64,000 nt of DNA from an uncultured Bizionia sp. GTDB lineage: Bacteria; Bacteroidota; Bacteroidia; Flavobacteriales; Flavobacteriaceae. Both the position numbers and the translations under genes were made by a program. The notes below the pieces were generated by a model, which did not search any database, was not told the DNA's origin, and worked only from the letters and a program-made list of their open reading frames with translations. The stretch is from positions 62,001 to 126,000 of the forward strand of contig CANMCF010000005.1 in assembly GCA_947496215.1 (NCBI GenBank), given 5' to 3'. Positions 1 to 64,000 of the stretch are shown one piece after another (the stretch's first letter is position 1; every line of letters starts with the position of its first letter).

Positions 1-1377
1 TTAAAGTCTCCAAAAGGGGCATTCATCCTAGGGCACTTGCCTCAATTCAATACCTATAACAAGCATCAGGTACTGGAGCGTTGGGTGGAAGAGAGTGGGG
101 AATTGTTCAAAATACATTTCGTCGGAAAGGAATTCGTTGTATCTGCCAATCCCGATTTCAATAATAAGGTTTTGAGAATGAGACCGGATACATTCAAACG
201 TTTTTCCAAAATTGATGAGGTTTTGAAGGAAATGGGAGTGGATGGTGTTTTCAATGCAGAAGGAGATGTATGGAAGCGTCAGAGAAAACCAATAGCAGAT
301 GCCTTGAGTGTTAAGAACGTAAAAGCTTTTTATCCCATCATATTGGACAAGACAGAGACGATACTTGAAAAGTTCAAAAGATATTCTGAAAATGAAACTG
401 TCGTAGATGTGCAAAAGGAATTTATGGCATTTACAATAGACATTACCACCGAGATTGCTTTCGGGCATAAATTGGATACGATAAACAATAAGTCTAATGG
501 CTTTCAAAAACATCTGGAAGTCATTTTTCCGATGATTAATTCTCGTGTTACTGCTCCATTTCCAATATGGAGGTACTTCAAAAAGGAGAAAGACAAAACA
601 CTGGATAGGTCATTGAAGTCCATTGAAAAGGTTATCTATGAGTTCATTGATGATGCAAAAAACAGAATAGAGGAAAACCCGAAATTAAAAGAAGAGCCTT
701 CCAATTTTTTAGAGGCTTTGTTGGTAGAGAACAAGGACGTGAAATTTACGGATAAAGAAATTTACGGGAATGTATTTACGATGTTGCTGGCAGGAGAAGA
801 TACAACATCCAATTCATTGTCATGGGCGGTTTTCTACCTTGCTCAACACCAGGAGATTGTAGCCGAAGTCAGGGATGAAGCCAAGGTTGTCTATGGAGCC
901 AAAGATGTCCCGAGCACTTACGAGGATATTGAATCGTTGAAGTTTGCCAATGCAATAGCTCAGGAAGCTATGCGATTGAAGCCGACAACTCCCCAATTGT
1001 ATTTGGAATCCAAGGAAGATGTTGTTGTCAACAATGTGTCAATCCCGAAAGGAACAAGTATCATTCTACAAAACAAAGTAGCTCAAACTGAAGAAGGGAA
1101 CTTTTCCAATGCCAATGCTTTTGAACCTGAAAGATGGATGGCTAGTGAGTGTCCAATGCATAAAAAACATTCTCCAAACGTGATGCGGGCATTTGGAGGA
1201 GGAGCAAGGTATTGCCCAGGAATGCATTTGGCCAAAAGCGAAATGATAGTTTTGATTTCGACACTTTGCAAACACTTCGATTTTAAGTTGGAAGTGAAAC
1301 CAGAGGAAATCAGGGAACGATTTGAGTTTACAATGTATCCAGAGAACTTGAAAGTAACTTTGATGCCGGCTAGGTAA
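1..1377 (+). CDS. Cytochrome P450 (5' end outside window)
   Basis: Haem monooxygenase that would use O2 and electrons from a redox partner to oxidise an unidentified substrate. The frame is open from base 1 and the P450 N-terminal proline-rich hinge (PKGAFILGHLPQFN) is read from the first codons, so the gene starts upstream of the window; the TTG at 37 is not a credible start. Counting from base 1 as codon 1, the I-helix oxygen-activation motif AGEDTT lies at about 264-269, the ExxR pair at E322/R325, and the haem loop FGGGARYC at 398-405 with the axial ligand C405. Length (458+ residues) and lack of a membrane anchor in the visible part suit a soluble bacterial CYP of the CYP102/CYP4-like type. 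It is followed 40 bases later by a DUF1684 lipoprotein. The substrate cannot be inferred. Family assignment is secure. Confidence 0.95.
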   Translation, partial: LKSPKGAFILGHLPQFNTYNKHQVLERWVEESGELFKIHFVGKEFVVSANPDFNNKVLRMRPDTFKRFSKIDEVLKEMGVDGVFNAEGDVWKRQRKPIADALSVKNVKAFYPIILDKTETILEKFKRYSENETVVDVQKEFMAFTIDITTEIAFGHKLDTINNKSNGFQKHLEVIFPMINSRVTAPFPIWRYFKKEKDKTLDRSLKSIEKVIYEFIDDAKNRIEENPKLKEEPSNFLEALLVENKDVKFTDKEIYGNVFTMLLAGEDTTSNSLSWAVFYLAQHQEIVAEVRDEAKVVYGAKDVPSTYEDIESLKFANAIAQEAMRLKPTTPQLYLESKEDVVVNNVSIPKGTSIILQNKVAQTEEGNFSNANAFEPERWMASECPMHKKHSPNVMRAFGGGARYCPGMHLAKSEMIVLISTLCKHFDFKLEVKPEEIRERFEFTMYPENLKVTLMPAR

Positions 1378-1417
1378 TTCACTTATATCATAAGACATTT
1401 TGAAAAAAGACAAAACA

Positions 1418-2020
1418 ATGCAGAAAATTTTAACTCTATTCCTTTTGACATCCTTATTTGGTTGTGCACAAGAAAAAACATCACTTTTAGGCGAAACAGA
1501 ATTTCAACGAACAATAAATAGCGAATATAAAGATGCCAGCAAGTCCCCTTTGAAAGAGAAGGACCTAAGGGATTTCAAAGGATTGGATTTCTTCAAGTTT
1601 GATTCCTCATACGTTGTTACGGCTACATTGAAACTAACTCCGGATACTAAATATCTTAATATGAGAACAACGACCAGTAGGCTCACTGAAAAGCGTATTT
1701 ATGGAATCTTGTCATTTGATTTCAAGGGAGAAAGATTTAAATTGAATGTGTATCAAGGCAAGGATTTGATGATAACAGAAGGATACGAAGATTATCTGTT
1801 TTTACCATTTTTGGATAATACCAATGGTAATGGGAGCTACGGAGGTGGACGTTACATTGATTTGAGAATTCCAGAAGGAGATACCATCACAATTGACTTC
1901 AATACCGCATACAACCCCTATTGTGCTTATAATAGCAAGTATTCTTGTCCTATAGTACCTCGCGGCAATTATTTGGATGTAAGCATTGAGGCTGGTGTGA
2001 AGTCCTTCGACAAACATTAA
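1418..2020 (+). CDS. DUF1684 lipoprotein
   Basis: Uncharacterised 200-residue protein. The ATG at 1418 is preferred over an in-frame TTG at 1400 because it gives a compact lipoprotein signal peptide ending in LFGC, so it is probably a membrane-attached periplasmic or outer-membrane lipoprotein. The body carries the DUF1684 hallmarks: a G-E-x-x-x-L-x-x-Y strand, the LFLPFxDxTNGxxSYGGGRY block around residues 125-145, and a C-terminal DFNTAYNPYCAY ... YSCPIVPRGN segment near 165-190. No enzymatic role is established for the family. It follows the P450 on the same strand and is closed by the hairpin at 2029-2054. Confidence 0.9.
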   Translation: MQKILTLFLLTSLFGCAQEKTSLLGETEFQRTINSEYKDASKSPLKEKDLRDFKGLDFFKFDSSYVVTATLKLTPDTKYLNMRTTTSRLTEKRIYGILSFDFKGERFKLNVYQGKDLMITEGYEDYLFLPFLDNTNGNGSYGGGRYIDLRIPEGDTITIDFNTAYNPYCAYNSKYSCPIVPRGNYLDVSIEAGVKSFDKH

Positions 2021-2028
2021 ACAAAAAA

Positions 2029-2054
2029 ACCTCCGTAAATTGAATCACGGAGGT
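2029..2054. terminator. Bidirectional terminator between convergent genes
   Basis: An 8-bp GC-containing stem (arms 2029-2036 and 2047-2054) with a 10-nt loop is flanked by an A-run on the left and a T-rich tract on the right, so it can end transcription of both the DUF1684 gene and the convergent hydrolase gene. Confidence 0.8.
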
Positions 2055-2075
2055 AAGTTTTTCTAAATAGAAGAG

Positions 2076-4880
2076 TTATTTGTTGACTATTAGTTTTTTT
2101 ACGACTTTGGCTCTGTTCTTCATGGAGATTTCTACCAAATAGAGACCAGATGAAAGCTTTAATGGCAAGGTTTTTTGTCCCGTATCATTGATTTTATCTT
2201 CCAAAAGTAGTTTGCCAGACATATCGTAAATGGATATCTTTCCATTCCCAGATAGGGAAGGATATATGAATGTTACTTCGTTTGATGCTGGATTGGGAAA
2301 CATTTTGAAGTTGACCAATTCATCTATGATGGTATCAGCACTCAATGTCAGGCCACCACTAATGAGCAAAGCATAATCTTCCACTTCACCAAAAAGGAAC
2401 GAACCACAAGAAGGAGGTAATGAATCTGACTCAATTCCTGCAATTCTCATTCTAGCCCCACCATTTATTGAATTAGAAGGTATGGTAATTTGTGTGTTCA
2501 CTAAATCGCTACTTGTATTTGGCGTGGAGAAAACAAGTTCTGAAGCTTCGAAAATAGCGTTCCTATTTGAATCCACCCAGACGCTCCATTTCATGTCACC
2601 TCCACCGTATGAACCTTCGGAAGAAAGTGTCAAATCGTACGTGTCACCCGCATTTACAGGATGTATGGTAGCTGTGTAATCACCATAACCACCATCATTT
2701 CCGGATTGGTTGACTGCCCCGTCGAAAGTAACTGAGTCTATGTAAGTAAAAAGAACAGAAGGTTCAGATGAACAATACCCGTCTGGAACACAGAGATTTT
2801 CATCGTCGGACGGGCAAATGTCGCAAGCGTCTGGAAATTGATCACCATCCATGTTGGCATTGTCATCTCCACCTGGGCAAGTATCTACATCATCACAGAC
2901 ACCATCATCATCTGTGTCAGGGTACAAAGGACATAGGTCACAATGATCCGGAATGCCGTCATAGTCAGTATCTACGTTGTCATCACCTCCATCACAAATG
3001 TCAAACTCATCACATATGCCATCGTTGTCGGCATCGTTTGGTGATGGGGTGCCTCCTGTACAATTGCAATCTGAATCATAGGTTTCTCCTGTAGTACATG
3101 GATCTCCATCGTTGCATTTATAACCAGGTATGCAAACATAGCTTGTAAAGGCAATGTCCGAGATTAGAAGGCTTCCTTGGGATGTTTGATCGAATAGAAA
3201 ACGAAAAGAAGCTATGTCGGACAAATTGACTCCTTGAAAAGCACCAAGAGGTATGGCTACGGTATTGCTTATGGATCTAGGAAGCGTGTCACCTTCGTTG
3301 CCACCATTTCCTTGAGGTAGAAATAAAGCCTTGCTGTGATCCAGGGTTAACGTTTGATCGCTATTGCCGTTGACATCTGTAATTTCTACCGTAAAATTTT
3401 GAGCGTTTTGGTTTATTGTCGTACCTCCGGTGTTCATATTCACTGCCAATCTGAATGTCAAATGTGTGAAGTCACTCATGTCCCTCCCATCGACAGGAAT
3501 GTCGTTTTTGTACCATCCACTCGTATTGTTCCATTCCAAACGTATTCTTCCTAAACTGGATAGGGTACCATTGTTGTTTTTGTAGTGATTGTCCAAATTG
3601 TCTGTCTCTCCACAAAAATTGTTGTCTGCACCACAACTTTCAAATAGGGAAAGACCAGATGTAGTCACTGCTCCTCCAACTGTATTCGTCGTTGTATTGG
3701 ATGGTTCGGACATTCTGTTTACATCTGTTCTTTCCACTGAAGGCGCTTGGTATGACAGATGAATGTCTTCTGGATTGAGAGAGGACGATCCAGGAGGTTG
3801 TTGATTGACACCCCTAAGTATGTCATCCAAGTCGCTGTCATCTCCATTGGTGTATTTTTTTATGAACGCTGCTATGTATGGCTTGATGGCGTTGCGTTGC
3901 TTTTCTGGAGAGAAACGCTTGGAAGTGTTGGAATTGGCACCACAAAAAGGATTGTTTTGATCCATGTCCACGAATTCCCAATCATCTCCTGTGGCAGCTG
4001 GATATTCACCAGGTGTCCAAACTGTGTTGAAGTAGTTGTGATTGGCACCCATCATTAAAATATTATGATAGGAATTGGAATCATTGGAGTATTCATAACG
4101 ATGCTCATCATAATACAACAATCCTTGTAAATCGTATAAGTCCCCGTCACAGTAAGGTAATATCGTAGCAAGGTTCATATTCTCGGATTTGTAATTGTGA
4201 AAGTTTGTTGGAGCAATAGCAAAAACCCCTTTTATCTCAAATGGAGTCGAGAGGTATTCATTGTATGCATGATGCCTAACAACACCTTCTCCTCCTCTGG
4301 AATGGCCAATTGTAATAATGTTTTGCAAGTCTACCTTTCCAATGAAATCGCTTCCAAAGGGACCGTTGCTGGAGGTGTTGTATTCTTGCCAGAGTTCCAG
4401 ATGCTTTTGTATGAGTTCAGCTCTTGCCAAAGCATTGTCGTCATTTGGATAGTCGTATGTTCCTGCGGTACCTATGATGCCATTCGAACTAATGGAAATA
4501 ACTATGTTTCCTTGACTTGCAATCAATTCTGCCAGATAATCATAACCTTCGTGGCTAGGTATTTCTATTTGCCCATCGTTGCAAGGGTAGAGTATTTGCC
4601 CATTGGAGCTTCCTTGGTCATGACATGTGCTATGTCTACCATGAAGGAACACCACTAGGGGGAATGGTTCGCTGCTTGCTACCGTAGGTCTGTGTACTAC
4701 GGCTTTTACTTCGACCATGGTGTTTTGATAGTCGGATGGTTGAAAAGTGTCTCCCAAGTCATATTGTAATTTCTCGAAACCAAAACTCCCTGGTAAGCCA
4801 GGATCTTGGCCATAAAGGGACAATGAAAAAAGAACTAGTATCAACGGAACTATTGGATTGTTTATTTTGAATAATTTCAT
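2076..4880 (-). CDS. Secreted alpha/beta hydrolase with TSP3, GEVED and T9SS type A sorting domains
   Basis: A 934-residue extracellular hydrolase. Residues 1-24 form a signal peptide (cleavage near YG-QDP). Residues about 45-380 are an alpha/beta-hydrolase domain: an oxyanion-type HGRHSTC segment near 80-86 and the nucleophile elbow GHSRG with S194. A central all-beta segment follows (about 390-590). Residues about 600-705 carry Asp-rich thrombospondin type 3 calcium-binding repeats (DxDxDGxxD, with paired Cys). Residues about 710-850 match a GEVED domain, including the terminal FGEVEDY motif. The last 75 residues have the PNPASNEV start and KKLIVNK end of a T9SS type A sorting domain, so the protein should be exported by the type IX system and anchored at the surface or released. 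The substrate is unknown; polyesters or esters are possible. Strong on architecture, weak on substrate. Confidence 0.92.
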   Translation of the reverse strand: MKLFKINNPIVPLILVLFSLSLYGQDPGLPGSFGFEKLQYDLGDTFQPSDYQNTMVEVKAVVHRPTVASSEPFPLVVFLHGRHSTCHDQGSSNGQILYPCNDGQIEIPSHEGYDYLAELIASQGNIVISISSNGIIGTAGTYDYPNDDNALARAELIQKHLELWQEYNTSSNGPFGSDFIGKVDLQNIITIGHSRGGEGVVRHHAYNEYLSTPFEIKGVFAIAPTNFHNYKSENMNLATILPYCDGDLYDLQGLLYYDEHRYEYSNDSNSYHNILMMGANHNYFNTVWTPGEYPAATGDDWEFVDMDQNNPFCGANSNTSKRFSPEKQRNAIKPYIAAFIKKYTNGDDSDLDDILRGVNQQPPGSSSLNPEDIHLSYQAPSVERTDVNRMSEPSNTTTNTVGGAVTTSGLSLFESCGADNNFCGETDNLDNHYKNNNGTLSSLGRIRLEWNNTSGWYKNDIPVDGRDMSDFTHLTFRLAVNMNTGGTTINQNAQNFTVEITDVNGNSDQTLTLDHSKALFLPQGNGGNEGDTLPRSISNTVAIPLGAFQGVNLSDIASFRFLFDQTSQGSLLISDIAFTSYVCIPGYKCNDGDPCTTGETYDSDCNCTGGTPSPNDADNDGICDEFDICDGGDDNVDTDYDGIPDHCDLCPLYPDTDDDGVCDDVDTCPGGDDNANMDGDQFPDACDICPSDDENLCVPDGYCSSEPSVLFTYIDSVTFDGAVNQSGNDGGYGDYTATIHPVNAGDTYDLTLSSEGSYGGGDMKWSVWVDSNRNAIFEASELVFSTPNTSSDLVNTQITIPSNSINGGARMRIAGIESDSLPPSCGSFLFGEVEDYALLISGGLTLSADTIIDELVNFKMFPNPASNEVTFIYPSLSGNGKISIYDMSGKLLLEDKINDTGQKTLPLKLSSGLYLVEISMKNRAKVVKKLIVNK

Positions 4881-4915
4881 TTTAAATGAGGATTTTAAAT
4901 GGATTTGAATCGATA

Positions 4916-5311
4916 CTATTTTGTTTTGAGCATGTCCTTGCGGAAATTGTTCAGATAGGTAACGGATTCAGGTATGAGGTTCCCTTTTTTATCCAATCTT
5001 TTCCTTCCATAACACAACATGCTTTCCCCATTTGTAGGCATCTTGGCATAAGTTTCAGGAGATATGGTGAATATGAGATAGAAGGAATCGTCTTTAGACT
5101 CATATCTCGGATTCTTTATGTAGGTGTCTCCAACATACAGGTGATAATCTTGTGCACCTATGTAGAACTGTTCGGAACTTTTAATGGTCAATGCGACCTT
5201 ATTGTCCTCGGTAATTTCAAGGGCTGTTATTTTAGTTTCCTTTTCTTGTGAAAATGAAAAAGATGCCATTGCCAGTGTCAATGTAAAAATGAATGATTTG
5301 AGTGTTTTCAT
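4916..5311 (-). CDS. Small secreted protein of unknown function
   Basis: A 130-residue protein. The ATG at 5311 is chosen because it begins a standard signal peptide (MKTLKSFIFTLTLAMASFSFSQ); 13 further residues are open upstream but include no better start. The mature part is about 110 residues, rich in charged residues and predicted beta strands, with a single CYGRKRLDKKG segment near the C terminus. No domain is recognised. It lies immediately upstream of the large T9SS hydrolase on the same strand (35-base gap) and may be co-transcribed with it. A TAnnTTTG box lies at 5348-5355. Confidence 0.75.
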   Translation of the reverse strand: MKTLKSFIFTLTLAMASFSFSQEKETKITALEITEDNKVALTIKSSEQFYIGAQDYHLYVGDTYIKNPRYESKDDSFYLIFTISPETYAKMPTNGESMLCYGRKRLDKKGNLIPESVTYLNNFRKDMLKTK

Positions 5312-5347
5312 TATAGTTGTTGGATTTGTTTCAGTATTGTTACTAAT

Positions 5348-5355
5348 CAAAACTA
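5348..5355 (-). promoter_or_regulatory. Bacteroidota -7 box (TAGTTTTG)
   Basis: Exact TAnnTTTG match on the minus strand 37 bases upstream of the small secreted protein start. No clear TTTG -33 element was seen at the usual spacing. Confidence 0.5.
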
Positions 5356-5418
5356 ATGAAATGACTTTTTTGGCGGGGTGAAAGTAGGTTTACATAAAAT
5401 ATACCTTGGGTATATGAT

Positions 5419-5461
5419 AAGTATACAAACGCTTGTTAGTAGACAGGTTATGGGTATACTT
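5419..5461. repeat. GTATAC inverted repeat in the intergenic region
   Basis: An 8-bp perfect inverted repeat (arms 5419-5426 and 5454-5461, sequence AAGTATAC / GTATACTT) sits in the 254-base gap between crcB and the small secreted gene. A second GGGTATA copy is present at about 5408. It could be an operator or a weak crcB terminator; the function is undecided. Confidence 0.4.
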
Positions 5462-5565
5462 GTCTGCTTACAATATTTTCTAAAGTAGTGTTTTAAATTG
5501 TAATTAAATGCTTGGGGTTTTCATTTGCTCTCATAAACTTGAAGTCTTTTTATCAGACAATTAAA

Positions 5566-5931
5566 TTATTTCACTAAGTATAACCCTAAAAATACAGCTA
5601 TGAATCCAATGACAAAACTAGAAATGGTATAAATGGCAAAGCTTACAAAATCTCCGGATTTCAACAACATTCCGTTTTCGTAGGCAAAGCTAGAAAAGGT
5701 TGTGAAGCCTCCACAAAAACCTGTAGCCAACAACAGGGTTTGATTTTGGGAAAGGGTATTGTTTTTTGCAGCCAAACCTAAAATGATACCTATGAGCAAA
5801 CTCCCCAATATGTTTGCAAAAAAAGTACCATAGGGTATTCCTGTTTCCGGATTGTTGAGGTGTCTTCCAATGATGTAGCGTAGAACACTTCCAACCCCCC
5901 CTCCGACAAATACTAACAAAATGTGTTTCAT
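5566..5931 (-). CDS. crcB: Fluoride ion channel CrcB/Fluc
   Basis: A 121-residue inner-membrane Fluc channel that exports fluoride; functional channels are dual-topology dimers. Four hydrophobic segments are visible. Family signatures are GGGVGSVLRY at 10-19, GTFFANILGSLL at about 35-46, and GFCGGFTTFSSF at about 72-83 (the phenylalanine-box region and central Na+ site). The start codon immediately follows the TAG stop of the SRPBCC/GyrI-like gene with no intervening base, so translation is likely coupled. No fluoride riboswitch is apparent upstream of the two-gene unit. Confidence 0.96.
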   Translation of the reverse strand: MKHILLVFVGGGVGSVLRYIIGRHLNNPETGIPYGTFFANILGSLLIGIILGLAAKNNTLSQNQTLLLATGFCGGFTTFSSFAYENGMLLKSGDFVSFAIYTISSFVIGFIAVFLGLYLVK

Positions 5932-6954
5932 CTAGTCTTGTATCGGGATGTAGATTTCGGTTATCCAATTTGCAGGATTTGGAACTTTGCCAGGGTCGTT
6001 CGTGTAGATCTCAAAAGGTTTTATTGCGGATTGGCTTAAATTGTTTTTGGCCAAATAAACCATAGTCTCCTCCCAAGCTTTTGGAAGATTGGTGTAATTG
6101 CCTTTCAATGTCGTTTTCAAGACTTTTGTCTTTGGGATGTATCCACATAGAATTTGGCTCTCTTTGGCTACGTCAACCTTGTCTCTGGTAGGAATGGCAT
6201 TGCTCATGATCACATTGCCGCTTTCCGGATTCATTTCGTTGTATATTGTAAAAGGCATGCCGTTTGCTACAATGTTGTTTTTTGCCATGTAGCCCATGAT
6301 TTCTCCATATTGTTGCCCCATGACTTGGCTAATGTTTGTGCCAGTTGCAGCAGTAGTCTTATACATATAGAATCCACCTCCATATTCTGTGAGTCCATCA
6401 ATGTTCACTGTATAGGATTTCATGCTATTCACGACGATGCTGTCTAGTTTTTCCAAGCTACGCTCGTATTCGGGACCAATTTGTTTTTCCATTCCTCCGG
6501 TAAAGGCTGCAAAGGCTTTAAATCCAAATGGTAGATCTTTGCCAGAAATGTCCCAAGTGACATCTGTGGAGCCATTTTCATTTGTTTTGAACTTCCAAGA
6601 GACATCGGATGCAGGGAAATCTGCAAATTGCATTTGTTGTTGAATACTCTTGTTTGGATTGGTCTCAACGGTTTTCATTGTGCCAATGCCATCCTTGTCT
6701 TCCCAAGAATAAGAACCTCCAATGCCTTTTGTTTGCTCAGGCAGTGTAATTTTCATATTTGGGTCTTTTTCAACCCATGAAGACCACGCTCCCCAATTCT
6801 TGAAATCTATCACATTGTTATAAACGACTGCGGCAGGAGCTTTGATGGTCCTTGTTCTGGTAACATTGAATTCATTTGGCTGCACAGCAATGTAAATGGC
6901 TATTGCCGTTATGGCTATTAACAAAAGAAAAATTAAGTATTTGGCAATTTTCAT
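5932..6954 (-). CDS. SRPBCC domain - GyrI-like (effector-binding) fusion protein
   Basis: A 340-residue protein. An N-terminal membrane segment (about 6-25) is followed by an SRPBCC/polyketide-cyclase-type domain (about 28-165, typical start RTRTIKAPAAVVYNNVIDFKNWGAWSSW) and a C-terminal GyrI-like/AraC effector-binding domain (about 180-338, ending in EIYIPIQ). Both folds bind small hydrophobic or cationic ligands, so a sensing or detoxification role is plausible, but no reaction is known. It is the first gene of a two-gene unit with crcB and is transcribed from a promoter divergent from the peptidase gene. The protein probably faces the periplasm, tethered by its N terminus. Confidence 0.85.
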   Translation of the reverse strand: MKIAKYLIFLLLIAITAIAIYIAVQPNEFNVTRTRTIKAPAAVVYNNVIDFKNWGAWSSWVEKDPNMKITLPEQTKGIGGSYSWEDKDGIGTMKTVETNPNKSIQQQMQFADFPASDVSWKFKTNENGSTDVTWDISGKDLPFGFKAFAAFTGGMEKQIGPEYERSLEKLDSIVVNSMKSYTVNIDGLTEYGGGFYMYKTTAATGTNISQVMGQQYGEIMGYMAKNNIVANGMPFTIYNEMNPESGNVIMSNAIPTRDKVDVAKESQILCGYIPKTKVLKTTLKGNYTNLPKAWEETMVYLAKNNLSQSAIKPFEIYTNDPGKVPNPANWITEIYIPIQD

Positions 6955-6989
6955 AGTTGGCGATTTTGGTTTTTTATGGAATATAACAT

Positions 6990-6997
6990 CAAATATA
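6990..6997 (-). promoter_or_regulatory. -7 box of the SRPBCC-crcB unit (TATATTTG)
   Basis: Exact TAnnTTTG match on the minus strand, 35 bases upstream of the ATG, in the divergent 103-base region. Confidence 0.55.
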
Positions 6998-7026
6998 ATG
7001 AAATTTTAAAAGTTGTTAAATAGTCT

Positions 7027-7034
7027 TATTTTTG
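7027..7034 (+). promoter_or_regulatory. -7 box of the DPP III-like gene (TATTTTTG)
   Basis: Exact TAnnTTTG match 23 bases upstream of the ATG at 7058. Confidence 0.55.
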
Positions 7035-7057
7035 TTTGAAACTAAATTAAACATATA

Positions 7058-9109
7058 ATGATGAAACTAAAACCAATATTGGGGATGGCCTTGACGGTAT
7101 CTGTTTTGTTTTCTTGTGGAAACGACAAGAATAAAGCAGAATCCAAAGATGAGGTTAAAACAGAAGTGACGATTACCAAGGACTTTAATTACAATGTCGA
7201 GCAATTTGCCGATATAAAAGTGTTGCGTTACCAAATTCCTGGATGGGAAAACTTGACCTTGAAGGAGCAAAAACTGGTGTACTATTTAACAGAAGCAGGT
7301 TTGGCTGGTCGTGACATCATGTGGGATCAAAACTATAGACACAACCTTAAGATTAGAAAAGCGTTGGAAAATGTCTACGTCAAATATGAGGGAGACAAAA
7401 AATCCAACGAATGGAATGCTTTCACGACGTATTTGAAACGTGTTTGGTTTTCAAATGGTATCCATCATCATTATTCCAACGGCAAATTGAAACCTGAATT
7501 TTCTTCGGATTATTTGACGACGTTGTTGAATGAAACCAGCACGGTTTTGGAAGGAGAGACTTTCGATGTCATTTTTAATGACAAGGACAATAAAAAGGTG
7601 AACAAGTCAAAGGGAGTGGACAATGTGGCGTTGTCTGCAATCAATTTTTACGGACCCAATGTCACTAATGAAGACATTGATTCTTTTTACGGAAAAATGA
7701 TATCTCCAAATCCAGAGAAGCCATTGTCTTATGGTTTGAATTCGCAATTGGTTAAGGAAGATGGCGTTTTAAAAGAACGGGTTTATAAATCTGGCGGGTT
7801 ATATGGAGCTGCAATAGATGAGATCGTGAAATGGTTGGAACTAGCAAAAGGAGTGGCAGAAAATGAAGCACAAGGAAATGCCTTGAGTTTGTTGATTAAG
7901 TACTACCAAACAGGAGACTTGCAAACTTGGGATGACTACAATGTGGCTTGGACGGCAGCGACAGAAGGAAATATTGACTACATAAACAGTTTTATCGAGG
8001 TGTACAACGACCCTAGGGGTTATAGAGGGTCATATGAAACTATCGTACAGATAAAGGATTTTGACATGTCTGCTAAAATGGCTGTGCTATCTGAAAACGC
8101 ACAATGGTTTGAAGATAACTCTCCTTTGATGGATGCTCATAAAAAAGACAGTGTCGTAGGAGTTACATACAAAGTGGTCAACGTGGCAGGAGAAGCAGGA
8201 GATGCTTCGCCGAGTACTCCAATAGGGGTGAATTTGCCTAATGCCAACTGGATCCGTGCAGCAGTCGGAAGTAAATCTGTTTCTTTAGGAAATATTATTC
8301 ATTCCTATAACAACGCAGGTAGTTCAGGACGTTTAAAGGAATTCGTACATGATGAGGAGGAGTTGAAATTGGAAGAAGAATATGGACAATTGGCAGATAA
8401 ATTACATACTGCATTGCATGAGGTAATCGGGCATGCTTCTGGGCAATTGAATCCAGGAGTGGGAGAAACCAAGGAGACACTTAAAAATTATGCATCCACA
8501 TTGGAAGAGGGACGTGCCGATTTGGTAGGTCTATATTATCTATATAATTCCAAATTGCAAGAGCTAGGCTTGGTGAAGGACTGGGAAAAAGTAGGTATGA
8601 CTGCGTATGATGGCTACATTCGTAATGGATTGATGACTCAACTCATTCGATTGAACCTTGGAGATGAAGTAGAAGAAGCTCATATGAGAAATAGACAATG
8701 GGTTAGTGCTTGGGTATTTGAAAAAGGACAAGCAGACAATGTAATTGAAAAAGTAACCAAAGACGGAAAAACGTATTTTAACATAAATGACTATGAAAAG
8801 CTTCACGGTTTGTTTGGTCAATTATTACGTGAAACACAACGAATCAAATCTGAAGGAGATTTCAAGGCTGTAGAAGCATTGGTAGAAGGATACGGGGTGA
8901 AAGTGGATCAAGACATTCATGCAGAGGTCTTGGAGCGTAACAAACAATTTAAATCGGCGCCATATAGCGGTTTCGTCAACCCTGTTTTGGTTCCAGAAAC
9001 GAATGATGCAGGAGAAATCACTACTATTAAAGTGACGCAGCCAGATACTTTTGATGGACAGATGTTGGAGTATGGTAAAAAGTATGGTTTTTTACCTGAA
9101 GTGAATTAA
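7058..9109 (+). CDS. Dipeptidyl peptidase III-like zinc metallopeptidase (M49), lipoprotein
   Basis: A 683-residue peptidase that would remove dipeptides from the N termini of short peptides in the periplasm. The signal peptide ends in VLFSCGN, a lipobox with Cys at about residue 20. The M49 zinc site is complete: HEVIGH at 454-459 (H454, E455, H459) and the second motif EEGRAD at 483-488, which supplies the third zinc ligand. Length matches the family (about 650-730). Standing alone with its own promoter, it is followed by an unusually long terminator. Some databases give this flavobacterial group misleading reductase names; the two motifs argue for M49. Confidence 0.93.
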   Translation: MMKLKPILGMALTVSVLFSCGNDKNKAESKDEVKTEVTITKDFNYNVEQFADIKVLRYQIPGWENLTLKEQKLVYYLTEAGLAGRDIMWDQNYRHNLKIRKALENVYVKYEGDKKSNEWNAFTTYLKRVWFSNGIHHHYSNGKLKPEFSSDYLTTLLNETSTVLEGETFDVIFNDKDNKKVNKSKGVDNVALSAINFYGPNVTNEDIDSFYGKMISPNPEKPLSYGLNSQLVKEDGVLKERVYKSGGLYGAAIDEIVKWLELAKGVAENEAQGNALSLLIKYYQTGDLQTWDDYNVAWTAATEGNIDYINSFIEVYNDPRGYRGSYETIVQIKDFDMSAKMAVLSENAQWFEDNSPLMDAHKKDSVVGVTYKVVNVAGEAGDASPSTPIGVNLPNANWIRAAVGSKSVSLGNIIHSYNNAGSSGRLKEFVHDEEELKLEEEYGQLADKLHTALHEVIGHASGQLNPGVGETKETLKNYASTLEEGRADLVGLYYLYNSKLQELGLVKDWEKVGMTAYDGYIRNGLMTQLIRLNLGDEVEEAHMRNRQWVSAWVFEKGQADNVIEKVTKDGKTYFNINDYEKLHGLFGQLLRETQRIKSEGDFKAVEALVEGYGVKVDQDIHAEVLERNKQFKSAPYSGFVNPVLVPETNDAGEITTIKVTQPDTFDGQMLEYGKKYGFLPEVN

Positions 9110-9113
9110 TATA

Positions 9114-9181
9114 AAGACTATTCAACATCAAAAAAGCCTTAATCTTAATTGATTAAGGCTTTTTTGATGTTGAATAGTCTT
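9114..9181. terminator. Very long bidirectional terminator (31-bp perfect stem)
   Basis: Arms 9114-9144 and 9151-9181 are perfectly complementary with a 6-nt loop. The inner part has the A-run / GC core / T-run order of an intrinsic terminator in both directions. The right arm reaches the stop codon of the convergent gene (9180-9182). Confidence 0.9.
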
Positions 9182-9890
9182 ATTTGGTAAGTTTATAAAT
9201 GACTTTAAATGCTAGTGTACCTGCGTATCTATCGTAATAGTAATCATTGTCATTGGTATCTATGGTTGTAACTGCAGTTCCTCCAACCTGAAGCTCTTGC
9301 CCTTCCATATCCAATAAAAAATCTTTAGGCTTTCTATAAGATAGCATTTCATAACATATACCAATGCCAAAATCTTCGGAAAAGTTATATGACAACCCCA
9401 ATCCACCACTAAGTTTTTGGTTGAATACATTGCCGGATTGTGCACCTTGAAAGGTTGCTATATTCACTACACCTATCAGACTCCATTCAGAAATTTTATG
9501 AACTTGTCCCATTTGATTACCATTGTTGTCTAGATACCGGTATGTTTTTCCATCATTGAATGTTAATGGAATGGAGATGACGGTAGACAATACAAAACTT
9601 GTCTTTTGGGCATCGGTTATCAATACGGTTTTGTCGACAGGGGATACTTGTGCCAATTTTAAATCTTCCATTGAGTTGTTAAAACCTAAACTCAATCCAA
9701 ATGATATATTCTCATTTATTGTTCCAAATTCGTTCTCTGCTTCTGCCAAAGTCTTGGATTCGTTAGTTGAGTTTTCTTGATTGTAAAAATTTGCTGTGCT
9801 ATTATCATCTTCAAATTCAAGATATGCCTTTTGCTGACTGTATGCAATGGAAGATAACAAAAACAAGACATTTAATAGTTTGATTTTCAT
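9180..9890 (-). CDS. Outer-membrane beta-barrel-type protein
   Basis: A 236-residue protein with a signal peptide (MKIKLLNVLFLLSSIAYSQQ). The first 45 mature residues are acidic and low in hydrophobicity; the rest alternates short amphipathic strands (ISFGLSLGF, GGLGLSYNF, GTLAFKVIYKL) that end at the C terminus, as in small outer-membrane barrels of Bacteroidota. No specific family is recognised. It lies 29 bases downstream of the response-regulator gene on the same strand and may be the last gene of the lipoprotein-kinase-regulator unit. Confidence 0.7.
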   Translation of the reverse strand: MKIKLLNVLFLLSSIAYSQQKAYLEFEDDNSTANFYNQENSTNESKTLAEAENEFGTINENISFGLSLGFNNSMEDLKLAQVSPVDKTVLITDAQKTSFVLSTVISIPLTFNDGKTYRYLDNNGNQMGQVHKISEWSLIGVVNIATFQGAQSGNVFNQKLSGGLGLSYNFSEDFGIGICYEMLSYRKPKDFLLDMEGQELQVGGTAVTTIDTNDNDYYYDRYAGTLAFKVIYKLTK

Positions 9891-9919
9891 ATATGGTTTT
9901 TTAATAAATTAATAACTGT

Positions 9920-10543
9920 TTAAAACTTATACTTCTTCTCCAATGCATAACGCATCAGTTCTCCTTTGCCTTTCAATCCGAGAATGCGTACCATGTTCTT
10001 TCTGTGGGTGTCTACGGTATGCACACCGATGAAAAGCAATTTTCCAATTTCACGAGAGGTCTTTCCTTGGGCAATGAGTTCCAGTATTTGGATTTGACGT
10101 TTGGTCAATAGTCCTTTCTTGGAGGACTTGGCATCAGCTTGCAATGCATTGGTGTCTATGTTGGCATCATAATAGGATTCTCCTCTTCTCACAGTTTTAA
10201 TGGCCTCCAGTACTTCTGTCAAAGAGGAATTTTTCAATAGGTAGCCAGAAGCACCTGCTTCAACCATTTGTTCAATGGCATCGATTTGATCGAACATGGT
10301 AAAAGCCAACACCTTTATCTCTGGGAATTCTTTTTTAATGAGCTTGGTTGCCGTTATACCATCCATTTTTGGCATTCTTATGTCGGTAAGTACCACGTTG
10401 GGACGTTTTAACCTTACTATATGCAATAAGTCTTCCCCATTGTTGGCATCTCCTACAATGGAAATGTCTTCCTCATATTCGAGAAGTAGTTTGATGCCAT
10501 CAATCAAGGACTGATGATCTTCGGCTATGGCTAATCGTATCAT
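9920..10543 (-). CDS. NarL/FixJ-type response regulator
   Basis: A 207-residue DNA-binding response regulator. Receiver domain (1-120) with the acidic pocket E8/D9, phosphoacceptor D54 in LTDIRMPKMDG, T82 in LAFTMFD and the conserved K104 in YLLKNSS. A LuxR-type HTH occupies about 142-203 (LTKRQIQILELIAQGKTSREIGKLLFIG). Its ATG overlaps the stop of the upstream kinase gene by 4 bases (ATGA), which makes them an obvious cognate pair. The dyad at 12999-13016 upstream of the operon is a candidate binding site. Confidence 0.95.
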   Translation of the reverse strand: MIRLAIAEDHQSLIDGIKLLLEYEEDISIVGDANNGEDLLHIVRLKRPNVVLTDIRMPKMDGITATKLIKKEFPEIKVLAFTMFDQIDAIEQMVEAGASGYLLKNSSLTEVLEAIKTVRRGESYYDANIDTNALQADAKSSKKGLLTKRQIQILELIAQGKTSREIGKLLFIGVHTVDTHRKNMVRILGLKGKGELMRYALEKKYKF

Positions 10544-12258
10544 ATTGGAATGTCTATTATAATGGTTGTGCCTTGGCTGTCTTGAGATTCTATCTTTATG
10601 TCCCCTTCAAGGTGCTCAATACGTTTTTCAATGCTGTGCAACCCCATACCTCGATTTTTGGTAATTGAACTGGTGTCAAAACCTTTGCCATTGTCCTCTA
10701 CCATAATGTTCAAACTGTCGTCATGATTGGTCAAACTGATGTGGGTTTCCGTGGCTTCTGCATGTTTTATGATATTTGTGATCAATTCTTGGATGATTCT
10801 GAAAATGGTGATTTCCAGACTGTTTTCCAATCTGTTCTCTAAGCCATGATCTGTGATTTCTATATTGATGTCGCTTGTAGAGGAGACATTTGTAGCCATA
10901 TTTTTTATGGCCTTCAACAATCCTTGCTTGGCGATTACTCCGGAGTTCTTGGCATGGGCAATAGAACGTACTTTATTATAAGCTTCATCCAAAAGGTTGT
11001 TTGTTTTAGTAAACAAATCTGGGGTTTGCTTTTCTTTTAAAGTATTAAAATGAAGTTTTACTGTTGCCATTAATCCGCCTAAATCATCATGTAGGTCGTT
11101 GGCAATGCGACCACGTTCCTTTTCTTGACCTTCTATCATGGCATTGATACTGTTTATTTCTTGGTCTTTTAGCAACGTGGATACCTTTTGTTTTTGGATC
11201 TCTTTTTCTTGCTCAGCCAACAACTGCTTTCTTTTTGTGTTTTTTTGAATAAGAAAAGCGAGTAGTCCTCCAAAAAACAATAGCCCAATGGCAGCAATTA
11301 AAAGATTTTTGAATTGCTCACTTTTTGCATTGCTTTCTAGACGTTCTTTTTCTTTTTCAGCATTGTCGGCACGTAGCTTTTCATTGTCAAATTTTGAAAT
11401 GGCTATGTTTTGAGCAGTAATATTTATTTTATCTTTAAGTCTATTCAGCTTATCCAGATATTTGTAAGCATTTTTAAAATCATCAATTTTATTGTAACAG
11501 ATGGATAGCTTTTTGAATAAAACTTTATTTAAATTGTCTTTATATTCTGTGGGAGTTAGATTTTCTGCCTTTTTTAAGAAGACTAAAGCATTTTCATACT
11601 TTTTCTCTTTTTCATAAGAATTGGCATAGTTTAAATAAGTCGAAAAATAAGCATTGGTATTCTCTGGTTTATATAATTTGATTGCTTTGTTAAAAAATAT
11701 TCTAGCAGAATCCTGATTTACAAATCCAGAGTACAATAAACCTAAATTCGTATTCAATTTTGCTTGCCTTAAAGTATCATTCGAATTTATTGATAATGAT
11801 AGAGCTTTGTTGTAATAATCTATTGCTTTAGGATATTTCTCAGGTTTGTAATTTAAAGATGCATATGAAGCATATGCCTTTATTAACTTTACTGTATCCT
11901 TGTTTTTTTTTGCATATTCGAAATAAGAGTCTAGATAGACAATAGGGCTTGTGTTTAATTTCTCTTGAGAATTCAATAATTTGAATAAGGAATAGTTACA
12001 CTCCATGAATTCTTCATATAATCCTAAATTTTTATATATATTTAATGCATTCGTGTAGTTTAAAAAAGAGGAATCTGCTTTGTTTTGTCTACTATATTCC
12101 TTACCAATTAAAAAATAATTAATTGCTTTGTGTTTTAGAGGGATGTCTTGTTTAAATTCTTTTTTTAGAGCTTTGATTATGGAATCGTTAGTACAATATG
12201 TATTGAAACCAACAAGAAAGATTGTTACATAAATGATATTTTTAAGAGTGTACAGCAT
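10540..12258 (-). CDS. TPR-containing sensor histidine kinase (HisKA_3 family)
   Basis: A 572-residue kinase. The start at 12258 is chosen because its ATG shares one base with the stop of the upstream lipoprotein gene (TAATG), although the frame stays open nine codons further. A short N-terminal hydrophobic segment is followed by a TPR array (about 20-290), a coiled linker, one membrane helix (about 315-335), a second coiled coil and the dimerisation/phosphoacceptor helix (ERGRIANDLHDDLGG, with H as acceptor). The HATPase domain ends the protein, with the N-box ELITNIIKHAEA and G-box DNGKGFD and GMGLHSIEKR. This is the standard Bacteroidota layout, with a periplasmic TPR sensor. The TPR part is notably AT-richer than the catalytic part. 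Confidence 0.93.
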   Translation of the reverse strand: MLYTLKNIIYVTIFLVGFNTYCTNDSIIKALKKEFKQDIPLKHKAINYFLIGKEYSRQNKADSSFLNYTNALNIYKNLGLYEEFMECNYSLFKLLNSQEKLNTSPIVYLDSYFEYAKKNKDTVKLIKAYASYASLNYKPEKYPKAIDYYNKALSLSINSNDTLRQAKLNTNLGLLYSGFVNQDSARIFFNKAIKLYKPENTNAYFSTYLNYANSYEKEKKYENALVFLKKAENLTPTEYKDNLNKVLFKKLSICYNKIDDFKNAYKYLDKLNRLKDKINITAQNIAISKFDNEKLRADNAEKEKERLESNAKSEQFKNLLIAAIGLLFFGGLLAFLIQKNTKRKQLLAEQEKEIQKQKVSTLLKDQEINSINAMIEGQEKERGRIANDLHDDLGGLMATVKLHFNTLKEKQTPDLFTKTNNLLDEAYNKVRSIAHAKNSGVIAKQGLLKAIKNMATNVSSTSDINIEITDHGLENRLENSLEITIFRIIQELITNIIKHAEATETHISLTNHDDSLNIMVEDNGKGFDTSSITKNRGMGLHSIEKRIEHLEGDIKIESQDSQGTTIIIDIPI

Positions 12259-12944
12259 TATAAATCTACAATTACACCTCCACATGCCTCTTTTGGCTCA
12301 TCGTCTAAAATAGTCGATTTATATTTTTTACAATCAATTGTTCTGCTTAGTTTATATTCTTCTTTAAATTCATCAATGATTTTTTTTCTATTAACCCTTG
12401 AATATAAGTTAAACTCATCATTTAAGACTGCAACAAATAATTTTTCATCTTTTTTTAAAATAAAATTTGTTCCTCCATATAAATTTTCGACATCATTGTA
12501 GGAGAAAGTATGATTCGATAAGTATTCCATATTTTGATCTAAAATTTCGTCAGGAGTATTGTTGGTAATTACATATAGAATTGCTTTGTTGTTTCCAGAA
12601 GAAATATCAAAGGTTTTGAGGTGAGTGAAGTTGTTTTGGTGCAAAGGGGCTTTAACGGTAATGGTCTTATTCACCGAATTAAAAGAACTTTCTCCTCTGC
12701 GACCAACAATATGTATGTTGTTTTTGTAGCCCTTAATTACTAAGTCATTATGATTTACTTTGTCAATTCTAAAAGGAGAAATGACATTTTCGGGGGAAAC
12801 AGTTACCACTTTGTTGGCTTCTTTTGTTTCTGAGGTTTTGAATTCAGGGATTTCAGATTTGGACTTGTCATCTTTACATGACGAAATAATAAAAAGGAGT
12901 AAGAATAATAGGGTGAGTTTTTTTAAGTGAAAATTAGTTTTCAT
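12258..12944 (-). CDS. Uncharacterised lipoprotein at the head of a two-component operon
   Basis: A 228-residue protein with a lipoprotein signal ending in FIISSCKDD. The remainder is AT-rich, hydrophilic and without a recognised domain; a DCKKYKSTILDDEPKEACGG segment near the C terminus contains two Cys. Its stop codon overlaps the kinase start, so the three genes (lipoprotein, kinase, regulator) are probably one unit. It may be an accessory sensor partner or a target of the system; the sequence does not decide this. Confidence 0.75.
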   Translation of the reverse strand: MKTNFHLKKLTLLFLLLFIISSCKDDKSKSEIPEFKTSETKEANKVVTVSPENVISPFRIDKVNHNDLVIKGYKNNIHIVGRRGESSFNSVNKTITVKAPLHQNNFTHLKTFDISSGNNKAILYVITNNTPDEILDQNMEYLSNHTFSYNDVENLYGGTNFILKKDEKLFVAVLNDEFNLYSRVNRKKIIDEFKEEYKLSRTIDCKKYKSTILDDEPKEACGGVIVDL

Positions 12945-12998
12945 ATTTAAGATTTATGGTTGACAACTCAAAATTCAACAAAAAAGAGATACAAAAAA

Positions 12999-13016
12999 AT
13001 ACCTAGTAATAGGTAT
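12999..13016. promoter_or_regulatory. 18-bp dyad upstream of the two-component operon
   Basis: A perfect inverted repeat with 7-bp arms (ATACCTA / TAGGTAT) around a 4-base spacer lies 55 bases upstream of the lipoprotein start. Its size and spacing are like sites bound by NarL/LuxR-type dimers, and a half-site ATACCTA occurs again at 13268-13274. Autoregulation by the downstream regulator is an inference. Confidence 0.5.
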
Positions 13017-13081
13017 ATGCTGTCAATTGTCGAAAATTATGATAGAAAGTTAATGAAAATCTCTTTCCTGATGAAGTATTC

Positions 13082-13267
13082 TTACTTAAAAATAATTTTG
13101 ATGGCGACTATAAATCCGATAAAGGCAAGGAAAGCCAAAAGAACCCATAAGGTACCTTTGTAATTTTGTTTGTGGAGTTTTAAATCTTTTCTATAGGTAT
13201 AAATCATCACTGCTATAAAAGCGATGGCAAATAAAACAGCAAAAATTAATTGTCCTGTACTAAACAT
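13082..13267 (-). CDS. Small two-helix membrane protein
   Basis: A 61-residue protein with two hydrophobic helices (about 6-25 and 40-58) separated by a basic loop (YRKDLKLHKQNYKG). The charge pattern places the loop in the cytoplasm. No family function is known. It is transcribed divergently from the SDR gene, and a TATTTTTG box at 13313-13320 fits as its promoter. The hydrophobic organisation and the upstream promoter argue that it is real despite its size. Confidence 0.7.
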   Translation of the reverse strand: MFSTGQLIFAVLFAIAFIAVMIYTYRKDLKLHKQNYKGTLWVLLAFLAFIGFIVAIKIIFK

Positions 13268-13312
13268 ATACCTATTTTTAGATTCTGAATAAAGTGCTAA
13301 CTTTTAGCGCGA

Positions 13313-13320
13313 CAAAAATA
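13313..13320 (-). promoter_or_regulatory. -7 box (TATTTTTG) for the small membrane protein
   Basis: Exact TAnnTTTG match on the minus strand 46 bases upstream of the start codon. Confidence 0.45.
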
Positions 13321-13328
13321 ACAATAAT

Positions 13329-14051
13329 ATGCCTAATGCCATAATTTTTGGTGCCACTTCTGGAATAGGAAAACAGCTGATTCAACATCTTGTCAAAGAT
13401 GGATACAAAGTAGCTATTACAGGTAGGCGGAAAGAGTTGTTGAAGGAGATGGAGGAAAAGTACCCCAATGTCATTTCAACATATAGACATGATGTTCAGG
13501 ATATTGATGAATCCGTAGAGGTTTTCAAAGGTTTGGTAGCAGAGTTAAAAACAATAGATTTGGTAATTCATAGCTCTGGAGTTGGTTACGAGAATTCGAA
13601 TTTGGAATGGGAAAAAGAATACGATACCATCCAAACCAATGTTTTGGGAGCCACTAGGATCTATGATTTGACATTCAATTTATTCAAAGAGCAAGGTTAC
13701 GGACATTTGGTTGCAATATCCTCCATAGCATCACTAAGGGGGAATAGGGAATCTCCAGCTTACTTTGCCTCCAAGGCATATCAAGTGAATTACTTGGAAT
13801 CATTGTATTTTAAAGCAAAAGAGGTGAAAGGAGGGAAAGTACACGTTACAGACATAAGGCCGGGGTTCGTAGATACCAAAATGGCGTTAGGAGATGGTAT
13901 TTTTTGGATGGCCACATTGGAGAAGACAACACGTCAAATATTTAAAGCTATTAAGAGAAAAAAACGACGTGTCTACATTTCCAGGAGATGGAATTTAATT
14001 GCCTGGGTCTTAAAGATAGTACCTTCTTGGTTAATTAAAAAAGTGATGTAG
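13329..14051 (+). CDS. Short-chain dehydrogenase/reductase (SDR)
   Basis: A 240-residue classical SDR. The N-terminal dinucleotide-binding motif is GATSGIG (8-14), the active-site serine strand is LVAISSIAS, and the catalytic Tyr and Lys are in SPAYFASKAY. The R after TGR in the first loop (TGRRKE) suggests NADP(H) preference. A basic C-terminal tail (KRKKRRVYISRRW) and hydrophobic end suggest membrane association, as in the subgroup of SDRs named oxidoreductase/acetoin-type without proven substrate. The substrate is unknown. Confidence 0.92.
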   Translation: MPNAIIFGATSGIGKQLIQHLVKDGYKVAITGRRKELLKEMEEKYPNVISTYRHDVQDIDESVEVFKGLVAELKTIDLVIHSSGVGYENSNLEWEKEYDTIQTNVLGATRIYDLTFNLFKEQGYGHLVAISSIASLRGNRESPAYFASKAYQVNYLESLYFKAKEVKGGKVHVTDIRPGFVDTKMALGDGIFWMATLEKTTRQIFKAIKRKKRRVYISRRWNLIAWVLKIVPSWLIKKVM

Positions 14052-14138
14052 TTCTGTGATGATGAAAAATAAAACAATATTAAGGACAATGAGATTCTCA
14101 TTTCCTTAGGGACATAAAATGAATATTAGAATTAAAAT

Positions 14139-14525
14139 ATGAAAAACAAAATAGAAGCAGTAAAAGCATTTCATACAGCCTTTAAAATAGGACATAGAGA
14201 AACACCAAAGGCAAACTTGGGCAATGAAAAGAATACACTACGTTTCAACTTGATGAAAGAAGAGAATGAAGAATATCTTGAAGCAGCCAACAATGATGAT
14301 TTGGTTGAGGTCGCAGATGCGCTAGGAGATATGCTTTATATATTGTGTGGCACGATAATAGAACATGGCATGCAGCATAAAATTGAGGAAGTGTTCAACG
14401 AAATACAACGCAGCAACATGAGTAAGTTGGGAGAAAATGGAGAACCCATCTATAGAGAAGATGGCAAAGTGTTGAAAGGACCAAATTATTTCAAACCCAA
14501 CATTTTAGAAATTTTAGAGCAATAA
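14139..14525 (+). CDS. MazG-like / PRA-PH-type nucleotide pyrophosphohydrolase
   Basis: A 128-residue all-alpha NTP pyrophosphohydrolase family protein. The metal-binding signature is KEENEEYLEA (ExxE) followed by DLVEVADALGDMLY (ExxD) at about 47-74, the arrangement of the MazG/phosphoribosyl-ATP pyrophosphatase superfamily. The C-terminal part (MSKLGENGEPIYREDGKVLKGPNYFKP) is the extension of the single-domain family that cleaves non-canonical or alarmone nucleotides. Substrate unassigned. Closed by the terminator at 14522-14563. Confidence 0.88.
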   Translation: MKNKIEAVKAFHTAFKIGHRETPKANLGNEKNTLRFNLMKEENEEYLEAANNDDLVEVADALGDMLYILCGTIIEHGMQHKIEEVFNEIQRSNMSKLGENGEPIYREDGKVLKGPNYFKPNILEILEQ

Positions 14526-14563
14526 ATAAAAAAGCAACCTATCAAGGTTGCTTTTTTATTTAT
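14522..14563. terminator. Bidirectional terminator (18-bp stem)
   Basis: Perfect arms at 14522-14539 and 14546-14563 with a 6-nt loop; A-run and T-run at either side let it serve the MazG-like gene and the convergent ilvE. Confidence 0.9.
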
Positions 14564-14579
14564 ACGAAGTCGTAGTCAA

Positions 14580-15647
14580 CTATATTTTATATCTCCATCC
14601 GTGAGGATCTTCCGCCGTATTGTATTGTATGGCATTCAGCTTGTCTTTGAATAAGGAAGCATAAGTCTCATCCAATTTTGGCAACTCGTGTTTGAAGTCC
14701 TTGTGTTTAAAGCCTAAGATAGGGTTTATGACTGCAGCGGTACCAGATCCAAAAATCTCTTTCAAACTTCCATTTTTGGCTGCTTCTATGAGCTCTCCTA
14801 CTTTAATTTGTTTGATTTCGACGGTTATGCCATTGTCTTTTGCAAGTTGTATAACACTCTTTCGTGTGATGCCATCCAAGATTCTATCGTTGGTAGGAGC
14901 GGTGATCAAAGTATCATTGATTCTAAAGAACACATTCATCGTACCAGCTTCCTCCAAGTACTCGTGTGTGCTGGCATCTGTCCAAATAATTTGTTGATAC
15001 CCTTCCTCGTTGGCCAATGCAGTCGGGTAAAATTGAGCTGCATAGTTACCAGCCGCTTTTGCGAAACCAACACCACCGTTTGAAGCTCTACTGTACTTCT
15101 CTGCAATTTTTACACGAACCTCTCCAGCATAATAAGATTGAGCAGGAGAAAGTATGATCATGAATTTGTACTCTGCAGCAGGCGAAGCGGAAATTGCGGG
15201 CTCTGTAGCAATGACAAATGGTCTGATGTACATAGCGCTTCCTTTCGTGTTTTTGATCCATTCATCATCAACTTTCAACAAAGCCTCCAATCCTTCAAAG
15301 AATAAATCTTTTGGAAACTCTGGCATGGCTAATCTTGAAGCAGAAATGTTTATGCGATCCAAATTGTCTTCTGGTCTAAACAACCAAACCTGATTCTCCT
15401 GATCTTTAAAGGCTTTCATTCCTTCAAAAACGGCCTGTCCATAATGGAATACCCTAGCAGAAGGATCAATGGTCAATGGTCCATAAGGCATAACTTTTGG
15501 TGCTTGCCACTTACCGTCCTTGAAATCACAAGAAAACATATGATCCGTAAAGACCTTTCCAAAATCCAAGTTGTTGAAATCGATACTGTTTATCTTCGAG
15601 TTTTCAGCTTTTATTATTTCCATAGCGTGTTTTGCGATGCTCCCCAT
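14580..15647 (-). CDS. ilvE: Branched-chain amino acid aminotransferase (type II)
   Basis: A 355-residue PLP-dependent class IV aminotransferase that makes the last step of Leu, Ile and Val synthesis, with glutamate as amino donor. Signatures: DPSARVFHYGQAVFEGMKAF near 60-80, the PLP lysine in the SNGGVGFAKAAGNYAAQ region (about 195-210), and EAGTMNVFF ... LDGITRKSV. The frame allows starts at 15647 and at 15623 (MEIIKAENSKI); homologues usually begin like the second, but the A-rich sequence upstream of the first also fits Bacteroidota starts. It has its own TACTTTTG promoter and is not linked to other ilv genes here. Confidence 0.95.
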   Translation of the reverse strand: MGSIAKHAMEIIKAENSKINSIDFNNLDFGKVFTDHMFSCDFKDGKWQAPKVMPYGPLTIDPSARVFHYGQAVFEGMKAFKDQENQVWLFRPEDNLDRINISASRLAMPEFPKDLFFEGLEALLKVDDEWIKNTKGSAMYIRPFVIATEPAISASPAAEYKFMIILSPAQSYYAGEVRVKIAEKYSRASNGGVGFAKAAGNYAAQFYPTALANEEGYQQIIWTDASTHEYLEEAGTMNVFFRINDTLITAPTNDRILDGITRKSVIQLAKDNGITVEIKQIKVGELIEAAKNGSLKEIFGSGTAAVINPILGFKHKDFKHELPKLDETYASLFKDKLNAIQYNTAEDPHGWRYKI

Positions 15648-15669
15648 TGTTTATTAACTTTTCAGATTG

Positions 15670-15677
15670 CAAAAGTA
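15670..15677 (-). promoter_or_regulatory. -7 box of ilvE (TACTTTTG)
   Basis: Exact TAnnTTTG match on the minus strand 22 bases upstream of the first possible ilvE start. Confidence 0.6.
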
Positions 15678-15719
15678 AAGAAATAAGATTTACAAAATGA
15701 AAATTTAAGGGTAAAATAG

Positions 15720-15727
15720 TATCTTTG
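15720..15727 (+). promoter_or_regulatory. -7 box of the DUF4920 gene (TATCTTTG)
   Basis: Exact TAnnTTTG match 39 bases upstream of the ATG at 15767, divergent from the ilvE promoter. It lies before the alternative upstream start, which supports the later ATG. Confidence 0.6.
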
Positions 15728-15766
15728 AATAGGATATTTTTCAACCAATTAAAAGTTAAGGAACCA

Positions 15767-16303
15767 ATGAGAAGATACACTTTATTATTAGTCTTTGTTT
15801 TGAGTTTAGTGGCGTGTAAGAACGAGAGCAAAACGACAGAGGAAAACAAATCTGACACAGAAACTGAATCTACCATCGAAAAAAAGGATATGGCGCAAGC
15901 TGGCTACAAGTCCTTCGGAAAAGAAATCATTGCAGATGATGCTATCGAAGCAAAGTCCATGATACAACATTATGAGACGCTTAAAGCAGGAGATAGCATA
16001 GATGCCAAAATGGTGGCAAAGGTAGATGAGGTATGCAAGGCGAAAGGATGTTGGATGAAATTGAGTTTGGACAACGGAGAGCAAGTTATGGTGAAATTCA
16101 AAGACTATGGATTCTTCATGCCCAAAGACATTGCAGGCAAGCAAGTTGTGATAAATGGAAAGGCCTATGTTAAGGAAGTGTCTGTGGATGAGCAGCGCCA
16201 TTATGCAGAAGATGGAGGAGAAACGAAAGAAACCATAGCTGCCATAACAGAACCAAAGCGTACCTATTCCTTCGAAGCGGATGGTGTGCTGTTAAAACAA
16301 TAG
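15767..16303 (+). CDS. DUF4920 lipoprotein
   Basis: A 178-residue lipoprotein. The ATG at 15767 begins a short lipoprotein signal (MRRYTLLLVFVLSLVACKN); the open frame to 15725 overlaps the promoter. After an acidic linker (about 20-45) the DUF4920 domain follows, recognisable by VCKAKGCWMKL, MVKFKDYGFFMPKD and VINGKAYVKEVSVDEQRHYAEDGG. The paired Cys around KAKGC and the surrounding fold recall small OB-like periplasmic domains that could bind metal, but function is unknown. One base separates its stop from the mnmD start. Confidence 0.88.
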   Translation: MRRYTLLLVFVLSLVACKNESKTTEENKSDTETESTIEKKDMAQAGYKSFGKEIIADDAIEAKSMIQHYETLKAGDSIDAKMVAKVDEVCKAKGCWMKLSLDNGEQVMVKFKDYGFFMPKDIAGKQVVINGKAYVKEVSVDEQRHYAEDGGETKETIAAITEPKRTYSFEADGVLLKQ

Positions 16304-16304
16304 T

Positions 16305-16988
16305 TTGAAACGCGAAATAATTACAACTCAAGATGGCTCCAAGACCATACAAATAGTTGAATGGAATGAGCAGTACCATTCCAAGCATGGCGCGATTCAA
16401 GAAGCCAATTATGTGTATTTGGAAAAAGGATTACGTCATTACTTGACGGAAACTCAAAGGGAAAGCATTCAAGAAGCATCTATCTTGGAAATAGGATTTG
16501 GTACCGGTTTGAATGCTTTTTTAACATTGTTGCAAGCTGAAAAATTTAAGACCAACATTGAATATACAGGCATAGAAGCTTACCCCATATCATCCGAGGA
16601 ATTAAAGGCCCTTAATTATATAGAAGAGTTGCATGTTCAAGACAAAAGTGTCTTGTTCGATGTACTTCACTCAAATTCATGGGAAGAAACCCACAAGATT
16701 TCTGAATACTTCAATTTAAGAAAGGAACAAAGATTGTTTTCGGAAATAAAACAAGTAGATGCCTTCGACATCATTTATTTTGATGCCTTTGGACCAAGGG
16801 TACAGCCAGAGCTATGGACGGAAATCATATTTGAAATAATGTACAAGGCTTTGAGGAAAAACGGTGTCTTGGTAACCTATTGTGCGCAAGGAAATGCCAG
16901 ACGAGCAATGTTAAGTGTCGGATTCGAAGTCGATAAATTGAAGGGGCCTCCTGGAAAGCGACATATGTTGAGAGCAATAAAAAGATAA
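16305..16988 (+). CDS. mnmD: tRNA 5-methylaminomethyl-2-thiouridine methyltransferase, MnmD type
   Basis: A 227-residue SAM-dependent methyltransferase of the MnmD family (the methyltransferase half of MnmC), which completes mnm5 modification of U34 in several tRNAs. The SAM site is LEIGFGTGLNAF (about 63-74). The family-specific block FDIIYFDAFGPRVQPELWT (about 150-168) and the C-terminal GPPGKRHMLRA are present. The MnmC oxidase half is absent, as in other Bacteroidota and Gram-positives. The start is a TTG one base after the upstream stop; no ATG precedes the conserved N terminus, so TTG is the best call. Confidence 0.9.
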   Translation: MKREIITTQDGSKTIQIVEWNEQYHSKHGAIQEANYVYLEKGLRHYLTETQRESIQEASILEIGFGTGLNAFLTLLQAEKFKTNIEYTGIEAYPISSEELKALNYIEELHVQDKSVLFDVLHSNSWEETHKISEYFNLRKEQRLFSEIKQVDAFDIIYFDAFGPRVQPELWTEIIFEIMYKALRKNGVLVTYCAQGNARRAMLSVGFEVDKLKGPPGKRHMLRAIKR

Positions 16989-17060
16989 TAATGTTAAACC
17001 TTACTTAAACAATCCAGTAACAATTAGGCTATTTTGTAAATTTATTAAAAAGGAAAAAGA

Positions 17061-17963
17061 ATGCGAGTTTTAATTACAGGAGCTACAGGTTTGGTTGGCA
17101 GTGAAATAGTGAAACGATGCCAGGAAAGAGATATTGCTGTAAATTACTTGACCACCGGAAAAGCAAAACTCGCAAATAAAGAGAATTACAAAGGGTATTA
17201 CTGGAATCCATATAAGGGAGAAATAGATGCTAATTGCATAAAAGGTGTAGATGCCATTATACACTTGGTAGGCGCAAGCATATCCAAGCGTTGGACTGAT
17301 AGACACAGGAAGGCCATTTTGGATAGTCGATTGGAAACAACGGCATTGTTACACAAGGTGCTAAAGGACAATAGTCATGACATCACGCAAATAATTTCGG
17401 CCAGTGCCATAGGTTACTATCCTAGTTCGTTGACAAATTACTATGCAGAAGATGAAAAAGAAGTAAGTACTTCGTTTTTGGGAGAAGTGACAAGCAAATG
17501 GGAGGTCGCGGTAGATGCATTTTCAGAGTTGAAGATCAAGGTTTCAAAAATAAGGATAGGAGTTGTTTTCGCTAGTGAAGATGGTGCATTCCCACAAATA
17601 GTGAAACCGATAAAGTTTGGTGTAGGAGCAGTGATGGGCTCTGGGAAACAATGGATGTCTTGGATACATATCGATGATTTGGCAAATTTGTTTCTATACG
17701 TTTTAAAACATCAATTGGAAGGTACTTACAATGGAGTATCTCCAAACCCGGAAACAAATAAAATACTAACCAAGACAATTGCAAGACACATTAAACGTCC
17801 ATTGCTTTTTCCAAGTATTCCAAAAGCGATTATGGCACTATTTCTTGGGGAAATGCATACCATATTGTTTGAAAGCCAACGTGTAAGCTCCAAGAAGGTT
17901 GAGGATTTGGGATTTGATTTTGAATACTATACTCTGCAAAGTGCGTTGAACGAGTTGCTTTAA
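17061..17963 (+). CDS. TIGR01777/SDR39U1-family NAD(P)-binding epimerase-like protein
   Basis: A 300-residue extended SDR of the YfcH/SDR39U1 group. N-terminal GATGLVG (7-13), followed by family motifs AIIHLVGASISKRWTDRHRKAI, SASAIGYYP, KWEVAV, KIRIGVVF and MSWIHIDDL. The C-terminal DUF1731-like region (RPLLFPSIPKAIMALFLGEMHTILFESQRVSSKK) is complete. Substrate unknown; an E. coli homologue is likewise of unknown function. It sits 72 bases after mnmD and is closed by the terminator at 17984-18016. Confidence 0.92.
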   Translation: MRVLITGATGLVGSEIVKRCQERDIAVNYLTTGKAKLANKENYKGYYWNPYKGEIDANCIKGVDAIIHLVGASISKRWTDRHRKAILDSRLETTALLHKVLKDNSHDITQIISASAIGYYPSSLTNYYAEDEKEVSTSFLGEVTSKWEVAVDAFSELKIKVSKIRIGVVFASEDGAFPQIVKPIKFGVGAVMGSGKQWMSWIHIDDLANLFLYVLKHQLEGTYNGVSPNPETNKILTKTIARHIKRPLLFPSIPKAIMALFLGEMHTILFESQRVSSKKVEDLGFDFEYYTLQSALNELL

Positions 17964-17983
17964 AACATAAAACATATTAAATG

Positions 17984-18016
17984 AAAATGCCTTGAAGCGA
18001 ACCTTCAAGGCATTTT
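17984..18016. terminator. Bidirectional terminator
   Basis: A 14-bp perfect stem (17984-17997 and 18003-18016) with a 5-nt loop and A/T runs, between the convergent epimerase and YceI genes. Confidence 0.88.
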
Positions 18017-18061
18017 TTGTTTTTCATGATTGTCAACCTAACAATAGGAAGGTTCAGATGA

Positions 18062-18721
18062 TTAGGCTTTCTTTGCCTTAACAGCAATCTTAAGCTCTAT
18101 GTTGTCATTTATCATATAATCACCAAGCTTTGCTGGATCAGCGAATTTTCCTGAATTGTGTTTGATGTCCCATTCAGTTCTGTCTATTGTAAAGGTTTCA
18201 CTTGTAATGGAAACTTCATCTCCGGCAATAGCTACTATCGCAGGGAAAGTAACGTTCTTTTTAATGCCTTTCAATGTCAAGTTTCCACTAACGTTGTTTC
18301 CTTTAACGGATGTGATTTCAAAAGTTGCATTTGGAAATTGTTCAGCATCAAAAAAATCAGGGCTCAACAAGTGACCAACCAATTTGCCGTTACCTTCATC
18401 ATCTGCAGGGATATCCGTGTTTTTCAATGTCTTGATGTCAAAGACAAAGTTACCACCAACCAAAGCATCTCCTTTAAAGTGGGCAATACCTCTGGAAATG
18501 TTTATGGTTCCTTCGTGTCCACCAACAACTTTGTTTGCTTTCCAACTAACCATGGATTCTGTGGCAGCTACTTTGTACTTAGCTTCCGCTGCTACCTCTT
18601 CTGCTACTTCGGTAATAGTCTTGGCTTCTTCGGTTTTAGCTTTTTTGGCATCATCCTTACATCCAGTTGCAGCTAGGAAAATCATAATTAGAGCTGAAAT
18701 ATTCAATAGTCCTTTTTTCAT
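18062..18721 (-). CDS. YceI-family lipoprotein
   Basis: A 219-residue lipocalin-like protein of the YceI family, which in known members binds isoprenoid-type lipids in an elongated barrel. Lipoprotein signal ends in AATGCKDD. A Lys/Glu/Ala-rich linker (about 25-48) precedes the domain (about 49-217). Typical blocks are VSWKANKVVGGHEGTI, HLLSPDFFDAEQFPNATF and the central NLTLKGIKKNVTFP. A second YceI gene lies at 53976-54542; the two share this layout but only this one is a lipoprotein. Ligand and role are unknown. Confidence 0.92.
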   Translation of the reverse strand: MKKGLLNISALIMIFLAATGCKDDAKKAKTEEAKTITEVAEEVAAEAKYKVAATESMVSWKANKVVGGHEGTINISRGIAHFKGDALVGGNFVFDIKTLKNTDIPADDEGNGKLVGHLLSPDFFDAEQFPNATFEITSVKGNNVSGNLTLKGIKKNVTFPAIVAIAGDEVSITSETFTIDRTEWDIKHNSGKFADPAKLGDYMINDNIELKIAVKAKKA

Positions 18722-18816
18722 TTGTATATATATATTAGAGTTCTTAATGTGCCAAAAATAAAGAATTTGTAGAACTAAAATGGGATTTGAAAAAACTTTA
18801 AAAATTTGTGTGACAT

Positions 18817-18849
18817 TTTGACATTTTCATAATATTGGCAGTACTTTTG
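18817..18849 (+). promoter_or_regulatory. grpE-dnaJ promoter (-33 TTTG, -7 TACTTTTG)
   Basis: The -7 box TACTTTTG at 18842-18849 is preceded by TTTG at 18817-18820 (21-base spacer) and lies 37 bases upstream of grpE. No CIRCE heat-shock element is seen. Confidence 0.65.
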
Positions 18850-18886
18850 CAAACGTTTAAATGTATTTAAAATTACAGGATACAAA

Positions 18887-19432
18887 ATGAGTAAAGCAAA
18901 AAATAAAAAGCAAGACATAGTGGAAGAGCAAGTTGATGCTACACAAACAGAAACAGCTGAAGCAACGGAAACGGTGGGAATAACCGCAGAGGAGCAATTA
19001 CAGCAAGAGTTGGCGCAAGAAAAAGATAAATTTTTGCGTTTGTTTGCAGAATTTGAAAACTATAAAAAAAGAACATCCAAAGAACGTGTTGAATTGTTTC
19101 AAACGGCAAGTAAAGATGTCATGGTATCATTGTTGCCAATTTTGGATGACTTCGACAGAGCTTATTCTGAAATTTCCAAAACTAACGAGAAGGATCTTTT
19201 GAAAGGAGTGGAATTGATTAGTCAAAAGTTGAAAACGACTTTGAGTCAGAAAGGCTTGTCTCCAATGGAAGTAAACCAAGGAGATGTCTTTGATGCTGAT
19301 TTTCACCAAGCAATCACTCAAATTCCTGCACCAAGTGAGGACTTGAAAGGAAAGATAGTAGATGTGATAGAAAAAGGATATAAATTGGGAGAGACGGTAA
19401 TTCGCTTTCCAAAAGTGGTGATAGGCCAATAA
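18887..19432 (+). CDS. grpE: Nucleotide exchange factor GrpE
   Basis: A 181-residue GrpE, the ADP-release factor for DnaK. An acidic, low-complexity N terminus (about 1-40) leads into the long dimeric coiled coil (about 42-100, with the family block FLRLFAEFENYKKRTSKE) and the C-terminal beta-wing domain (SPMEVNQGDVFDADFHQAI ... YKLGETVIRFPKVVIG). It is nine bases upstream of dnaJ, forming a chaperone operon; dnaK itself is not in the window. Confidence 0.96.
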   Translation: MSKAKNKKQDIVEEQVDATQTETAEATETVGITAEEQLQQELAQEKDKFLRLFAEFENYKKRTSKERVELFQTASKDVMVSLLPILDDFDRAYSEISKTNEKDLLKGVELISQKLKTTLSQKGLSPMEVNQGDVFDADFHQAITQIPAPSEDLKGKIVDVIEKGYKLGETVIRFPKVVIGQ

Positions 19433-19441
19433 AACGACAAG

Positions 19442-20560
19442 ATGGCAAAGAGAGATTTTTACGAGATATTAGGAGTTGGCAAAAATGCCACTGCCGCGGA
19501 GATTAAAAAGGCGTACCGCAAGAAAGCGATCGAGTTTCACCCAGATAAAAACCCCGATGACAAAAGTGCTGAAGGAAAATTCAAGGAAGCGGCCGAGGCA
19601 TACGAAGTATTGAGCGACGGGGACAAAAAAGCCCGTTATGACCAGTTTGGTCACCAAGCTTTCGAAGGCGGCGGAGGCGGTGGTTTCAACGGAGGTGGAA
19701 TGAACATGGATGACATATTCAGCCAATTCGGTGACATCTTTGGAGGCGGCTTTTCTGGTTTTGGTGGAGGTAGTAGTAGAGGAGGACAACGTCGAGTAAA
19801 AGGAAGCAACCTTCGTATTCGCGTAAAATTGACTCTTGAAGAGATTGCCAACGGTGTAGAGAAAAAGATAAAGGTAAAGCGTAAAACCCAAGCCGAAGGT
19901 ACAACATACAAGACCTGTTCTGCTTGTAATGGTTCTGGACAAGTAACACGTATAACCAACACCATTTTGGGAAGAATGCAAACTGCCACGACATGTACGA
20001 CGTGTGGTGGAGCAGGGCAAACCATAGACAAGAAGCCAGCCAATGCAGATGCACAAGGCTTTGTAGTGAAAGAAGAGACAATTTCTGTTAAAATACCTGC
20101 AGGAGTGGTTGACGGGATGCAACTTAAAGTGTCCGGAAAAGGAAATGAGGCTCCTGGCAATGGAATCTCTGGAGACTTGTTGGTAGCCATTGAAGAAGAA
20201 ACTCACGAAACGTTGCAACGAGAAGGAGACAATTTGCATTATGATTTATATGTAAGTTTGTCCGATGCCGTTTTGGGAGGTTCCAAGGAAATAGACACGG
20301 TAACAGGAAAAGTTCGAATTAAGATAGAAGCAGGAATGCAATCCGGTAAGATTTTACGTTTGAGAGGTAAAGGAATTCCAAGCGTGAACGGTTATGGAAA
20401 AGGAGACTTGTTGGTGCATGTCAATGTATGGACACCAAAGACCTTGAGTAAATCTCAAAAGGAGTTTTTCGAAAGAATGAGAGAAGATGAGCATTTTGTC
20501 CCTAAACCAGAACGTTCAGACAAATCTTTTTTCGAGAAGGTAAAAGATATGTTTTCATAA
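19442..20560 (+). CDS. dnaJ: Chaperone DnaJ with a reduced zinc-finger domain
   Basis: A 372-residue Hsp40 that delivers substrates to DnaK and stimulates its ATPase. J domain (1-70) with the HPD motif in FHPDKNP, then a Gly/Phe-rich region (about 75-120). The usual four CxxCxGxG repeats are reduced to two: CSACNGSG and CTTCGGAG, separated by about 26 residues, enough for one zinc site instead of two. C-terminal substrate-binding domains (about 190-350) are normal and the tail ends [10 protein letters not shown]. The shortened finger is, to my knowledge, shared by other Flavobacteriaceae, so it is a lineage trait rather than damage. Confidence 0.95.
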
Positions 20561-20586
20561 AAAAATAGTTATGAAAATAACAAGTG

Positions 20587-20606
20587 ATCCCGCATTTTAG
20601 CGGGAT
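20587..20606 (+). terminator. Terminator of grpE-dnaJ
   Basis: A 7-bp GC-rich stem (20587-20593 / 20600-20606) with a 6-nt loop is followed by an eight-T tract. Confidence 0.85.
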
Positions 20607-20666
20607 TTTTTTTACAGTAAATCAACTTATTTCAGGTCATTTTATGATTGTGTAAATAAAAAAGAG

Positions 20667-20765
20667 TATATTTGATTTATCGCTAGTGCAAACTAGTGGT
20701 AATTTTTCTTTTTCATAGCAATTTTTTCCCATCCTTGGTTTACCAAGGGTGGGTTTTGTTTTTTA
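20667..20765 (+). ncRNA. Candidate small RNA with its own promoter and terminator
   Basis: In the 303-base gap between dnaJ and the ABC operon an exact -7 box (TATATTTG, 20667-20674) is followed by a short hairpin (CTAGT-GCAA-ACTAG, around 20683-20696), an unstructured U-rich stretch, and a stem with a single mismatch (20728-20753) followed by a T-rich tract. The predicted transcript runs from about 20681 to 20765, roughly 85 nt. No ORF of note lies inside it. It could instead be an unusual leader of the ABC operon, but the internal terminator argues for a separate RNA. Homology to a named RNA family could not be tested. Confidence 0.45.
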
Positions 20766-20863
20766 ATGGAATTCGTTAAAATAAATGCAAAGCAGGAAAG
20801 CACTCCTAGCAACATTTTTTATATTTACGCACAACATTTTTATCATATTCTTAAATACAAATT

Positions 20864-21790
20864 ATGAGCAACCTATTGGAAGCACATTCGGTTTCTAAAA
20901 AATTTGGTGATTTCACAGCGTTGAACAATGCTTCCATAGCAGTTCCGGAAGGAAGTGTTTTTGGGCTTTTGGGCCCAAATGGAGCAGGGAAGACCACATT
21001 GATACGGGTAATCAACCAAATCACCATGCCAGACACTGGACACGTCTTGTTGGATGGGCAGCCTTTGCAGCCACACCATATCAAAGATATTGGTTATTTG
21101 CCAGAAGAACGAGGATTGTATAAATCTATGAAGGTTGGAGAACAAGCATTATACTTGGCTCAATTGAAAGGGATGCAAAAAACTGAAGCAAAAAAGCGTT
21201 TGTTTGAATGGTTTGAACGTTTGGACATAGGAGATTGGTGGAATAAGAAAATACAAGAGCTTTCCAAGGGAATGGCCCAAAAGATACAATTTGTGGTAAC
21301 AGTCTTACATGAGCCTAAGTTGCTTATTTTCGATGAACCATTTTCAGGTTTCGATCCCATAAATGCAAATATCATAAAGGATGAGATCCTACGATTGAAA
21401 AATGAAGGAGCGACAGTTATTTTTTCCACACACAGGATGGAGTCTGTTGAAGAATTGTGTGACCACATAGCGCTGCTCCATAAATCCAATAAAATATTGG
21501 ATGGCAATTTAATGGCAATTAAAAAACAATATAAGACCAATACTTATGAAGTCGGAATAAATGCAGAGAATCATAGTGTGGTAGAACGTGCTTTGGCAGA
21601 ACGGTTTACTACGACTGCTGCAAATTTTAGAACGATAGGAGACGAGTTGAAGCTTAATGTGAAGCTATCCGAAAAGGATACTGCAAACGATCTGTTGAGT
21701 TATTTGACAACTCAAGGTCAAGTTTCTCATTTTGTGGAACAGATACCAAGTGCCAACGACATCTTTATTCAAGCTGTAAAGAATAACTAA
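20864..21790 (+). CDS. ABC transporter ATP-binding protein (NatA-like)
   Basis: A 308-residue ATPase subunit of an ABC-2-type exporter. Walker A GPNGAGKTT (about 38-46), Q-loop, signature LSKGMAQ (about 134-140), Walker B LLIFDEPFSGFD (about 153-164) and the switch histidine in STHRMES. A C-terminal DUF4162-like extension (about 225-305) is typical of NatA-type subunits. It pairs with the membrane gene that begins six bases later. Substrate unknown; the related NatAB system extrudes sodium, but many homologues are drug or lipid exporters. Confidence 0.94.
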   Translation: MSNLLEAHSVSKKFGDFTALNNASIAVPEGSVFGLLGPNGAGKTTLIRVINQITMPDTGHVLLDGQPLQPHHIKDIGYLPEERGLYKSMKVGEQALYLAQLKGMQKTEAKKRLFEWFERLDIGDWWNKKIQELSKGMAQKIQFVVTVLHEPKLLIFDEPFSGFDPINANIIKDEILRLKNEGATVIFSTHRMESVEELCDHIALLHKSNKILDGNLMAIKKQYKTNTYEVGINAENHSVVERALAERFTTTAANFRTIGDELKLNVKLSEKDTANDLLSYLTTQGQVSHFVEQIPSANDIFIQAVKNN

Positions 21791-21796
21791 ATCATT

Positions 21797-23110
21797 ATGA
21801 ATCATCTACCACTTATAATAAAGCGAGAGTATTTAACCAAAGTTCGAAATAAGTCGTTTATAGTCATGACTATTTTAAGTCCATTGATTATGATTGGACT
21901 CATCCTCTTGGTGACTTATTTATCGCAATTAAACAACAACAAGGTAAAGACGGTTGCTGTACTAGATGAGTCCGGGATCGTTAAAGAATTATTTGAAGAT
22001 ACGGAGACTACTAAGTATCACAGATTTGACAACATCACTTTGGAAAATGCAAAACAAATTTCCAAGGAGAAAGAATACTATGGACTGTTGCATGTAGATG
22101 AACTGTCTAGCTTGGAAAGCATTTCAAAGCATATTAATTTCTATTCGGAAGACTCTCCTTCGTTGACATTGATATCCGATTTGGAATTCAAATTGGGAGA
22201 GGAGCTTACCAATCTAAAAATGATTGAAGAAGACATTGACCTTGAAAAAATAGAAGCGTCAAAGATTAACGTTAACATCAATCAAGAGAACTTCAGTGGA
22301 GAAAAAACATCGAAGATAGATAGTATTACGAAAATTGCTTTTGGAGTGGCAACAGGATACCTGTTGTTTATGTTCATTATCATCTATGGCAATATGATAA
22401 TGCGATCGGTAATTGAAGAGAAGACGAGTCGTATTGTCGAAATCATCATTTCTTCTGTGAAACCTGTGCAATTGATGCTGGGGAAGATAATTGGAACATC
22501 ATTGGCTGGTGTGACGCAATTTGTGATCTGGATAGTTCTTGGTAGCATACTGATGGTGGTTTTACCTTTTTTCTTGGGTATAGACATATCCCAAATGGAA
22601 ACACCACAACAGCAGATGATACAACAAGCAGTAGAAAGTCAAGGCTCTGGGGATTTGATGCAAAACATATTTTTAGCAGTGCAAAGTCTACCGTTGTTAA
22701 ACCTTGTCATTGCTTTTGTACTGTTTTTTTTAAGCGGATACTTGCTTTATAGCTCGTTATATGCAGCAATTGGTGCCGCAGTAGATAACGAGACCGATAC
22801 GCAGCAGTTTATGTTGCCAATAATCATGCCTTTGATCCTGGCAGTCTATGTAGGAGGCTTCACCGTTATAGAAGACCCGCACGGTACCGTATCCACGATC
22901 TTCTCGTTCATACCATTTACATCCCCAGTGGTGATGTTGATGCGTATTCCCTTTGGAGTTCCAGTTTGGCAACAAGTATTGTCATTGTTGATCTTGATAG
23001 GGACTTTCATATTTACAGTTTGGTTTGCGGCAAAGATCTATAGAGTTGGGATTTTGATGTATGGTAAGAAGACCAGTTACAAAGAACTTATAAAATGGAT
23101 AAAGTATTGA
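21797..23110 (+). CDS. ABC-2-type permease (NatB-like)
   Basis: A 437-residue membrane subunit. One N-terminal transmembrane helix (about 24-45) precedes a large extracytoplasmic domain (about 50-175), then five or six helices (about 180-425), including the RSVIEEKTSRIVEIIISSVKPVQLMLGKIIG coupling region that is characteristic of ABC-2 permeases. It is the second gene of the operon and forms the exporter with the preceding ATPase. Four bases separate it from the MscS gene. Confidence 0.92.
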   Translation: MNHLPLIIKREYLTKVRNKSFIVMTILSPLIMIGLILLVTYLSQLNNNKVKTVAVLDESGIVKELFEDTETTKYHRFDNITLENAKQISKEKEYYGLLHVDELSSLESISKHINFYSEDSPSLTLISDLEFKLGEELTNLKMIEEDIDLEKIEASKINVNINQENFSGEKTSKIDSITKIAFGVATGYLLFMFIIIYGNMIMRSVIEEKTSRIVEIIISSVKPVQLMLGKIIGTSLAGVTQFVIWIVLGSILMVVLPFFLGIDISQMETPQQQMIQQAVESQGSGDLMQNIFLAVQSLPLLNLVIAFVLFFLSGYLLYSSLYAAIGAAVDNETDTQQFMLPIIMPLILAVYVGGFTVIEDPHGTVSTIFSFIPFTSPVVMLMRIPFGVPVWQQVLSLLILIGTFIFTVWFAAKIYRVGILMYGKKTSYKELIKWIKY

Positions 23111-23114
23111 TCAT

Positions 23115-23951
23115 ATGAAAGAAATCAAAGAGTTTTTAATGCAAGAATTCAATTATGGACACGTGAAATTCAATATTCTCGATGTTATGATAGCGATTGC
23201 GGTTCTTGTCGTCATTTATTTTATTTTGAAACTTATATATGGTGCTGTATCAAAAAGACTGCCCAAAGACGACAAGGACAAATTTACTTCCATATATTCC
23301 TATTTCAAATGGTTGGTTTACGTTGTGGCGATCTTGGGGATATTAAACTCTGTAGGGGTAAATCTAAATGCTCTTTTTGCCGCTTCGGCTGCATTGCTGA
23401 TTGGTATAGGGTTAGCCTTGCAAACCTTTTTTCAAGATATAATATCCGGTGTTTTCATATTGATAGATCAATCCGTGCATGTAGGGGATATTATAGAATT
23501 GGAAGGGAAAGTAGGGCGTGTCGAAGAAATTAAGTTGCGAACGACAAGAGCTGTTACCATAGATAACAAAGTACTTGTAATACCCAATCATCTGTATTTA
23601 ACCAACAGTTTGTACAATTGGACTCAAAATGGAGACGTAACACGAGAAAACATAGAGGTGGGTGTTGCATATGGGAGCGATGTTCAATTGGTGAAAAAAC
23701 TACTTCTGGAAGCTGCTAATAACCATGAATCCGTATTGGAATATCCAGAACCGATGGTCTTGTTTTCCAATTTTGGAGACAGTGCTTTGGAGTTCAAACT
23801 CATATTTACAATAAATGATAGTTTTATGGGAGCAATTCCCAAAAGTGACTTGCGTTTTGAGATAGATAGATTGTTTAGAGAACACAACATAAGTATACCA
23901 TTTCCTCAACGAGATATTCACATTGTTTCAAAAACAGAAAAGCATTTATGA
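23115..23951 (+). CDS. MscS-family small-conductance mechanosensitive channel
   Basis: A 278-residue mechanosensitive channel that opens under membrane tension during hypo-osmotic shock. Three transmembrane helices (about 22-44, 65-85, 88-112); TM3 carries the Ala/Gly-rich pore line ASAALLIGIGLALQTFFQDIISG. The beta domain follows (FILIDQSVHVGDIIELEGKVGRVEEIKLRTT) and then an alpha/beta C-terminal domain. Being next to an exporter and upstream of a response regulator suggests an envelope-stress unit. Its stop overlaps the next start by four bases (ATGA). Confidence 0.95.
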   Translation: MKEIKEFLMQEFNYGHVKFNILDVMIAIAVLVVIYFILKLIYGAVSKRLPKDDKDKFTSIYSYFKWLVYVVAILGILNSVGVNLNALFAASAALLIGIGLALQTFFQDIISGVFILIDQSVHVGDIIELEGKVGRVEEIKLRTTRAVTIDNKVLVIPNHLYLTNSLYNWTQNGDVTRENIEVGVAYGSDVQLVKKLLLEAANNHESVLEYPEPMVLFSNFGDSALEFKLIFTINDSFMGAIPKSDLRFEIDRLFREHNISIPFPQRDIHIVSKTEKHL

Positions 23952-24841
23952 TAAATGTCACCAATGGTTTTTTAAAGATTGTTGTTTCAATGATTGTATG
24001 TTTCTCAATGTTCAATGTAGAAGCCCAGTTAACCGATTTGGCACGATTGGAATATTCATTTATACCTAAAAGTGATTCTGAAGACGAATACAACAGGTTT
24101 AGAGGGAGTTTTAACATACCAATTGAGGCGTCTGAAGATTGTTATTTCATTGTTGGAGCAGAATACAATCAAATCATCTTGGAATTGGAAGACAACTATC
24201 CTTTCAATAAAAGGGATTTGCAACGAATCCACATTGCAGATGTCAATTTGGCCTATACCTTCAAGACGAATGAACACTGGAGGTTGGGATTGAAATTCTC
24301 CCCGAGGGTGGCATCTACACTAACTGGACGTTTTGGTATGGATGACGTGTTTTTAAATGGCGGGTTTTTTGCAATCAATGATAGAAGAAAAGACGAGACG
24401 TTGAAACGGCCATATAGATTAATTTTGGGATTAACCTACAATAGTACCACAGGGTTGCCATTTCCGTTGCCTTTCGTTAGCTATTTTAGGCAAGTAAATG
24501 AACAGTGGTCGTTTAACCTTGGCATACCGAAAATAAATTTAAAACATTATATCAACGAGAAGAATAGTATACAAGCCTTCTCTTCCATTGATGGTTATTA
24601 TGCACATATTCAACATAAGTTGTTGGTAGACGGGCAAAGAGCAAAACATATTTCCTTGTCGGCAATAGTTGCAGGCTTAGGGTATGAATATGCCTTTACA
24701 AAACATTTGGTGGCATATGCATACACAGGATATACTTTAAGGCTAAGTAATACATTGAGAGATAATAGTAACGATAAATTATTTAACTTAGACAACGTAA
24801 ACGCATTTTACTTAAGAACAGGAATTAAATTCAAAATATAA
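23948..24841 (+). CDS. DUF6268-like outer-membrane barrel protein
   Basis: A 297-residue protein with a signal peptide (cleavage near VEAQ, about residue 27). The mature part has alternating amphipathic strands and aromatic-rich turns (HWRLGLKFSPRVAS, PYRLILGLTYNSTTG, FYLRTGIKFKI at the C terminus), which suggests a transmembrane barrel. The match to DUF6268 is from memory and moderate. It overlaps mscS by four bases upstream and shares one base with the regulator downstream (TAATG), so it is firmly inside the operon. Confidence 0.75.
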   Translation: MINVTNGFLKIVVSMIVCFSMFNVEAQLTDLARLEYSFIPKSDSEDEYNRFRGSFNIPIEASEDCYFIVGAEYNQIILELEDNYPFNKRDLQRIHIADVNLAYTFKTNEHWRLGLKFSPRVASTLTGRFGMDDVFLNGGFFAINDRRKDETLKRPYRLILGLTYNSTTGLPFPLPFVSYFRQVNEQWSFNLGIPKINLKHYINEKNSIQAFSSIDGYYAHIQHKLLVDGQRAKHISLSAIVAGLGYEYAFTKHLVAYAYTGYTLRLSNTLRDNSNDKLFNLDNVNAFYLRTGIKFKI

Positions 24842-26004
24842 TGCCAAAAATATTAGTAATAGAAGACGAAGCAGCAATTAGACGAGTATTGGTTAAAATA
24901 TTGTCTGAAGAAAATGATAAATACGAAGTGGATCAAGCAGAGGATGGTTTGGCTGGTATAGAAAAAATTAAAAAAGAAGATTTCGATTTAATCCTATGTG
25001 ACATCAAAATGCCAAAAATGGATGGTGTCGAAGTATTGGAAGCCGTAAAGAAGATAAAACCAGAAACACCCATTGTCATGATTTCTGGCCATGGAGATTT
25101 GGATACTGCAGTAAATACCATGCGATTGGGGGCTTTCGATTATATTTCGAAACCGCCAGATTTGAATAGGCTATTGAATACGGTTAGAAATGCCTTGGAT
25201 AGAAAAGAATTGGTGGTCGAAAACAAGATCTTGAAGAAAAAGGTAAGCAAGAAATATGAAATGATCGGGAAAAGTGAAGCCATCACCCAAATAAAGGAGA
25301 TCATAGACAAGGTAGCACCAACCGATGCGCGTGTGTTAATTACTGGGCCAAATGGAACAGGTAAGGAGCTTGTAGCACATTGGTTGCATGAAAAAAGTTC
25401 GAGATCCAAAGGCACTATGATAGAGGTGAATTGCGCAGCGATACCTAGTGAGTTGATAGAGAGTGAATTGTTCGGTCATGTTAAAGGGGCATTTACAAGT
25501 GCGGCAAAAGACAGGGCTGGGAAATTTGAGGCAGCAAATGGGGGAACGATCTTTTTGGATGAGATAGGGGATATGAGTCTTTCAGCACAAGCAAAAGTGT
25601 TGCGTGCATTGCAAGAAAGTCGCATTCAACGAGTAGGTAGCGACAAAGACATCAAGGTAGACGTACGAGTGGTGGCTGCAACAAACAAGGATTTGAAAAA
25701 GGAAATAGCCGATGGTAGATTCCGTGAAGATCTATATCACAGGTTGGCTGTCATTTTGGTGAAGGTACCAGCACTTAACGATAGAAGGGAAGATATCCCA
25801 TTGCTTGTAAAGCACTTTGCAAAAAAGATAGCAGGAGAACAAGGGACTGCTCAAAAAGAGTTTTCTGAAAAAGCCATAAAACTATTGCAAGAGTATGATT
25901 GGACAGGTAACATCAGGGAGTTACGGAATGTAATAGAACGCCTTATAATTCTGGGAGGAACAGAAGTAAGCGTACAAGATGTAAAGTTGTTTGCTTCCAA
26001 ATAA
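24841..26004 (+). CDS. Sigma-54-type response regulator lacking a DNA-binding domain
   Basis: A 387-residue regulator. Receiver domain (1-120) with E8/D9, phosphoacceptor D54 and K103 in YISKPP; AAA+ sigma-54 activator domain (about 140-375) with Walker A GPNGTGKE, the sigma-54 contact loop written GAFTSA instead of GAFTGA, Walker B GGTIFLDEIGD and the sensor-II helix GNIRELRNVIERL. The usual C-terminal Fis-type helix-turn-helix is missing: only about 20 residues follow the AAA+ domain. It therefore probably acts from solution or needs a partner. Last gene of the five-gene operon; no kinase is adjacent. Confidence 0.93.
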   Translation: MPKILVIEDEAAIRRVLVKILSEENDKYEVDQAEDGLAGIEKIKKEDFDLILCDIKMPKMDGVEVLEAVKKIKPETPIVMISGHGDLDTAVNTMRLGAFDYISKPPDLNRLLNTVRNALDRKELVVENKILKKKVSKKYEMIGKSEAITQIKEIIDKVAPTDARVLITGPNGTGKELVAHWLHEKSSRSKGTMIEVNCAAIPSELIESELFGHVKGAFTSAAKDRAGKFEAANGGTIFLDEIGDMSLSAQAKVLRALQESRIQRVGSDKDIKVDVRVVAATNKDLKKEIADGRFREDLYHRLAVILVKVPALNDRREDIPLLVKHFAKKIAGEQGTAQKEFSEKAIKLLQEYDWTGNIRELRNVIERLIILGGTEVSVQDVKLFASK

Positions 26005-26008
26005 ATCA

Positions 26009-26047
26009 ATAAAAAAAGACCAGCTACACAAGCTGGTCTTTTTTTAT
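26009..26047. terminator. Bidirectional terminator
   Basis: A 17-bp stem (26009-26025 / 26031-26047) with a 5-nt loop, A-run and T-run, closes the ABC/MscS/regulator operon and the convergent barrel gene. Confidence 0.9.
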
Positions 26048-27255
26048 ATGCCGAACTTGATGCCGATGCCCGTTTGCAAATCTGGGTTGTTGTTTACGGT
26101 AAAATCTTGTTGTAGATAAAAGGACGTTTGTATCTTTCGAGTAAACGTATAAGTTAAAGTCCAATAGTTGTTGTTTTTATACAAGTGCCTCGTACCATGT
26201 TGCCATGAATTATATGCGTCTTCATCACGGACATGTATTGCATATTCTCCTTCGTCTTTTTCATTGAGGCTTGTTTGCATGTAATAGCTTAAGCCGAAAG
26301 AATGAGTCGTATTGCCTTCAGATATGAAATTAAATTCCATATTGGTCTCCAAGCTACCGATGAAATCATTGGTGCCAAAATCTATGATTGTACTCTTCAA
26401 ATCCAAGATGCGCTTTCTAAAACCATTTATACCGAAACCAAAAAAGGCGAAGTTACGAGCATTGAAATCCATTTTCTTGATCCCCGAGAATGAAAATCCT
26501 AGATCGAAAGAGCTATTGTATTTGGATAGGTTGGTGCCTAGGTGTGCTCCGAAATTCAAATATATCTTTTTGTCATTCAGAAATTCAGGGTAGTGATAAT
26601 AATGAGTTTCAATACCTCCAAATGTGAAATCACCACTATTCATATCCAAGAGATTGCCATTTCTATCTTCATATTTAATACGAGCCTTGTCGTAACCGAA
26701 AACGTCACGATCAAAGGGATCTTTGCCTCCTGCAATGTTATTGTGAAAAAACTCAATGAAATCATCACTGGTAAGAATGGCCGTTGGAAACTTACCCTTG
26801 GTAAGGGCAAAGGCCCTAAATCCCAATACCAATTCTTGTTTTTCATTCAAAGGCAATGACAATTCCCCGCGTAACCCCTTTATTACACCATCGGTTTCGA
26901 TTTCATAAGTATAGGCATCCAACTCTTCTCCGTCATAGTAGGATTGTCTCGAAAACCATGGGATTCCTCTAAGTCGCTTTTTTATGGCTTCATCTTTAGG
27001 AATATAGGTTTTAACATTGGGACCCCAGATATTTCCACTTTCCAAACTGAAGTTTAATTCAGGGCTACTTGAAGCTCTTTGTTTGAAATTATGATTTAAG
27101 CGAGAAATGAAGATGCCAAACGGGTTGGTGGAAAGAATACTGAGTTTGGATATTCCATTTTTTAGGGTAACAGTACCATTGTTTTTGCTTTTTTGAGCCA
27201 TAAGTATTTGAACGATAGCGAATACTAGCAAGAGGGGTAGTTTTTTTAGCGACAT
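26044..27255 (-). CDS. Outer-membrane beta-barrel protein
   Basis: A 403-residue protein. Signal peptide MSLKKLPLLLVFAIVQILMAQ, then an array of amphipathic strands with the last strand ending in GIGIKFGI, an aromatic/glycine C terminus typical of barrels. NPFGIFISRLNHN near the start and many D/N/Y-rich loops are visible. It may belong to the DUF3187-type barrels, but that is uncertain. No transport partner is adjacent. It is monocistronic and divergent from the PPK2 gene. Confidence 0.75.
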   Translation of the reverse strand: MSLKKLPLLLVFAIVQILMAQKSKNNGTVTLKNGISKLSILSTNPFGIFISRLNHNFKQRASSSPELNFSLESGNIWGPNVKTYIPKDEAIKKRLRGIPWFSRQSYYDGEELDAYTYEIETDGVIKGLRGELSLPLNEKQELVLGFRAFALTKGKFPTAILTSDDFIEFFHNNIAGGKDPFDRDVFGYDKARIKYEDRNGNLLDMNSGDFTFGGIETHYYHYPEFLNDKKIYLNFGAHLGTNLSKYNSSFDLGFSFSGIKKMDFNARNFAFFGFGINGFRKRILDLKSTIIDFGTNDFIGSLETNMEFNFISEGNTTHSFGLSYYMQTSLNEKDEGEYAIHVRDEDAYNSWQHGTRHLYKNNNYWTLTYTFTRKIQTSFYLQQDFTVNNNPDLQTGIGIKFGI

Positions 27256-27387
27256 TAAAGAAGTAATATGGTTAGTGGTTAAATATAAAAGTACAAAAAC
27301 TGTTGAGAAATAATCGATTCAATGAAAAAGGAATTTGTAAGATATCACTTGACATTTGTATATTTAACAATATTAGAATAGAAAAAA

Positions 27388-28269
27388 ATGAAAGCAATAG
27401 ATATTCAAGATTTTAAAATCACTTCAAAAATCAAAATTAAAGAACAAAATACATTCTTAGACATTAGGGCAAGTAAAGAAGACGTTGAAGAAGAATTGAA
27501 AAGCATAAGGAGAAAGCTAGGAAAACTTCAAGATAAAATGTATGCACATGGTAAATATTCGGTTTTGGTGTGTTTACAAGGGATGGATACTTCTGGAAAG
27601 GATAGTTTGATAAGAGAGGTGTTTAAAGATTTCAATGCACGAGGAGTAGAAGTACAAAGCTTCAAGGTACCTACGGAACTGGAACTAAAGCACGACTACT
27701 TGTGGAGACATTATCTAAAGCTACCCGCAAGGGGGAAATTTGGAGTGCATAACCGTACGCATTACGAAAACGTATTGGTAACACGAGTGCATCCTTACTA
27801 TATCTTGGGAGAGAACATTCCATCGATACAATCCTTAGATGACGTAAACGAGACCTTTTGGGATTCTCGTTTCGAGCAAATAAACAATTTCGAAAAGCAC
27901 ATTGTAGAAAACGGCACGATTGTCTTCAAGTTCTTTTTGAATTTGTCAAAGAAAGAACAGAAGAACAGGTTGTTGAGACGTTTGGAGAAGAAGGAGAAAA
28001 ATTGGAAATTCTCAGCAGGAGACCTAAAAGAGCGAAAACTATGGGGAAAGTATCAAGAATGTTATGAAGATGCCATAAATAGGACTTCCAAATCATACGC
28101 ACCTTGGTTTAACATCCCCGCAGATGACAAGCCAACTGCACGTTATATAGTGGCAAAGATATTATATGAGACCCTTAAAGAATATACGGACATAAAGGAA
28201 CCTGAATTAGACGATGAGACAAAAGCCAATTTAGAATTGTACAAACAGGAATTGAATGAGGAACAATAG
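27388..28269 (+). CDS. Polyphosphate kinase 2 family protein (PPK2)
   Basis: A 293-residue P-loop kinase of the PPK2 family, which transfers phosphate between inorganic polyphosphate and nucleotides (usually making NTP or NDP). Walker A is GMDTSGKDS (about 67-75); the lid module is represented by RVHPYYIL / NRTHYENVLVTRVHP; Walker B-like segment IVFKFFLNLSKKEQKNRL and the ending PWFNIPADDKPTAR are conserved. It lacks a second PPK2 domain, so it is a single-domain class. NMP versus NDP specificity cannot be read with certainty. Terminator at 28285-28323. Confidence 0.93.
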   Translation: MKAIDIQDFKITSKIKIKEQNTFLDIRASKEDVEEELKSIRRKLGKLQDKMYAHGKYSVLVCLQGMDTSGKDSLIREVFKDFNARGVEVQSFKVPTELELKHDYLWRHYLKLPARGKFGVHNRTHYENVLVTRVHPYYILGENIPSIQSLDDVNETFWDSRFEQINNFEKHIVENGTIVFKFFLNLSKKEQKNRLLRRLEKKEKNWKFSAGDLKERKLWGKYQECYEDAINRTSKSYAPWFNIPADDKPTARYIVAKILYETLKEYTDIKEPELDDETKANLELYKQELNEEQ

Positions 28270-28284
28270 GCATCATATAATTCA

Positions 28285-28323
28285 TCATAAAAAAATCCAG
28301 CTAAATGCTGGATTTTTTTATGA
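28285..28323. terminator. Terminator after PPK2
   Basis: A perfect 17-bp stem (28285-28301 / 28307-28323) with a 5-nt loop and T-run. It lies in the leader of the next gene, which excludes the long upstream extension of that frame. Confidence 0.9.
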
Positions 28324-28384
28324 TATCATTTTGGTCTCATATACATTGAAAATATTATCTTTAAAAATCAAAAAAAGAACTCCA

Positions 28385-29788
28385 ATGAAAAAACTGATAT
28401 TACTTTCGACTTTGTTATTCGCAATGACAATGTATTCGCAAACAGATGAAGAAAACATAAAGAAGATCTATTCGACATCGTTGACCAACGGAAAAAGTTA
28501 TGAATGGTTGGATCACCTGTCCAATAACATAGGAGGAAGATTGTCAGGCTCATTAAATGCAGAAAAAGCTGTGGCTTGGGGAAAAGAAGAACTGGAGAAA
28601 TTGGGGCTGGACAGAGTATGGTTACAACCGGTAATGGTTCCAAAATGGATACGAGGAGCAAAAGAATATGCATACTATGAAACGAATTCCGGTAAGACGA
28701 CAACAGTTAACATATGTGCCCTTGGAGGATCGATAGCTACAAACCCGTTGGGTGTTAAAGCGAATGTTGTAGAGGTTCATGATTTTGAAGAATTGAAGAC
28801 TATGGGGAAATCTGAGATAGAAGGAAAGATAGTGTTTTACAACAGGCCTATGCAAGCTGATTTGATATCTACCTTCAATGCCTATGGAGGTTGTGTGAAT
28901 CAACGTTATTCAGGAGCAATGGAAGCTGCAAAATATGGCGCCGCAGGGGTTATAGTAAGATCTATGAATTTACGACTGGACGATTATCCTCATACAGGAA
29001 GTATGAGTTATGGAGATTTGCCAAATAGTCAACGTATACCATCGGCAGCAATAAGCACAAACGATGCAGAGGAATTGTCAAGTATGCTGAAGTTGGATAA
29101 GAACCTCAAGCTTTATTTCAAGCAAAACTGCAAGCAACTTGAGGATGTCTTGTCATACAATGTGGTAGGTGAAATTACAGGAAGTGAATTCCCGAAGGAG
29201 TATATGATTGTTGGAGGGCATTTGGATTCATGGGACCTAGGAGATGGATCGCACGATGATGGAGCAGGAGTGGTACAATCCATGGACGTATTGAGGTTGT
29301 TTCAAAAAACGGGAATAAAACCAAAAAGGAGCATACGTGTTGTTTTATTCATGAATGAGGAAAATGGATTGAGAGGAGGAAACAAATATGCAGAAGAAGC
29401 AAAAGAGAACAACGAAAAACACGTGTTTGCCTTGGAAAGTGATGCAGGAGGATTTACTCCAAGAGGTTTTAGCTTTGATTGTAGTGATGCTAACTTCAAT
29501 CAAATCTTGAGTTGGAAGCCATTGTTCAAACCATATTTAATTCACTATTTCGAAAAAGGAGGTAGTGGGGCAGATGTAGGACCTCTAAAAAGCGATAGTA
29601 ACGTATTGGCAGGGCTACGACCAGATTCACAGCGTTATTTCGATCATCACCATGCAAGCAACGATACTTTCGATGCCGTAAACAAGAGAGAATTGGAATT
29701 GGGAGCAGCGACTATGACAGCATTGGTGTATTTGTTCGATAAATATGGAACGAATCCCATTCCAAACAACAAGGAGATTAAGGACTAG
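28385..29788 (+). CDS. Secreted M28-family aminopeptidase/carboxypeptidase-like
   Basis: A 467-residue peptidase. The ATG at 28385 starts a clean signal peptide (MKKLILLSTLLFAMTMYSQ); the open frame back to 28256 runs through the PPK2 terminator and is not coding. A PA-type insert lies at about 110-230. The M28 dizinc site is visible: GGHLDSWDLG (His and Asp ligands), HDDGAGV, NEENGLRGG (catalytic and metal Glu), ESDAGGF (Asp) and HHHASNDTFD (last His). It probably trims peptides in the periplasm or outside. Followed 23 bases later by a DinB gene. Confidence 0.93.
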   Translation: MKKLILLSTLLFAMTMYSQTDEENIKKIYSTSLTNGKSYEWLDHLSNNIGGRLSGSLNAEKAVAWGKEELEKLGLDRVWLQPVMVPKWIRGAKEYAYYETNSGKTTTVNICALGGSIATNPLGVKANVVEVHDFEELKTMGKSEIEGKIVFYNRPMQADLISTFNAYGGCVNQRYSGAMEAAKYGAAGVIVRSMNLRLDDYPHTGSMSYGDLPNSQRIPSAAISTNDAEELSSMLKLDKNLKLYFKQNCKQLEDVLSYNVVGEITGSEFPKEYMIVGGHLDSWDLGDGSHDDGAGVVQSMDVLRLFQKTGIKPKRSIRVVLFMNEENGLRGGNKYAEEAKENNEKHVFALESDAGGFTPRGFSFDCSDANFNQILSWKPLFKPYLIHYFEKGGSGADVGPLKSDSNVLAGLRPDSQRYFDHHHASNDTFDAVNKRELELGAATMTALVYLFDKYGTNPIPNNKEIKD

Positions 29789-29811
29789 TAATAAGAAAGG
29801 AAAGCAAGAGT

Positions 29812-30333
29812 ATGGAGTTTAGTATGGAAAAAACCATAGAAACCTTGGAGCGTACACCAAAAGTGTTACAATCTATGATGGAAAATGCTTCTGAAGATTG
29901 GACTGCCAAAAATGAAGGTGGAGATACATGGAATGCATACGACGTGGTTGGACATTTGATTCACGGAGAGAAAACAGATTGGATCCCAAGAGCTGAGATC
30001 ATTTTGTCCAATGGTAAAGAGAAAATCTTCAAACCCTTTGATAGATTTGCACAATTTGAAAACAGCAAGGGAAAAACGTTGCTTCAACTTCTGGAAGAGT
30101 TCAAAACATTGCGGGCTGTCAATATAAAGATGTTGTCATCTAAACAAATCAAGCAAGAACAACTAAGTTTGAAAGGGCAACATCCAGCATTGGGAGAAGT
30201 TACCTTATCTCAACTCTTAGCCACTTGGGTGGTTCACGATTTGGATCACATTGCTCAAATTTCCAGAATAATGGCAAAACAATACAAAGATGAAGTCGGC
30301 CCATGGGGCGAGCATTTGAGAGTATTGAAATAA
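29812..30333 (+). CDS. DinB-superfamily protein
   Basis: A 173-residue four-helix-bundle protein of the DinB/YfiT group, whose members are metal-dependent thiol transferases or have unknown roles. The three-His metal site is present: H in VVGHLIHGE (helix 2) and two His in WVVHDLDHIAQ (helix 4). The size is normal. MEFSMEKT allows starts at 29812 or 29824. Possibly co-transcribed with the M28 gene. Role unknown. Confidence 0.9.
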   Translation: MEFSMEKTIETLERTPKVLQSMMENASEDWTAKNEGGDTWNAYDVVGHLIHGEKTDWIPRAEIILSNGKEKIFKPFDRFAQFENSKGKTLLQLLEEFKTLRAVNIKMLSSKQIKQEQLSLKGQHPALGEVTLSQLLATWVVHDLDHIAQISRIMAKQYKDEVGPWGEHLRVLK

Positions 30334-30784
30334 AAAATTAGTATGAGAACAATAAATTGTAGAAAAGACTAAAAAAATAATTGTCTTTTTTCCTCCATCT
30401 CTTGTATTCAAAAACTTGATGATTTTTTTATCATTCCTGCATAACCTGATTGCTGTTTTTTTCTTCTTTTTTTTTGAAATACATATTCTCGATGAATTTT
30501 GTTCTATATCATAAGTGCTTTAAATGGATTGATGATCAATTGTATAGGGGTGGTTTGTGTGGTTTTTCTCAAAAATATCGAATCGTATTCATAGGTAATA
30601 CGACCTTTTTAGAATAGGAAGAACATTGGTTTTTGTATCAGATTCTAAGTTTGAATTTCATTGTATATACATGGTAACCCTATGTAAATACTAGGTTTTT
30701 GAAGCGATTAAAAAGTTAAAAACGTGTTAAATTTTAAAAAAAAAGTCTATTTTTAAAGAATGTCAAATTAATTAATCCAAAATT
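30334..30784. other. 451-base AT-rich intergenic region
   Basis: No ORF of any merit. A weak hairpin with T-run (about 30363-30391) may end the DinB transcript. A TAAGTTTG box at 30646-30653 is the best promoter for the T9SS metallopeptidase, which would give a leader of about 125 nt. No riboswitch or repeat was recognised. Confidence 0.6.
30646..30653 (+). promoter_or_regulatory. -7 box (TAAGTTTG) upstream of the T9SS metallopeptidase
   Basis: Exact TAnnTTTG match; a TTG at 30626-30628 gives a 17-base spacer. The distance to the ATG is 132 bases. Confidence 0.4.
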
Positions 30785-33700
30785 ATGAAAGTAAACACAC
30801 GTTACATTTTTTTCATAACCCTATTTTTTTTAGCATGTTCCTTGTATGCTCAAAATGGTTATTGGAAACAGGAAACTTTTAAAGAAGGAACCCATGGGAT
30901 ATCCATGAGGAATCTAGATAGTGATAATTATCAAGTATTTCAATTGGATGTTTCAGCTTTCAAACAGCAATTGATTGGAGCCCCTTTGAGAGGAAATTTT
31001 AGTGGAAAATCTAACACCATTGTCAGTTTTCCAAATGAAAAAGGAAAATTTGAGAACTTCCGAATTGTGGAAGCTCCGGTTCTTTCCGAAGAATTGTCAC
31101 AGTTGCATCCGGAAATCAAGACATATCTGGGGTTTGGTATAGACAATCCTGGTGCTAGAGTTAGGTTTAGTGTCACTCCTCTTGGAGTTAAAACAATGGT
31201 TTCCTACGTAGATGGAGCAACCGTTTTTTCCAATCCAATTTCTCCGGAAGCAATAAATACCAATTTCTTTTATACGAGAAAAGCGGATCTTGAATCTGAA
31301 AAGAGCTTCAAGTGTTCAACAGATGACAAATTTATGTCTTCAAAGAGTGGTAGAGGTGCTGGTGCAAGTACATTGAGAGATGCAGATGACCAGACATTGA
31401 GAACATTTCGAATAGCTATTTCCACTACGGGAGAGTATACTAATTCAGTTGAAGGAGGAGGGACGCAAGCTTCTGCATTGGCGGCTGTTACAGCAACACT
31501 AAATAGAAACAATGAAGTATTCGAAGTAGATATGGCCGTAACCTTTACCTTGGTTTCAGGTACGGAAATTATTTATACAGATGCAGCATCAGATCCATAT
31601 GGAGGAGGTTTGAATGGAGAATTGCAAGCAACCCTTACCGCTGAGATAGGAGAAGCCAATTACGACATAGGTCACTTGTTCAATTTCGGAGCCAGCAATG
31701 GTAATGCCGGATGTATAGGTTGTGTTTGTGTAGATGGACAAAAAGGATCCGGATTTTCCACCCATAACTTTCAGGATAACGATGGAGGACCATATATGTC
31801 CGACTTTTTTGATATAGATTATGTTCCACATGAAATCGGTCACCAAATGGGGGCCAACCATACTTGGTCATTTGGCTCTGAAGGTACAGGAGTCAATTAT
31901 GAGCCTGGAAGTGGTACCACCATTATGGGGTATGCCGGTATTACAGGTGGTAATGATGTTCAAGATCATAGTGATCCATATTTCCACTATGCAAGTATAG
32001 ATCAAATATTAAATAATTTGGTGACCCGAACTTGTTGGGTAGGAACAGCAATTACAAATAATGCTCCAGTGGCAAATGCAGGTTCAGACTTTACCATTCC
32101 ATTGGGAACGGCCTTTATTCTTAAAGGCGCGGCTACCGATGCTGATGGAGGGGATGCATTGACATATACTTGGGAGCAAATAGATGATGGAGTTACAACC
32201 AATGGAACCTTTTCTCCTACCAAGACTACAGGTTCGGTTTGGAGATCCAGACCACCTAATGCCTCTCCGGATCGTTACATGCCAATATTGTCTCGTGTAA
32301 TAGCAGGCCAATTGACAGAATCCAATCCAGTGGAGACGGTAAACAATACATCATGGGAAACTGTATCGACGGTAGGAAGAAATTTAAATTTTGCATTGAT
32401 TGTAAGAGATCGATCTGAAACAGGGGGTGTAGGCCAAATGCCACAAAGTAGCTTTGATACCATGTTGGTTAAAGTAGATGACGTGGCAGGTCCTTTTGTG
32501 GTGACTTCACAGACAACGAATGAAGTATGGGATGCAGGAAGTAGTCAAACCATAACTTGGGATGTTGCAGGTACGGATACAGGTTCAGTGAATACTGCAA
32601 ATGTGGATGTATTCCTATCTACAGATGGTGGGTTGACTTTCCCTTTTACCGTGGCAACTGGCATTCCTAATACGGGAACGGCTAACATAACGGTTCCGCT
32701 TACAGGTGGAGATACGAGTACGGCACGTATAATGGTTATGGGGAACGGCAATATATTCTACGCTGTTAATTCATCCAACTTTTCAATTCAAGAATCTGAG
32801 TTCGTAATAAACTTGACAGAATCAACCATAGATGTTTGCAGTCCTACGGATGCAGTCTATGATTTTACATATAATACCTTCCTAGGTTTTACTGGAACGA
32901 CCAATTTTACGGTTGAAAACCTTCCAGTTGGTGCAACGGGAACATTCAACCCTACGTCTGCCACGACTGATGGAACAACTGGGACATTGACTATTTCAGG
33001 AATAGGCGGTGTTGCAGTTGGAAGCTATACGTTCACAATAAGAGGTACCTCGGGAACAATAGAAAAGACAGTAGAAGGAACATTGAATGTCTACGATACC
33101 AATTTTGCTACGATAAACCTTACGGCCCCAGCAAATGGAGCTGCAGATGTTATGGGGGATGAAGCCATGTTCACATGGGATGCAGATGTAAATGCTGTTT
33201 CCTATGATATAGACATTGCCTTTGATGCTGGATTTGCAACGATTGTTGATGCAGCCAACGTGATGACAAATTCATATCTGAACACTTCGCTCTTGCCAGA
33301 TACGCAATATTGGTGGAGAGTAAGAGCCATAAACGATTGTGGGAATGGAGCATACAGCTCAGCCAGTTTTACAACAGCCAACATTGTTTGTAATGTGTCC
33401 AGTTCTACAGATACACCAGTAGCAATTCCCGACAATGATCCGGATGGGACTAACTCTGTTATTAATGTAACCAATGCCGCTATCATAAACGATGTGAACG
33501 TTACCGTAAACATTACTCATACTTGGGTTGCTGATTTGACTTTGGTTCTAACCAGTCCTGCAGGAACTACTGTCGTATTGTCTGCGCAAAATGGAGGGAA
33601 TGGAGATAATTATACCAATACTGTTTTTGATGACGATGCAACCAATGAGATTGCTTCTGGAGCTGCACCATTTACAGGATCTTTTCAACCGACTGGAAGT

Positions 33701-35623
33701 TTGGATTCCTTGAATGGAGAAACGGCAGGAGGTGTTTGGACGCTTAACGTTAGTGATGCTGCTGCTTTCGATACAGGAATGATTCAAAGTTGGAGTATGG
33801 AAATATGTGGTGTACCGCTTCCGGATGCAGATTCGGATGGTATTGCCGATGATGTAGACAATTGTCCTACGGATCCAAATACGGATCAGGCAGACAACGA
33901 GGGAGATGGAGTAGGAGATGTTTGTGATGATGACGATGACAATGATGGTATTCCAGATGCGACAGATAATTGTCCGGATATTGCAAATGCAGATCAACAA
34001 GATACAGATGGAGATGGAATAGGAGATGTTTGTGATGTCGAGTGTGGTAGTTTCCATGCATACGAGCTTCCAGTTATCCTTCCGGAGGACGGAACTCCAA
34101 CAACTGTGGTAGAGATAGAAGTCAATGACGACATAGATATAAGAGATGTAAACGTAACCTTGGACATAGAGCACTCATGGCTTTCGGATCTTACCATTAC
34201 ATTGGAAAGTCCGACTGGCGTAATCGTTACCTTGGTTCAAGGAGCATGTGGAGGTGGCGATAACTTGGCGGCTACCTTTGATGATGATGGAGCAGCTCAA
34301 ACATGTGGAGGAGATCCTGTGTTGAGTGGTACAATAAAACCTGAAGGCCTTCTTGCCGATTTCAATGGAGCCATAGATGGTTCTGCGCCACAATCGTCAC
34401 AAGGAACATGGACCCTTACGATATCTGATGCCTTTGATTTAGATGGTGGACAAGTGAATGCTGTAGTTTTGGAAATCTGTGGTACAGGAGAGCTTACTCC
34501 GGATACTGATGGAGATGGTCACAATGATGTTTTTGACAACTGTGTTACGGATCCGAATGGAGATCAAGCAGATCTGGATGGAGACGGCATAGGAGATGTT
34601 TGTGACGATGACATCGATGGTGATGGAATCTTGAATACCAATGATAATTGTGTATACACACACAACCCTTTACAAGTAGATTCAGATGGGGACGGTATCG
34701 GTGACTTATGTGACAGTACTTGTACTACCACAGATTATACAGGGCCTAGCATTGATTTTGGTGCAGATCCTTCTTTAATAACACCTACAATCGAGGTAAC
34801 CGACAACATGTCCATAGAAGATGTCAATGTTACCGTGGATATAACTCACTCATGGATTTCTGATGTAGCCTTGAGATTGACGAGTCCAAGTGGAACACAG
34901 GTTATCCTTCTTTTACCTGCGTGTGGAAACCAGGATGATCTTTCGGCTACTTTCGACGATGAGGGAACTGCTCTAGTGTGTGGAGGTACCCCTGCGATTT
35001 CAGGAACAATTATTCCATCAGAGCCTTTAAGTGCGTTCAACGGAGAGTACTCTGTAGGAACTTGGACCCTTGAAGTCTTTGATCTCTTCCCACCTGAGGA
35101 TGACGGAGTCCTAAATGGTTTCTCTATAGAAATTTGTGGGCCGAATGGAGACGTGGACGGAGATGGTATTTTCAATGATGTCGACAATTGTGCAGAAACG
35201 GCAAATCAAGATCAAGGAGATCAAGATGGTGACGGTATAGGTGATGTCTGTGATGATTCAGATGGTGATGGTGTTTTTGATTCTGAGGATAATTGCGGAT
35301 TACCTAACCCAGACCAAACCGATTTAAACCAAAATGGCGCAGGAGACGCATGTGAAGAATTGGTGGTGAACGATCTGTTGACGCCTAATGGTGATGGAAT
35401 CAATGACACTTGGATAATCATAAACATTGAAAGCTACAAGAATTCGCTTGTACGTGTTTACAACAGATGGGGGAATGAAGTGTTTACCGCTCAGAACTAC
35501 AATAATAATTGGGCTGGTGACCATGATGGAGATGAATTGCCTTCTGGACCGTATTATTATCAATTGGACGTATATGGAGATGGAGTTAGAGTCATTGATG
35601 GATGGTTGCATTTAACACGTTAA
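30785..35623 (+). CDS. Reprolysin-type metallopeptidase with three P domains, TSP3 repeats and a T9SS type B C terminus
   Basis: A 1612-residue secreted protease. Signal peptide (1-22), propeptide-like region (about 25-190), then an M12B-like catalytic domain (about 200-420) with the zinc motif HEIGHQMGANH (H349, H353, H359; general base E350) and a Met-turn MGYAG. Fibronectin-III-like and Ig-like segments follow (about 430-870). Three proprotein-convertase P domains (about 871-1010, 1089-1235, 1312-1454) alternate with Asp/Cys-rich thrombospondin type 3 calcium repeats. The last 85 residues (LTPNGDGINDTW ... YNRWGNEVF ... LPSGPYYYQLDV) are the gliding-motility-associated CHU_C domain, a type B T9SS signal. 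The next gene encodes a PorP/SprF protein, matching the known partnership for type B substrates. Confidence 0.95.
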   Translation: MKVNTRYIFFITLFFLACSLYAQNGYWKQETFKEGTHGISMRNLDSDNYQVFQLDVSAFKQQLIGAPLRGNFSGKSNTIVSFPNEKGKFENFRIVEAPVLSEELSQLHPEIKTYLGFGIDNPGARVRFSVTPLGVKTMVSYVDGATVFSNPISPEAINTNFFYTRKADLESEKSFKCSTDDKFMSSKSGRGAGASTLRDADDQTLRTFRIAISTTGEYTNSVEGGGTQASALAAVTATLNRNNEVFEVDMAVTFTLVSGTEIIYTDAASDPYGGGLNGELQATLTAEIGEANYDIGHLFNFGASNGNAGCIGCVCVDGQKGSGFSTHNFQDNDGGPYMSDFFDIDYVPHEIGHQMGANHTWSFGSEGTGVNYEPGSGTTIMGYAGITGGNDVQDHSDPYFHYASIDQILNNLVTRTCWVGTAITNNAPVANAGSDFTIPLGTAFILKGAATDADGGDALTYTWEQIDDGVTTNGTFSPTKTTGSVWRSRPPNASPDRYMPILSRVIAGQLTESNPVETVNNTSWETVSTVGRNLNFALIVRDRSETGGVGQMPQSSFDTMLVKVDDVAGPFVVTSQTTNEVWDAGSSQTITWDVAGTDTGSVNTANVDVFLSTDGGLTFPFTVATGIPNTGTANITVPLTGGDTSTARIMVMGNGNIFYAVNSSNFSIQESEFVINLTESTIDVCSPTDAVYDFTYNTFLGFTGTTNFTVENLPVGATGTFNPTSATTDGTTGTLTISGIGGVAVGSYTFTIRGTSGTIEKTVEGTLNVYDTNFATINLTAPANGAADVMGDEAMFTWDADVNAVSYDIDIAFDAGFATIVDAANVMTNSYLNTSLLPDTQYWWRVRAINDCGNGAYSSASFTTANIVCNVSSSTDTPVAIPDNDPDGTNSVINVTNAAIINDVNVTVNITHTWVADLTLVLTSPAGTTVVLSAQNGGNGDNYTNTVFDDDATNEIASGAAPFTGSFQPTGSLDSLNGETAGGVWTLNVSDAAAFDTGMIQSWSMEICGVPLPDADSDGIADDVDNCPTDPNTDQADNEGDGVGDVCDDDDDNDGIPDATDNCPDIANADQQDTDGDGIGDVCDVECGSFHAYELPVILPEDGTPTTVVEIEVNDDIDIRDVNVTLDIEHSWLSDLTITLESPTGVIVTLVQGACGGGDNLAATFDDDGAAQTCGGDPVLSGTIKPEGLLADFNGAIDGSAPQSSQGTWTLTISDAFDLDGGQVNAVVLEICGTGELTPDTDGDGHNDVFDNCVTDPNGDQADLDGDGIGDVCDDDIDGDGILNTNDNCVYTHNPLQVDSDGDGIGDLCDSTCTTTDYTGPSIDFGADPSLITPTIEVTDNMSIEDVNVTVDITHSWISDVALRLTSPSGTQVILLLPACGNQDDLSATFDDEGTALVCGGTPAISGTIIPSEPLSAFNGEYSVGTWTLEVFDLFPPEDDGVLNGFSIEICGPNGDVDGDGIFNDVDNCAETANQDQGDQDGDGIGDVCDDSDGDGVFDSEDNCGLPNPDQTDLNQNGAGDACEELVVNDLLTPNGDGINDTWIIINIESYKNSLVRVYNRWGNEVFTAQNYNNNWAGDHDGDELPSGPYYYQLDVYGDGVRVIDGWLHLTR

Positions 35624-35656
35624 GAGAGTAGTTATTAAATTTAATAAAAGATAAAA

Positions 35657-36550
35657 ATGAAACATTTTATAAATACATTAAAAATAGTTGTTTTTTTACT
35701 TGCTGGGAGCCTTTATGCCCAGCAAGAACCCAACTATGCATTGTATCAGTATACAATGAACGTTATCAATCCAGCCTATGCAGGAGCAGATGGTCAAACA
35801 AGTATAGCTGCCAACCTTAGAAGTCAATGGGAAGGAGTACGGGATGCTCCCGAAACTCAAAGTCTATTTTTTACGGCTCCATTGAAAAATCGTGTCGGAA
35901 TAGGTTTGTCTGTTGTTAATGATGCCACATTCATAGAAAGGAAAACTGGTTATTTTGTTGATTTCTCATACAAAGTGCCAATTTCTGCTCAAACAAATGT
36001 TTTCTTGGGGTTAAAGGCAGGTGGAGATACATATTCATTAGATACTAATAATTTAGCCAATTTAGGCTTTCCACAAGATCCTGCCGTCCAGAACATAGAT
36101 GAGGGATTCAAGCCAAATGTGGGTATAGGGGCTTACCTCCATAATGAAAAGTATTTTCTTTCGTTGTCAGCGCCAAGTCTCCTCTCTGCGGATAGGGTAG
36201 ACGTATCCAATGGGTCTGTTACCAATAAAAATACTCACGTATATTTATCTGGAGGCTATAGCTTTGATCTAGGAGGGGAAACTCAGTTCAAACCATCTAC
36301 AATGGCTAGATACGTAAGCGGTGCTCCTATATCTGTCGATATCACGGCAGCTTTCAGGTTTTTGGATAAACTTGAATTGGGAGTACTCTATAGAACAGAT
36401 AAGGCATTGGGAGGTATTGCCAAATTCGAATTACATGATTGGTTGGATATAGGTTACGGATATGAAAGTTCGTTACGAAGTGAAATATCCAATGTTAGTC
36501 GAGGTACCCATGAGATTTTCGTTCGTTTCAATATTGCAAATAATAATTAA
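35657..36550 (+). CDS. T9SS membrane protein of the PorP/SprF family
   Basis: A 297-residue outer-membrane barrel with a signal peptide (cleavage after LYAQ). The family start QEPNYALYQYTMNVINPAYAGADG is conserved, followed by SQWEGVRDAPETQSLFFTAPLKNRVGIGLSV; the protein ends on a strand EIFVRFNIAN. PorP/SprF proteins assist secretion or surface attachment of type B T9SS substrates. The 33-base gap to the metallopeptidase and the shared strand make a dedicated pair likely. This is one of what are usually many paralogues in a genome, not necessarily the gliding SprF. Confidence 0.94.
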   Translation: MKHFINTLKIVVFLLAGSLYAQQEPNYALYQYTMNVINPAYAGADGQTSIAANLRSQWEGVRDAPETQSLFFTAPLKNRVGIGLSVVNDATFIERKTGYFVDFSYKVPISAQTNVFLGLKAGGDTYSLDTNNLANLGFPQDPAVQNIDEGFKPNVGIGAYLHNEKYFLSLSAPSLLSADRVDVSNGSVTNKNTHVYLSGGYSFDLGGETQFKPSTMARYVSGAPISVDITAAFRFLDKLELGVLYRTDKALGGIAKFELHDWLDIGYGYESSLRSEISNVSRGTHEIFVRFNIANNN

Positions 36551-36592
36551 ACCTGTGATGAATATTATTCTATAATTAATCCATTACTCAAT

Positions 36593-36628
36593 AAAAAACG
36601 TCTAAAAATTAATTTTTAGACGTTTTTT
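36593..36628. terminator. Terminator after PorP/SprF (uninterrupted 36-base palindrome)
   Basis: A perfect palindrome of two 18-base arms (36593-36610 / 36611-36628) with A- and T-runs at the ends; the loop is formed by the central AT pairs. Confidence 0.85.
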
Positions 36629-36817
36629 TGTTTTGTAATAAGGTCAATAATCTATGATTTAAGGTACTGTATTATGAAGAAATGTAGGTATGAAAAGAAT
36701 TGTTTTTTGAAATAAGTCAAGCAAATGATGAGAACAACGAATAAATTAACTGTATATTCGCCTTTTTAATACAGAATGACGCTAAAAAGATAGATTGTCA
36801 TTTGCCAAACAATTTAT

Positions 36818-38122
36818 ATGTCATTTAAATCTTTAGGCTTATCCGAAGCCTTGCTAAGAGCTATTAGCAAAAAAGGATATACAACACCATCTCCAATACA
36901 GGCTAAAGCCATTCCTCCAGTTTTGGAAGGTAAAGACGTATTGGCATCTGCGCAAACGGGAACAGGAAAAACCGCAGGTTTCACACTGCCATTGTTGCAC
37001 TTGCTATCCCAAGGTCAAACTTTGAGACGTAGACCGGTACGAGCATTGGTGTTGACACCAACGAGAGAATTGGCAGCACAAGTATATGCCAATGTAAAGG
37101 AGTATAGTGAGTTTTTGGATTTGCGTTCGGCTGTTATTTTCGGTGGTGTAAACCAAAAACCACAAATAGCACGTTTGCAACAAGGTGTTGATGTCTTGAT
37201 AGCTACACCAGGAAGGTTGCTCGATTTGCATGGGCAAGGCGTATTGTCTTTGTCCAAAGTTGAAATCTTTGTATTGGATGAAGCTGATCGTATGTTGGAT
37301 ATGGGGTTCTTAAGGGATATTGAGCGCGTTATGAAAATAATGCCAGAACGACGTCAGAATTTAATGTTCTCTGCTACTTTTTCCAAAGATATAAGGAAAT
37401 TGGCAAATGGGATATTAAAACATCCAGCACAAGTGGAAGCAACACCAGAAAACTCTACGGTGGATGCAATTAGTCAAAAAGTATATAGAGTTGCGAAAGG
37501 AAAGAAAACCGACTTGGCAATTAAGTTGATCTCAGATGGTGATTGGAAACAAGTTCTAGTGTTTACAAGAACAAAGCACGGTGCGAATAAATTATGCAAG
37601 AAAATGGTGAGTGCTGGAATTACTGCAGCTGCCATCCATGGAAATAAAAGTCAAGGCGCCAGAACAAAAGCCTTAGCAGGTTTTAAAAATGGGAGTATTC
37701 GCGTATTGGTAGCTACCGACATTGCTGCTCGAGGCTTGGACATTCCGCTATTGCCTCACGTGATTAATTTTGAAATTCCAAACATATCCGAAGACTATGT
37801 GCATCGCATAGGACGAACCGGTAGAGCAGGGGCAAGTGGAGAAGCTGTATCTTTGGTGAGCGCAGATGAAACTACGTATTTAAGGGACATCCAAAAGTTG
37901 GTAGGTATGAAAATACCAATGGAGATAATTGAGGGTTTTGAACCGGATCCCAATGCATCGACGGAACCAATCAAACAAGGACAAGGAAGAGGGAAGCGTC
38001 AATCCAAACCCAAGGGATCCAATTCTGAAAAGTCAAGTAGAAACAATAGAGGAGCTAAGAGTAACAATTCGAGACGTCCAAAACGTTCTGGAGGAAGACG
38101 ATCCAATGATAGAAGAGATTAA
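36818..38122 (+). CDS. DEAD-box RNA helicase (RhlE-like)
   Basis: A 434-residue ATP-dependent RNA helicase. Q motif ([26 protein letters not shown]), motif I AQTGTGKT, Ia PTRELA, TPGR, motif [31 protein letters not shown] and [12 protein letters not shown] are all present. After about residue 380 a basic low-complexity tail rich in K, R, S, N follows, typical of flavobacterial RhlE-type proteins that work in ribosome assembly or mRNA decay. It heads a three-gene unit with DUF6500 and VF530, with gaps of only one and two bases. Confidence 0.95.
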
Positions 38123-38123
38123 A

Positions 38124-38333
38124 ATGACACCCATTTTAAAGAATAAGATAATTGAGGTATGCAACAAGAAGATCGAGCAAAAGGGAACAAATGTAGGTTT
38201 GTCCTTCTATGCCTTCTTTTCCAATAAGAATGATAACCCAGAATTGCTTATGGAGGTGGCAACGTGGTGGATTATGACGCATAAGCTCGATCATTTCGAA
38301 AAAGCAATCAAAATAAAAGAGCTAGTAGGTTAA
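38124..38333 (+). CDS. DUF6500 small protein
   Basis: A 69-residue protein. The ATG at 38124, one base after the helicase stop, is preferred; the same frame is open far back inside the helicase, but that part is out-of-frame helicase sequence. The body ([12 protein letters not shown] ... [27 protein letters not shown] ... [13 protein letters not shown]) matches what I recall of DUF6500, a short helical family of unknown function. Tight linkage to the helicase and VF530 suggests a nucleic-acid-related role. Confidence 0.82.
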
Positions 38334-38335
38334 TT

Positions 38336-38566
38336 ATGGAGTCACAGCCAAACAATCCTTTGCACGGTGTAAAGCTCGAACAAATCATAATCGATTTAGA
38401 GGCTTACTATGGCTGGGAGTATTTGGGGTACAATATTAAAATTCGCTGCTTTACAGACAATCCATCCGTGAAATCAAGCTTGAAGTTTTTAAGACGTACA
38501 CCATGGGCGCGTACCAAAGTGGAAAACTTCTATTTGCAAATGTTAAAGAAACGAACTGAAAAATAA
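38336..38566 (+). CDS. VF530-family DNA-binding protein (DUF2132)
   Basis: A 76-residue VF530 protein. The domain spans nearly all of it: [25 protein letters not shown], then [32 protein letters not shown], the diagnostic block. The family is a small helical fold inferred to bind DNA from structural work; its cellular job is unclear. Two bases after DUF6500. Confidence 0.92.
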
Positions 38567-38600
38567 CTTGTTGTTATAGTTGCCTAGGTAAATCATTCAA

Positions 38601-39476
38601 TTAAAAAGTTCTTTTGGCAAAGCTTTGTACAATTCCACTTTTATCATTTAATGCTTTGGATAGGAGATGCTCATCTGCATTTAACTCCCAGAGTGTTTCA
38701 TAGCTTTTGGCCCTAACATGGGGTGTTTCATGAGACAAGGCAAGTTGTTCCAAAAGTTCCTCTGTCTTAGGTGTGGCTATTTCCTTGGCAAGGTCAATTA
38801 AAAAGTAACGTCCAGTACCAAAACCGGGGGCAATGTTAGTAATGGTATTCTTTTGTAAATCGAAATGATATTGCTCCTTGTCCAAAAAGGAATTTCCTCG
38901 TTTCATTATATTCAATGAAATGGAATATTCTTCCGGGGGTATTTGAGTATGTATGTCTTTGGAAGACCTATAGTACATTATCTTCCCCTTTGGAAGAGAA
39001 GTATGTTCAAGAAAGGTCAAGTCCACTTTTTCCCCAACATAACCTACAACCTTGTCATAGTCATATTCCCAAATGTCCGTTTTATAGCCTTTGCCATGAC
39101 AACCCACAGTAATGAATGAAAAGTTATGGTCATGAGCACGAACATGATGATATAGTTCTTTTTGCCAAAGACCTACATCCTTATGCTCGGATATAGAAGG
39201 CCATGCATTTATGCGAACGTAGAAGAGGTCATTGACATGCAACAATGTACTTTGAATGCCATAGGCATTGTTATTCTGAAAATTAGCGAGATCTTCTAGT
39301 TTTCCATTGATGTGATCGGAAATGAAATGCGTATTGTTAGATAGCATTTTTAGATGGTCTGCACAGTCTAGCAACGATTCGTCATCATTCTCTTTGATTG
39401 TTTGTTTGGAAAATTCAATGAAGTCCTGAAAGGTGACTGTATCTTCTATTGTTGATTTGTCGATGGTAATTGCCAT
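38601..39476 (-). CDS. Cupin-like protein with C-terminal HEAT-like repeats (paralog with complete metal motif)
   Basis: A 291-residue protein of no named family. N-terminal helices (about 15-65, including DHLKMLSNNTHFISDHI) are followed by a beta-rich core (about 75-215) with a cupin-type pattern: H115-D-H117, E137 after a glycine-rich turn, then LPKG at 161-164 and H176 before SISLNI. This is the layout of mononuclear non-haem iron cupins such as cysteine dioxygenase, so an oxidative reaction is possible. The C terminus (about 225-291) has HEAT-like helical repeats. The upstream neighbour is a clear paralog in all three parts but lacks HxH. Three bases separate the genes. With the 41-residue peptide upstream, this is a candidate peptide-modifying enzyme; that role is inference. 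Confidence 0.75.
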   Translation of the reverse strand: MAITIDKSTIEDTVTFQDFIEFSKQTIKENDDESLLDCADHLKMLSNNTHFISDHINGKLEDLANFQNNNAYGIQSTLLHVNDLFYVRINAWPSISEHKDVGLWQKELYHHVRAHDHNFSFITVGCHGKGYKTDIWEYDYDKVVGYVGEKVDLTFLEHTSLPKGKIMYYRSSKDIHTQIPPEEYSISLNIMKRGNSFLDKEQYHFDLQKNTITNIAPGFGTGRYFLIDLAKEIATPKTEELLEQLALSHETPHVRAKSYETLWELNADEHLLSKALNDKSGIVQSFAKRTF

Positions 39477-39479
39477 AAT

Positions 39480-40307
39480 TTATGAGAGGTTTAAAGCCGA
39501 TATTTTATTTAAAGCATTTTTAACAGACTTGCGAATGTCTGGATGATCGTCATTTTCAAGAAGCAATATGGCTTCCACACCTTTGTTGAAATCGATGTTC
39601 ATTATGGCTCTGGCCGCTTCCCATCGTACGTTGTGATATGGATTTTTCAAGAAGTGGAACAAGTTGGGCAATGAGCTTTTGTTTCCGAGTTCTCCCAGCA
39701 ACTTGCAGGTGTGTTCCAAGCGTGCAGATTGCAATACATTGGTCACTAGACGCAAAGGTAGCAAGGTGTTGGCATCATACTCCCAACCGTATGATTGAGT
39801 CTTTCTGCAGGAGAAAGAAAGTAAAATGGATTCGTTGCTTGATCCACCGTGATAAGAAAAGACATCTTCGTATTTCTTTATGCAGTAGGGGGTGTTCTTG
39901 TTTAATTTTCCTTGAATGGCATAAGGCTGTAATTTCTTGGTTTTATCTAGGGCTTCCAATGGAAAAGGTGAGGGTTGTTTGTAATGACTGTAGAATATGT
40001 CTTCAGTAAGAGGTACAATTATCTTGTCATATGGATACGAGTTGATGAATTTCGTGTCCTGCTCCTTTTTCATTCTAACAAGGGTCAATGTAAAAGCCTT
40101 TGTATTTAGAATATGCCAGTAGTTAATGGAAGAACGTGTAGGGTAAAAATGTTCTTGGGAGTTTAATTTTGACAAATGATCATTTACCAATTCAATTAAA
40201 AACGAGGTTTTTAAAAGAAGCTTTAAATGATCGAAAACCTCAAAAAGGAAATGCTTGTCCTCCAAGTCTTCAATGGCATCATGAAATTGTTTTAAGTATA
40301 TGTTCAT
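39480..40307 (-). CDS. Cupin/HEAT-like paralog without the His-x-His motif
   Basis: A 275-residue paralog of the following gene. The N-terminal helices align (FEVFDHLKLLLKTSFLIELVNDHL with DHLKMLSNNTHFISDHI), the central segment IKKYEDVFSYH aligns with YYRSSKDIHTQI, and the C terminus has clear HEAT repeats (LEHTCKLLGELGNKSSLPNLFHFL, NVRWEAARAIMNI, HPDIRKSVKNALNKI). Where the partner has H115-D-H117 this one has YPYD, so the presumed metal site is degenerate and the protein may be a non-catalytic partner, scaffold or substrate binder. It lies 66 bases downstream of the peptide gene, behind the 17-bp stem-loop. Confidence 0.72.
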   Translation of the reverse strand: MNIYLKQFHDAIEDLEDKHFLFEVFDHLKLLLKTSFLIELVNDHLSKLNSQEHFYPTRSSINYWHILNTKAFTLTLVRMKKEQDTKFINSYPYDKIIVPLTEDIFYSHYKQPSPFPLEALDKTKKLQPYAIQGKLNKNTPYCIKKYEDVFSYHGGSSNESILLSFSCRKTQSYGWEYDANTLLPLRLVTNVLQSARLEHTCKLLGELGNKSSLPNLFHFLKNPYHNVRWEAARAIMNIDFNKGVEAILLLENDDHPDIRKSVKNALNKISALNLS

Positions 40308-40326
40308 TTTTTGATGATATTAATGA

Positions 40327-40369
40327 AATGAGAGCCTTTCATTTCGATAGACAATGAAAGACTCTCATT
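40327..40369 (-). promoter_or_regulatory. Intercistronic stem-loop after the 41-residue peptide gene
   Basis: Two 17-base arms (40327-40343 and 40353-40369) pair fully with one central G-U in the minus-strand RNA; the loop is 9 nt. It begins four bases after the peptide stop. No T-run follows, so it is not a standard terminator; it would protect an upstream mRNA or reduce read-through to the enzyme genes. Confidence 0.75.
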
Positions 40370-40373
40370 AACT

Positions 40374-40499
40374 TTAAAGGATTAACCCTAAAAGGAGTGT
40401 TGTTACATCAATGACGGACATTGAAGAACTTTCTGCTGAGACTTGCGGACTTACAGGTGCGCTTAACTCATCTAAACGAAATTTGTGTTCATTTTGCAT
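40374..40499 (-). CDS. 41-residue leader-like peptide (candidate precursor peptide)
   Basis: A short ORF translated as a 41-residue peptide. It starts MQNEHKFRLDELSAPVSP and ends in a hydrophobic IDVTTLLLGLIL tail. The KFRLDEL block resembles the FxLD element of some lantibiotic leaders; the following part has seven Ser and two Thr but no Cys. An exact TACATTTG promoter lies 33 bases upstream, a strong stem-loop follows the stop, and the next two genes on the strand are the cupin/HEAT paralogs. This order (peptide, stem-loop, processing-type genes) is common for ribosomally synthesised modified peptides. No protease, transporter or LanBC is adjacent, so the class is unknown. Coding status rests on context. 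Confidence 0.6.
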   Translation of the reverse strand: MQNEHKFRLDELSAPVSPQVSAESSSMSVIDVTTLLLGLIL

Positions 40500-40531
40500 A
40501 TTGCTATGTGTTTTTGAAATTAATAATGAAA

Positions 40532-40539
40532 CAAATGTA
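40532..40539 (-). promoter_or_regulatory. -7 box of the peptide/cupin operon (TACATTTG)
   Basis: Exact TAnnTTTG match on the minus strand 33 bases upstream of the peptide ATG. No convincing -33 TTTG was found at the usual spacing. Confidence 0.55.
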
Positions 40540-40953
40540 GTTTACAAAAGCTTCTGAATAGAGTTGAGCTTCCGCCATTTTATAAAATAAAGTAACTTTT
40601 TAAATGATGTAATCTCCTTGTTTTTAGTAGGTTGTTTTGTTTTTTAAGGGTGATTGCTTATATGGTTTCTTGAGAAGAGAGTTACTGAAAAAGACTTGTT
40701 TGAAGGAGTGTTATAAAAGAAAACGGTACTCACAAATATAGAAAAACAAGAGAAGGAAGTGATTTTGAATTTGTTTTTAGGGAGAAAATATTGATATGTA
40801 TTCTTTAAAAATATTCGATTTGCATAAGTTATTTTCAGGAAAAACACTTTGATGCTTTCAGTGTTTTACCTCTTTTGTCGATTACATTAAAGTTATAATA
40901 TTGTAATGGACCTCATTACTTTTCAATTGATATGAATTTTAAAAATTGTCATT
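40540..40953. other. 414-base intergenic region
   Basis: Between the divergent peptide operon and the Cys-rich lipoprotein. The only longer frame (40644-40847, minus) encodes a Phe-rich basic sequence and is probably chance. A near-consensus promoter for the plus strand (TTTG 40874-40877, 18 bases, TAATATTG 40896-40903) is visible. Nothing else was recognised. Confidence 0.5.
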
Positions 40954-42111
40954 ATGAAAAAGCAAGTCCTGTTTTACAATTTACTCATAGCATTTATCTT
41001 ATTCATTTCTTGTGATCCCAACGAAAATGACAAGTTGCCAGAAAAACCAAGAACTCAATTGGAGTCAGCTCTCAAGGCTTGGAATAACAACTTTGGGTCA
41101 GAGGTGGTTTCTGATGGATGGAAATATTTGAAGAAAATAGACAATGAATCCTCTAGAAAGGACATTGTTGGTAAGATGACAGATGAAAAGGAAAGTTGGT
41201 TTCCAAGTATTGAAGCTACGGATTCCATTAACACTGCCACAGTTTTGAAAATTTCCGATGATCCAACAATCAGCTCTGCAAAAAAGGAAGCTTGGAAAAA
41301 AAAGATTGATGATGAAACAAAAGTGGGACAATACGTGGTGAAGGTTACTTGGAAGTGGAAAACGAGTAAAAAGAAATTTGTGACCTATTGTACCACCGAT
41401 GAAGACAAGATATTAAATGACAATATGATAATGAACGCTACTGGGGTTAGAAAATCCAATAGTTGCTTTAGCTATAAAATTTGGTGGTTGTGGGAAGGAG
41501 ACGATCCAGCTAATTGGACTCGAGGACACATTTTCACAGATTTGACACCTACTTGCGATTCCAATGGGATGCCTATTACCTGCAATAAGAATTGTACTTC
41601 TTCCATGACGGCAGGTGAAGCAGAAGTAAACTGCAAATCACGAATTGTACAAAATTGCTGTGAGATGGATTACTCATGGGCTTGGGCTTGTGGATTCAAG
41701 TCGGTTAAAGTTGCTGCAGATGGATTTACATTGGAAATAGAAGGAACATTGGGATCTGGTGGAAAAGGTAATGGAAGTTGTACCAGATGCTGTGAACGTG
41801 TTGGAGGTGCAAATTCCACTTCAACTTCAGATGGAGACATCGAAACAGATACGGGAACCATAGGAGATGGCAATGAGAAAATCGTAACCGGATACAGGGA
41901 AGACCAATCAAGACCGACAATTGGAGCAAAGCATGGGGCGTGGAAAAATCTGGAGGACTTTAAAAAATATGTAAGGGAGATGCTCGAAGATCCAGAATCT
42001 GATATGAATACACGTTGTTGGGAAATAACTGGGATATTGGTAGAGGACGATGGGTCTCCAGATGGACTGACCATAAAAGTTCAATCCATAAAGGAAATAC
42101 CTTGTAAATGA
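40954..42111 (+). CDS. Cysteine-rich lipoprotein of unknown function
   Basis: A 385-residue protein with a lipoprotein signal ending in LFISCDPN. The first part (about 30-150) is Lys/Glu-rich and helical. A Trp/Cys-rich centre follows (about 165-290): WWLWEGDD, several closely spaced Cys including adjacent pairs in VQNCCEMDYSWAWACG and CTRCCERVGG. This suggests many disulfides in an exported domain. A Gly/Ser/Asp linker and a polar C terminus with two more Cys complete it. No family is recognised. It is divergent from the peptide/cupin operon; whether it is linked with it is unknown. Confidence 0.75.
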   Translation: MKKQVLFYNLLIAFILFISCDPNENDKLPEKPRTQLESALKAWNNNFGSEVVSDGWKYLKKIDNESSRKDIVGKMTDEKESWFPSIEATDSINTATVLKISDDPTISSAKKEAWKKKIDDETKVGQYVVKVTWKWKTSKKKFVTYCTTDEDKILNDNMIMNATGVRKSNSCFSYKIWWLWEGDDPANWTRGHIFTDLTPTCDSNGMPITCNKNCTSSMTAGEAEVNCKSRIVQNCCEMDYSWAWACGFKSVKVAADGFTLEIEGTLGSGGKGNGSCTRCCERVGGANSTSTSDGDIETDTGTIGDGNEKIVTGYREDQSRPTIGAKHGAWKNLEDFKKYVREMLEDPESDMNTRCWEITGILVEDDGSPDGLTIKVQSIKEIPCK

Positions 42112-42115
42112 TTAA

Positions 42116-42958
42116 TCATTTGTTCTTGGAATGATCTTCAAGCTTTTGTTTTTCCTTTTTGGATAGACTGTCAATCCCTTTTCGACTTATCTTATCAAGT
42201 AGCTTGTCCAGTTCTTTTTGTTTGCTCACTTCATCCTCATTGTATTTGTGATCCATATCCAAAGTTGATTTTCTTTTTTTGAAATTGTAACTGTCTACAA
42301 GCAGGATGTGAGGCTTCGTAATAATCAAATATATGAATACAAGTGTGGGTATCGCAATGATTGAAATCGTGATGTAGTTTTCAACTATGGCATTAGGATA
42401 CAGGAAAATGGTGAGTAACATTCCTATCAAGACACCTCCTAAATGGGCTTCGTGGCCAATGTTCCCTTTTTGGGATTTAATACCATAGATGGAATACCCT
42501 ACATATAGGATGCCATACAACCAGCTAGGAATCGATAAAGGTAATATTATAAAAACTATCCCTATTCCAGGAAATACAGCTATTGAGGCAAATATAACTC
42601 CACATACAGCTCCAGAAGCTCCTATGGCACTATAATCTGCGTGTTCCCTATGAACAAAAAGAGCTAGTAGATTTCCTCCCACTAGGCTTATGAAATAGAT
42701 AAGTATGAAATAAAAAGCTCCTACCTTTTGTTCCAAAAGGCTACTAAACAAGTACAGGCTAATCATATTGAAGACCAAGTGTGACCAATTGGCGTGTAGA
42801 AAACCAGAAGTTACCAGTCTTTTGTAATCTTTGTCGATTAGTACTCTGTCTACTTGAAACATATAATTGTCGAAAAACAACTTGTCTTTGAAACCTTTGT
42901 AGGAAATAACTAGATTGATCAATAGAAGTATTATTCCGATTGTTTCTGGCTCAGTCAT
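42116..42958 (-). CDS. Rhomboid-family intramembrane serine protease
   Basis: A 280-residue inner-membrane protease with six core helices. The catalytic serine is S115 in GASGAVCG and the catalytic histidine H172 in GHEAHLGG; the helix-2 HxxxN signature is at HANWSHLVFNMIS. A seventh hydrophobic segment (about 190-212) and a charged cytoplasmic tail of about 65 residues follow. It would cleave type I membrane proteins within the bilayer; substrates unknown. Convergent with the Cys-rich lipoprotein gene, with only four bases between stops. Confidence 0.94.
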   Translation of the reverse strand: MTEPETIGIILLLINLVISYKGFKDKLFFDNYMFQVDRVLIDKDYKRLVTSGFLHANWSHLVFNMISLYLFSSLLEQKVGAFYFILIYFISLVGGNLLALFVHREHADYSAIGASGAVCGVIFASIAVFPGIGIVFIILPLSIPSWLYGILYVGYSIYGIKSQKGNIGHEAHLGGVLIGMLLTIFLYPNAIVENYITISIIAIPTLVFIYLIITKPHILLVDSYNFKKRKSTLDMDHKYNEDEVSKQKELDKLLDKISRKGIDSLSKKEKQKLEDHSKNK

Positions 42959-43052
42959 ACCTCATCTTAATTTGTTTTCTTTGATTGTTTGAATGTGATG
43001 TGCTCTAGAAGTTGATAGACCTAAAATCAAGGTGAAATTAGTTCTTTTTTGA

Positions 43053-43511
43053 TTAAAAATGATGCATTTGCCTTAAGCCTTCGTAAACGACAATACTTAC
43101 TGCATTGGCAATGTTCAAGCTGCGAATGTGCTCACTGTAGAGCGGAATCTTGTATAGTGAATCGGGATGGTTCTCAGTTATGGATTTGGGTAAGCCCACC
43201 GATTCTTTTCCAAATATTAGAAAGAGATCTTCCTCGAAAGGTATGTCCCAGTGATCTTGATTGCCATGGCTGGATAGAAATACCATTTTGGCTTCACTGT
43301 TTCTATTGAAGAAATCTTCGGTGTCTTCATAATAATGAAGGTTTAAATGCTGCCAATAATCCAAGCCGGCACGTTTTAATCGAGCATCTGTGATTTCAAA
43401 TCCAAACGGTTTCACCAAATGCAAATGAGAACCTGAAGCCAAAGTCAACCTTCCAATGTTTCCAGTGTTGTTTGGTATTTCAGGTTCTATCAATACTATG
43501 TTCAGAGGCAT
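43053..43511 (-). CDS. trmL: tRNA (cytidine/uridine-34-2'-O)-methyltransferase TrmL
   Basis: A 152-residue SPOUT methyltransferase that 2'-O-methylates the wobble base of tRNA-Leu isoacceptors. Features: IEPEIPNNTGNIGRL at the N terminus, RLKRAGLDYW, and the trefoil-knot SAM region LIFGKESVGLP ... IPLYSEHIRSLNIANAVSIVVYE. Length is normal. It is three bases downstream of a DUF805 gene and may be the last gene of the long trp transcript or of the DUF805 unit. Confidence 0.95.
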   Translation of the reverse strand: MPLNIVLIEPEIPNNTGNIGRLTLASGSHLHLVKPFGFEITDARLKRAGLDYWQHLNLHYYEDTEDFFNRNSEAKMVFLSSHGNQDHWDIPFEEDLFLIFGKESVGLPKSITENHPDSLYKIPLYSEHIRSLNIANAVSIVVYEGLRQMHHF

Positions 43512-43514
43512 TTG

Positions 43515-43928
43515 CTATGCTTCGGTTTGAGGTTGTCCAATTTCATTTATTTCTTCTGCATTTGGCGCTTTTGGATCTGGTCCATACTCATTGGCTCCTT
43601 TGTCTCCTTCTGTAACAAGTAAAACAATTAACCAGATTCCTCCTATAAAGGGGATTAATGAAACAAGGTAATACCAACCACTCTTTCCTGTATCATGTAG
43701 TCTTCTTACTGCAACAGCCAAACCTGGAATGAAGACTCCTAGAGCATAAATTAGGTAAAGGAACATTAATGCAGTAACATCTGTAAGACTGACTAGCAAT
43801 CCAGAAACCAGAGCAATAGCTATTATAAAAAGGGTATTGAATAAAGTAAACATCCAATACTCTTGTCTTCTTGCTCTTCCTTCAAAGTTAGCATAATTGT
43901 CTCTTACGACTTTTAAATACCATTTCAT
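43515..43928 (-). CDS. DUF805 membrane protein (copy 1)
   Basis: A 137-residue inner-membrane protein with the DUF805 signatures FEGRARRQEYWMF near the N terminus and VRRLHDTGKSGWYYL after the third hydrophobic segment; four hydrophobic stretches in total. The C terminus is hydrophilic (GPDPKAPNAEE). The family has no known function. It is a tandem paralog of the gene at 44056-44469 and has its own TATATTTG box (43982-43989) with a hairpin just downstream of it. Confidence 0.92.
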   Translation of the reverse strand: MKWYLKVVRDNYANFEGRARRQEYWMFTLFNTLFIIAIALVSGLLVSLTDVTALMFLYLIYALGVFIPGLAVAVRRLHDTGKSGWYYLVSLIPFIGGIWLIVLLVTEGDKGANEYGPDPKAPNAEEINEIGQPQTEA

Positions 43929-43960
43929 AAAATTTAGTTTTAGTTAGTTTATAATAGATT

Positions 43961-43989
43961 AGTTGAAGAAAACTTCAACTTCAAATATA
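43961..43989 (-). promoter_or_regulatory. DUF805 copy 1 promoter with adjacent 8-bp inverted repeat
   Basis: TATATTTG at 43982-43989 (minus) is followed downstream at 43961-43980 by AGTTGAAG-aaaa-CTTCAACT, which lies over the expected transcription start and could be an operator or 5' UTR hairpin. Confidence 0.5.
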
Positions 43990-44055
43990 TCATTTAAGAA
44001 TTGAAATTGTGTAAAAATGAGTTTTTTTATAAAAAGACATCAAAGTTCAATTGTT

Positions 44056-44469
44056 TCAATCTGACTGTGTTTTTCCTATTTCATCTATTTCCTCATCACT
44101 ATAGTAGGCCTTTGGATCTGGCCCATATTGATTGGGGCCAAAGTCACCATTTGAGGCAACGAGAACAATGTACCAGATTCTGCCGATGAGAGGGATGAAA
44201 TTTATAAAGATGTAACCACCGCTTTTTCCAGTGTCGTGAAGTCTTCTCACATTTACGGCCAACCAAGGGATTAAAGTCCCTAAAAAGAATATTCCGAAAA
44301 GGATGGCAAAAAGATCCAAGTCGAAGAAATCCTTCAGAGAGTCGCATAAAAAACTCAAAAGAATGATAATTATTATTTGGAATAAAACAAACATCCAGTA
44401 TTCCTGACGTCTTGCCCTGCCATTAAAATTCGCGTAATTTTCTGTCAATACCTTCAAGTACCATTTCAT
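44056..44469 (-). CDS. DUF805 membrane protein (copy 2)
   Basis: A 137-residue paralog of the previous entry, with the same length and the same NFNGRARRQEYWMF and VRRLHDTGKSGGYIF motifs and the same GPDPKA tail. Divergence is concentrated in the hydrophobic segments. Probably a tandem duplication. It follows the GNAT gene by 45 bases. Confidence 0.92.
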   Translation of the reverse strand: MKWYLKVLTENYANFNGRARRQEYWMFVLFQIIIIILLSFLCDSLKDFFDLDLFAILFGIFFLGTLIPWLAVNVRRLHDTGKSGGYIFINFIPLIGRIWYIVLVASNGDFGPNQYGPDPKAYYSDEEIDEIGKTQSD

Positions 44470-44514
44470 CTACCTAATATCTATTGTTTTTTACCAGTCA
44501 GGTGTAACATTCTA

Positions 44515-44988
44515 TTAATCATTTCGCTGTGTACTCAATCTCATTTCAATCATATGCTTTTTGAAACCTGATTTTTCATAGGCTCTAATTGCTGGGGCAT
44601 TATCATTGTAGACTTCTAACCTTACCTCAAAAATGTTTTTGGATCTTGCCCAAGACATTAATTTTTCGGTTATTTCCTTTATGATGCCATTGCCTCTATA
44701 TTCTGGCTTGACATACATAAACCCCAAATAGGCATATTCATCATGTTTATGGTAATCTTTTGCCTTTACTACTTTTGCGTATCCAGATCCTACCACCTCA
44801 TTTTCATTATGTGCCACGATCACCTCCACCTCATTGGACAAGACATAGGCTTTGAGATCGTAGTAGCTTATGGGATCTGGCTTTAAAGTACTGTCGAAAG
44901 GACGTTCGGCCTTTATGATGCCTTGTTCAAAAGAAAGTAACGACGCTAGGTCGTCTATGGTCGCAGTTCTAAACTTGATGTCATACAT
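44515..44988 (-). CDS. GNAT-family N-acetyltransferase
   Basis: A 157-residue acetyl-CoA-dependent acetyltransferase. The fold is complete: N-terminal RTATIDDLASL, the acetyl-CoA loop PEYRGNGIIKEI (R/QxxGxG/A-type) around residues 98-109, and NDNAPAIRAYEKSGFKK near 125-141. The substrate is unknown. It starts 13 bases after trpA and is likely read with the trp operon, although no biochemical link is known. Confidence 0.9.
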   Translation of the reverse strand: MYDIKFRTATIDDLASLLSFEQGIIKAERPFDSTLKPDPISYYDLKAYVLSNEVEVIVAHNENEVVGSGYAKVVKAKDYHKHDEYAYLGFMYVKPEYRGNGIIKEITEKLMSWARSKNIFEVRLEVYNDNAPAIRAYEKSGFKKHMIEMRLSTQRND

Positions 44989-45001
44989 GGCTTTTTGATT
45001 T

Positions 45002-45766
45002 TTAGTTGATGATGTCTCTTACGAATTGGCTTATTTTTCCTACGCCTTTTGTGGTTAGGTGTTTGATGAATGCACTACCTATTATGGCACCTTTGGCATA
45101 TTGGGTTGCTTGCGTAAAGGTTTCATTGTTGGAAATGCCAAATCCAATGATTTGAGGATTCTTTAAGTTCATATCTGCAATACGTTTGAAGTATTGAGTT
45201 TGTTCTTTTCCAAACCCGCTGTTACTGCCCGTTACACTTGCACTACTTACCATATATATGAATCCATTGGAAATGGAGTCTATGAAACGGATGCGTTCGA
45301 CCGAGGTTTGTGGGGTTATTAAAAAGACGTTTGTCAATCCATATTTTTCAAATGTTGTCTTGTATTGCTCGTTGTATACATCGACGGGCAAGTCGGGGAT
45401 GATCAAACCATCTATGCCTATGTCTTGGCATTTCTTGCAAAACGCTTCGACACCATATTGTAACATCGGATTGAAATATCCCATTATGATTAGAGGAATC
45501 TCAACGGTCTCCCTTATGTTTTCGAGTTGATTGAAAAGGAGATTGGTTGTCATTCCATTTTTAAGAGCCTGTGTCGAGCTTTCTTGAATGGTTGGGCCAT
45601 CTGCCAAGGGGTCACTGAATGGCAACCCTATCTCTATCATGTCTACCCCATTCTTTTCCAAGTCTTGAATAATGGTAACTGTGTCGTCAATGTCTGGATA
45701 GCCGGCAGAAAAATATATCGATAATAACTTTTTATCGCCTTGTAGTTTTTTGTTTATTCTATTCAT
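45002..45766 (-). CDS. trpA: Tryptophan synthase alpha chain
   Basis: A 254-residue TIM barrel that cleaves indole-3-glycerol phosphate to indole, passed to TrpB. The catalytic Glu and Asp are in DMIEIGLPFSDPLADGPTIQ; the phosphate loop is GFGISNNET; the flexible loop is SSASVTGSNSG. The ATG at 45766 (MNRINKKL) is chosen over 45781; it overlaps the preceding gene by eight bases. trpA is separated from trpB by two unrelated lipoprotein genes, which is the oddity of this operon. Confidence 0.96.
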   Translation of the reverse strand: MNRINKKLQGDKKLLSIYFSAGYPDIDDTVTIIQDLEKNGVDMIEIGLPFSDPLADGPTIQESSTQALKNGMTTNLLFNQLENIRETVEIPLIIMGYFNPMLQYGVEAFCKKCQDIGIDGLIIPDLPVDVYNEQYKTTFEKYGLTNVFLITPQTSVERIRFIDSISNGFIYMVSSASVTGSNSGFGKEQTQYFKRIADMNLKNPQIIGFGISNNETFTQATQYAKGAIIGSAFIKHLTTKGVGKISQFVRDIIN

Positions 45767-46850
45767 TTCTAAATTCTTCACTCAATTTTATAAATACGTT
45801 TTTTTGTGCCTTGCTAAGATTGTCTGCTGTAAATATTGAAATTCCCTCAGCTCCTTTTTCCTTTGTCAATCTAATGGCTCTTTCCAAGTCTTCAGGATCT
45901 TTCAAGGCAGGAGCGTACAATCCAGAATGGATAGGGAAGTCGACATCTTTTACCCCTTGTTCCGTGGCGAAACCAATCCAATTGACATTCTCGCGATAGA
46001 AGTTGTTGTAGACCATGGGGTAGGCGGCATCCAAATTCCAATCGTTCCAAGCTTGCCTAACCATTTGCCTCGACATTTCTGGAAAAGGGAATACTGCGGC
46101 AGTTATTTTTTGTTCCTTCTCGTGAGCAATGTCCACTATTTCGTTGACCAATGATGTTATTGCATTCAAGCGGTATTGTCTCCATTCGGTACTTAATTCC
46201 GGGTGTTTGAAATCTTGGGGATCTTTGTCGAAAATGGCTTTGAAACCAGCCCTGGCAATTGGATGGTAACCATAATCGTATTCAGGCATTTCGGTGGATT
46301 GAACAATGTTGTATTTAGGTTGGAGGTCTGCACCTAGAATGACGTCGACATAGCGAACATAGTCCAAATGGATGGAGGCCAAGCCTTTTATATGGGTTAG
46401 TTTTCTAACGTTGTTCTTTATATGTTCTCGAGCTTCTGGATGAAAGGGACTCAACCATTGGTAATAATCCACATAGGCTCGATACTCCAAGGAGTTTTTC
46501 CCAGCCCTGTTTACAGCATACCATTCGGGGTGTTTGTTGGCAATGGTATCGTTGGGACGGTTTAGAGTCCATATCCAAGCATGGATTCTTATGTTTTTTT
46601 CAGCCGCCAGAGGTACTAGTTTTGTTAAGAAGTCGGGGCTTCCTGCCACAAGAGCTTCTGTTATGCCCAAAGAATCGTACAAGGCTAACTTGGTTTCCCA
46701 TTTGGCTTTGTCAAAAGGACCACTTGCTTTTGTCCAAGTTGCGAATGTGAATGTGGTCTTTACGACTTTTGGGGTTGTTTCGGAATGTTTTTGTTCCTTG
46801 TTGCATGAAAGCAACGCCAAGGTCAATAGGTATATGATTACTCTGTTCAT
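45759..46850 (-). CDS. Putative glycoside hydrolase-like (GHL10/DUF187-type) lipoprotein
   Basis: A 363-residue lipoprotein (signal MNRVIIYLLTLALLSCNKE). The body looks like a TIM-barrel of the glycosyl-hydrolase-like GHL10 type: VVKTTFTFATWTKAS, KNIRIHAWIWTLNRPN, the HLDYVRYVD strand with acidic residues, TAAVFPFPEM, and AAYPMVYNNFY. These are the usual positions of active-site acids, but the reaction is unknown. It sits inside the trp operon: four bases of overlap (ATGA) with the CBM9-like gene and eight with trpA. It is probably exported and acts with the CBM9-like protein on glycans or glycosides. Confidence 0.8.
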   Translation of the reverse strand: MNRVIIYLLTLALLSCNKEQKHSETTPKVVKTTFTFATWTKASGPFDKAKWETKLALYDSLGITEALVAGSPDFLTKLVPLAAEKNIRIHAWIWTLNRPNDTIANKHPEWYAVNRAGKNSLEYRAYVDYYQWLSPFHPEAREHIKNNVRKLTHIKGLASIHLDYVRYVDVILGADLQPKYNIVQSTEMPEYDYGYHPIARAGFKAIFDKDPQDFKHPELSTEWRQYRLNAITSLVNEIVDIAHEKEQKITAAVFPFPEMSRQMVRQAWNDWNLDAAYPMVYNNFYRENVNWIGFATEQGVKDVDFPIHSGLYAPALKDPEDLERAIRLTKEKGAEGISIFTADNLSKAQKNVFIKLSEEFRNE

Positions 46851-47944
46851 AATGTTTTTAATGTCCCTTCGTTGTTTATGAAATGAATGCGATTTTTGTC
46901 TTTGTTTTCAATGCTGAACTCAAAACCAACATTTGTTTTGTAAAATGTGGCTTGTTTCGTTTTTCCCTCAGAAAAGGAGACATCGATGATTTGGGTATGA
47001 CCATATTCGTTATCCAGAACATGCTTTAAATCCCCATACCTAGTTTTTCTAAACAAGGCATAAAGAATTTGCTTGTCAAGTAAGTCTTCGTCTTCAATGA
47101 AGGCGATGTCCTTGGAGGATGATGCTTCTGTGAATTGTAAATAGCCCCATTTTTCTGGCTCATGCATATTTATGACGTTTTGGCTGCTCCAAACCCAATT
47201 GTATTCCCTCAGGTATTTGTCATTTTCTTTTTTACGATCGTATCTATTGTTTTCAATGTCATGGTCCCATTGTACGCGAGAAAAATTAAGGCGCCATTGT
47301 TCGCCTTCCTTAGGAATGCCTTTTGGTCCTTTCCTAAGTCTTGTAAGCGGTTTTAGCGGAATGGCCATTTCTATTGTCCAAAGGGAGTCCAAGTCCGTAG
47401 GGTTGTTTAAGGTGCCGTGAATTTTTACGGCAGTTTTCAATTCATCCAAATTCCATTCGAAGTTGGCTTTTCCTCCAACGCGATATGGTTTGTCCAAAAA
47501 TAAATCCCAAACGGTATTCAAGGCATTTATTTCGATCTCTCCATAGCCTGTTCCTGCTCCAGAAGGATCGATGAAGACCTCGAAGTCATTGTTGTAGTAT
47601 ATGATGGTATCCCTTTGCTTCAAGTTTCCCCATATGTGAGGTTCTTTCAATTCTGAATACACATATAGGTAACTATCATCCCAAAGCATTTTCACCTTTG
47701 TGTCGAATTTAGGTGTTTTTTCACCTTCTATGTCTATGAAGTCATCCGTATATGAGGCCAAATCCCAAGATGGTTCCATACTATTCCCATCAATGATCAA
47801 TGGTTCTTTTACTTTGGATACGATGTAGTTCTTTGGAGTCACGATGTCTACAGAAACATCCACAGATAGGATGGAATCGCTTTCTTTCTTGTTTGCGCAA
47901 GAGAAATAAAAAAGCAGTATTGATAGAATGGCTAGCTGTTTCAT
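46847..47944 (-). CDS. CBM9-like carbohydrate-binding family lipoprotein
   Basis: A 365-residue protein. The ATG at 47944 gives a lipoprotein signal (KQLAILSILLFYFSCANK); the frame is open further but overlaps trpB. A CBM9-type domain covers about 50-270: IDGNSMEPSWDLASYT at its start, VKMLWDDSYLYVYSELKEPHIWG, the NNDFEVFIDPSG edge strand, AMEIAIP-type segment (WTIEMAIPLKPL), and GEQWRLNFSRVQWD. Such domains bind carbohydrate ends and occur in uncharacterised outer-membrane proteins. One base separates it from trpB and it overlaps the GHL10-like gene by four. Function with the barrel protein is inferred only. Confidence 0.85.
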   Translation of the reverse strand: MKQLAILSILLFYFSCANKKESDSILSVDVSVDIVTPKNYIVSKVKEPLIIDGNSMEPSWDLASYTDDFIDIEGEKTPKFDTKVKMLWDDSYLYVYSELKEPHIWGNLKQRDTIIYYNNDFEVFIDPSGAGTGYGEIEINALNTVWDLFLDKPYRVGGKANFEWNLDELKTAVKIHGTLNNPTDLDSLWTIEMAIPLKPLTRLRKGPKGIPKEGEQWRLNFSRVQWDHDIENNRYDRKKENDKYLREYNWVWSSQNVINMHEPEKWGYLQFTEASSSKDIAFIEDEDLLDKQILYALFRKTRYGDLKHVLDNEYGHTQIIDVSFSEGKTKQATFYKTNVGFEFSIENKDKNRIHFINNEGTLKTL

Positions 47945-47945
47945 C

Positions 47946-49133
47946 TTATAATTTGAAATAGTCGATGTAGTTTTGCAAATCTTTGTCTCCACGACCTGAT
48001 AGATTAATTATCACGACATCGTCTGGTTTGAAATTCTTTTGATCCAAAATGGCCAATGAGTGTGATGTTTCGATTGCAGGTATTATACCTTCCAATTTGC
48101 TCAACCTCAAACCGGCAGTCATTGCTTCATCATCTGTAATGGATATGAATTCGGCTCGACCTGTTTTGTACAAGTGCGCATGCATTGGTCCAACACCAGG
48201 GTAATCCAATCCTGCCGAAATGGAATAGGGTTCTGTTATTTGTCCGTCATTGGTTTGCATCAACAAAGTCTTACTGCCGTGAATTATTCCTTCTTTGCCC
48301 AATACCGAAGTGGCAGCACTCTCTCCGGAATGAATTCCTTTTCCGGCAGCTTCTACTGCAATCAACTTTACATTGGTGTCTTCCAAGTAATGATAAAAGG
48401 CACCGGCAGCATTACTACCTCCACCTACGCAAGCTACCACATAATCCGGAGTTGAGCGTCCTTCCTTCTCTTGCAATTGCCATTGCATTTCTTCTGAGAC
48501 CACAGCTTGAAAGCGAGCAACCATATCTGGGTAGGGATGAGGGCCAACGACGCTTCCAATGATGTAGTGGGTGTCTACGGGGTTGTTTATCCAATCTCTT
48601 ATGGCTTCGTTCGTTGCATCCTTCAGTGTGCGACTTCCCGACAATGCAGGAACAACCTTTGCGCCTAGCATTTTCATTCTGGCAACATTTGGCGCTTGTC
48701 TTGCTATGTCGATCTCTCCCATGTATACGATACATTCCATTCCCATCAAGGCGCATACAGTAGCTGTAGCCACACCGTGTTGACCTGCTCCTGTTTCCGC
48801 GATGATTCGTTTTTTTCCAAGACGTTGGGCCATCAGGATTTGTCCAATGGTATTGTTCACCTTGTGAGCTCCTGTATGGTTAAGGTCTTCGCGTTTCAGG
48901 TAGATCTTGGTGTTGTATTTTTCGCTTAGGCGCTTTGCAAGGTATAAGGGGGATGGTCTACCCACGTAATCTTTCAGTAATTGATCAAACTCTTCCTTAA
49001 AAGAAGGATCTGCCATCACCTTTAAGTAATTTTGACGTAGTTCCTCTACATTCGGGTAAAGCATTTCTGGAATGTATGCACCTCCAAACTCTCCGTAATA
49101 GCCTTTTTCATCAATGTTATACTCCATAACCAT
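47946..49133 (-). CDS. trpB: Tryptophan synthase beta chain
   Basis: A 395-residue PLP enzyme joining indole and serine. The PLP lysine is K91 in HTGAHKVNN; the phosphate-binding loop is [10 protein letters not shown]; the catalytic Glu is in [16 protein letters not shown] at the N terminus marks the TrpB1 type. Two starts (49133 and 49127, MEYNIDEKG) are possible; either overlaps the end of trpF by 11-17 bases. Directly followed by the inserted lipoprotein genes. Confidence 0.97.
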
Positions 49134-49752
49134 GTCTTATCAATTGGTATTTGAAATCTTTTAATTTTTTTAAATCTTTAAAGCCTGATGCCGTTTCGAA
49201 CTTGCTATTCAAATCCAGGGTGCAACATAAATCGGATTCTGGCCTTTTAAGGAACAATAGTAGGGCATCCAATTCATTTGGACCAATGCCTCCACTTAGG
49301 AAATAAGATTTGTTTGAATTGTATTTTTTCAACACGTTCCAATTGAAGGTATATCCATTGCCACCTGGTTCTTTCCCTTTGGTATCAAACAGGTAATAGT
49401 TGCAAACATCCTCATATGGTTCCAAAACCTTGAAGTCAAACTGGTTCTTGATAGAAAATACCTTGATCACTATCATGTCATGATCTTGAAGCTTTGCACA
49501 TAACTCAGGTGTTTCCTGTCCGTGCAATTGCACACCTTGCAAATCGTATTTTTCAATTTTGTCCAGTATGTAATCGAGTTTTGCATTGACGAATACACCA
49601 ATCTTTTTTATGCCTTCTGGCAAGTTTGGCATTTCGACATTGAAATAACGAGGTGATTTCTCATAGAAAATGAACCCCAAGTAATCAGGTTGCAATTCAG
49701 CAACATCCAAGATGTTGTTTTCGAGTTTCATTCCGCAGATTTTTAGTTTCAT
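49117..49752 (-). CDS. trpF: Phosphoribosylanthranilate isomerase
   Basis: A 211-residue TIM barrel that converts PRA to CdRP. The catalytic Cys and Asp of the family are in KLKICGM and [19 protein letters not shown] and SGGIGPNEL (phosphate loop) are present. It overlaps trpB and follows trpC by 52 bases, with a separate gene for each instead of a TrpCF fusion. Confidence 0.95.
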
Positions 49753-49804
49753 CTGTTTGTGTTTTTTGTTTTGATTTCCTGCCCAAGCAGAAATTATAAA
49801 TTGT

Positions 49805-50587
49805 CTATTTCAATTGTTCTATGAACTGTTTGGCACTTTCACCGGCATTGTCCGTTTTCATGAAGTTTTCACCTATCAAGAAGCCTTTGTATCCATAAGC
49901 CTTCAATTCTCTTATGGCTTCAACACTACTGATGCCGCTTTCGGATACCTTCATAAAATCATCAGGTATCAATGTACTCAACGTTTTGCTGGTTTCTAGG
50001 CTAACATCGAATGTTTTCAAGTTTCTATTGTTTACTCCCAGCATATCCAAACTTGGCATTATGGACTTTTGCAATTCCTCTTCATTGTGAACTTCCAACA
50101 GGACATCCAAATGTAGTTGCTTCGCAAATTCTGAAAATTGTTTTATTTCGGACTTGCTCAAAATAGCAGCAATCAATAAAATAACATCAGCTCCGTAAGC
50201 CTTGGCTTCCAATATTTGATATTCGTCTATTATGAATTCCTTTCTAAGCAAAGGTAAATCACAACTAGCTCTGGCAGTTAGTAGATCGTCCAATGAACCA
50301 CCGAAATATTTAGTGTCCGTCAAGACGGACATACCGGATACTCCAGCATCTTCATAACCTTTCGCGACATCGAAAACATTGAAGTCCTGATTTATGATGG
50401 CCTTGGAAGGCGAACGTCTCTTATGTTCTGCAATAATTCCCGAATGGCTTCCTCTCAGTTGTTTTGCCAATGAAACCGTTTCTCTTTCAAATAGAATGGA
50501 TTGTTCCAATTGTGTCACTGGAATCAATGTTTTTCGTAAAGCGACTTCTTTGCGTTTATCTATTACTATACGCTCTAATATGTCCAT
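49805..50587 (-). CDS. trpC: Indole-3-glycerol phosphate synthase
   Basis: A 260-residue TIM barrel that closes the indole ring from CdRP. Conserved blocks: IAEHKRRSPSKA (catalytic Lys), SVLTDTKYFGGSLDDL, LLRKEFIIDEYQI (catalytic Lys), ADVILLIAA, LLEVHNEEE, GVNNRNLKTF and VSESGISS. Normal length, third enzyme of the operon between trpD and trpF. Confidence 0.97.
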   Translation of the reverse strand: MDILERIVIDKRKEVALRKTLIPVTQLEQSILFERETVSLAKQLRGSHSGIIAEHKRRSPSKAIINQDFNVFDVAKGYEDAGVSGMSVLTDTKYFGGSLDDLLTARASCDLPLLRKEFIIDEYQILEAKAYGADVILLIAAILSKSEIKQFSEFAKQLHLDVLLEVHNEEELQKSIMPSLDMLGVNNRNLKTFDVSLETSKTLSTLIPDDFMKVSESGISSVEAIRELKAYGYKGFLIGENFMKTDNAGESAKQFIEQLK

Positions 50588-50617
50588 TGTTAATTTTGAC
50601 TCTTTTTTATGGTTTTG

Positions 50618-51610
50618 TTATCTGCTCAATTCTATCAGTTTCTTCAAACAGGTTCTTGCTTCCCCTTTCAGCAAGGATTCTTTGGCTAGTTGAAACCCTT
50701 CTTTATGATCTATTTGCTTGGCTGTGGCAATTGCCAAACCTGCATTGGCACAAACGACGTTGTTTTGTACTTCGGTACCAAGCCCATTTATGATGTCTGT
50801 AAATATCCTAGCAGAGGATTCCACTGTGTCTCCACCAAAAATGTCATCTTGTTCAACTTGATTTACATCAAGATCCTTGGGTGTCAACATCGTTTCGGAT
50901 GTGTTTGAAATGATCTTGGTATTTCCTGTCAATGAAATTTCATCATAGCCATCCAAGGCGTGGACAATGCTATAGTTCTTATCTGTATTTTGATATAGGT
51001 AGCTATATAGCCTCTGTAATTCCAGATTGAAAACTCCCACCATTTGGTTTTTTGGAAAAGATGGATTGACCATTGGGCCCAACATGTTGAAAAAGGTCTT
51101 AACACCCAATTCTTTCCTTATGGGAGCTACGTTTTTCATGGCTGGGTGAAATAAGGGAGCATGTAATACACAGATACCTGCTTCGTCTATGGCCTTTTGC
51201 AAGAAACTCTCATCATTGGTGAATTTAATCCCCAAATGTTCCATTACGTTGGATGAACCACAGGCGGAGGATACACCATAATTACCATGTTTAGCTACCT
51301 TTACTCCAGCTCCAGCCGTAACGAAGGAGGATAGAGTGGAAATGTTGAAAGTGTCTTTTCCGTCACCTCCAGTACCACATAGATCTATTGCATTGAAACC
51401 TGAAAGGTCCACGGGAATGCATAATTCCAACAAGGCATCCCTAAAACCTTGAAGCTCTTCTAGTGTGATGCTTCGCATCATGAAAACGGTGAGGAAAGAA
51501 GCGATTTGGCTTTGGTTGTATTCACCTCTGGAAATATTGACCAAAACACTTTTTGCTTCTTGGCTGCATATGTTTTCTTGATTTATGAGTCTATTTAATA
51601 AGTGTTTCAT
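50618..51610 (-). CDS. trpD: Anthranilate phosphoribosyltransferase
   Basis: A 330-residue class III phosphoribosyltransferase that couples anthranilate to PRPP. The PRPP loop CGTGGDGKDTFNIST and the KHGNYGVSSACGSSNVMEHLG block are present, as is the HPAMKNVAPIRKELG anthranilate-site region. The ATG at 51610 (MKHLLNRL) is chosen; a longer frame adds 13 poorly conserved residues. The gap to trpG is 81 bases. Confidence 0.96.
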   Translation of the reverse strand: MKHLLNRLINQENICSQEAKSVLVNISRGEYNQSQIASFLTVFMMRSITLEELQGFRDALLELCIPVDLSGFNAIDLCGTGGDGKDTFNISTLSSFVTAGAGVKVAKHGNYGVSSACGSSNVMEHLGIKFTNDESFLQKAIDEAGICVLHAPLFHPAMKNVAPIRKELGVKTFFNMLGPMVNPSFPKNQMVGVFNLELQRLYSYLYQNTDKNYSIVHALDGYDEISLTGNTKIISNTSETMLTPKDLDVNQVEQDDIFGGDTVESSARIFTDIINGLGTEVQNNVVCANAGLAIATAKQIDHKEGFQLAKESLLKGEARTCLKKLIELSR

Positions 51611-51691
51611 GAAAAACTTGTTTTTCATTTCCACAAAAGTGGAAATCATAATGTTTTATTTTATCTTATCTAGCCTTGTGTGTCGTATTGA

Positions 51692-52258
51692 CTACAAATT
51701 TATCCAATTTTCTAAAATTTGTTTTCCGTTTGGAGTCAATACGGATTCCGGATGGTATTGTACCCCTCTAACATCATAGACCTTGTGACGTAGGGACATG
51801 ACTTGTCCATTGCAATCGAAAGAGGTTGCTTCTAATTGGTCTGGTAAATTTGCATCTACAACCCAAGAATGATAACGCCCTACCTCAATTGTTTTCTCTA
51901 GTCCTTTAAAAAGTTGTTCATCGTCTACAGTGATGTCAACTTCAGTTGCAATGCCATGGAAAACGGTATCCAAATTTATTAATGTACCCCCAAAGACTTC
52001 CCCAATGGCTTGTTGTCCCAAACAAACGCCAAGTATGCTTTTTGTTGCGGCATATTGCTTTATTATGGATTTCAACAACCCAGCCTCATCAGGGATTCCT
52101 GGGCCTGGAGACAGTACTATCTTTTCGAAGGCGTCTACTTCTTCCAAGGTTAGTTTATCGTTTCGCTTTACTGTGACTTCACAATCGAGGTCTTCTAAAT
52201 AATGTACCAAGTTGTACGTAAAACTGTCGTAATTATCTATAACTAATACTTTTTTCAT
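51692..52258 (-). CDS. trpG: Anthranilate synthase component II (glutamine amidotransferase)
   Basis: A 188-residue class I amidotransferase that supplies ammonia to TrpE. The oxyanion region SPGPGIPDEAG, the nucleophile C79 in GVCLGQQAIG and the HPE dyad in YHPESVLTP are intact. It is not fused to trpD. In some bacteria this subunit also serves PabB; no pab gene is present here. Confidence 0.96.
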   Translation of the reverse strand: MKKVLVIDNYDSFTYNLVHYLEDLDCEVTVKRNDKLTLEEVDAFEKIVLSPGPGIPDEAGLLKSIIKQYAATKSILGVCLGQQAIGEVFGGTLINLDTVFHGIATEVDITVDDEQLFKGLEKTIEVGRYHSWVVDANLPDQLEATSFDCNGQVMSLRHKVYDVRGVQYHPESVLTPNGKQILENWINL

Positions 52259-52299
52259 CTCTATTCTACACCCTTTCGATTCAAAAGGGATTTTTATGA

Positions 52300-53697
52300 T
52301 TAAATGTCTTTGGCTAACTCAATGGCTTTTGTAAGTGCACCTAGTTTGTTGTACACTTCTTGGAGCTCGTTGTCAGGGTTAGATCTTGATACCAATCCTG
52401 CCCCAGCTTGCCAATGCAATTCGTGATTCTTACTTAAGAATGTCCTAATCATGATGGCATGGTTGTAATTGCCATCAAAATCCATGAAGCCAATGGCTCC
52501 TCCATAAAAAGCTCGACTGGTTTTCTCATACCTTTCGATGAGTTGCATGGCTTTATGTTTTGGTGCACCACTCAAGGTTCCTGCAGGAAAGGTGTCAGCC
52601 ACGACTTCCATGGTTGGTGTGTTGTCGTGCACCTTTCCAGTAACTTTGCTTACCAAGTGTATGACATGGGAGAAAAACTGGGTTTCCCTATAGGTTTGTA
52701 CCTTCACTTGACTTCCGTGCCTACTCAAATCGTTTCTTGCCAAATCCACCAACATGACATGTTCTGCATTTTCTTTTTCGTCTTGTGCTAGTTGTTTTGC
52801 CAGTTCTGCATCCTTTTCGTCATTTCCCGTACGTCTGAATGTTCCTGCTATGGGATGTATTTCGGCTATGCCATCGGAAACGACCAATTGGGCCTCTGGT
52901 GAACTTCCGAAAATCTTGAAATCGCCATAGTCGAAATAGAAGAGGTAAGGGGATGGGTTTATGCTACGTAAGGCTCTATATACATTGAACTCGTCTCCTT
53001 TGAATCGTTGTGAGAACTTCTTTGACAATACCAATTGGAAAACATCACCTCTGGCACAATGTTTCTTTGCCAACTCCACATGTGCTTTGTATTCGTCGTC
53101 CGTTAGATTGGAGGATATTTCAGAGTCTGTGGCAAAATTGTAGGAAGCATAGTTCTTCGATTTTATGAGATGTAGGACATCTTCTATGTTGCTGGCATTG
53201 TCGTTGAAGCAATGTGCAAAGATGTAAGCTTCGTTTTTAAAGTGGTTTATTGCTATTATGTTTTGGTATACGGCATAGTAAATGTCTGGTATGTCAAGTG
53301 AATTTGGTTTTTTTGAGATTTCAACATCTTCAAAGTATTTTACGGCATCATAGGCGGTATAACCAAAAATACCATTGTTTATGAATTTGAACTTTTCTTC
53401 TGAAGCTACTTTGAATCGTTTCGTGAACTTATGAATTCTTTCGATTACATTCTTGGTTCTGTTCGATAAGGAACTACCATCGGGAAATGTTTCCGTTATG
53501 GTATCTTGGGTAACCTTGATGGATGCGATGGGATTGAAGCATATATAGGAGAAACTGTTGTCGTTTGCGTGGTAATCGCTACTTTCCAAAAGGATGCTAT
53601 TCGGAAACTTGTCACGTATTTTCAAGTAGATGCTAACCGGAGTTATCGTATCTGCCAATATTTTTTTGTAATGTGTGTATAGACTAAAGGTCTTCAT
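52300..53697 (-). CDS. trpE: Anthranilate synthase component I
   Basis: A 465-residue chorismate-using enzyme, the first committed step of Trp synthesis. N-terminal SILLESSDY carries the LLES element that binds tryptophan for feedback inhibition. The C-terminal chorismate-binding domain has DVFQLVLSKKFSQ, IHPIAGTFRRTGNDEKDAELA, EHVMLVDLARNDL, FPAGTLSGAPKHKAM and YGGAIGFMDFDG. It is the first structural gene of trpEGDCFB(x2)A and lies downstream of the leader peptide and attenuator. Confidence 0.97.
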   Translation of the reverse strand: MKTFSLYTHYKKILADTITPVSIYLKIRDKFPNSILLESSDYHANDNSFSYICFNPIASIKVTQDTITETFPDGSSLSNRTKNVIERIHKFTKRFKVASEEKFKFINNGIFGYTAYDAVKYFEDVEISKKPNSLDIPDIYYAVYQNIIAINHFKNEAYIFAHCFNDNASNIEDVLHLIKSKNYASYNFATDSEISSNLTDDEYKAHVELAKKHCARGDVFQLVLSKKFSQRFKGDEFNVYRALRSINPSPYLFYFDYGDFKIFGSSPEAQLVVSDGIAEIHPIAGTFRRTGNDEKDAELAKQLAQDEKENAEHVMLVDLARNDLSRHGSQVKVQTYRETQFFSHVIHLVSKVTGKVHDNTPTMEVVADTFPAGTLSGAPKHKAMQLIERYEKTSRAFYGGAIGFMDFDGNYNHAIMIRTFLSKNHELHWQAGAGLVSRSNPDNELQEVYNKLGALTKAIELAKDI

Positions 53698-53743
53698 AAT
53701 TTCATTAAACGGTTAAGGTTCTGAAAACAAATCCAGAATACAA

Positions 53744-53773
53744 AAAAGGCTTGTCGTGAATGACAAGCCTTTT
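53744..53773 (-). terminator. trp attenuator terminator
   Basis: A 12-bp stem (arms 53744-53755 and 53762-53773) with a 6-nt loop and a run of six U in the minus-strand RNA, located between the leader peptide and trpE. The loop plus the start of the 3' arm (53754-53760) is complementary over seven bases to the end of the leader ORF (53808-53814), which offers a competing pairing. Confidence 0.88.
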
Positions 53774-53803
53774 GTATTTTTAATTTAAAATATACCTATA
53801 GGT

Positions 53804-53866
53804 TTAGTTCACGAATTTGTTTTTTCGAGAGCTCCACCACCAAGTATTATTTAAAGTTGTATTCAT
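53804..53866 (-). CDS. trpL: trp operon leader peptide
   Basis: A 20-residue ORF (MNTTLNNTWWWSSRKNKFVN) with three consecutive UGG codons at 53834-53842. It lies 18 bases downstream of a canonical promoter box and 31 bases before the attenuator terminator, ahead of trpE. Three Trp in 20 residues is the standard signature of a leader peptide whose translation senses charged tRNA-Trp. With low tryptophan the ribosome would stall at these codons and leave the RNA at 53808-53814 free to pair with the terminator loop; with ample tryptophan the ribosome would cover it and the terminator would form. The mechanism is inferred from sequence; the coding elements are directly visible. Confidence 0.9.
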   Translation of the reverse strand: MNTTLNNTWWWSSRKNKFVN

Positions 53867-53883
53867 AAATTTATTATAAAAAT

Positions 53884-53914
53884 CAAATATATAAATGAAA
53901 TTTTAGTTTTCAAA
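53884..53914 (-). promoter_or_regulatory. trp operon promoter (-33 TTTG, -7 TATATTTG)
   Basis: TATATTTG at 53884-53891 and TTTG at 53911-53914, spacer 19 bases, on the minus strand: a consensus Bacteroidota housekeeping promoter. It would start the transcript near 53877, about 11 bases before the leader ATG. Confidence 0.8.
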
Positions 53915-53975
53915 CCTTTTTAAAAAAAGATTCCCAAATATTTTCAGAAATCTTTTTATAATGTTGTTTTTTTAA

Positions 53976-54542
53976 TTAGAAAGACAATTCTACGCTTAAA
54001 TCAAATTCATCTGAAATCACTTTGTCTTTCAAGTTGTCATAGAAACTAGAAGAACCATATTTTACATTATGTTTTGCTCTATTAACTTTCAATTTGGCAG
54101 TTGCAGCTTTATCGGCAACCTCCATCTCGAAACTTATGGTACTTGTAAGACCTTTAATGGTCATTTCTCCAGTAACATCATATTTTCCATCTTTTCCTTT
54201 TACAGATGTCGTCTTGAAGGAAGCAGTTGGATGATTCTTCACATCAAAAAATTCTGGGGACTTTAAATGGCCATCCAAGTTGGCTTTGTTTTCACCGTCC
54301 AAATCCGTTGTGTTAATAGAGGTCATGTCTATTGTGAAATTGGCGCTTACCAATTTTTTGCCCTCAAAAGACAATGTTCCTTCTTTCAAGCCGATGGTAC
54401 CCTCGTGTTTTCCTGTTAATTTGTGTCCAGTCCAAGTGATCTTGCTATCTTTTACCTTCACATCCTTTTTAATGATCGATGTCGTAAAAGAGACTAGTGC
54501 CAATGCAAATACTATTACCAATGTGTTTTTAATTGTTCTCAT
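53976..54542 (-). CDS. YceI-family protein (periplasmic)
   Basis: A 188-residue YceI lipocalin-like protein with an ordinary signal peptide (cleavage near SFTTSIIKK), not a lipoprotein. Motifs: ITWTGHKLTGKHEGTI, HLKSPEFFDVKNHPTASF and GEMTIKGLTSTISF, the same order as in the paralog at 18062-18721. It lies 25 bases downstream of a MarR-type regulator on the same strand, so its expression is likely controlled by it. The ligand, perhaps a quinone or isoprenoid, is not known. Confidence 0.92.
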   Translation of the reverse strand: MRTIKNTLVIVFALALVSFTTSIIKKDVKVKDSKITWTGHKLTGKHEGTIGLKEGTLSFEGKKLVSANFTIDMTSINTTDLDGENKANLDGHLKSPEFFDVKNHPTASFKTTSVKGKDGKYDVTGEMTIKGLTSTISFEMEVADKAATAKLKVNRAKHNVKYGSSSFYDNLKDKVISDEFDLSVELSF

Positions 54543-54567
54543 TTTCTTAATTGTTGTTTGTGTTTAT

Positions 54568-55020
54568 TTAAATTCTAATTTTATCCAGTAAATCATTTAA
54601 TGTCTCCAGTTCTTCGTTCGTGAGTTGTTTTGTCAAGTTGTTTTCCTTTTCAATCAGTTCGACATTCAATTGTTCTATCAAATCCAATCCCCTGGATGTG
54701 ATTAGGATTTCGATCTTTCTTCTATTGCTGCTACAAGTATTTCTGGTAGCCAACTTCTTTAGTATGAGCTTGTCCACCAAACGAGTCGTATTGCTCATTT
54801 TATTTATCATACGTTCTTGGATGGTGCTCAGATTGGCAGGGTTTCCCCTTTGCCCGCGAAGAATCCTAAGTACGTTGTATTGTTCCATCGATAGATCGTA
54901 AGTTTTGAAAAAACGACTCAAATCCTCTTTTAAGATATTGTTCGTATATAGGATGTTGATAATTGTCTTCTGGGAAAGAGGCAATGGAATCGTGTTTTTT
55001 ATTTCTTCTTCTATTTTCAT
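54568..55020 (-). CDS. MarR-family transcriptional regulator
   Basis: A 150-residue winged-helix regulator. Start at the ATG 55020 (MKIEEEIKN); a TTG upstream is less likely. N-terminal dimerisation helices, then the wHTH (about 55-105): LSMEQYNVLRILRGQRGNPANLSTIQERMINKMSNTTRLVDKLILKKLATR, and the wing with NRRKIEILITSRGLDLIEQL. Members usually repress adjacent genes and release DNA on binding phenolics or on oxidation. It overlaps a promoter holding two 12-bp TTGT-N4-ACAA dyads, which are probable autoregulatory sites, and precedes yceI. Confidence 0.93.
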   Translation of the reverse strand: MKIEEEIKNTIPLPLSQKTIINILYTNNILKEDLSRFFKTYDLSMEQYNVLRILRGQRGNPANLSTIQERMINKMSNTTRLVDKLILKKLATRNTCSSNRRKIEILITSRGLDLIEQLNVELIEKENNLTKQLTNEELETLNDLLDKIRI

Positions 55021-55047
55021 TTGTTTATACAACTATTGTATGTACAA
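55021..55047. promoter_or_regulatory. Tandem 12-bp dyads (putative MarR operator)
   Basis: TTGTTTATACAA at 55021-55032 and TTGTATGTACAA at 55036-55047, each an inverted repeat with TTGT/ACAA arms, 15 bases apart. The second overlaps the marR -7 box (55045-55052) and both sit between it and the start codon. Confidence 0.7.
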
Positions 55048-55052
55048 ATATA
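55045..55052 (-). promoter_or_regulatory. -7 box of marR-yceI (TATATTTG)
   Basis: Exact TAnnTTTG match on the minus strand 25 bases before the marR ATG. Confidence 0.6.
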
Positions 55053-55076
55053 GTGTGATTATTGAAATCGAAACTA

Positions 55077-55084
55077 TAATTTTG
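55077..55084 (+). promoter_or_regulatory. -7 box of the TlpA-like gene (TAATTTTG)
   Basis: Exact TAnnTTTG match 46 bases upstream of the plus-strand thioredoxin-like gene. Confidence 0.5.
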
Positions 55085-55130
55085 TGTTAAATTTTAATTT
55101 AAGATTAAAAGAGAATGATAACTTCATGTC

Positions 55131-55619
55131 ATGAAAAGAATTCTACTGATAGCCATACTGATTATTTCTTCTTGCAAATCCGAGGATAGAGAAGTCGTCG
55201 AAGAGTTGAAGGTCTACGATTTTGATACATTGGAACCTCTATTGAATAAAATAGACGACAAGGTATATGTCATAAATTTTTGGGCTACATGGTGTGCACC
55301 TTGTGTAAAGGAACTACCTTATTTTGAAGAATTGAATGCCAACTACAAATCCAAGAAGGTGGAAGTGGTTTTGGTGAGTTTGGATTTTCCCAAGCAATAC
55401 GAAAAGAAGTTGAAACCTTATATCGTCAATAACAAGTTGATGTCCCAAGTAATCGCCTTGGATGACACCGATACCAATACCTGGATTCCCAAAGTAGATG
55501 AGAATTGGTCAGGAGCAATACCTGCCACCATTATATACAACAAGAACAAACGACGTTTTTATGAACGTTCCTTCAATTATGAAGAATTGCAAGAAGAAGT
55601 TAAGACCTTCTTGAATTAA
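55131..55619 (+). CDS. TlpA/ResA-like thioredoxin-fold lipoprotein
   Basis: A 162-residue periplasmic thiol-disulfide oxidoreductase. Lipobox IISSC with Cys15, then a thioredoxin domain with the redox motif WCAPC (C55, C58) and the cis-Pro region (SGAIPATIIYN). It probably reduces disulfides or cytochrome apoproteins. It is followed 69 bases later by another thioredoxin-fold gene. Confidence 0.93.
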   Translation: MKRILLIAILIISSCKSEDREVVEELKVYDFDTLEPLLNKIDDKVYVINFWATWCAPCVKELPYFEELNANYKSKKVEVVLVSLDFPKQYEKKLKPYIVNNKLMSQVIALDDTDTNTWIPKVDENWSGAIPATIIYNKNKRRFYERSFNYEELQEEVKTFLN

Positions 55620-55688
55620 AGTGTAATTTAGGTTTCAAAACATAGTGTTAGAGCAAATGAAAGCATTAATAATCGAAAACAATTAATT

Positions 55689-56309
55689 ATGAAGAAAATA
55701 GCAAAATTAATGATTGCCGCCATCCTAGTACTAGGAGTTAGTGCTTTTACGGATGGTAAGAAAGAGGCTGGTGATGGTTATAAGGTTGGTGACATCGCTA
55801 CAGATTTCAAATTGGAAAACATCAATGGAAAGATGGTATCCTTATCTGATTTTGAAGGCGCGAAGGGATTTATAATCACATTTACATGCAATACTTGCCC
55901 ATTTGCCGTGGCCTATGAAGATAGGATTGAGGCTTTGAACAAAAAATACGCCAAGCAAGGTTACCCGGTAATTGCAATAATGCCAAACAATACGGATGTA
56001 AAACCTGGGGACAATATGGAACAAATGAAGATAAGAGCCAAAGAGAAGGGGTTTACCTTTCCTTATCTAATGGACAAAGGTCAAAAGGTATACCCAGAAT
56101 ATGGAGCTACGAAAACACCACACATATATATATTGCAAAAAAGCAAAAAGGGTAATGTGGTCAAATACATCGGAGCCATAGATGACAACTCCAGAGATGC
56201 ATCGAAGGTTAAGGAAAAATATGTAGAGAATGCGGTTGATGCATTATTGAAGGGAGAAGAAATACAAGTAAAGGAAACTAAGGCAATAGGTTGTTCTATA
56301 AAGGTTTAA
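55689..56309 (+). CDS. Peroxiredoxin-like (AhpC/TSA-fold) exported protein
   Basis: A 206-residue protein with a signal peptide (VLGVSAFTDGK) and a redoxin domain. The redox site is CNTCP (C67, C70), a CxxC arrangement in place of the single peroxidatic Cys, so reductase activity is as likely as peroxidase activity. A third Cys is four residues from the C terminus (IGCSIKV). It probably works with the TlpA-like lipoprotein. Terminator at 56341-56363. Confidence 0.9.
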   Translation: MKKIAKLMIAAILVLGVSAFTDGKKEAGDGYKVGDIATDFKLENINGKMVSLSDFEGAKGFIITFTCNTCPFAVAYEDRIEALNKKYAKQGYPVIAIMPNNTDVKPGDNMEQMKIRAKEKGFTFPYLMDKGQKVYPEYGATKTPHIYILQKSKKGNVVKYIGAIDDNSRDASKVKEKYVENAVDALLKGEEIQVKETKAIGCSIKV

Positions 56310-56340
56310 CATATTAAACAAGAAATTTTGAATAAATTAG

Positions 56341-56363
56341 CCCGAAGTGTGTAACACTTCGGG
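56341..56363 (+). terminator. Terminator after the thioredoxin-fold genes
   Basis: A 10-bp stem (56341-56350 / 56354-56363) with a 3-nt loop and a T6 tract. Confidence 0.9.
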
Positions 56364-56393
56364 TTTTTTGTCGTCTATATCTTAAAGAAAAGT

Positions 56394-56401
56394 TAATTTT
56401 G
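56394..56401 (+). promoter_or_regulatory. -7 box of the rhodanese pair (TAATTTTG)
   Basis: Exact TAnnTTTG match 28 bases upstream of the first rhodanese gene. Confidence 0.5.
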
Positions 56402-56429
56402 CGTAACTTTACCTTTTAAAAACATAAAA

Positions 56430-56738
56430 ATGGCAGATTTATCTCAAGAGGCTTGGAGAGAGCAACTTAACAATGACAACAACGCAGTTATACTAGATGT
56501 TAGAACCGAAGAAGAGGTTGCAGATGGACATATTCCAGACGCTACGAATTTAAACATCTTCAAAGGTCAAGCATTCATCTATGAACTGGAATCCTTGGAT
56601 AAGGCGAAGAATTACTATGTGTATTGTAAATCCGGAGGAAGAAGTGGTCAAGCATGTGTAATAATGAATCAATTGGGTTTTGACAATACATACAACCTAG
56701 TTGGTGGATTTTCACAATGGGAAGGAGACGTGAAATAA
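56430..56738 (+). CDS. Rhodanese-like protein (cytoplasmic)
   Basis: A 102-residue single-domain sulfurtransferase. The active-site loop is YCKSGGRSG with C66; LDVRTEEEV and GHIPDATNLN are the two family blocks before it. No signal peptide. It would carry persulfide sulfur in the cytoplasm. Followed 19 bases later by an exported rhodanese, so a cytoplasmic/periplasmic pair is likely. Confidence 0.94.
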   Translation: MADLSQEAWREQLNNDNNAVILDVRTEEEVADGHIPDATNLNIFKGQAFIYELESLDKAKNYYVYCKSGGRSGQACVIMNQLGFDNTYNLVGGFSQWEGDVK

Positions 56739-56757
56739 ACTAAAAACATCATCAATC

Positions 56758-57156
56758 ATGAAACAATCATCAATTATCTTAAGCCTTTTACTAGTAATAT
56801 TTCTATCTAGTTGTACAAATCAATCCAATGGGGAAATAACAGTGATTTCTCCTGAAGAAATGGAAACACTCTTGGATTTGGAAGATGTACAATTGGTAGA
56901 TGTCAGGACAGAAAAGGAACACGAAACTGGACACTTGGAGAATTCCCAAAACATAGATTTTAACTCACCAACCTTTGACGAGGACATTAGAAAACTGGAC
57001 AAATTGAAACCAGTGATCCTATATTGTCAAGGAGGAGGAAGAAGTGCCAAGTGCGCCAAAAAACTGAAAGACGCAGGTTTTGTAAAGATCTATGATTTAA
57101 AAGGAGGCTTTTCCAAATGGCAACATGAGAAATTCGACCTTAAATTGAAATCTTGA
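56758..57156 (+). CDS. Rhodanese-like lipoprotein
   Basis: A 132-residue lipoprotein (LVIFLSSCTN, Cys19) carrying one rhodanese domain with active-site Cys90 in YCQGGGRSAK. VDVRTEKEHETGHLENSQNIDF precedes it. The loop GGGRSA differs from its neighbour's SGGRSG. Predicted to lie in the periplasm or outer membrane. Terminator at 57181-57214. Confidence 0.93.
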   Translation: MKQSSIILSLLLVIFLSSCTNQSNGEITVISPEEMETLLDLEDVQLVDVRTEKEHETGHLENSQNIDFNSPTFDEDIRKLDKLKPVILYCQGGGRSAKCAKKLKDAGFVKIYDLKGGFSKWQHEKFDLKLKS

Positions 57157-57180
57157 TAACCTATAAAGAATAAGAATATA

Positions 57181-57214
57181 ATAAAAAAGCCTTGTGATCA
57201 CAAGGCTTTTTTAT
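57181..57214. terminator. Bidirectional terminator (34-base palindrome)
   Basis: A perfect palindrome from 57181 to 57214, with AT-runs at both ends, between the rhodanese gene and the convergent HTH gene. Confidence 0.88.
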
Positions 57215-57238
57215 ATGACTATTTCTGGTATGCTATTA

Positions 57239-57658
57239 TTATCCAACTTTTTTCTTGATGGTATCCAAACTAGCTTGAATCTCATGTATGGCTTGGGTAA
57301 GATCACTTATTTTTTCATCTTGGGCCTTTAAAAAAGAATCTATTTTTTTCTCGGCAAGTTTCTCTATGATGCGTTCAATGTCCCCTTTTTCCTTTGTAAT
57401 GTAGTGGGACCTACTTTCACTTACCTTGTTTACCTCTACATCTTTATTGTATTTCTCTCCTTCTCCAGTCATTATCCAGTTCAAATTATATTCTGGATAA
57501 ACTTCAATTATTCTAAGAATCAAATCCACGCCGGGCGTACTTTTGTTTTTTTGAATAACATTGAGATAGCCACTTGTCTTTCCGATGCTTAATTCAAAAG
57601 AGCGCTGACTCCTAGAGACTTCCTTCTGTATTTCGATTATTCTATTAACTATCTCCAT
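57239..57658 (-). CDS. Helix-turn-helix regulator with C-terminal coiled coil
   Basis: A 139-residue protein. The N-terminal 70 residues resemble a phage-repressor-type HTH (RSQRSFELSIGKTSGYLNVIQKNKSTPGVDLILRIIEVYPEYNLNWIMTGEGEKY), a pattern frequent in Bacteroidota CI-like proteins. The rest (about 90-137) is a heptad-rich coiled coil for oligomerisation; there is no peptidase domain. Divergent from a small gene across a 130-base region with direct repeats. Self-regulation and regulation of the neighbour are likely. Confidence 0.85.
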   Translation of the reverse strand: MEIVNRIIEIQKEVSRSQRSFELSIGKTSGYLNVIQKNKSTPGVDLILRIIEVYPEYNLNWIMTGEGEKYNKDVEVNKVSESRSHYITKEKGDIERIIEKLAEKKIDSFLKAQDEKISDLTQAIHEIQASLDTIKKKVG

Positions 57659-57668
57659 TTATTGGATG

Positions 57669-57727
57669 CTTATAATTATCCTAATGTGTACTTATAATAA
57701 TTTGTATGTATAGAATATTATTTGTAT
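57669..57727. promoter_or_regulatory. Direct repeats in the divergent HTH promoter region
   Basis: CTTATAAT occurs at 57669 and 57691 (22 apart), and TWATTTGTAT at 57698-57707 and 57718-57727 (20 apart). Two helical-turn spacing suits cooperative binding by the HTH protein, but AT-rich DNA makes chance repeats possible. Confidence 0.35.
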
Positions 57728-57788
57728 TTTAGTACTCGCTACACCTCAAATGTACCAAATATTTACCTAGCAATCAATAATATATTTT

Positions 57789-58046
57789 ATGATAACCACT
57801 GAAGAAACAAGAAAACTGAAGGTCCATCTCAAAACGAATTACATAAAGGATGTCTTAAGGGAATTGGAAAATAAAAACATAACCAACAAAAACGGAGATA
57901 TATTTAGCGATACATACATAAGTGCCGTATTGAATGGGCGAAAAGAAAACTTGGACATCGAAGATGCCATCTTCAGGGTATACCAAAAACGTGTATATGA
58001 GTTCAACAAGAGGGAAAAAGAAAAGAATGTATTATTGTCTAAATAG
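57789..58046 (+). CDS. Small HTH-like protein divergent from the repressor-like gene
   Basis: An 85-residue, highly charged protein. The core (VLRELENKNITNKNGDIFSDTYISAVLNGRKENLDIEDAIFRVY) has a helix-turn-helix pattern in which GDIFSDTYISAVLNG could be the recognition element. No annotated family is certain. The divergent arrangement with a repressor-like gene recalls a CI/Cro switch, yet no phage genes surround it. Probably real because of its size, codon composition and start position. Confidence 0.65.
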   Translation: MITTEETRKLKVHLKTNYIKDVLRELENKNITNKNGDIFSDTYISAVLNGRKENLDIEDAIFRVYQKRVYEFNKREKEKNVLLSK

Positions 58047-58193
58047 GTACTATAATCTTCATATTCAATTTTGGTTGTCACATGAATTTTGATAGAAAAA
58101 TTGGTAGAATGATTATGGATGTATGAACGAACCTACTTGAAGCGATTGATGAAAGGTTGATGTATTGTTTTGAATGACCTCATGAATTTTTGT

Positions 58194-59561
58194 TCATGGG
58201 GTTTTCATTTTTAAAAAGGGAGGTTGGTCCTTTAATGGTACAACGAAATCATAAATGGAATCGACATTCTTCACTTTTGTCAAATCCACGGTTTTCGAGA
58301 TTAATGTTTGTGAAGACCTTCCATTCAAAGAAGCTTTGGAGTTTGCATAAATGGAAAGCGATTGCATGCCTCTACTTTTATATATGTCCTCCAGATATTT
58401 GCCATATTGCCAAATCATATCTGGTTGGAAACTCATCTGTTTTTCTTGAATGCTAGTTAGCCGTTTGGAAGGGTATTCAATCCATTGCTTGCCCGTAGCA
58501 TTGTCTTTTACCGTGTAAGTCACATAGCCATTTTTTTCCATTACCATAACGTGCCAGGCAAAGCGGAACCCATTTTCTGACCAAAGTACATTTTCCGTGA
58601 GGAAGTAATGACGTAATGGAAGGATAAATTGGATGATCAAGAAAACAAAAAGCATCGATTTTATGGCTGCCGAATTTTTTGGTTGAAATCCATTCCCCAT
58701 TGAATTGTTTTTTGCTTTTCTTCTGAATATTTGCCTCCATTCATCTTCTGTGATGAAGATTAGACTTCCAAAGATCATCAACCACGGAAACATTCCTATA
58801 TTGAACAGGAGATAGGTCAATATATGAAAAACAACTACTAGGCAGTAGGCAAAAGGTCTTGTTTTTCGTGTCCAAAGTAGAAAGGGGATTGTTAGATCGT
58901 ATAACATTCCGCTCCAACTAAATAGGAATGGGGTGATGTCATGTTCGAACAATTTCCCAATCAAAGGAAGATCGGTTCTGGCCTTCAACCAAATGTTCAA
59001 TGGCTGGGCTTCCAACAACCAATCCGATTTGAGTTTTGCAATGCCTCCAAAAAAATAGACAGTGCATAATTGTAGTTTAAAGATCATAATGGTCCAGATT
59101 GGAACAGTATTGCGTTTCAATGTTGAATGCATTTTACAATCCAATGCATGACTCCTGTTGGCAGGCACCCAAATAAGCAAGAAAGCCATTAGGGAAACAA
59201 AGTAATAATGATTGAGATACCAGGATTTTTCAATAAGTTCCAAATAGGTGAAGGATAGAAAAAAGAATATGGATGAAAATTTGTAAAACAATCCCAAGCC
59301 GATGCCAATAGCAGACAAGGCACAACAAATAACCACAACATACATCCCATTAACCCCCAATGGTTTTACCCATTCGAGATGTTGGTATGTAAAATGAAAA
59401 TCGGGAACAATGTAACAAGCTTCGATCCAGCCTTTGCAAATAAAACGAAATATGGAAAAAGCCATTAAAAAACCAAATGCCATTCTAAAGATGGCAAGTG
59501 GTAAAATTGAGGTTTGATCATTCAACCTAGTGATGGACTTTTTAATCCCCATCATTGTCAT
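58194..59561 (-). CDS. HTTM-domain (vitamin K-dependent gamma-carboxylase-like) membrane protein
   Basis: A 455-residue integral membrane protein with about seven hydrophobic helices in the first 300 residues and a soluble C-terminal third. Family blocks: LAIFRMAFGFLM near the start, YLNHYYFVSLMAFLLIWVPANR, KLQLCTVYFFGGIAKLKSDWL, SGMLYDLTIPFLLW and FHILTYLLFNIGMFPWLMI. It is the last gene of the imelysin operon, with a 20-base overlap with the preceding gene. HTTM proteins are often found beside imelysin genes; carboxylase activity is not shown for bacteria of this type. Confidence 0.9.
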   Translation of the reverse strand: MTMMGIKKSITRLNDQTSILPLAIFRMAFGFLMAFSIFRFICKGWIEACYIVPDFHFTYQHLEWVKPLGVNGMYVVVICCALSAIGIGLGLFYKFSSIFFFLSFTYLELIEKSWYLNHYYFVSLMAFLLIWVPANRSHALDCKMHSTLKRNTVPIWTIMIFKLQLCTVYFFGGIAKLKSDWLLEAQPLNIWLKARTDLPLIGKLFEHDITPFLFSWSGMLYDLTIPFLLWTRKTRPFAYCLVVVFHILTYLLFNIGMFPWLMIFGSLIFITEDEWRQIFRRKAKNNSMGNGFQPKNSAAIKSMLFVFLIIQFILPLRHYFLTENVLWSENGFRFAWHVMVMEKNGYVTYTVKDNATGKQWIEYPSKRLTSIQEKQMSFQPDMIWQYGKYLEDIYKSRGMQSLSIYANSKASLNGRSSQTLISKTVDLTKVKNVDSIYDFVVPLKDQPPFLKMKTP

Positions 59562-60666
59562 TGATTGTAATTGTAGTACCTATGGCATTTGCCATGTCCA
59601 CTTTTATCAAAACAAGTAAACCATTGAATGCATCTTGTAGGTCTATGACGTTTTGTGGAGTATCTTGCAGTTCTTGTTTCAAGCTTCCCGAAATCACATC
59701 TAGTTTCTCTTGACAATTGTCAAAACTGGCTTTAATTGCGTCATTTAGCGTTGTTCTATCTATTAAGTCCAAATAATCATTAAACCCCCAATTGATGGAG
59801 CCTTGATTGAAATTGCCAGTGTATAGGTTTTTCAATGCTGTTAAATGTTCCTGAATGATCAATAGTGAATTCTCACTTCTGCGAGCTTCGAGGTCTTCTA
59901 TGTTTATCTCGCCTCCATTGCCGTTACCAAGGGGATTGCCCAATTTGCTTATGATTATTTCTTCTATGAGTGTAACCATGGCATTGGTCAATTGATTTTG
60001 ACTCCCACTGATTCCATTCTCCAAGGACGATATGAAATCCGTTTTATGCATGGTCCATAACGTTTGCAACGCGATGGCTTTTATCTCCAAGTTTTCAGAA
60101 AGCGATAGGAGGTAGGCCTGTCTCCTTTCAAAATTGGGGTTTGTTGTGAATTGATCAAGTATTTCTTGATTGTTTTCAAAGGAAAACAATAGGTATTCCA
60201 TAGCCGAAACCCCCTTTGAGGAAGAGCCATTTCCTGCTATGAAATCTGCATCGATTGTTTCTGTCCCCTCAATGAAATTGTTTATTGTTTCTGTGTTGGT
60301 CGGCCATCTGTTTATTTCAAAGTGAATGAAGCTATCTTCAATAATTCCTAGATTGTACAATTCCAGATGCTTCCAGGTTTTTAGGGTGTTGACCCATTGG
60401 GTTTGAAGACCCTTTAGGTTTTCGATGTTTGGTTGTTGTACAAATGTTTGAGTTCTAGTTTCAAGCTCTTTTGTATTGAAGACAAATGAACTGTTCAACG
60501 GTGTTATGCCATTGATGTATACATTGTTCAATTGGGCTTCTCTGCGGTATTGGATTTGATATTCATCTTCGGAAATACCGTCTTTGTCACAGCTAACGAA
60601 GAAGGCAGCAATTAAGATGATGGAAAGAAATGTTATTGAAAGTGCTTTTATGTTTAAGATTTTCAT
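59542..60666 (-). CDS. Imelysin-like lipoprotein lacking the metal-site histidine
   Basis: A 374-residue lipoprotein (start at 60666, lipobox FFVSC with Cys26). The imelysin fold is suggested by INRWPTNTETINNFIEG and the GVSAMEYLLF segment, which corresponds to the GxHxxE motif of true imelysins; here S154 stands in place of His, with E157 kept. A helical C-terminal domain follows. It lies between the di-heme gene and the HTTM gene and is probably an iron-uptake-related partner that has lost the metal ligand. Confidence 0.85.
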   Translation of the reverse strand: MKILNIKALSITFLSIILIAAFFVSCDKDGISEDEYQIQYRREAQLNNVYINGITPLNSSFVFNTKELETRTQTFVQQPNIENLKGLQTQWVNTLKTWKHLELYNLGIIEDSFIHFEINRWPTNTETINNFIEGTETIDADFIAGNGSSSKGVSAMEYLLFSFENNQEILDQFTTNPNFERRQAYLLSLSENLEIKAIALQTLWTMHKTDFISSLENGISGSQNQLTNAMVTLIEEIIISKLGNPLGNGNGGEINIEDLEARRSENSLLIIQEHLTALKNLYTGNFNQGSINWGFNDYLDLIDRTTLNDAIKASFDNCQEKLDVISGSLKQELQDTPQNVIDLQDAFNGLLVLIKVDMANAIGTTITINDNDGD

Positions 60667-60667
60667 T

Positions 60668-62080
60668 TTACAATGATTTAATGAAATTGATGATTCTTTC
60701 TCGATCACTATTATTTAGGTTCATGAATGCATTTTTAGAATTCATGGCTTCACCATCATGCCATAATATGGCTTCTTCTATGTTTCGGGCTCTACCATCG
60801 TGTAGGAGGTTGCCATGACCATTAACTGTTTCGATCAGTCCAATGCCCCAAAGAGGAGGTGTACGCCATTCTGTGCCAGTTGCATCGAAGTCGGTGCTGT
60901 TATCTGACAACCCTGGTCCCATGTCATGCAAGAGCAAATCCGTATATGGGCGAATGGTTTGATTAGCTAGTGCTTGTATGGGGTGAGATCCAGTCTCTAA
61001 CTTGGGGACATGGCAAGCAGCGCATTCAATGCTATTGAACAATGCTTTGCCTTGAAGGATGTTTTGGTCATTGACATCTCGTCGTCCAGGGACGGCAAGC
61101 GTACTGGAATACAAAGCAACCTTTTCCAAGTTTTCATCAACTATTTCCGGTGTACCTCCATTTGCAAAATCATCACAGTTTACACCTGTAGGACAATTTT
61201 CGTCGGGAAACAGAGAAGATGTTATTCCCATGTCTCCAGAAAAGGCACCTGCGACTTGTTGGAGTATGTTGGGTTGATTGGCTTTCCAGCCAAAACGTCC
61301 AATTTTTGTAGATTGACTTTCTATGTCCCATACGTAATTCGGTTTTCCAGAAATACCATTTCCATCAATATCGGCTTCGTCTGCCAGACTCAACAAAGTA
61401 CTTTCCGGGATGGCTTCCAAAAGCCCCAAGCCTATCATTTGGTTTGCTACCCTGGGAGAAATTTGAACAGCACTGTCTACAGAGCCATAGGAGAGGTCGA
61501 CAAGTTCATAGGAAGGTACTCTTAGATTACGTGTAGCACCATCTGAATAGGTAACTGTCGTTGTGCCATAAATTACCTTGAAATGGCCTTCAGGATCCGC
61601 ATCCAAAATGGATTGATCTTGAAGTTGACCACCATAAGTCGGTTCAGGGGTATTAGCTCCTGTACTTTGTACACCAGCTATACTTAATCGTAACAACAAC
61701 CCATGATTTATTTCTCCGTCAAAATTCGGCGCTCTTCCTCTTCCATCCTTAAAGTGGCAAGAAGAACAGGATTTAGCATTGAAATAAGGGCCCAAACCAT
61801 CTCTAGCCGTAGTTGATGCTGGGGCTGTAACCCAGTTTTGATTGAACAATGAATTACCTGTAAAGAAAAACAAGGCATTGTCACCTTCCAAATTGGGAGC
61901 TTGAAAACCGAAAGCATTTTCGGAAACATCGAAAACGGTGGTATCTCCTCCAGAAAAGGCTTCTCCATCTTCAGCAATCAATGGTTCATAACTAGCTTCG
62001 TCATCTTTTTGACAACTAGGAAAAAGAAAGATGAACATTATGCTTAGGAAAATGAAATTGTTGTTTTTTAAGTATATCAT
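60668..62080 (-). CDS. Di-heme oxidoreductase (thiol oxidoreductase/DUF1111) lipoprotein
   Basis: A 470-residue exported protein with two c-type haem sites: C105-S-S-C108-H109 and C353-A-A-C356-H357. Lipobox FPSC with Cys23. Blocks GLGPYFNAKSCSSCHFKDGRGRAP, PQVANQMIGLGLLEAIPE (PRVANQMIG), WRTPPLWGIG and FLHDGRA-type (LLHDGRARNIEEAI) match the DUF1111 family. It probably handles electrons in the periplasm for iron import together with imelysin. The next gene (imelysin-like) begins two bases before its stop codon region, so translation is coupled. Confidence 0.93.
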   Translation of the reverse strand: MIYLKNNNFIFLSIMFIFLFPSCQKDDEASYEPLIAEDGEAFSGGDTTVFDVSENAFGFQAPNLEGDNALFFFTGNSLFNQNWVTAPASTTARDGLGPYFNAKSCSSCHFKDGRGRAPNFDGEINHGLLLRLSIAGVQSTGANTPEPTYGGQLQDQSILDADPEGHFKVIYGTTTVTYSDGATRNLRVPSYELVDLSYGSVDSAVQISPRVANQMIGLGLLEAIPESTLLSLADEADIDGNGISGKPNYVWDIESQSTKIGRFGWKANQPNILQQVAGAFSGDMGITSSLFPDENCPTGVNCDDFANGGTPEIVDENLEKVALYSSTLAVPGRRDVNDQNILQGKALFNSIECAACHVPKLETGSHPIQALANQTIRPYTDLLLHDMGPGLSDNSTDFDATGTEWRTPPLWGIGLIETVNGHGNLLHDGRARNIEEAILWHDGEAMNSKNAFMNLNNSDRERIINFIKSL

Positions 62081-62098
62081 AAATTTATATAATGAGTA

Positions 62099-62127
62099 AG
62101 TCAGAACGCTTGAAAAGCGTTCTGACT
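62099..62127. promoter_or_regulatory. Intercistronic hairpin between imelysin and di-heme genes
   Basis: Perfect 13-bp arms (62099-62111 / 62115-62127) with a 3-nt loop and no following T-run. It lies 18 bases upstream of the di-heme start and may regulate read-through or mRNA processing. Confidence 0.65.
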
Positions 62128-62150
62128 AAAAACTTTGATGTTGTGAAAAA

Positions 62151-63317
62151 TTACTCAGCAGTAATGGATAGGCCTAATGAGGTTCCTCCTTCTACGAACT
62201 TGTCTCCCAAATCTTGCAATGCATTTATTGCCGTCAACACCTTTGGGCGTTCCGTAGCATCGGAAATGGCAAGATCAAATGGGTTTGCTGTTGCGTCTAC
62301 TGCAGTTTCTGAAGCAGTCAGTTGTGCAGATACTTCTGCTCCCAATGTTGCATTGCTTTGTGTTATCAAATCTTCAAAAGAAGGACCGTCTATGTTTCCG
62401 TAGCTCCCTCTATATACATTTGCGATTCCTTCCAAATTCAAGCGAATGTCTCTATGGGTGTTGTCACTAAAGCATGAGTGTTCATCTTCTTGATCTTGAT
62501 TGTCGTAAGCAACAAACATACGTTCTCCTCCTAATTCGGATTTTGACAATGTCGCGATTGCCGTCAACATATTTTTCAGTGCAGCATTCTCATTCAAATC
62601 CAAGAAAGTTGCCCTGTATGCTCCTCCAATCTTCCATTCATCCAGCATCAATTGCAAATGATCCGTCAAAAGGTCTGCACAAGCTGCAAGATATTGTCTT
62701 CTTCTATCTTGGTTGGCAGCAGTGCCACCATCTACAAAGTCCGTATATGGACGTTGTCCAGCTTGTTGGGCGGAAGGAGCAGTATTGTCCTGCCCCCACA
62801 ACAAGAATTCTATGGCATGATATCCAACGCTTATGTTTGCTTCACCACCAACTTCATTCAAGCCTTCCAAGGTTACCTTGTCTATGGTAGGAAATGTCGT
62901 TGGGTCATTTATAATCCCTGTATTGGCATCTCCATTCACATAATCCACATAGTTCTCATCCAAAGGCCAAGCATTCAGCAGTCCTTCAGGACCGTCATTG
63001 TCATCTATGGGACCATTGGCAAAACGGTAAGCTTCGGTTGGACCATAACTTTCCCTAGCTGTTTTCCAAGCACTTTTTGCAGATGCGAAATTGTCATCGG
63101 TTGGATTCGTTACGAATGTACTGATGGCTGTTTCCAAGTCCATGGCATCGTCCATGGCATCTTGATAGCTTTTGTACACTATGTTTGCATAGTTTTCTAT
63201 TACGGCAGACTTTGTTATCGTGTTTGTTGGAGTTGCTGTATCATCATCTGATGAACAGGATAGCATTGCTATTGAAAATAGTGATAGGATGCTTAATTTT
63301 TTAATAGGAAATCTCAT
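62151..63317 (-). CDS. Imelysin-family lipoprotein
   Basis: A 388-residue imelysin (peptidase M75 family), proteins now linked mainly to iron uptake rather than proteolysis. Lipobox MLSCS with Cys21. The GxHxxE motif is intact: G165-Y-H167-A-I-E170 in VGYHAIEFLLWGQD, followed by RPYTDF and YLAACADLLTDHL. The second half repeats a helical bundle. First gene of an operon of four; its promoter region carries an iron-box-like palindrome. Confidence 0.94.
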   Translation of the reverse strand: MRFPIKKLSILSLFSIAMLSCSSDDDTATPTNTITKSAVIENYANIVYKSYQDAMDDAMDLETAISTFVTNPTDDNFASAKSAWKTARESYGPTEAYRFANGPIDDNDGPEGLLNAWPLDENYVDYVNGDANTGIINDPTTFPTIDKVTLEGLNEVGGEANISVGYHAIEFLLWGQDNTAPSAQQAGQRPYTDFVDGGTAANQDRRRQYLAACADLLTDHLQLMLDEWKIGGAYRATFLDLNENAALKNMLTAIATLSKSELGGERMFVAYDNQDQEDEHSCFSDNTHRDIRLNLEGIANVYRGSYGNIDGPSFEDLITQSNATLGAEVSAQLTASETAVDATANPFDLAISDATERPKVLTAINALQDLGDKFVEGGTSLGLSITAE

Positions 63318-63323
63318 TTGTTT

Positions 63324-63346
63324 TTATTTAGACTAATTATAAATAA
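63324..63346. promoter_or_regulatory. Iron-box-like palindrome downstream of the imelysin promoter
   Basis: Arms TTATTTA / TAAATAA (perfect, 7 bp) around a 9-base centre GACTAATTA; the whole resembles AT-rich Fur-type sites reported near flavobacterial iron genes. It lies between the -7 box and the start codon, an expected place for repression. Confidence 0.5.
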
Positions 63347-63350
63347 TACG

Positions 63351-63382
63351 CAAATATATTTTCTATAATCAGTAAAAGCAAA
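63351..63382 (-). promoter_or_regulatory. Imelysin operon promoter (-33 TTTG, -7 TATATTTG)
   Basis: TATATTTG at 63351-63358 and TTTG at 63379-63382, spacer 20 bases, on the minus strand. Confidence 0.7.
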
Positions 63383-63393
63383 TTTAATTTTAT

Positions 63394-63412
63394 TTATTCT
63401 AAATAAGAATAA
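63394..63412. promoter_or_regulatory. Second AT-rich dyad upstream of the imelysin promoter
   Basis: TTATTCT / AGAATAA arms around a 5-base centre, 12 bases upstream of the -33 element. Confidence 0.4.
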
Positions 63413-63583
63413 TGTATTTTTTTTATAGAGAAAGAAACTAAAGGACAACCTTTTGAATAATAGTTTGTTATGGGGGGATGTCTACGATTCTTAGCTGGCA
63501 AGTCACAATGACATTGAGTTTTTCATAAAACATTGAATTGGAAAATGACTGAAAAAATGTTTTAAAACGAATGGTAGTAGTGT

Positions 63584-63591
63584 TATCTTTG
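63584..63591 (+). promoter_or_regulatory. -7 box of the thioesterase gene (TATCTTTG)
   Basis: Exact TAnnTTTG match 70 bases upstream of the ATG at 63662; no clear -33 element. Confidence 0.45.
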
Positions 63592-63661
63592 GTTTTCGTT
63601 AATCAATTGAAAAAGCAACCAAGGCAATGTATATTTCCCTAGCCCCTATAAATTACTTCCT

Positions 63662-64000
63662 ATGAATTTTTATTTTTTACCTTTTGCCGGTGGAAGTGAA
63701 ATTTCATATAACCCACTAGCAAAAATATTGTCTTCCAAAGGTTATGGTTGTTATCAATGTAGCTTGCCAGGAAGAGGAAGACGATTCAAAGAAGATTTTT
63801 TGAAAACCGTCCCAGAGATGGCGGAAGACCTATTTTTTCAAATCAAGGATAGACTCGCACAGGATTATGTCCTTTTTGGTCATAGCATGGGGGCATTGTT
63901 GACTGTGCATGTTCTAGCCTTGATCAAGGCGTATAACGTTCCAATGCCAAAATATGTGTTTCTGTCTGGTAGAGGTGGAGAAATCAAAATGCCTTCACTT
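63662..64000 (+). CDS. Type II thioesterase (3' end outside window)
   Basis: The first 113 residues of an alpha/beta-hydrolase thioesterase of the surfactin/GrsT kind, which removes wrong acyl groups from carrier proteins of nonribosomal peptide or polyketide synthases. The start FYFLPFAGGSEISYNPLA matches the family opening (PxAGG/S); the catalytic serine elbow is GHSMGALL; SLPGRGRRFKED is the second conserved block, and VFLSGRGG the third. It reads off the window edge, so catalytic Asp and His are not seen. Its presence suggests a biosynthetic cluster beyond the window, which is inference. Confidence 0.9.
   Translation, partial: MNFYFLPFAGGSEISYNPLAKILSSKGYGCYQCSLPGRGRRFKEDFLKTVPEMAEDLFFQIKDRLAQDYVLFGHSMGALLTVHVLALIKAYNVPMPKYVFLSGRGGEIKMPSL

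Follow-up and report, generated by a model that had tools for sequence, protein, structure and literature searches.

The trp attenuator of E. coli is built from a leader peptide with tandem Trp codons, a protective hairpin, a terminator and a strand that is freed by the stalled ribosome, and its antiterminator takes the 5' arm of the terminator (2:3 pairing).

For Bacteroidetes, Weinberg et al. published in 2010 the family Bacteroid-trp (Rfam RF01692) as a probable cis-regulatory RNA (PMC2864571). Passages on Flavobacterium psychrophilum describe Bacteroid-Trp RNA as conserved upstream of the trp operon and liken it to the E. coli attenuator (PMC6414381), and a 2021 transcriptome paper on the same species reports strong indications of attenuation by leader peptides ahead of operons for amino-acid biosynthesis (PMC9723704). 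The main-text passages on Bacteroid-trp contain no loop-directed antiterminator scheme; supplements and additional files may describe one.

Here we analysed a stretch of 64,000 nucleotides from an uncultured Bizionia sp., referred to as the window, which carries such a leader on its minus strand. The RNA family and its likely role are known, and the mapped loop-directed antiterminator is the modest new part. The family has been listed since 2010 with its antiterminator unstated in the main-text passages, and a covarying pairing supplies a testable mechanism. The RNA is probably a switch that lets the bacterium make tryptophan only when tryptophan is short, and going by its relatives this switch is probably thrown by the end of the leader gene capturing the terminator loop.

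Anatomy of the leader and its operon

The window element matches RF01692 across the full model (positions 1-131) with 63.9 bits, above the curated cut-off of 49 (E 1.5e-5, search of the window), and is the only match in its own genome. The existence of the element and its likely role are thus already in print, and it is not a new kind of finding: it belongs to a family from 2010, and the comparison with E. coli was already drawn for F. psychrophilum. The Rfam consensus pairs only the hairpin around the Trp codons, has no antiterminator marked and ends, unpaired, inside the terminator 5' arm.

The Bacteroidota promoter consensus is TTTG / TAnnTTTG. On the minus strand of the window a -33-like TTTG (53911..53914) and a -7-like TATATTTG (53884..53891) are separated by 19 bases, in the order and spacing first described for this locus (53914-53884). 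TAnnTTTG was found at most 60 nt upstream of the leader start in 141 of 146 matches, compared to 6% of mononucleotide-shuffled upstream regions, and a TTG precedes this second promoter element by 13-25 nt in 117/146 (window included; a count without a control for the TTG part). Regarding the 11-base leader of the initial annotation, this length hangs on an assumed transcription start; the distance from TATATTTG to the ATG is 17 nt (53891-53864). In 35/146 matches (e.g. L006, L034, L102) the leader start codon follows TAnnTTTG within 7 nt, and in these cases the mRNA of the leader peptide may have no 5' leader, or almost none. In F. psychrophilum leaderless mRNAs are given as only 5.5% of those examined (PMC9723704), and the abstract of a paper describes Bacteroidota mRNAs as being without Shine-Dalgarno sequences.

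The leader peptide ORF (53804..53866, minus strand; ATG at 53866, stop TAA at 53806-53804) encodes MNTTLNNTWWWSSRKNKFVN in 20 codons and is rich in codons for the end product of the operon, with three consecutive UGG codons (WWW, 53834..53842) as the putative stall site. All 146 parsed RF01692 matches contain an ORF that starts with ATG, GTG or TTG, has no more than 40 codons and includes two or more Trp codons. According to the minimum free energy fold, the Trp codons are enclosed in a hairpin (53784..53855), a region that also forms a hairpin in the Rfam consensus, and part of it is an apical stem (53806-53833) that sequesters the antiterminator strand. This hairpin, which can play the part of 1:2, was overlooked in the first description, to which the design looked simpler than that of E. 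coli; with the hairpin it is not simpler. Between the leader and the first structural gene lies an intrinsic terminator (53744..53773, minus strand) with 12 pairs and a 6-base loop (5' arm 53773-53762, loop 53761-53756, 3' arm 53755-53744) and six U after the last C. ORF, UGG codons and terminator before trpE agree with the sequence as originally annotated. The 22-base core of the terminator is found a single time in the own genome when up to 2 mismatches are tolerated, and the folding z-score of the leader RNA is -7.3.

The leader is located upstream of tryptophan biosynthesis genes, all oriented in one direction on the minus strand. The first structural gene, trpE (52300..53697, Pfam Anth_synt_I_N and Chorismate_bind), is followed by trpG, trpD, trpC, trpF, trpB, two non-trp genes (CBM9_1, GHL10) and trpA (45002..52258), giving the operon order trpEGDCFB-(2 genes)-A by Pfam and gene order; trpG, trpD and trpB were assigned via general Pfam families plus gene order. 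The two non-trp genes (45759-47992; a GHL10 glycosyl-hydrolase-like and a CBM9-like gene) are located between trpB and trpA with overlapping ends. In F. psychrophilum likely co-transcription of the protease gene FP0506 with the trp genes has been reported (PMC6414381). Directly upstream of the leader, on the same strand, lies a YceI-like gene (53976-54542), and by eye a similar C-terminus seems to precede the leader in several genomes.

Distribution in Bacteroidota

We searched genomes of the genus, the family and the phylum for RF01692 matches (E ≤0.001), with the window's family (f1) taken as Flavobacteriaceae and f2, f3, f11 and f12 denoting other families of the same phylum. Matches were obtained in 3/3 genomes of the genus, 109/149 of the family (one per genus) and 42/395 of the phylum, as well as in 15/41 (f11), 26/40 (f12), 4/41 (f3) and 6/40 (f2); these counts overlap in part, and the family, phylum, f11 and f3 searches used stricter filters, by which weak matches were lost. 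A TrpE-like protein (E ≤1e-20) was found in 144 of the 149 family genomes, some of which have only a distant paralogue. Thirty-five family genomes have a TrpE match and no Rfam match; 24 of these were taken and 11 left out (8 weak matches, 2 fragments, 1 contig edge). A scan found a terminator in 22 of the 24 trpE upstream regions, the exceptions being L202 and L211, the latter with a terminator containing a G-U pair by eye. The same layout is present in 18/24, so 109/149 understates the spread. No such leader was seen at L202 or upstream of the paralogue in the own genome, L221 (G000:C8:85444-86805, 58% identical); the upstream region of this second TrpE-like gene has no terminator by scan and no Trp leader by eye.

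The alignment and the gene-context counts comprise 191 matches, window included. Of these, 45 extra matches from f11, f12, f3 and f2 were also used in part for the 5'-arm and single-case tests and stand outside the counts for ORFs (146), helices (145), promoters (146) and switching (144). L033, whose contig ends before a complete terminator, was left out of the helix counts, and L071, with an irregular terminator set by hand, out of the shuffles and the switching count; L135, L137, L156, L189 and L193 are second copies of the same genomic places and were left out.

A trp gene follows downstream on the same strand in 188/191 matches, while none was found for L033, L056 and L187. The nearest trp match among the 188 is trpE in 142 cases, trpB in 42 and trpD in 4. 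In f11/f12 it is trpB instead of trpE in 41/41 (L112, L117, L136, L142, L149-L155, L157-L186), and by eye many of these leaders read Y-W-W(-W) followed by R. For the f3 leaders L147, L148, L188 and L190 the nearest match is trpD. L187, L188 and L190 have a different start after the Trp codons in common, CACAAAGGAUAAC, followed by a partly complementary stretch.

Proposed pairing of the leader end with the terminator loop

The putative antiterminator strand (element 2, UCGUGAA, 53808..53814, minus strand) adjoins the leader stop codon and is exactly complementary to UUCACGA (53754..53760), which comprises 5 loop bases and the first 2 bases of the terminator 3' arm. This seven-base complementarity was already pointed out in the initial annotation. 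TGGTGGTGG occurs once in the window, both strands taken together, compared to a mean of 0.28 in 50 dinucleotide-Markov sequences of 64 kb, and an equally good helix between leader and loop/3' arm arose in 9/2000 dinucleotide shuffles of the window leader.

Across the RF01692 matches, 136/145 have a helix of at least 6 bp in which the leader strand begins 14-22 nt past the last Trp codon and the partner is the loop/start of the 3' arm. Typically GUCGUGA or UCGUGAA faces UCACGAC or UUCACGA, and the leader element, usually UCGUGA, lies beside or over the leader stop codon. The stop codon follows the last Trp codon by 6 to 39 nt (145 matches), with the segment starting -10 to +11 nt from the stop (136 matches); in L016 and L034 the stop is too far upstream to cover element 2 well. 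The mean score of the loop/3'-arm helix is 17.0 versus 11.2 for shuffled leaders, and per genome on average 5.7% of shuffles equal the real leader. In 9/145 matches the helix is absent from the expected place (L107, L109, L117, L141, L143, L144, L146, L147, L148). A re-examination of single cases (L107, L109, L141, L143, L144, L147, L148 and eight further f2/f3 matches) gave no clear alternative for L107, L143/L194, L188, L190 and L196, and a partial one for L109.

The alignment used for covariation (191 matches, 189 distinct rows) was not fitted to the pairing. At the six core pairs, 89-98% of its cells are standard, and changes on both sides occur at 7/9 pairs, in 93 cells. At pair 5, A-U replaces G-C in 32 rows, chiefly in f11/f12; by this replacement UGA of the usual leader becomes UAA and the target UCA becomes UUA, UUG or CUG; pair 7 is changed on both sides in 39 rows, and pairs 0, 1, 4, 6 and 8 in 1 to 7 rows each. 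The covariation at two pairs may in large part reflect one event at the base of a clade. When the partner columns were slid by 1-3 positions, 12-54% were paired versus 81%. In a block permutation, which does not keep the phylogeny, none of 2000 trials came up to the 6.80 pairs of 8 that the native rows average (6.48 as the mean of the permutations, 6.58 at most). Since the letters are identical in most rows, the margin is narrow.

The strongest evidence for the pairing is its rewriting in single genera, including regions without Rfam match. A helix of at least 5 bp starting at most 13 nt from the leader stop is present in 18 of the 22 non-Rfam regions with a terminator and absent near the stop in L206, L209, L210 and L216. 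Taken singly, 10 of the 22 helices reach p<0.05 and 2 p<0.01, and the one in L204 does not exceed chance (p 0.53). Rewritten helices are GGAUUCAG with CUGAAUCC in L203, ACCGGAU with AUCCGGU in L217, GCGAUGA with UCAUCGC in L208, GCGAG with CUCGC in L197 and UCGCGA with UCGCGA in L198, to which GUCGCAAU with AUUGCGAC in L083 and GUUGGUUC with GAACCGAC in L191 (0/400 shuffles) can be added. These rows were chosen after inspection and may not all stand for separate events; L197 and L204 look related. The initial annotation had named conservation in relatives as the check on its reading: Trp codons and pairing are both conserved, and the pairing of the leader-ORF end with the terminator loop keeps its position and covaries.

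Predicted folding of the stalled and released leader

For the analysis of switching we folded the exposed RNA, with the leading edge of the ribosome set at the A-site base plus 13 and a limited number of 3'-arm bases outside the polymerase. In the window leader at 37 C, a stall at W1-W3 gives an antiterminator probability of 0.78-0.96 with 2-6 3'-arm bases exposed, while the free leader or a ribosome at the stop gives a terminator probability of 0.82-0.99 with 4-6 bases exposed. With at least 8 bases exposed the terminator wins in every state, and at 25 C a stall at W1 is outcompeted with as few as 6 bases out (0.15 versus 0.84). The pairing exposed by a stall and supported by covariation thus excludes the terminator in silico only as long as few 3'-arm bases are out. 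The decision must therefore come earlier, and the mechanism depends on kinetics. RNA polymerase holds about 14 nt of RNA inside; on this assumption about 5 bases of the 3' arm would be out when the polymerase is on the U-tract, which fits the range in which switching occurs.

The same test was applied to 144 matches, with the ribosome placed at the penultimate Trp codon of the run and 5 3'-arm bases exposed. The stall brings the terminator probability below 0.5 in 143/144 matches (33% with shuffled leaders). With the ribosome at the stop it stays above 0.5 in 140/144, and the two states differ by at least 0.3 in 142/144. When the leader is untranslated, the terminator is favoured in only 97/144 matches, and stalled, stop and untranslated states all behave as expected in only 94/144.

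Proposed mechanism and alternatives

From the observed anatomy, a pairing that is conserved and covaries, and the switching in silico, we put the probability at roughly 0.86 that the element, a member of Bacteroid-trp (RF01692), is a ribosome-mediated attenuator of transcription that uses a loop-directed antiterminator ahead of trpEGDCFB-(2 genes)-A. Both attenuation through a Trp leader peptide, as first proposed for the locus, and the pairing put forward with it are well supported. When charged tRNA-Trp is ample, the ribosome would pass WWW, reach the stop codon and cover element 2 (53814-53808); the terminator would then form and transcription end before trpE. Under a shortage of charged tRNA-Trp, the ribosome would stall on WWW and open the hairpin that holds element 2, leaving this strand uncovered to pair with the terminator loop and the first 3'-arm bases as these emerge from RNA polymerase. 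The new helix would hold the loop bases and leave no linker, so that the terminator stem could not close in time and the polymerase would enter trpE. The pairing of element 2 must win kinetically, as the full terminator is the more stable structure. A pseudoknot keeping both helices is unlikely on steric grounds, since no linker would be left between the loop helix and the 3' arm. The stall, its dependence on tryptophan, the coupling of transcription to translation and real read-through are what we infer here from sequence and folding.

A quite improbable alternative is a classic attenuator of the E. coli type, in which a 2:3 antiterminator takes the terminator 5' arm and the complementarity to the loop is secondary. 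Such an arrangement gains from the 41 matches of f11/f12, where a stretch directly behind element 2 scores 11.1 for pairing with the 5' arm, versus 10.0 in shuffles (z 3.9; for example GCAGACUU with AGGUCUGU), but 41% of single shuffles equal the real pairing there. Two f3 genomes of one genus pair GGCAGC with GUUGCC of the 5' arm (p 0.007 and 0.025) and one of another genus UGUGGCAA with UUGCCAUA (p 0.03), whereas L188 and L190 of the same family show no 5'-arm pairing (p 0.56 and 0.79). The best helix takes the 5' arm plus the loop in 3/5 f3 matches and is missing in the other 2 (five sequences from three genera). In the stalled fold of the window itself, CCU with AGG and UAA with UUG extend the helix into the 5' arm. 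In the window's family, however, pairing of a leader strand with the 5' arm stays at shuffle level (9.75 versus 10.13 in 144 matches, nearly all of that family; z -1.5 in 136 matches of the family), while pairing with loop/3' arm lies above it (17.0 versus 11.2), in agreement with the initial remark that there is no separate 2:3 hairpin. A 2:3 helix was therefore rejected for this family and is a possible addition in f11/f12 and f3. Going by the f11/f12 enrichment and the f3 helices, evolution may have moved the target along the terminator.

It is less probable still that the leader governs translation or Rho access as a pause or structural element, with a constitutive terminator. Rfam does list a cis-regulatory leader without a marked antiterminator, but the terminator before trpE is matched at the leader stop codon by a complementary strand that covaries with it, and folding with a stalled ribosome removes this terminator far more often than in shuffled leaders (143/144 versus 33%). 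We give the least credence of all to the idea that the complementarity of UCGUGA and UCACGA is inherited sequence similarity without function. The same two hexamers do recur in most matches, and at two pairs the changes on both sides cluster in f11/f12; against this, leaders with differing letters keep the pairing near the stop (L083, L191, L197, L198, L203, L208, L217), and none of the 2000 block permutations reached the native value.

Beyond the window's family, we lean towards a reading of the loop-directed attenuator in which trp attenuators across Bacteroidota share an antiterminator at the leader stop that would capture the loop before the hairpin nucleates, with a target that slid along the terminator from lineage to lineage and takes in the loop and the 3' arm, both arms, or the 5' arm and the loop. 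The stop codon often lies inside the strand of element 2 (UCG-UGA with UCACGA, UCG-UAA with UUACGA), so that in this phylum-wide reading the sensing ribosome itself would decide on access. If the proposed mechanism holds, transcription and translation would be closely coupled in Bacteroidota, at least on the trp leader, and the leader would offer a simple reporter for the question of coupling.

Comparison with known systems

The window leader has the start codon, the Trp codons, the enclosing hairpin and the terminator 5' arm in common with Bacteroid-trp RNA. The Rfam model is without antiterminator and stops in the terminator 5' arm, whereas the window has a mapped pairing. The F. psychrophilum leader is likewise a Bacteroid-Trp RNA upstream of the trp operon and has been likened to E. 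coli; in contrast to the window, a pairing scheme is absent from the main-text passages (PMC6414381, PMC9723704).

With the trp attenuator of E. coli the window leader shares the tandem Trp codons, the protective hairpin, the terminator and a strand that a stall would free. The two differ in the target of this strand, which is the 5' arm in E. coli and the loop together with the start of the 3' arm in the window's family, and in the position of the leader stop codon, which in the window's family often lies inside the antiterminator helix.
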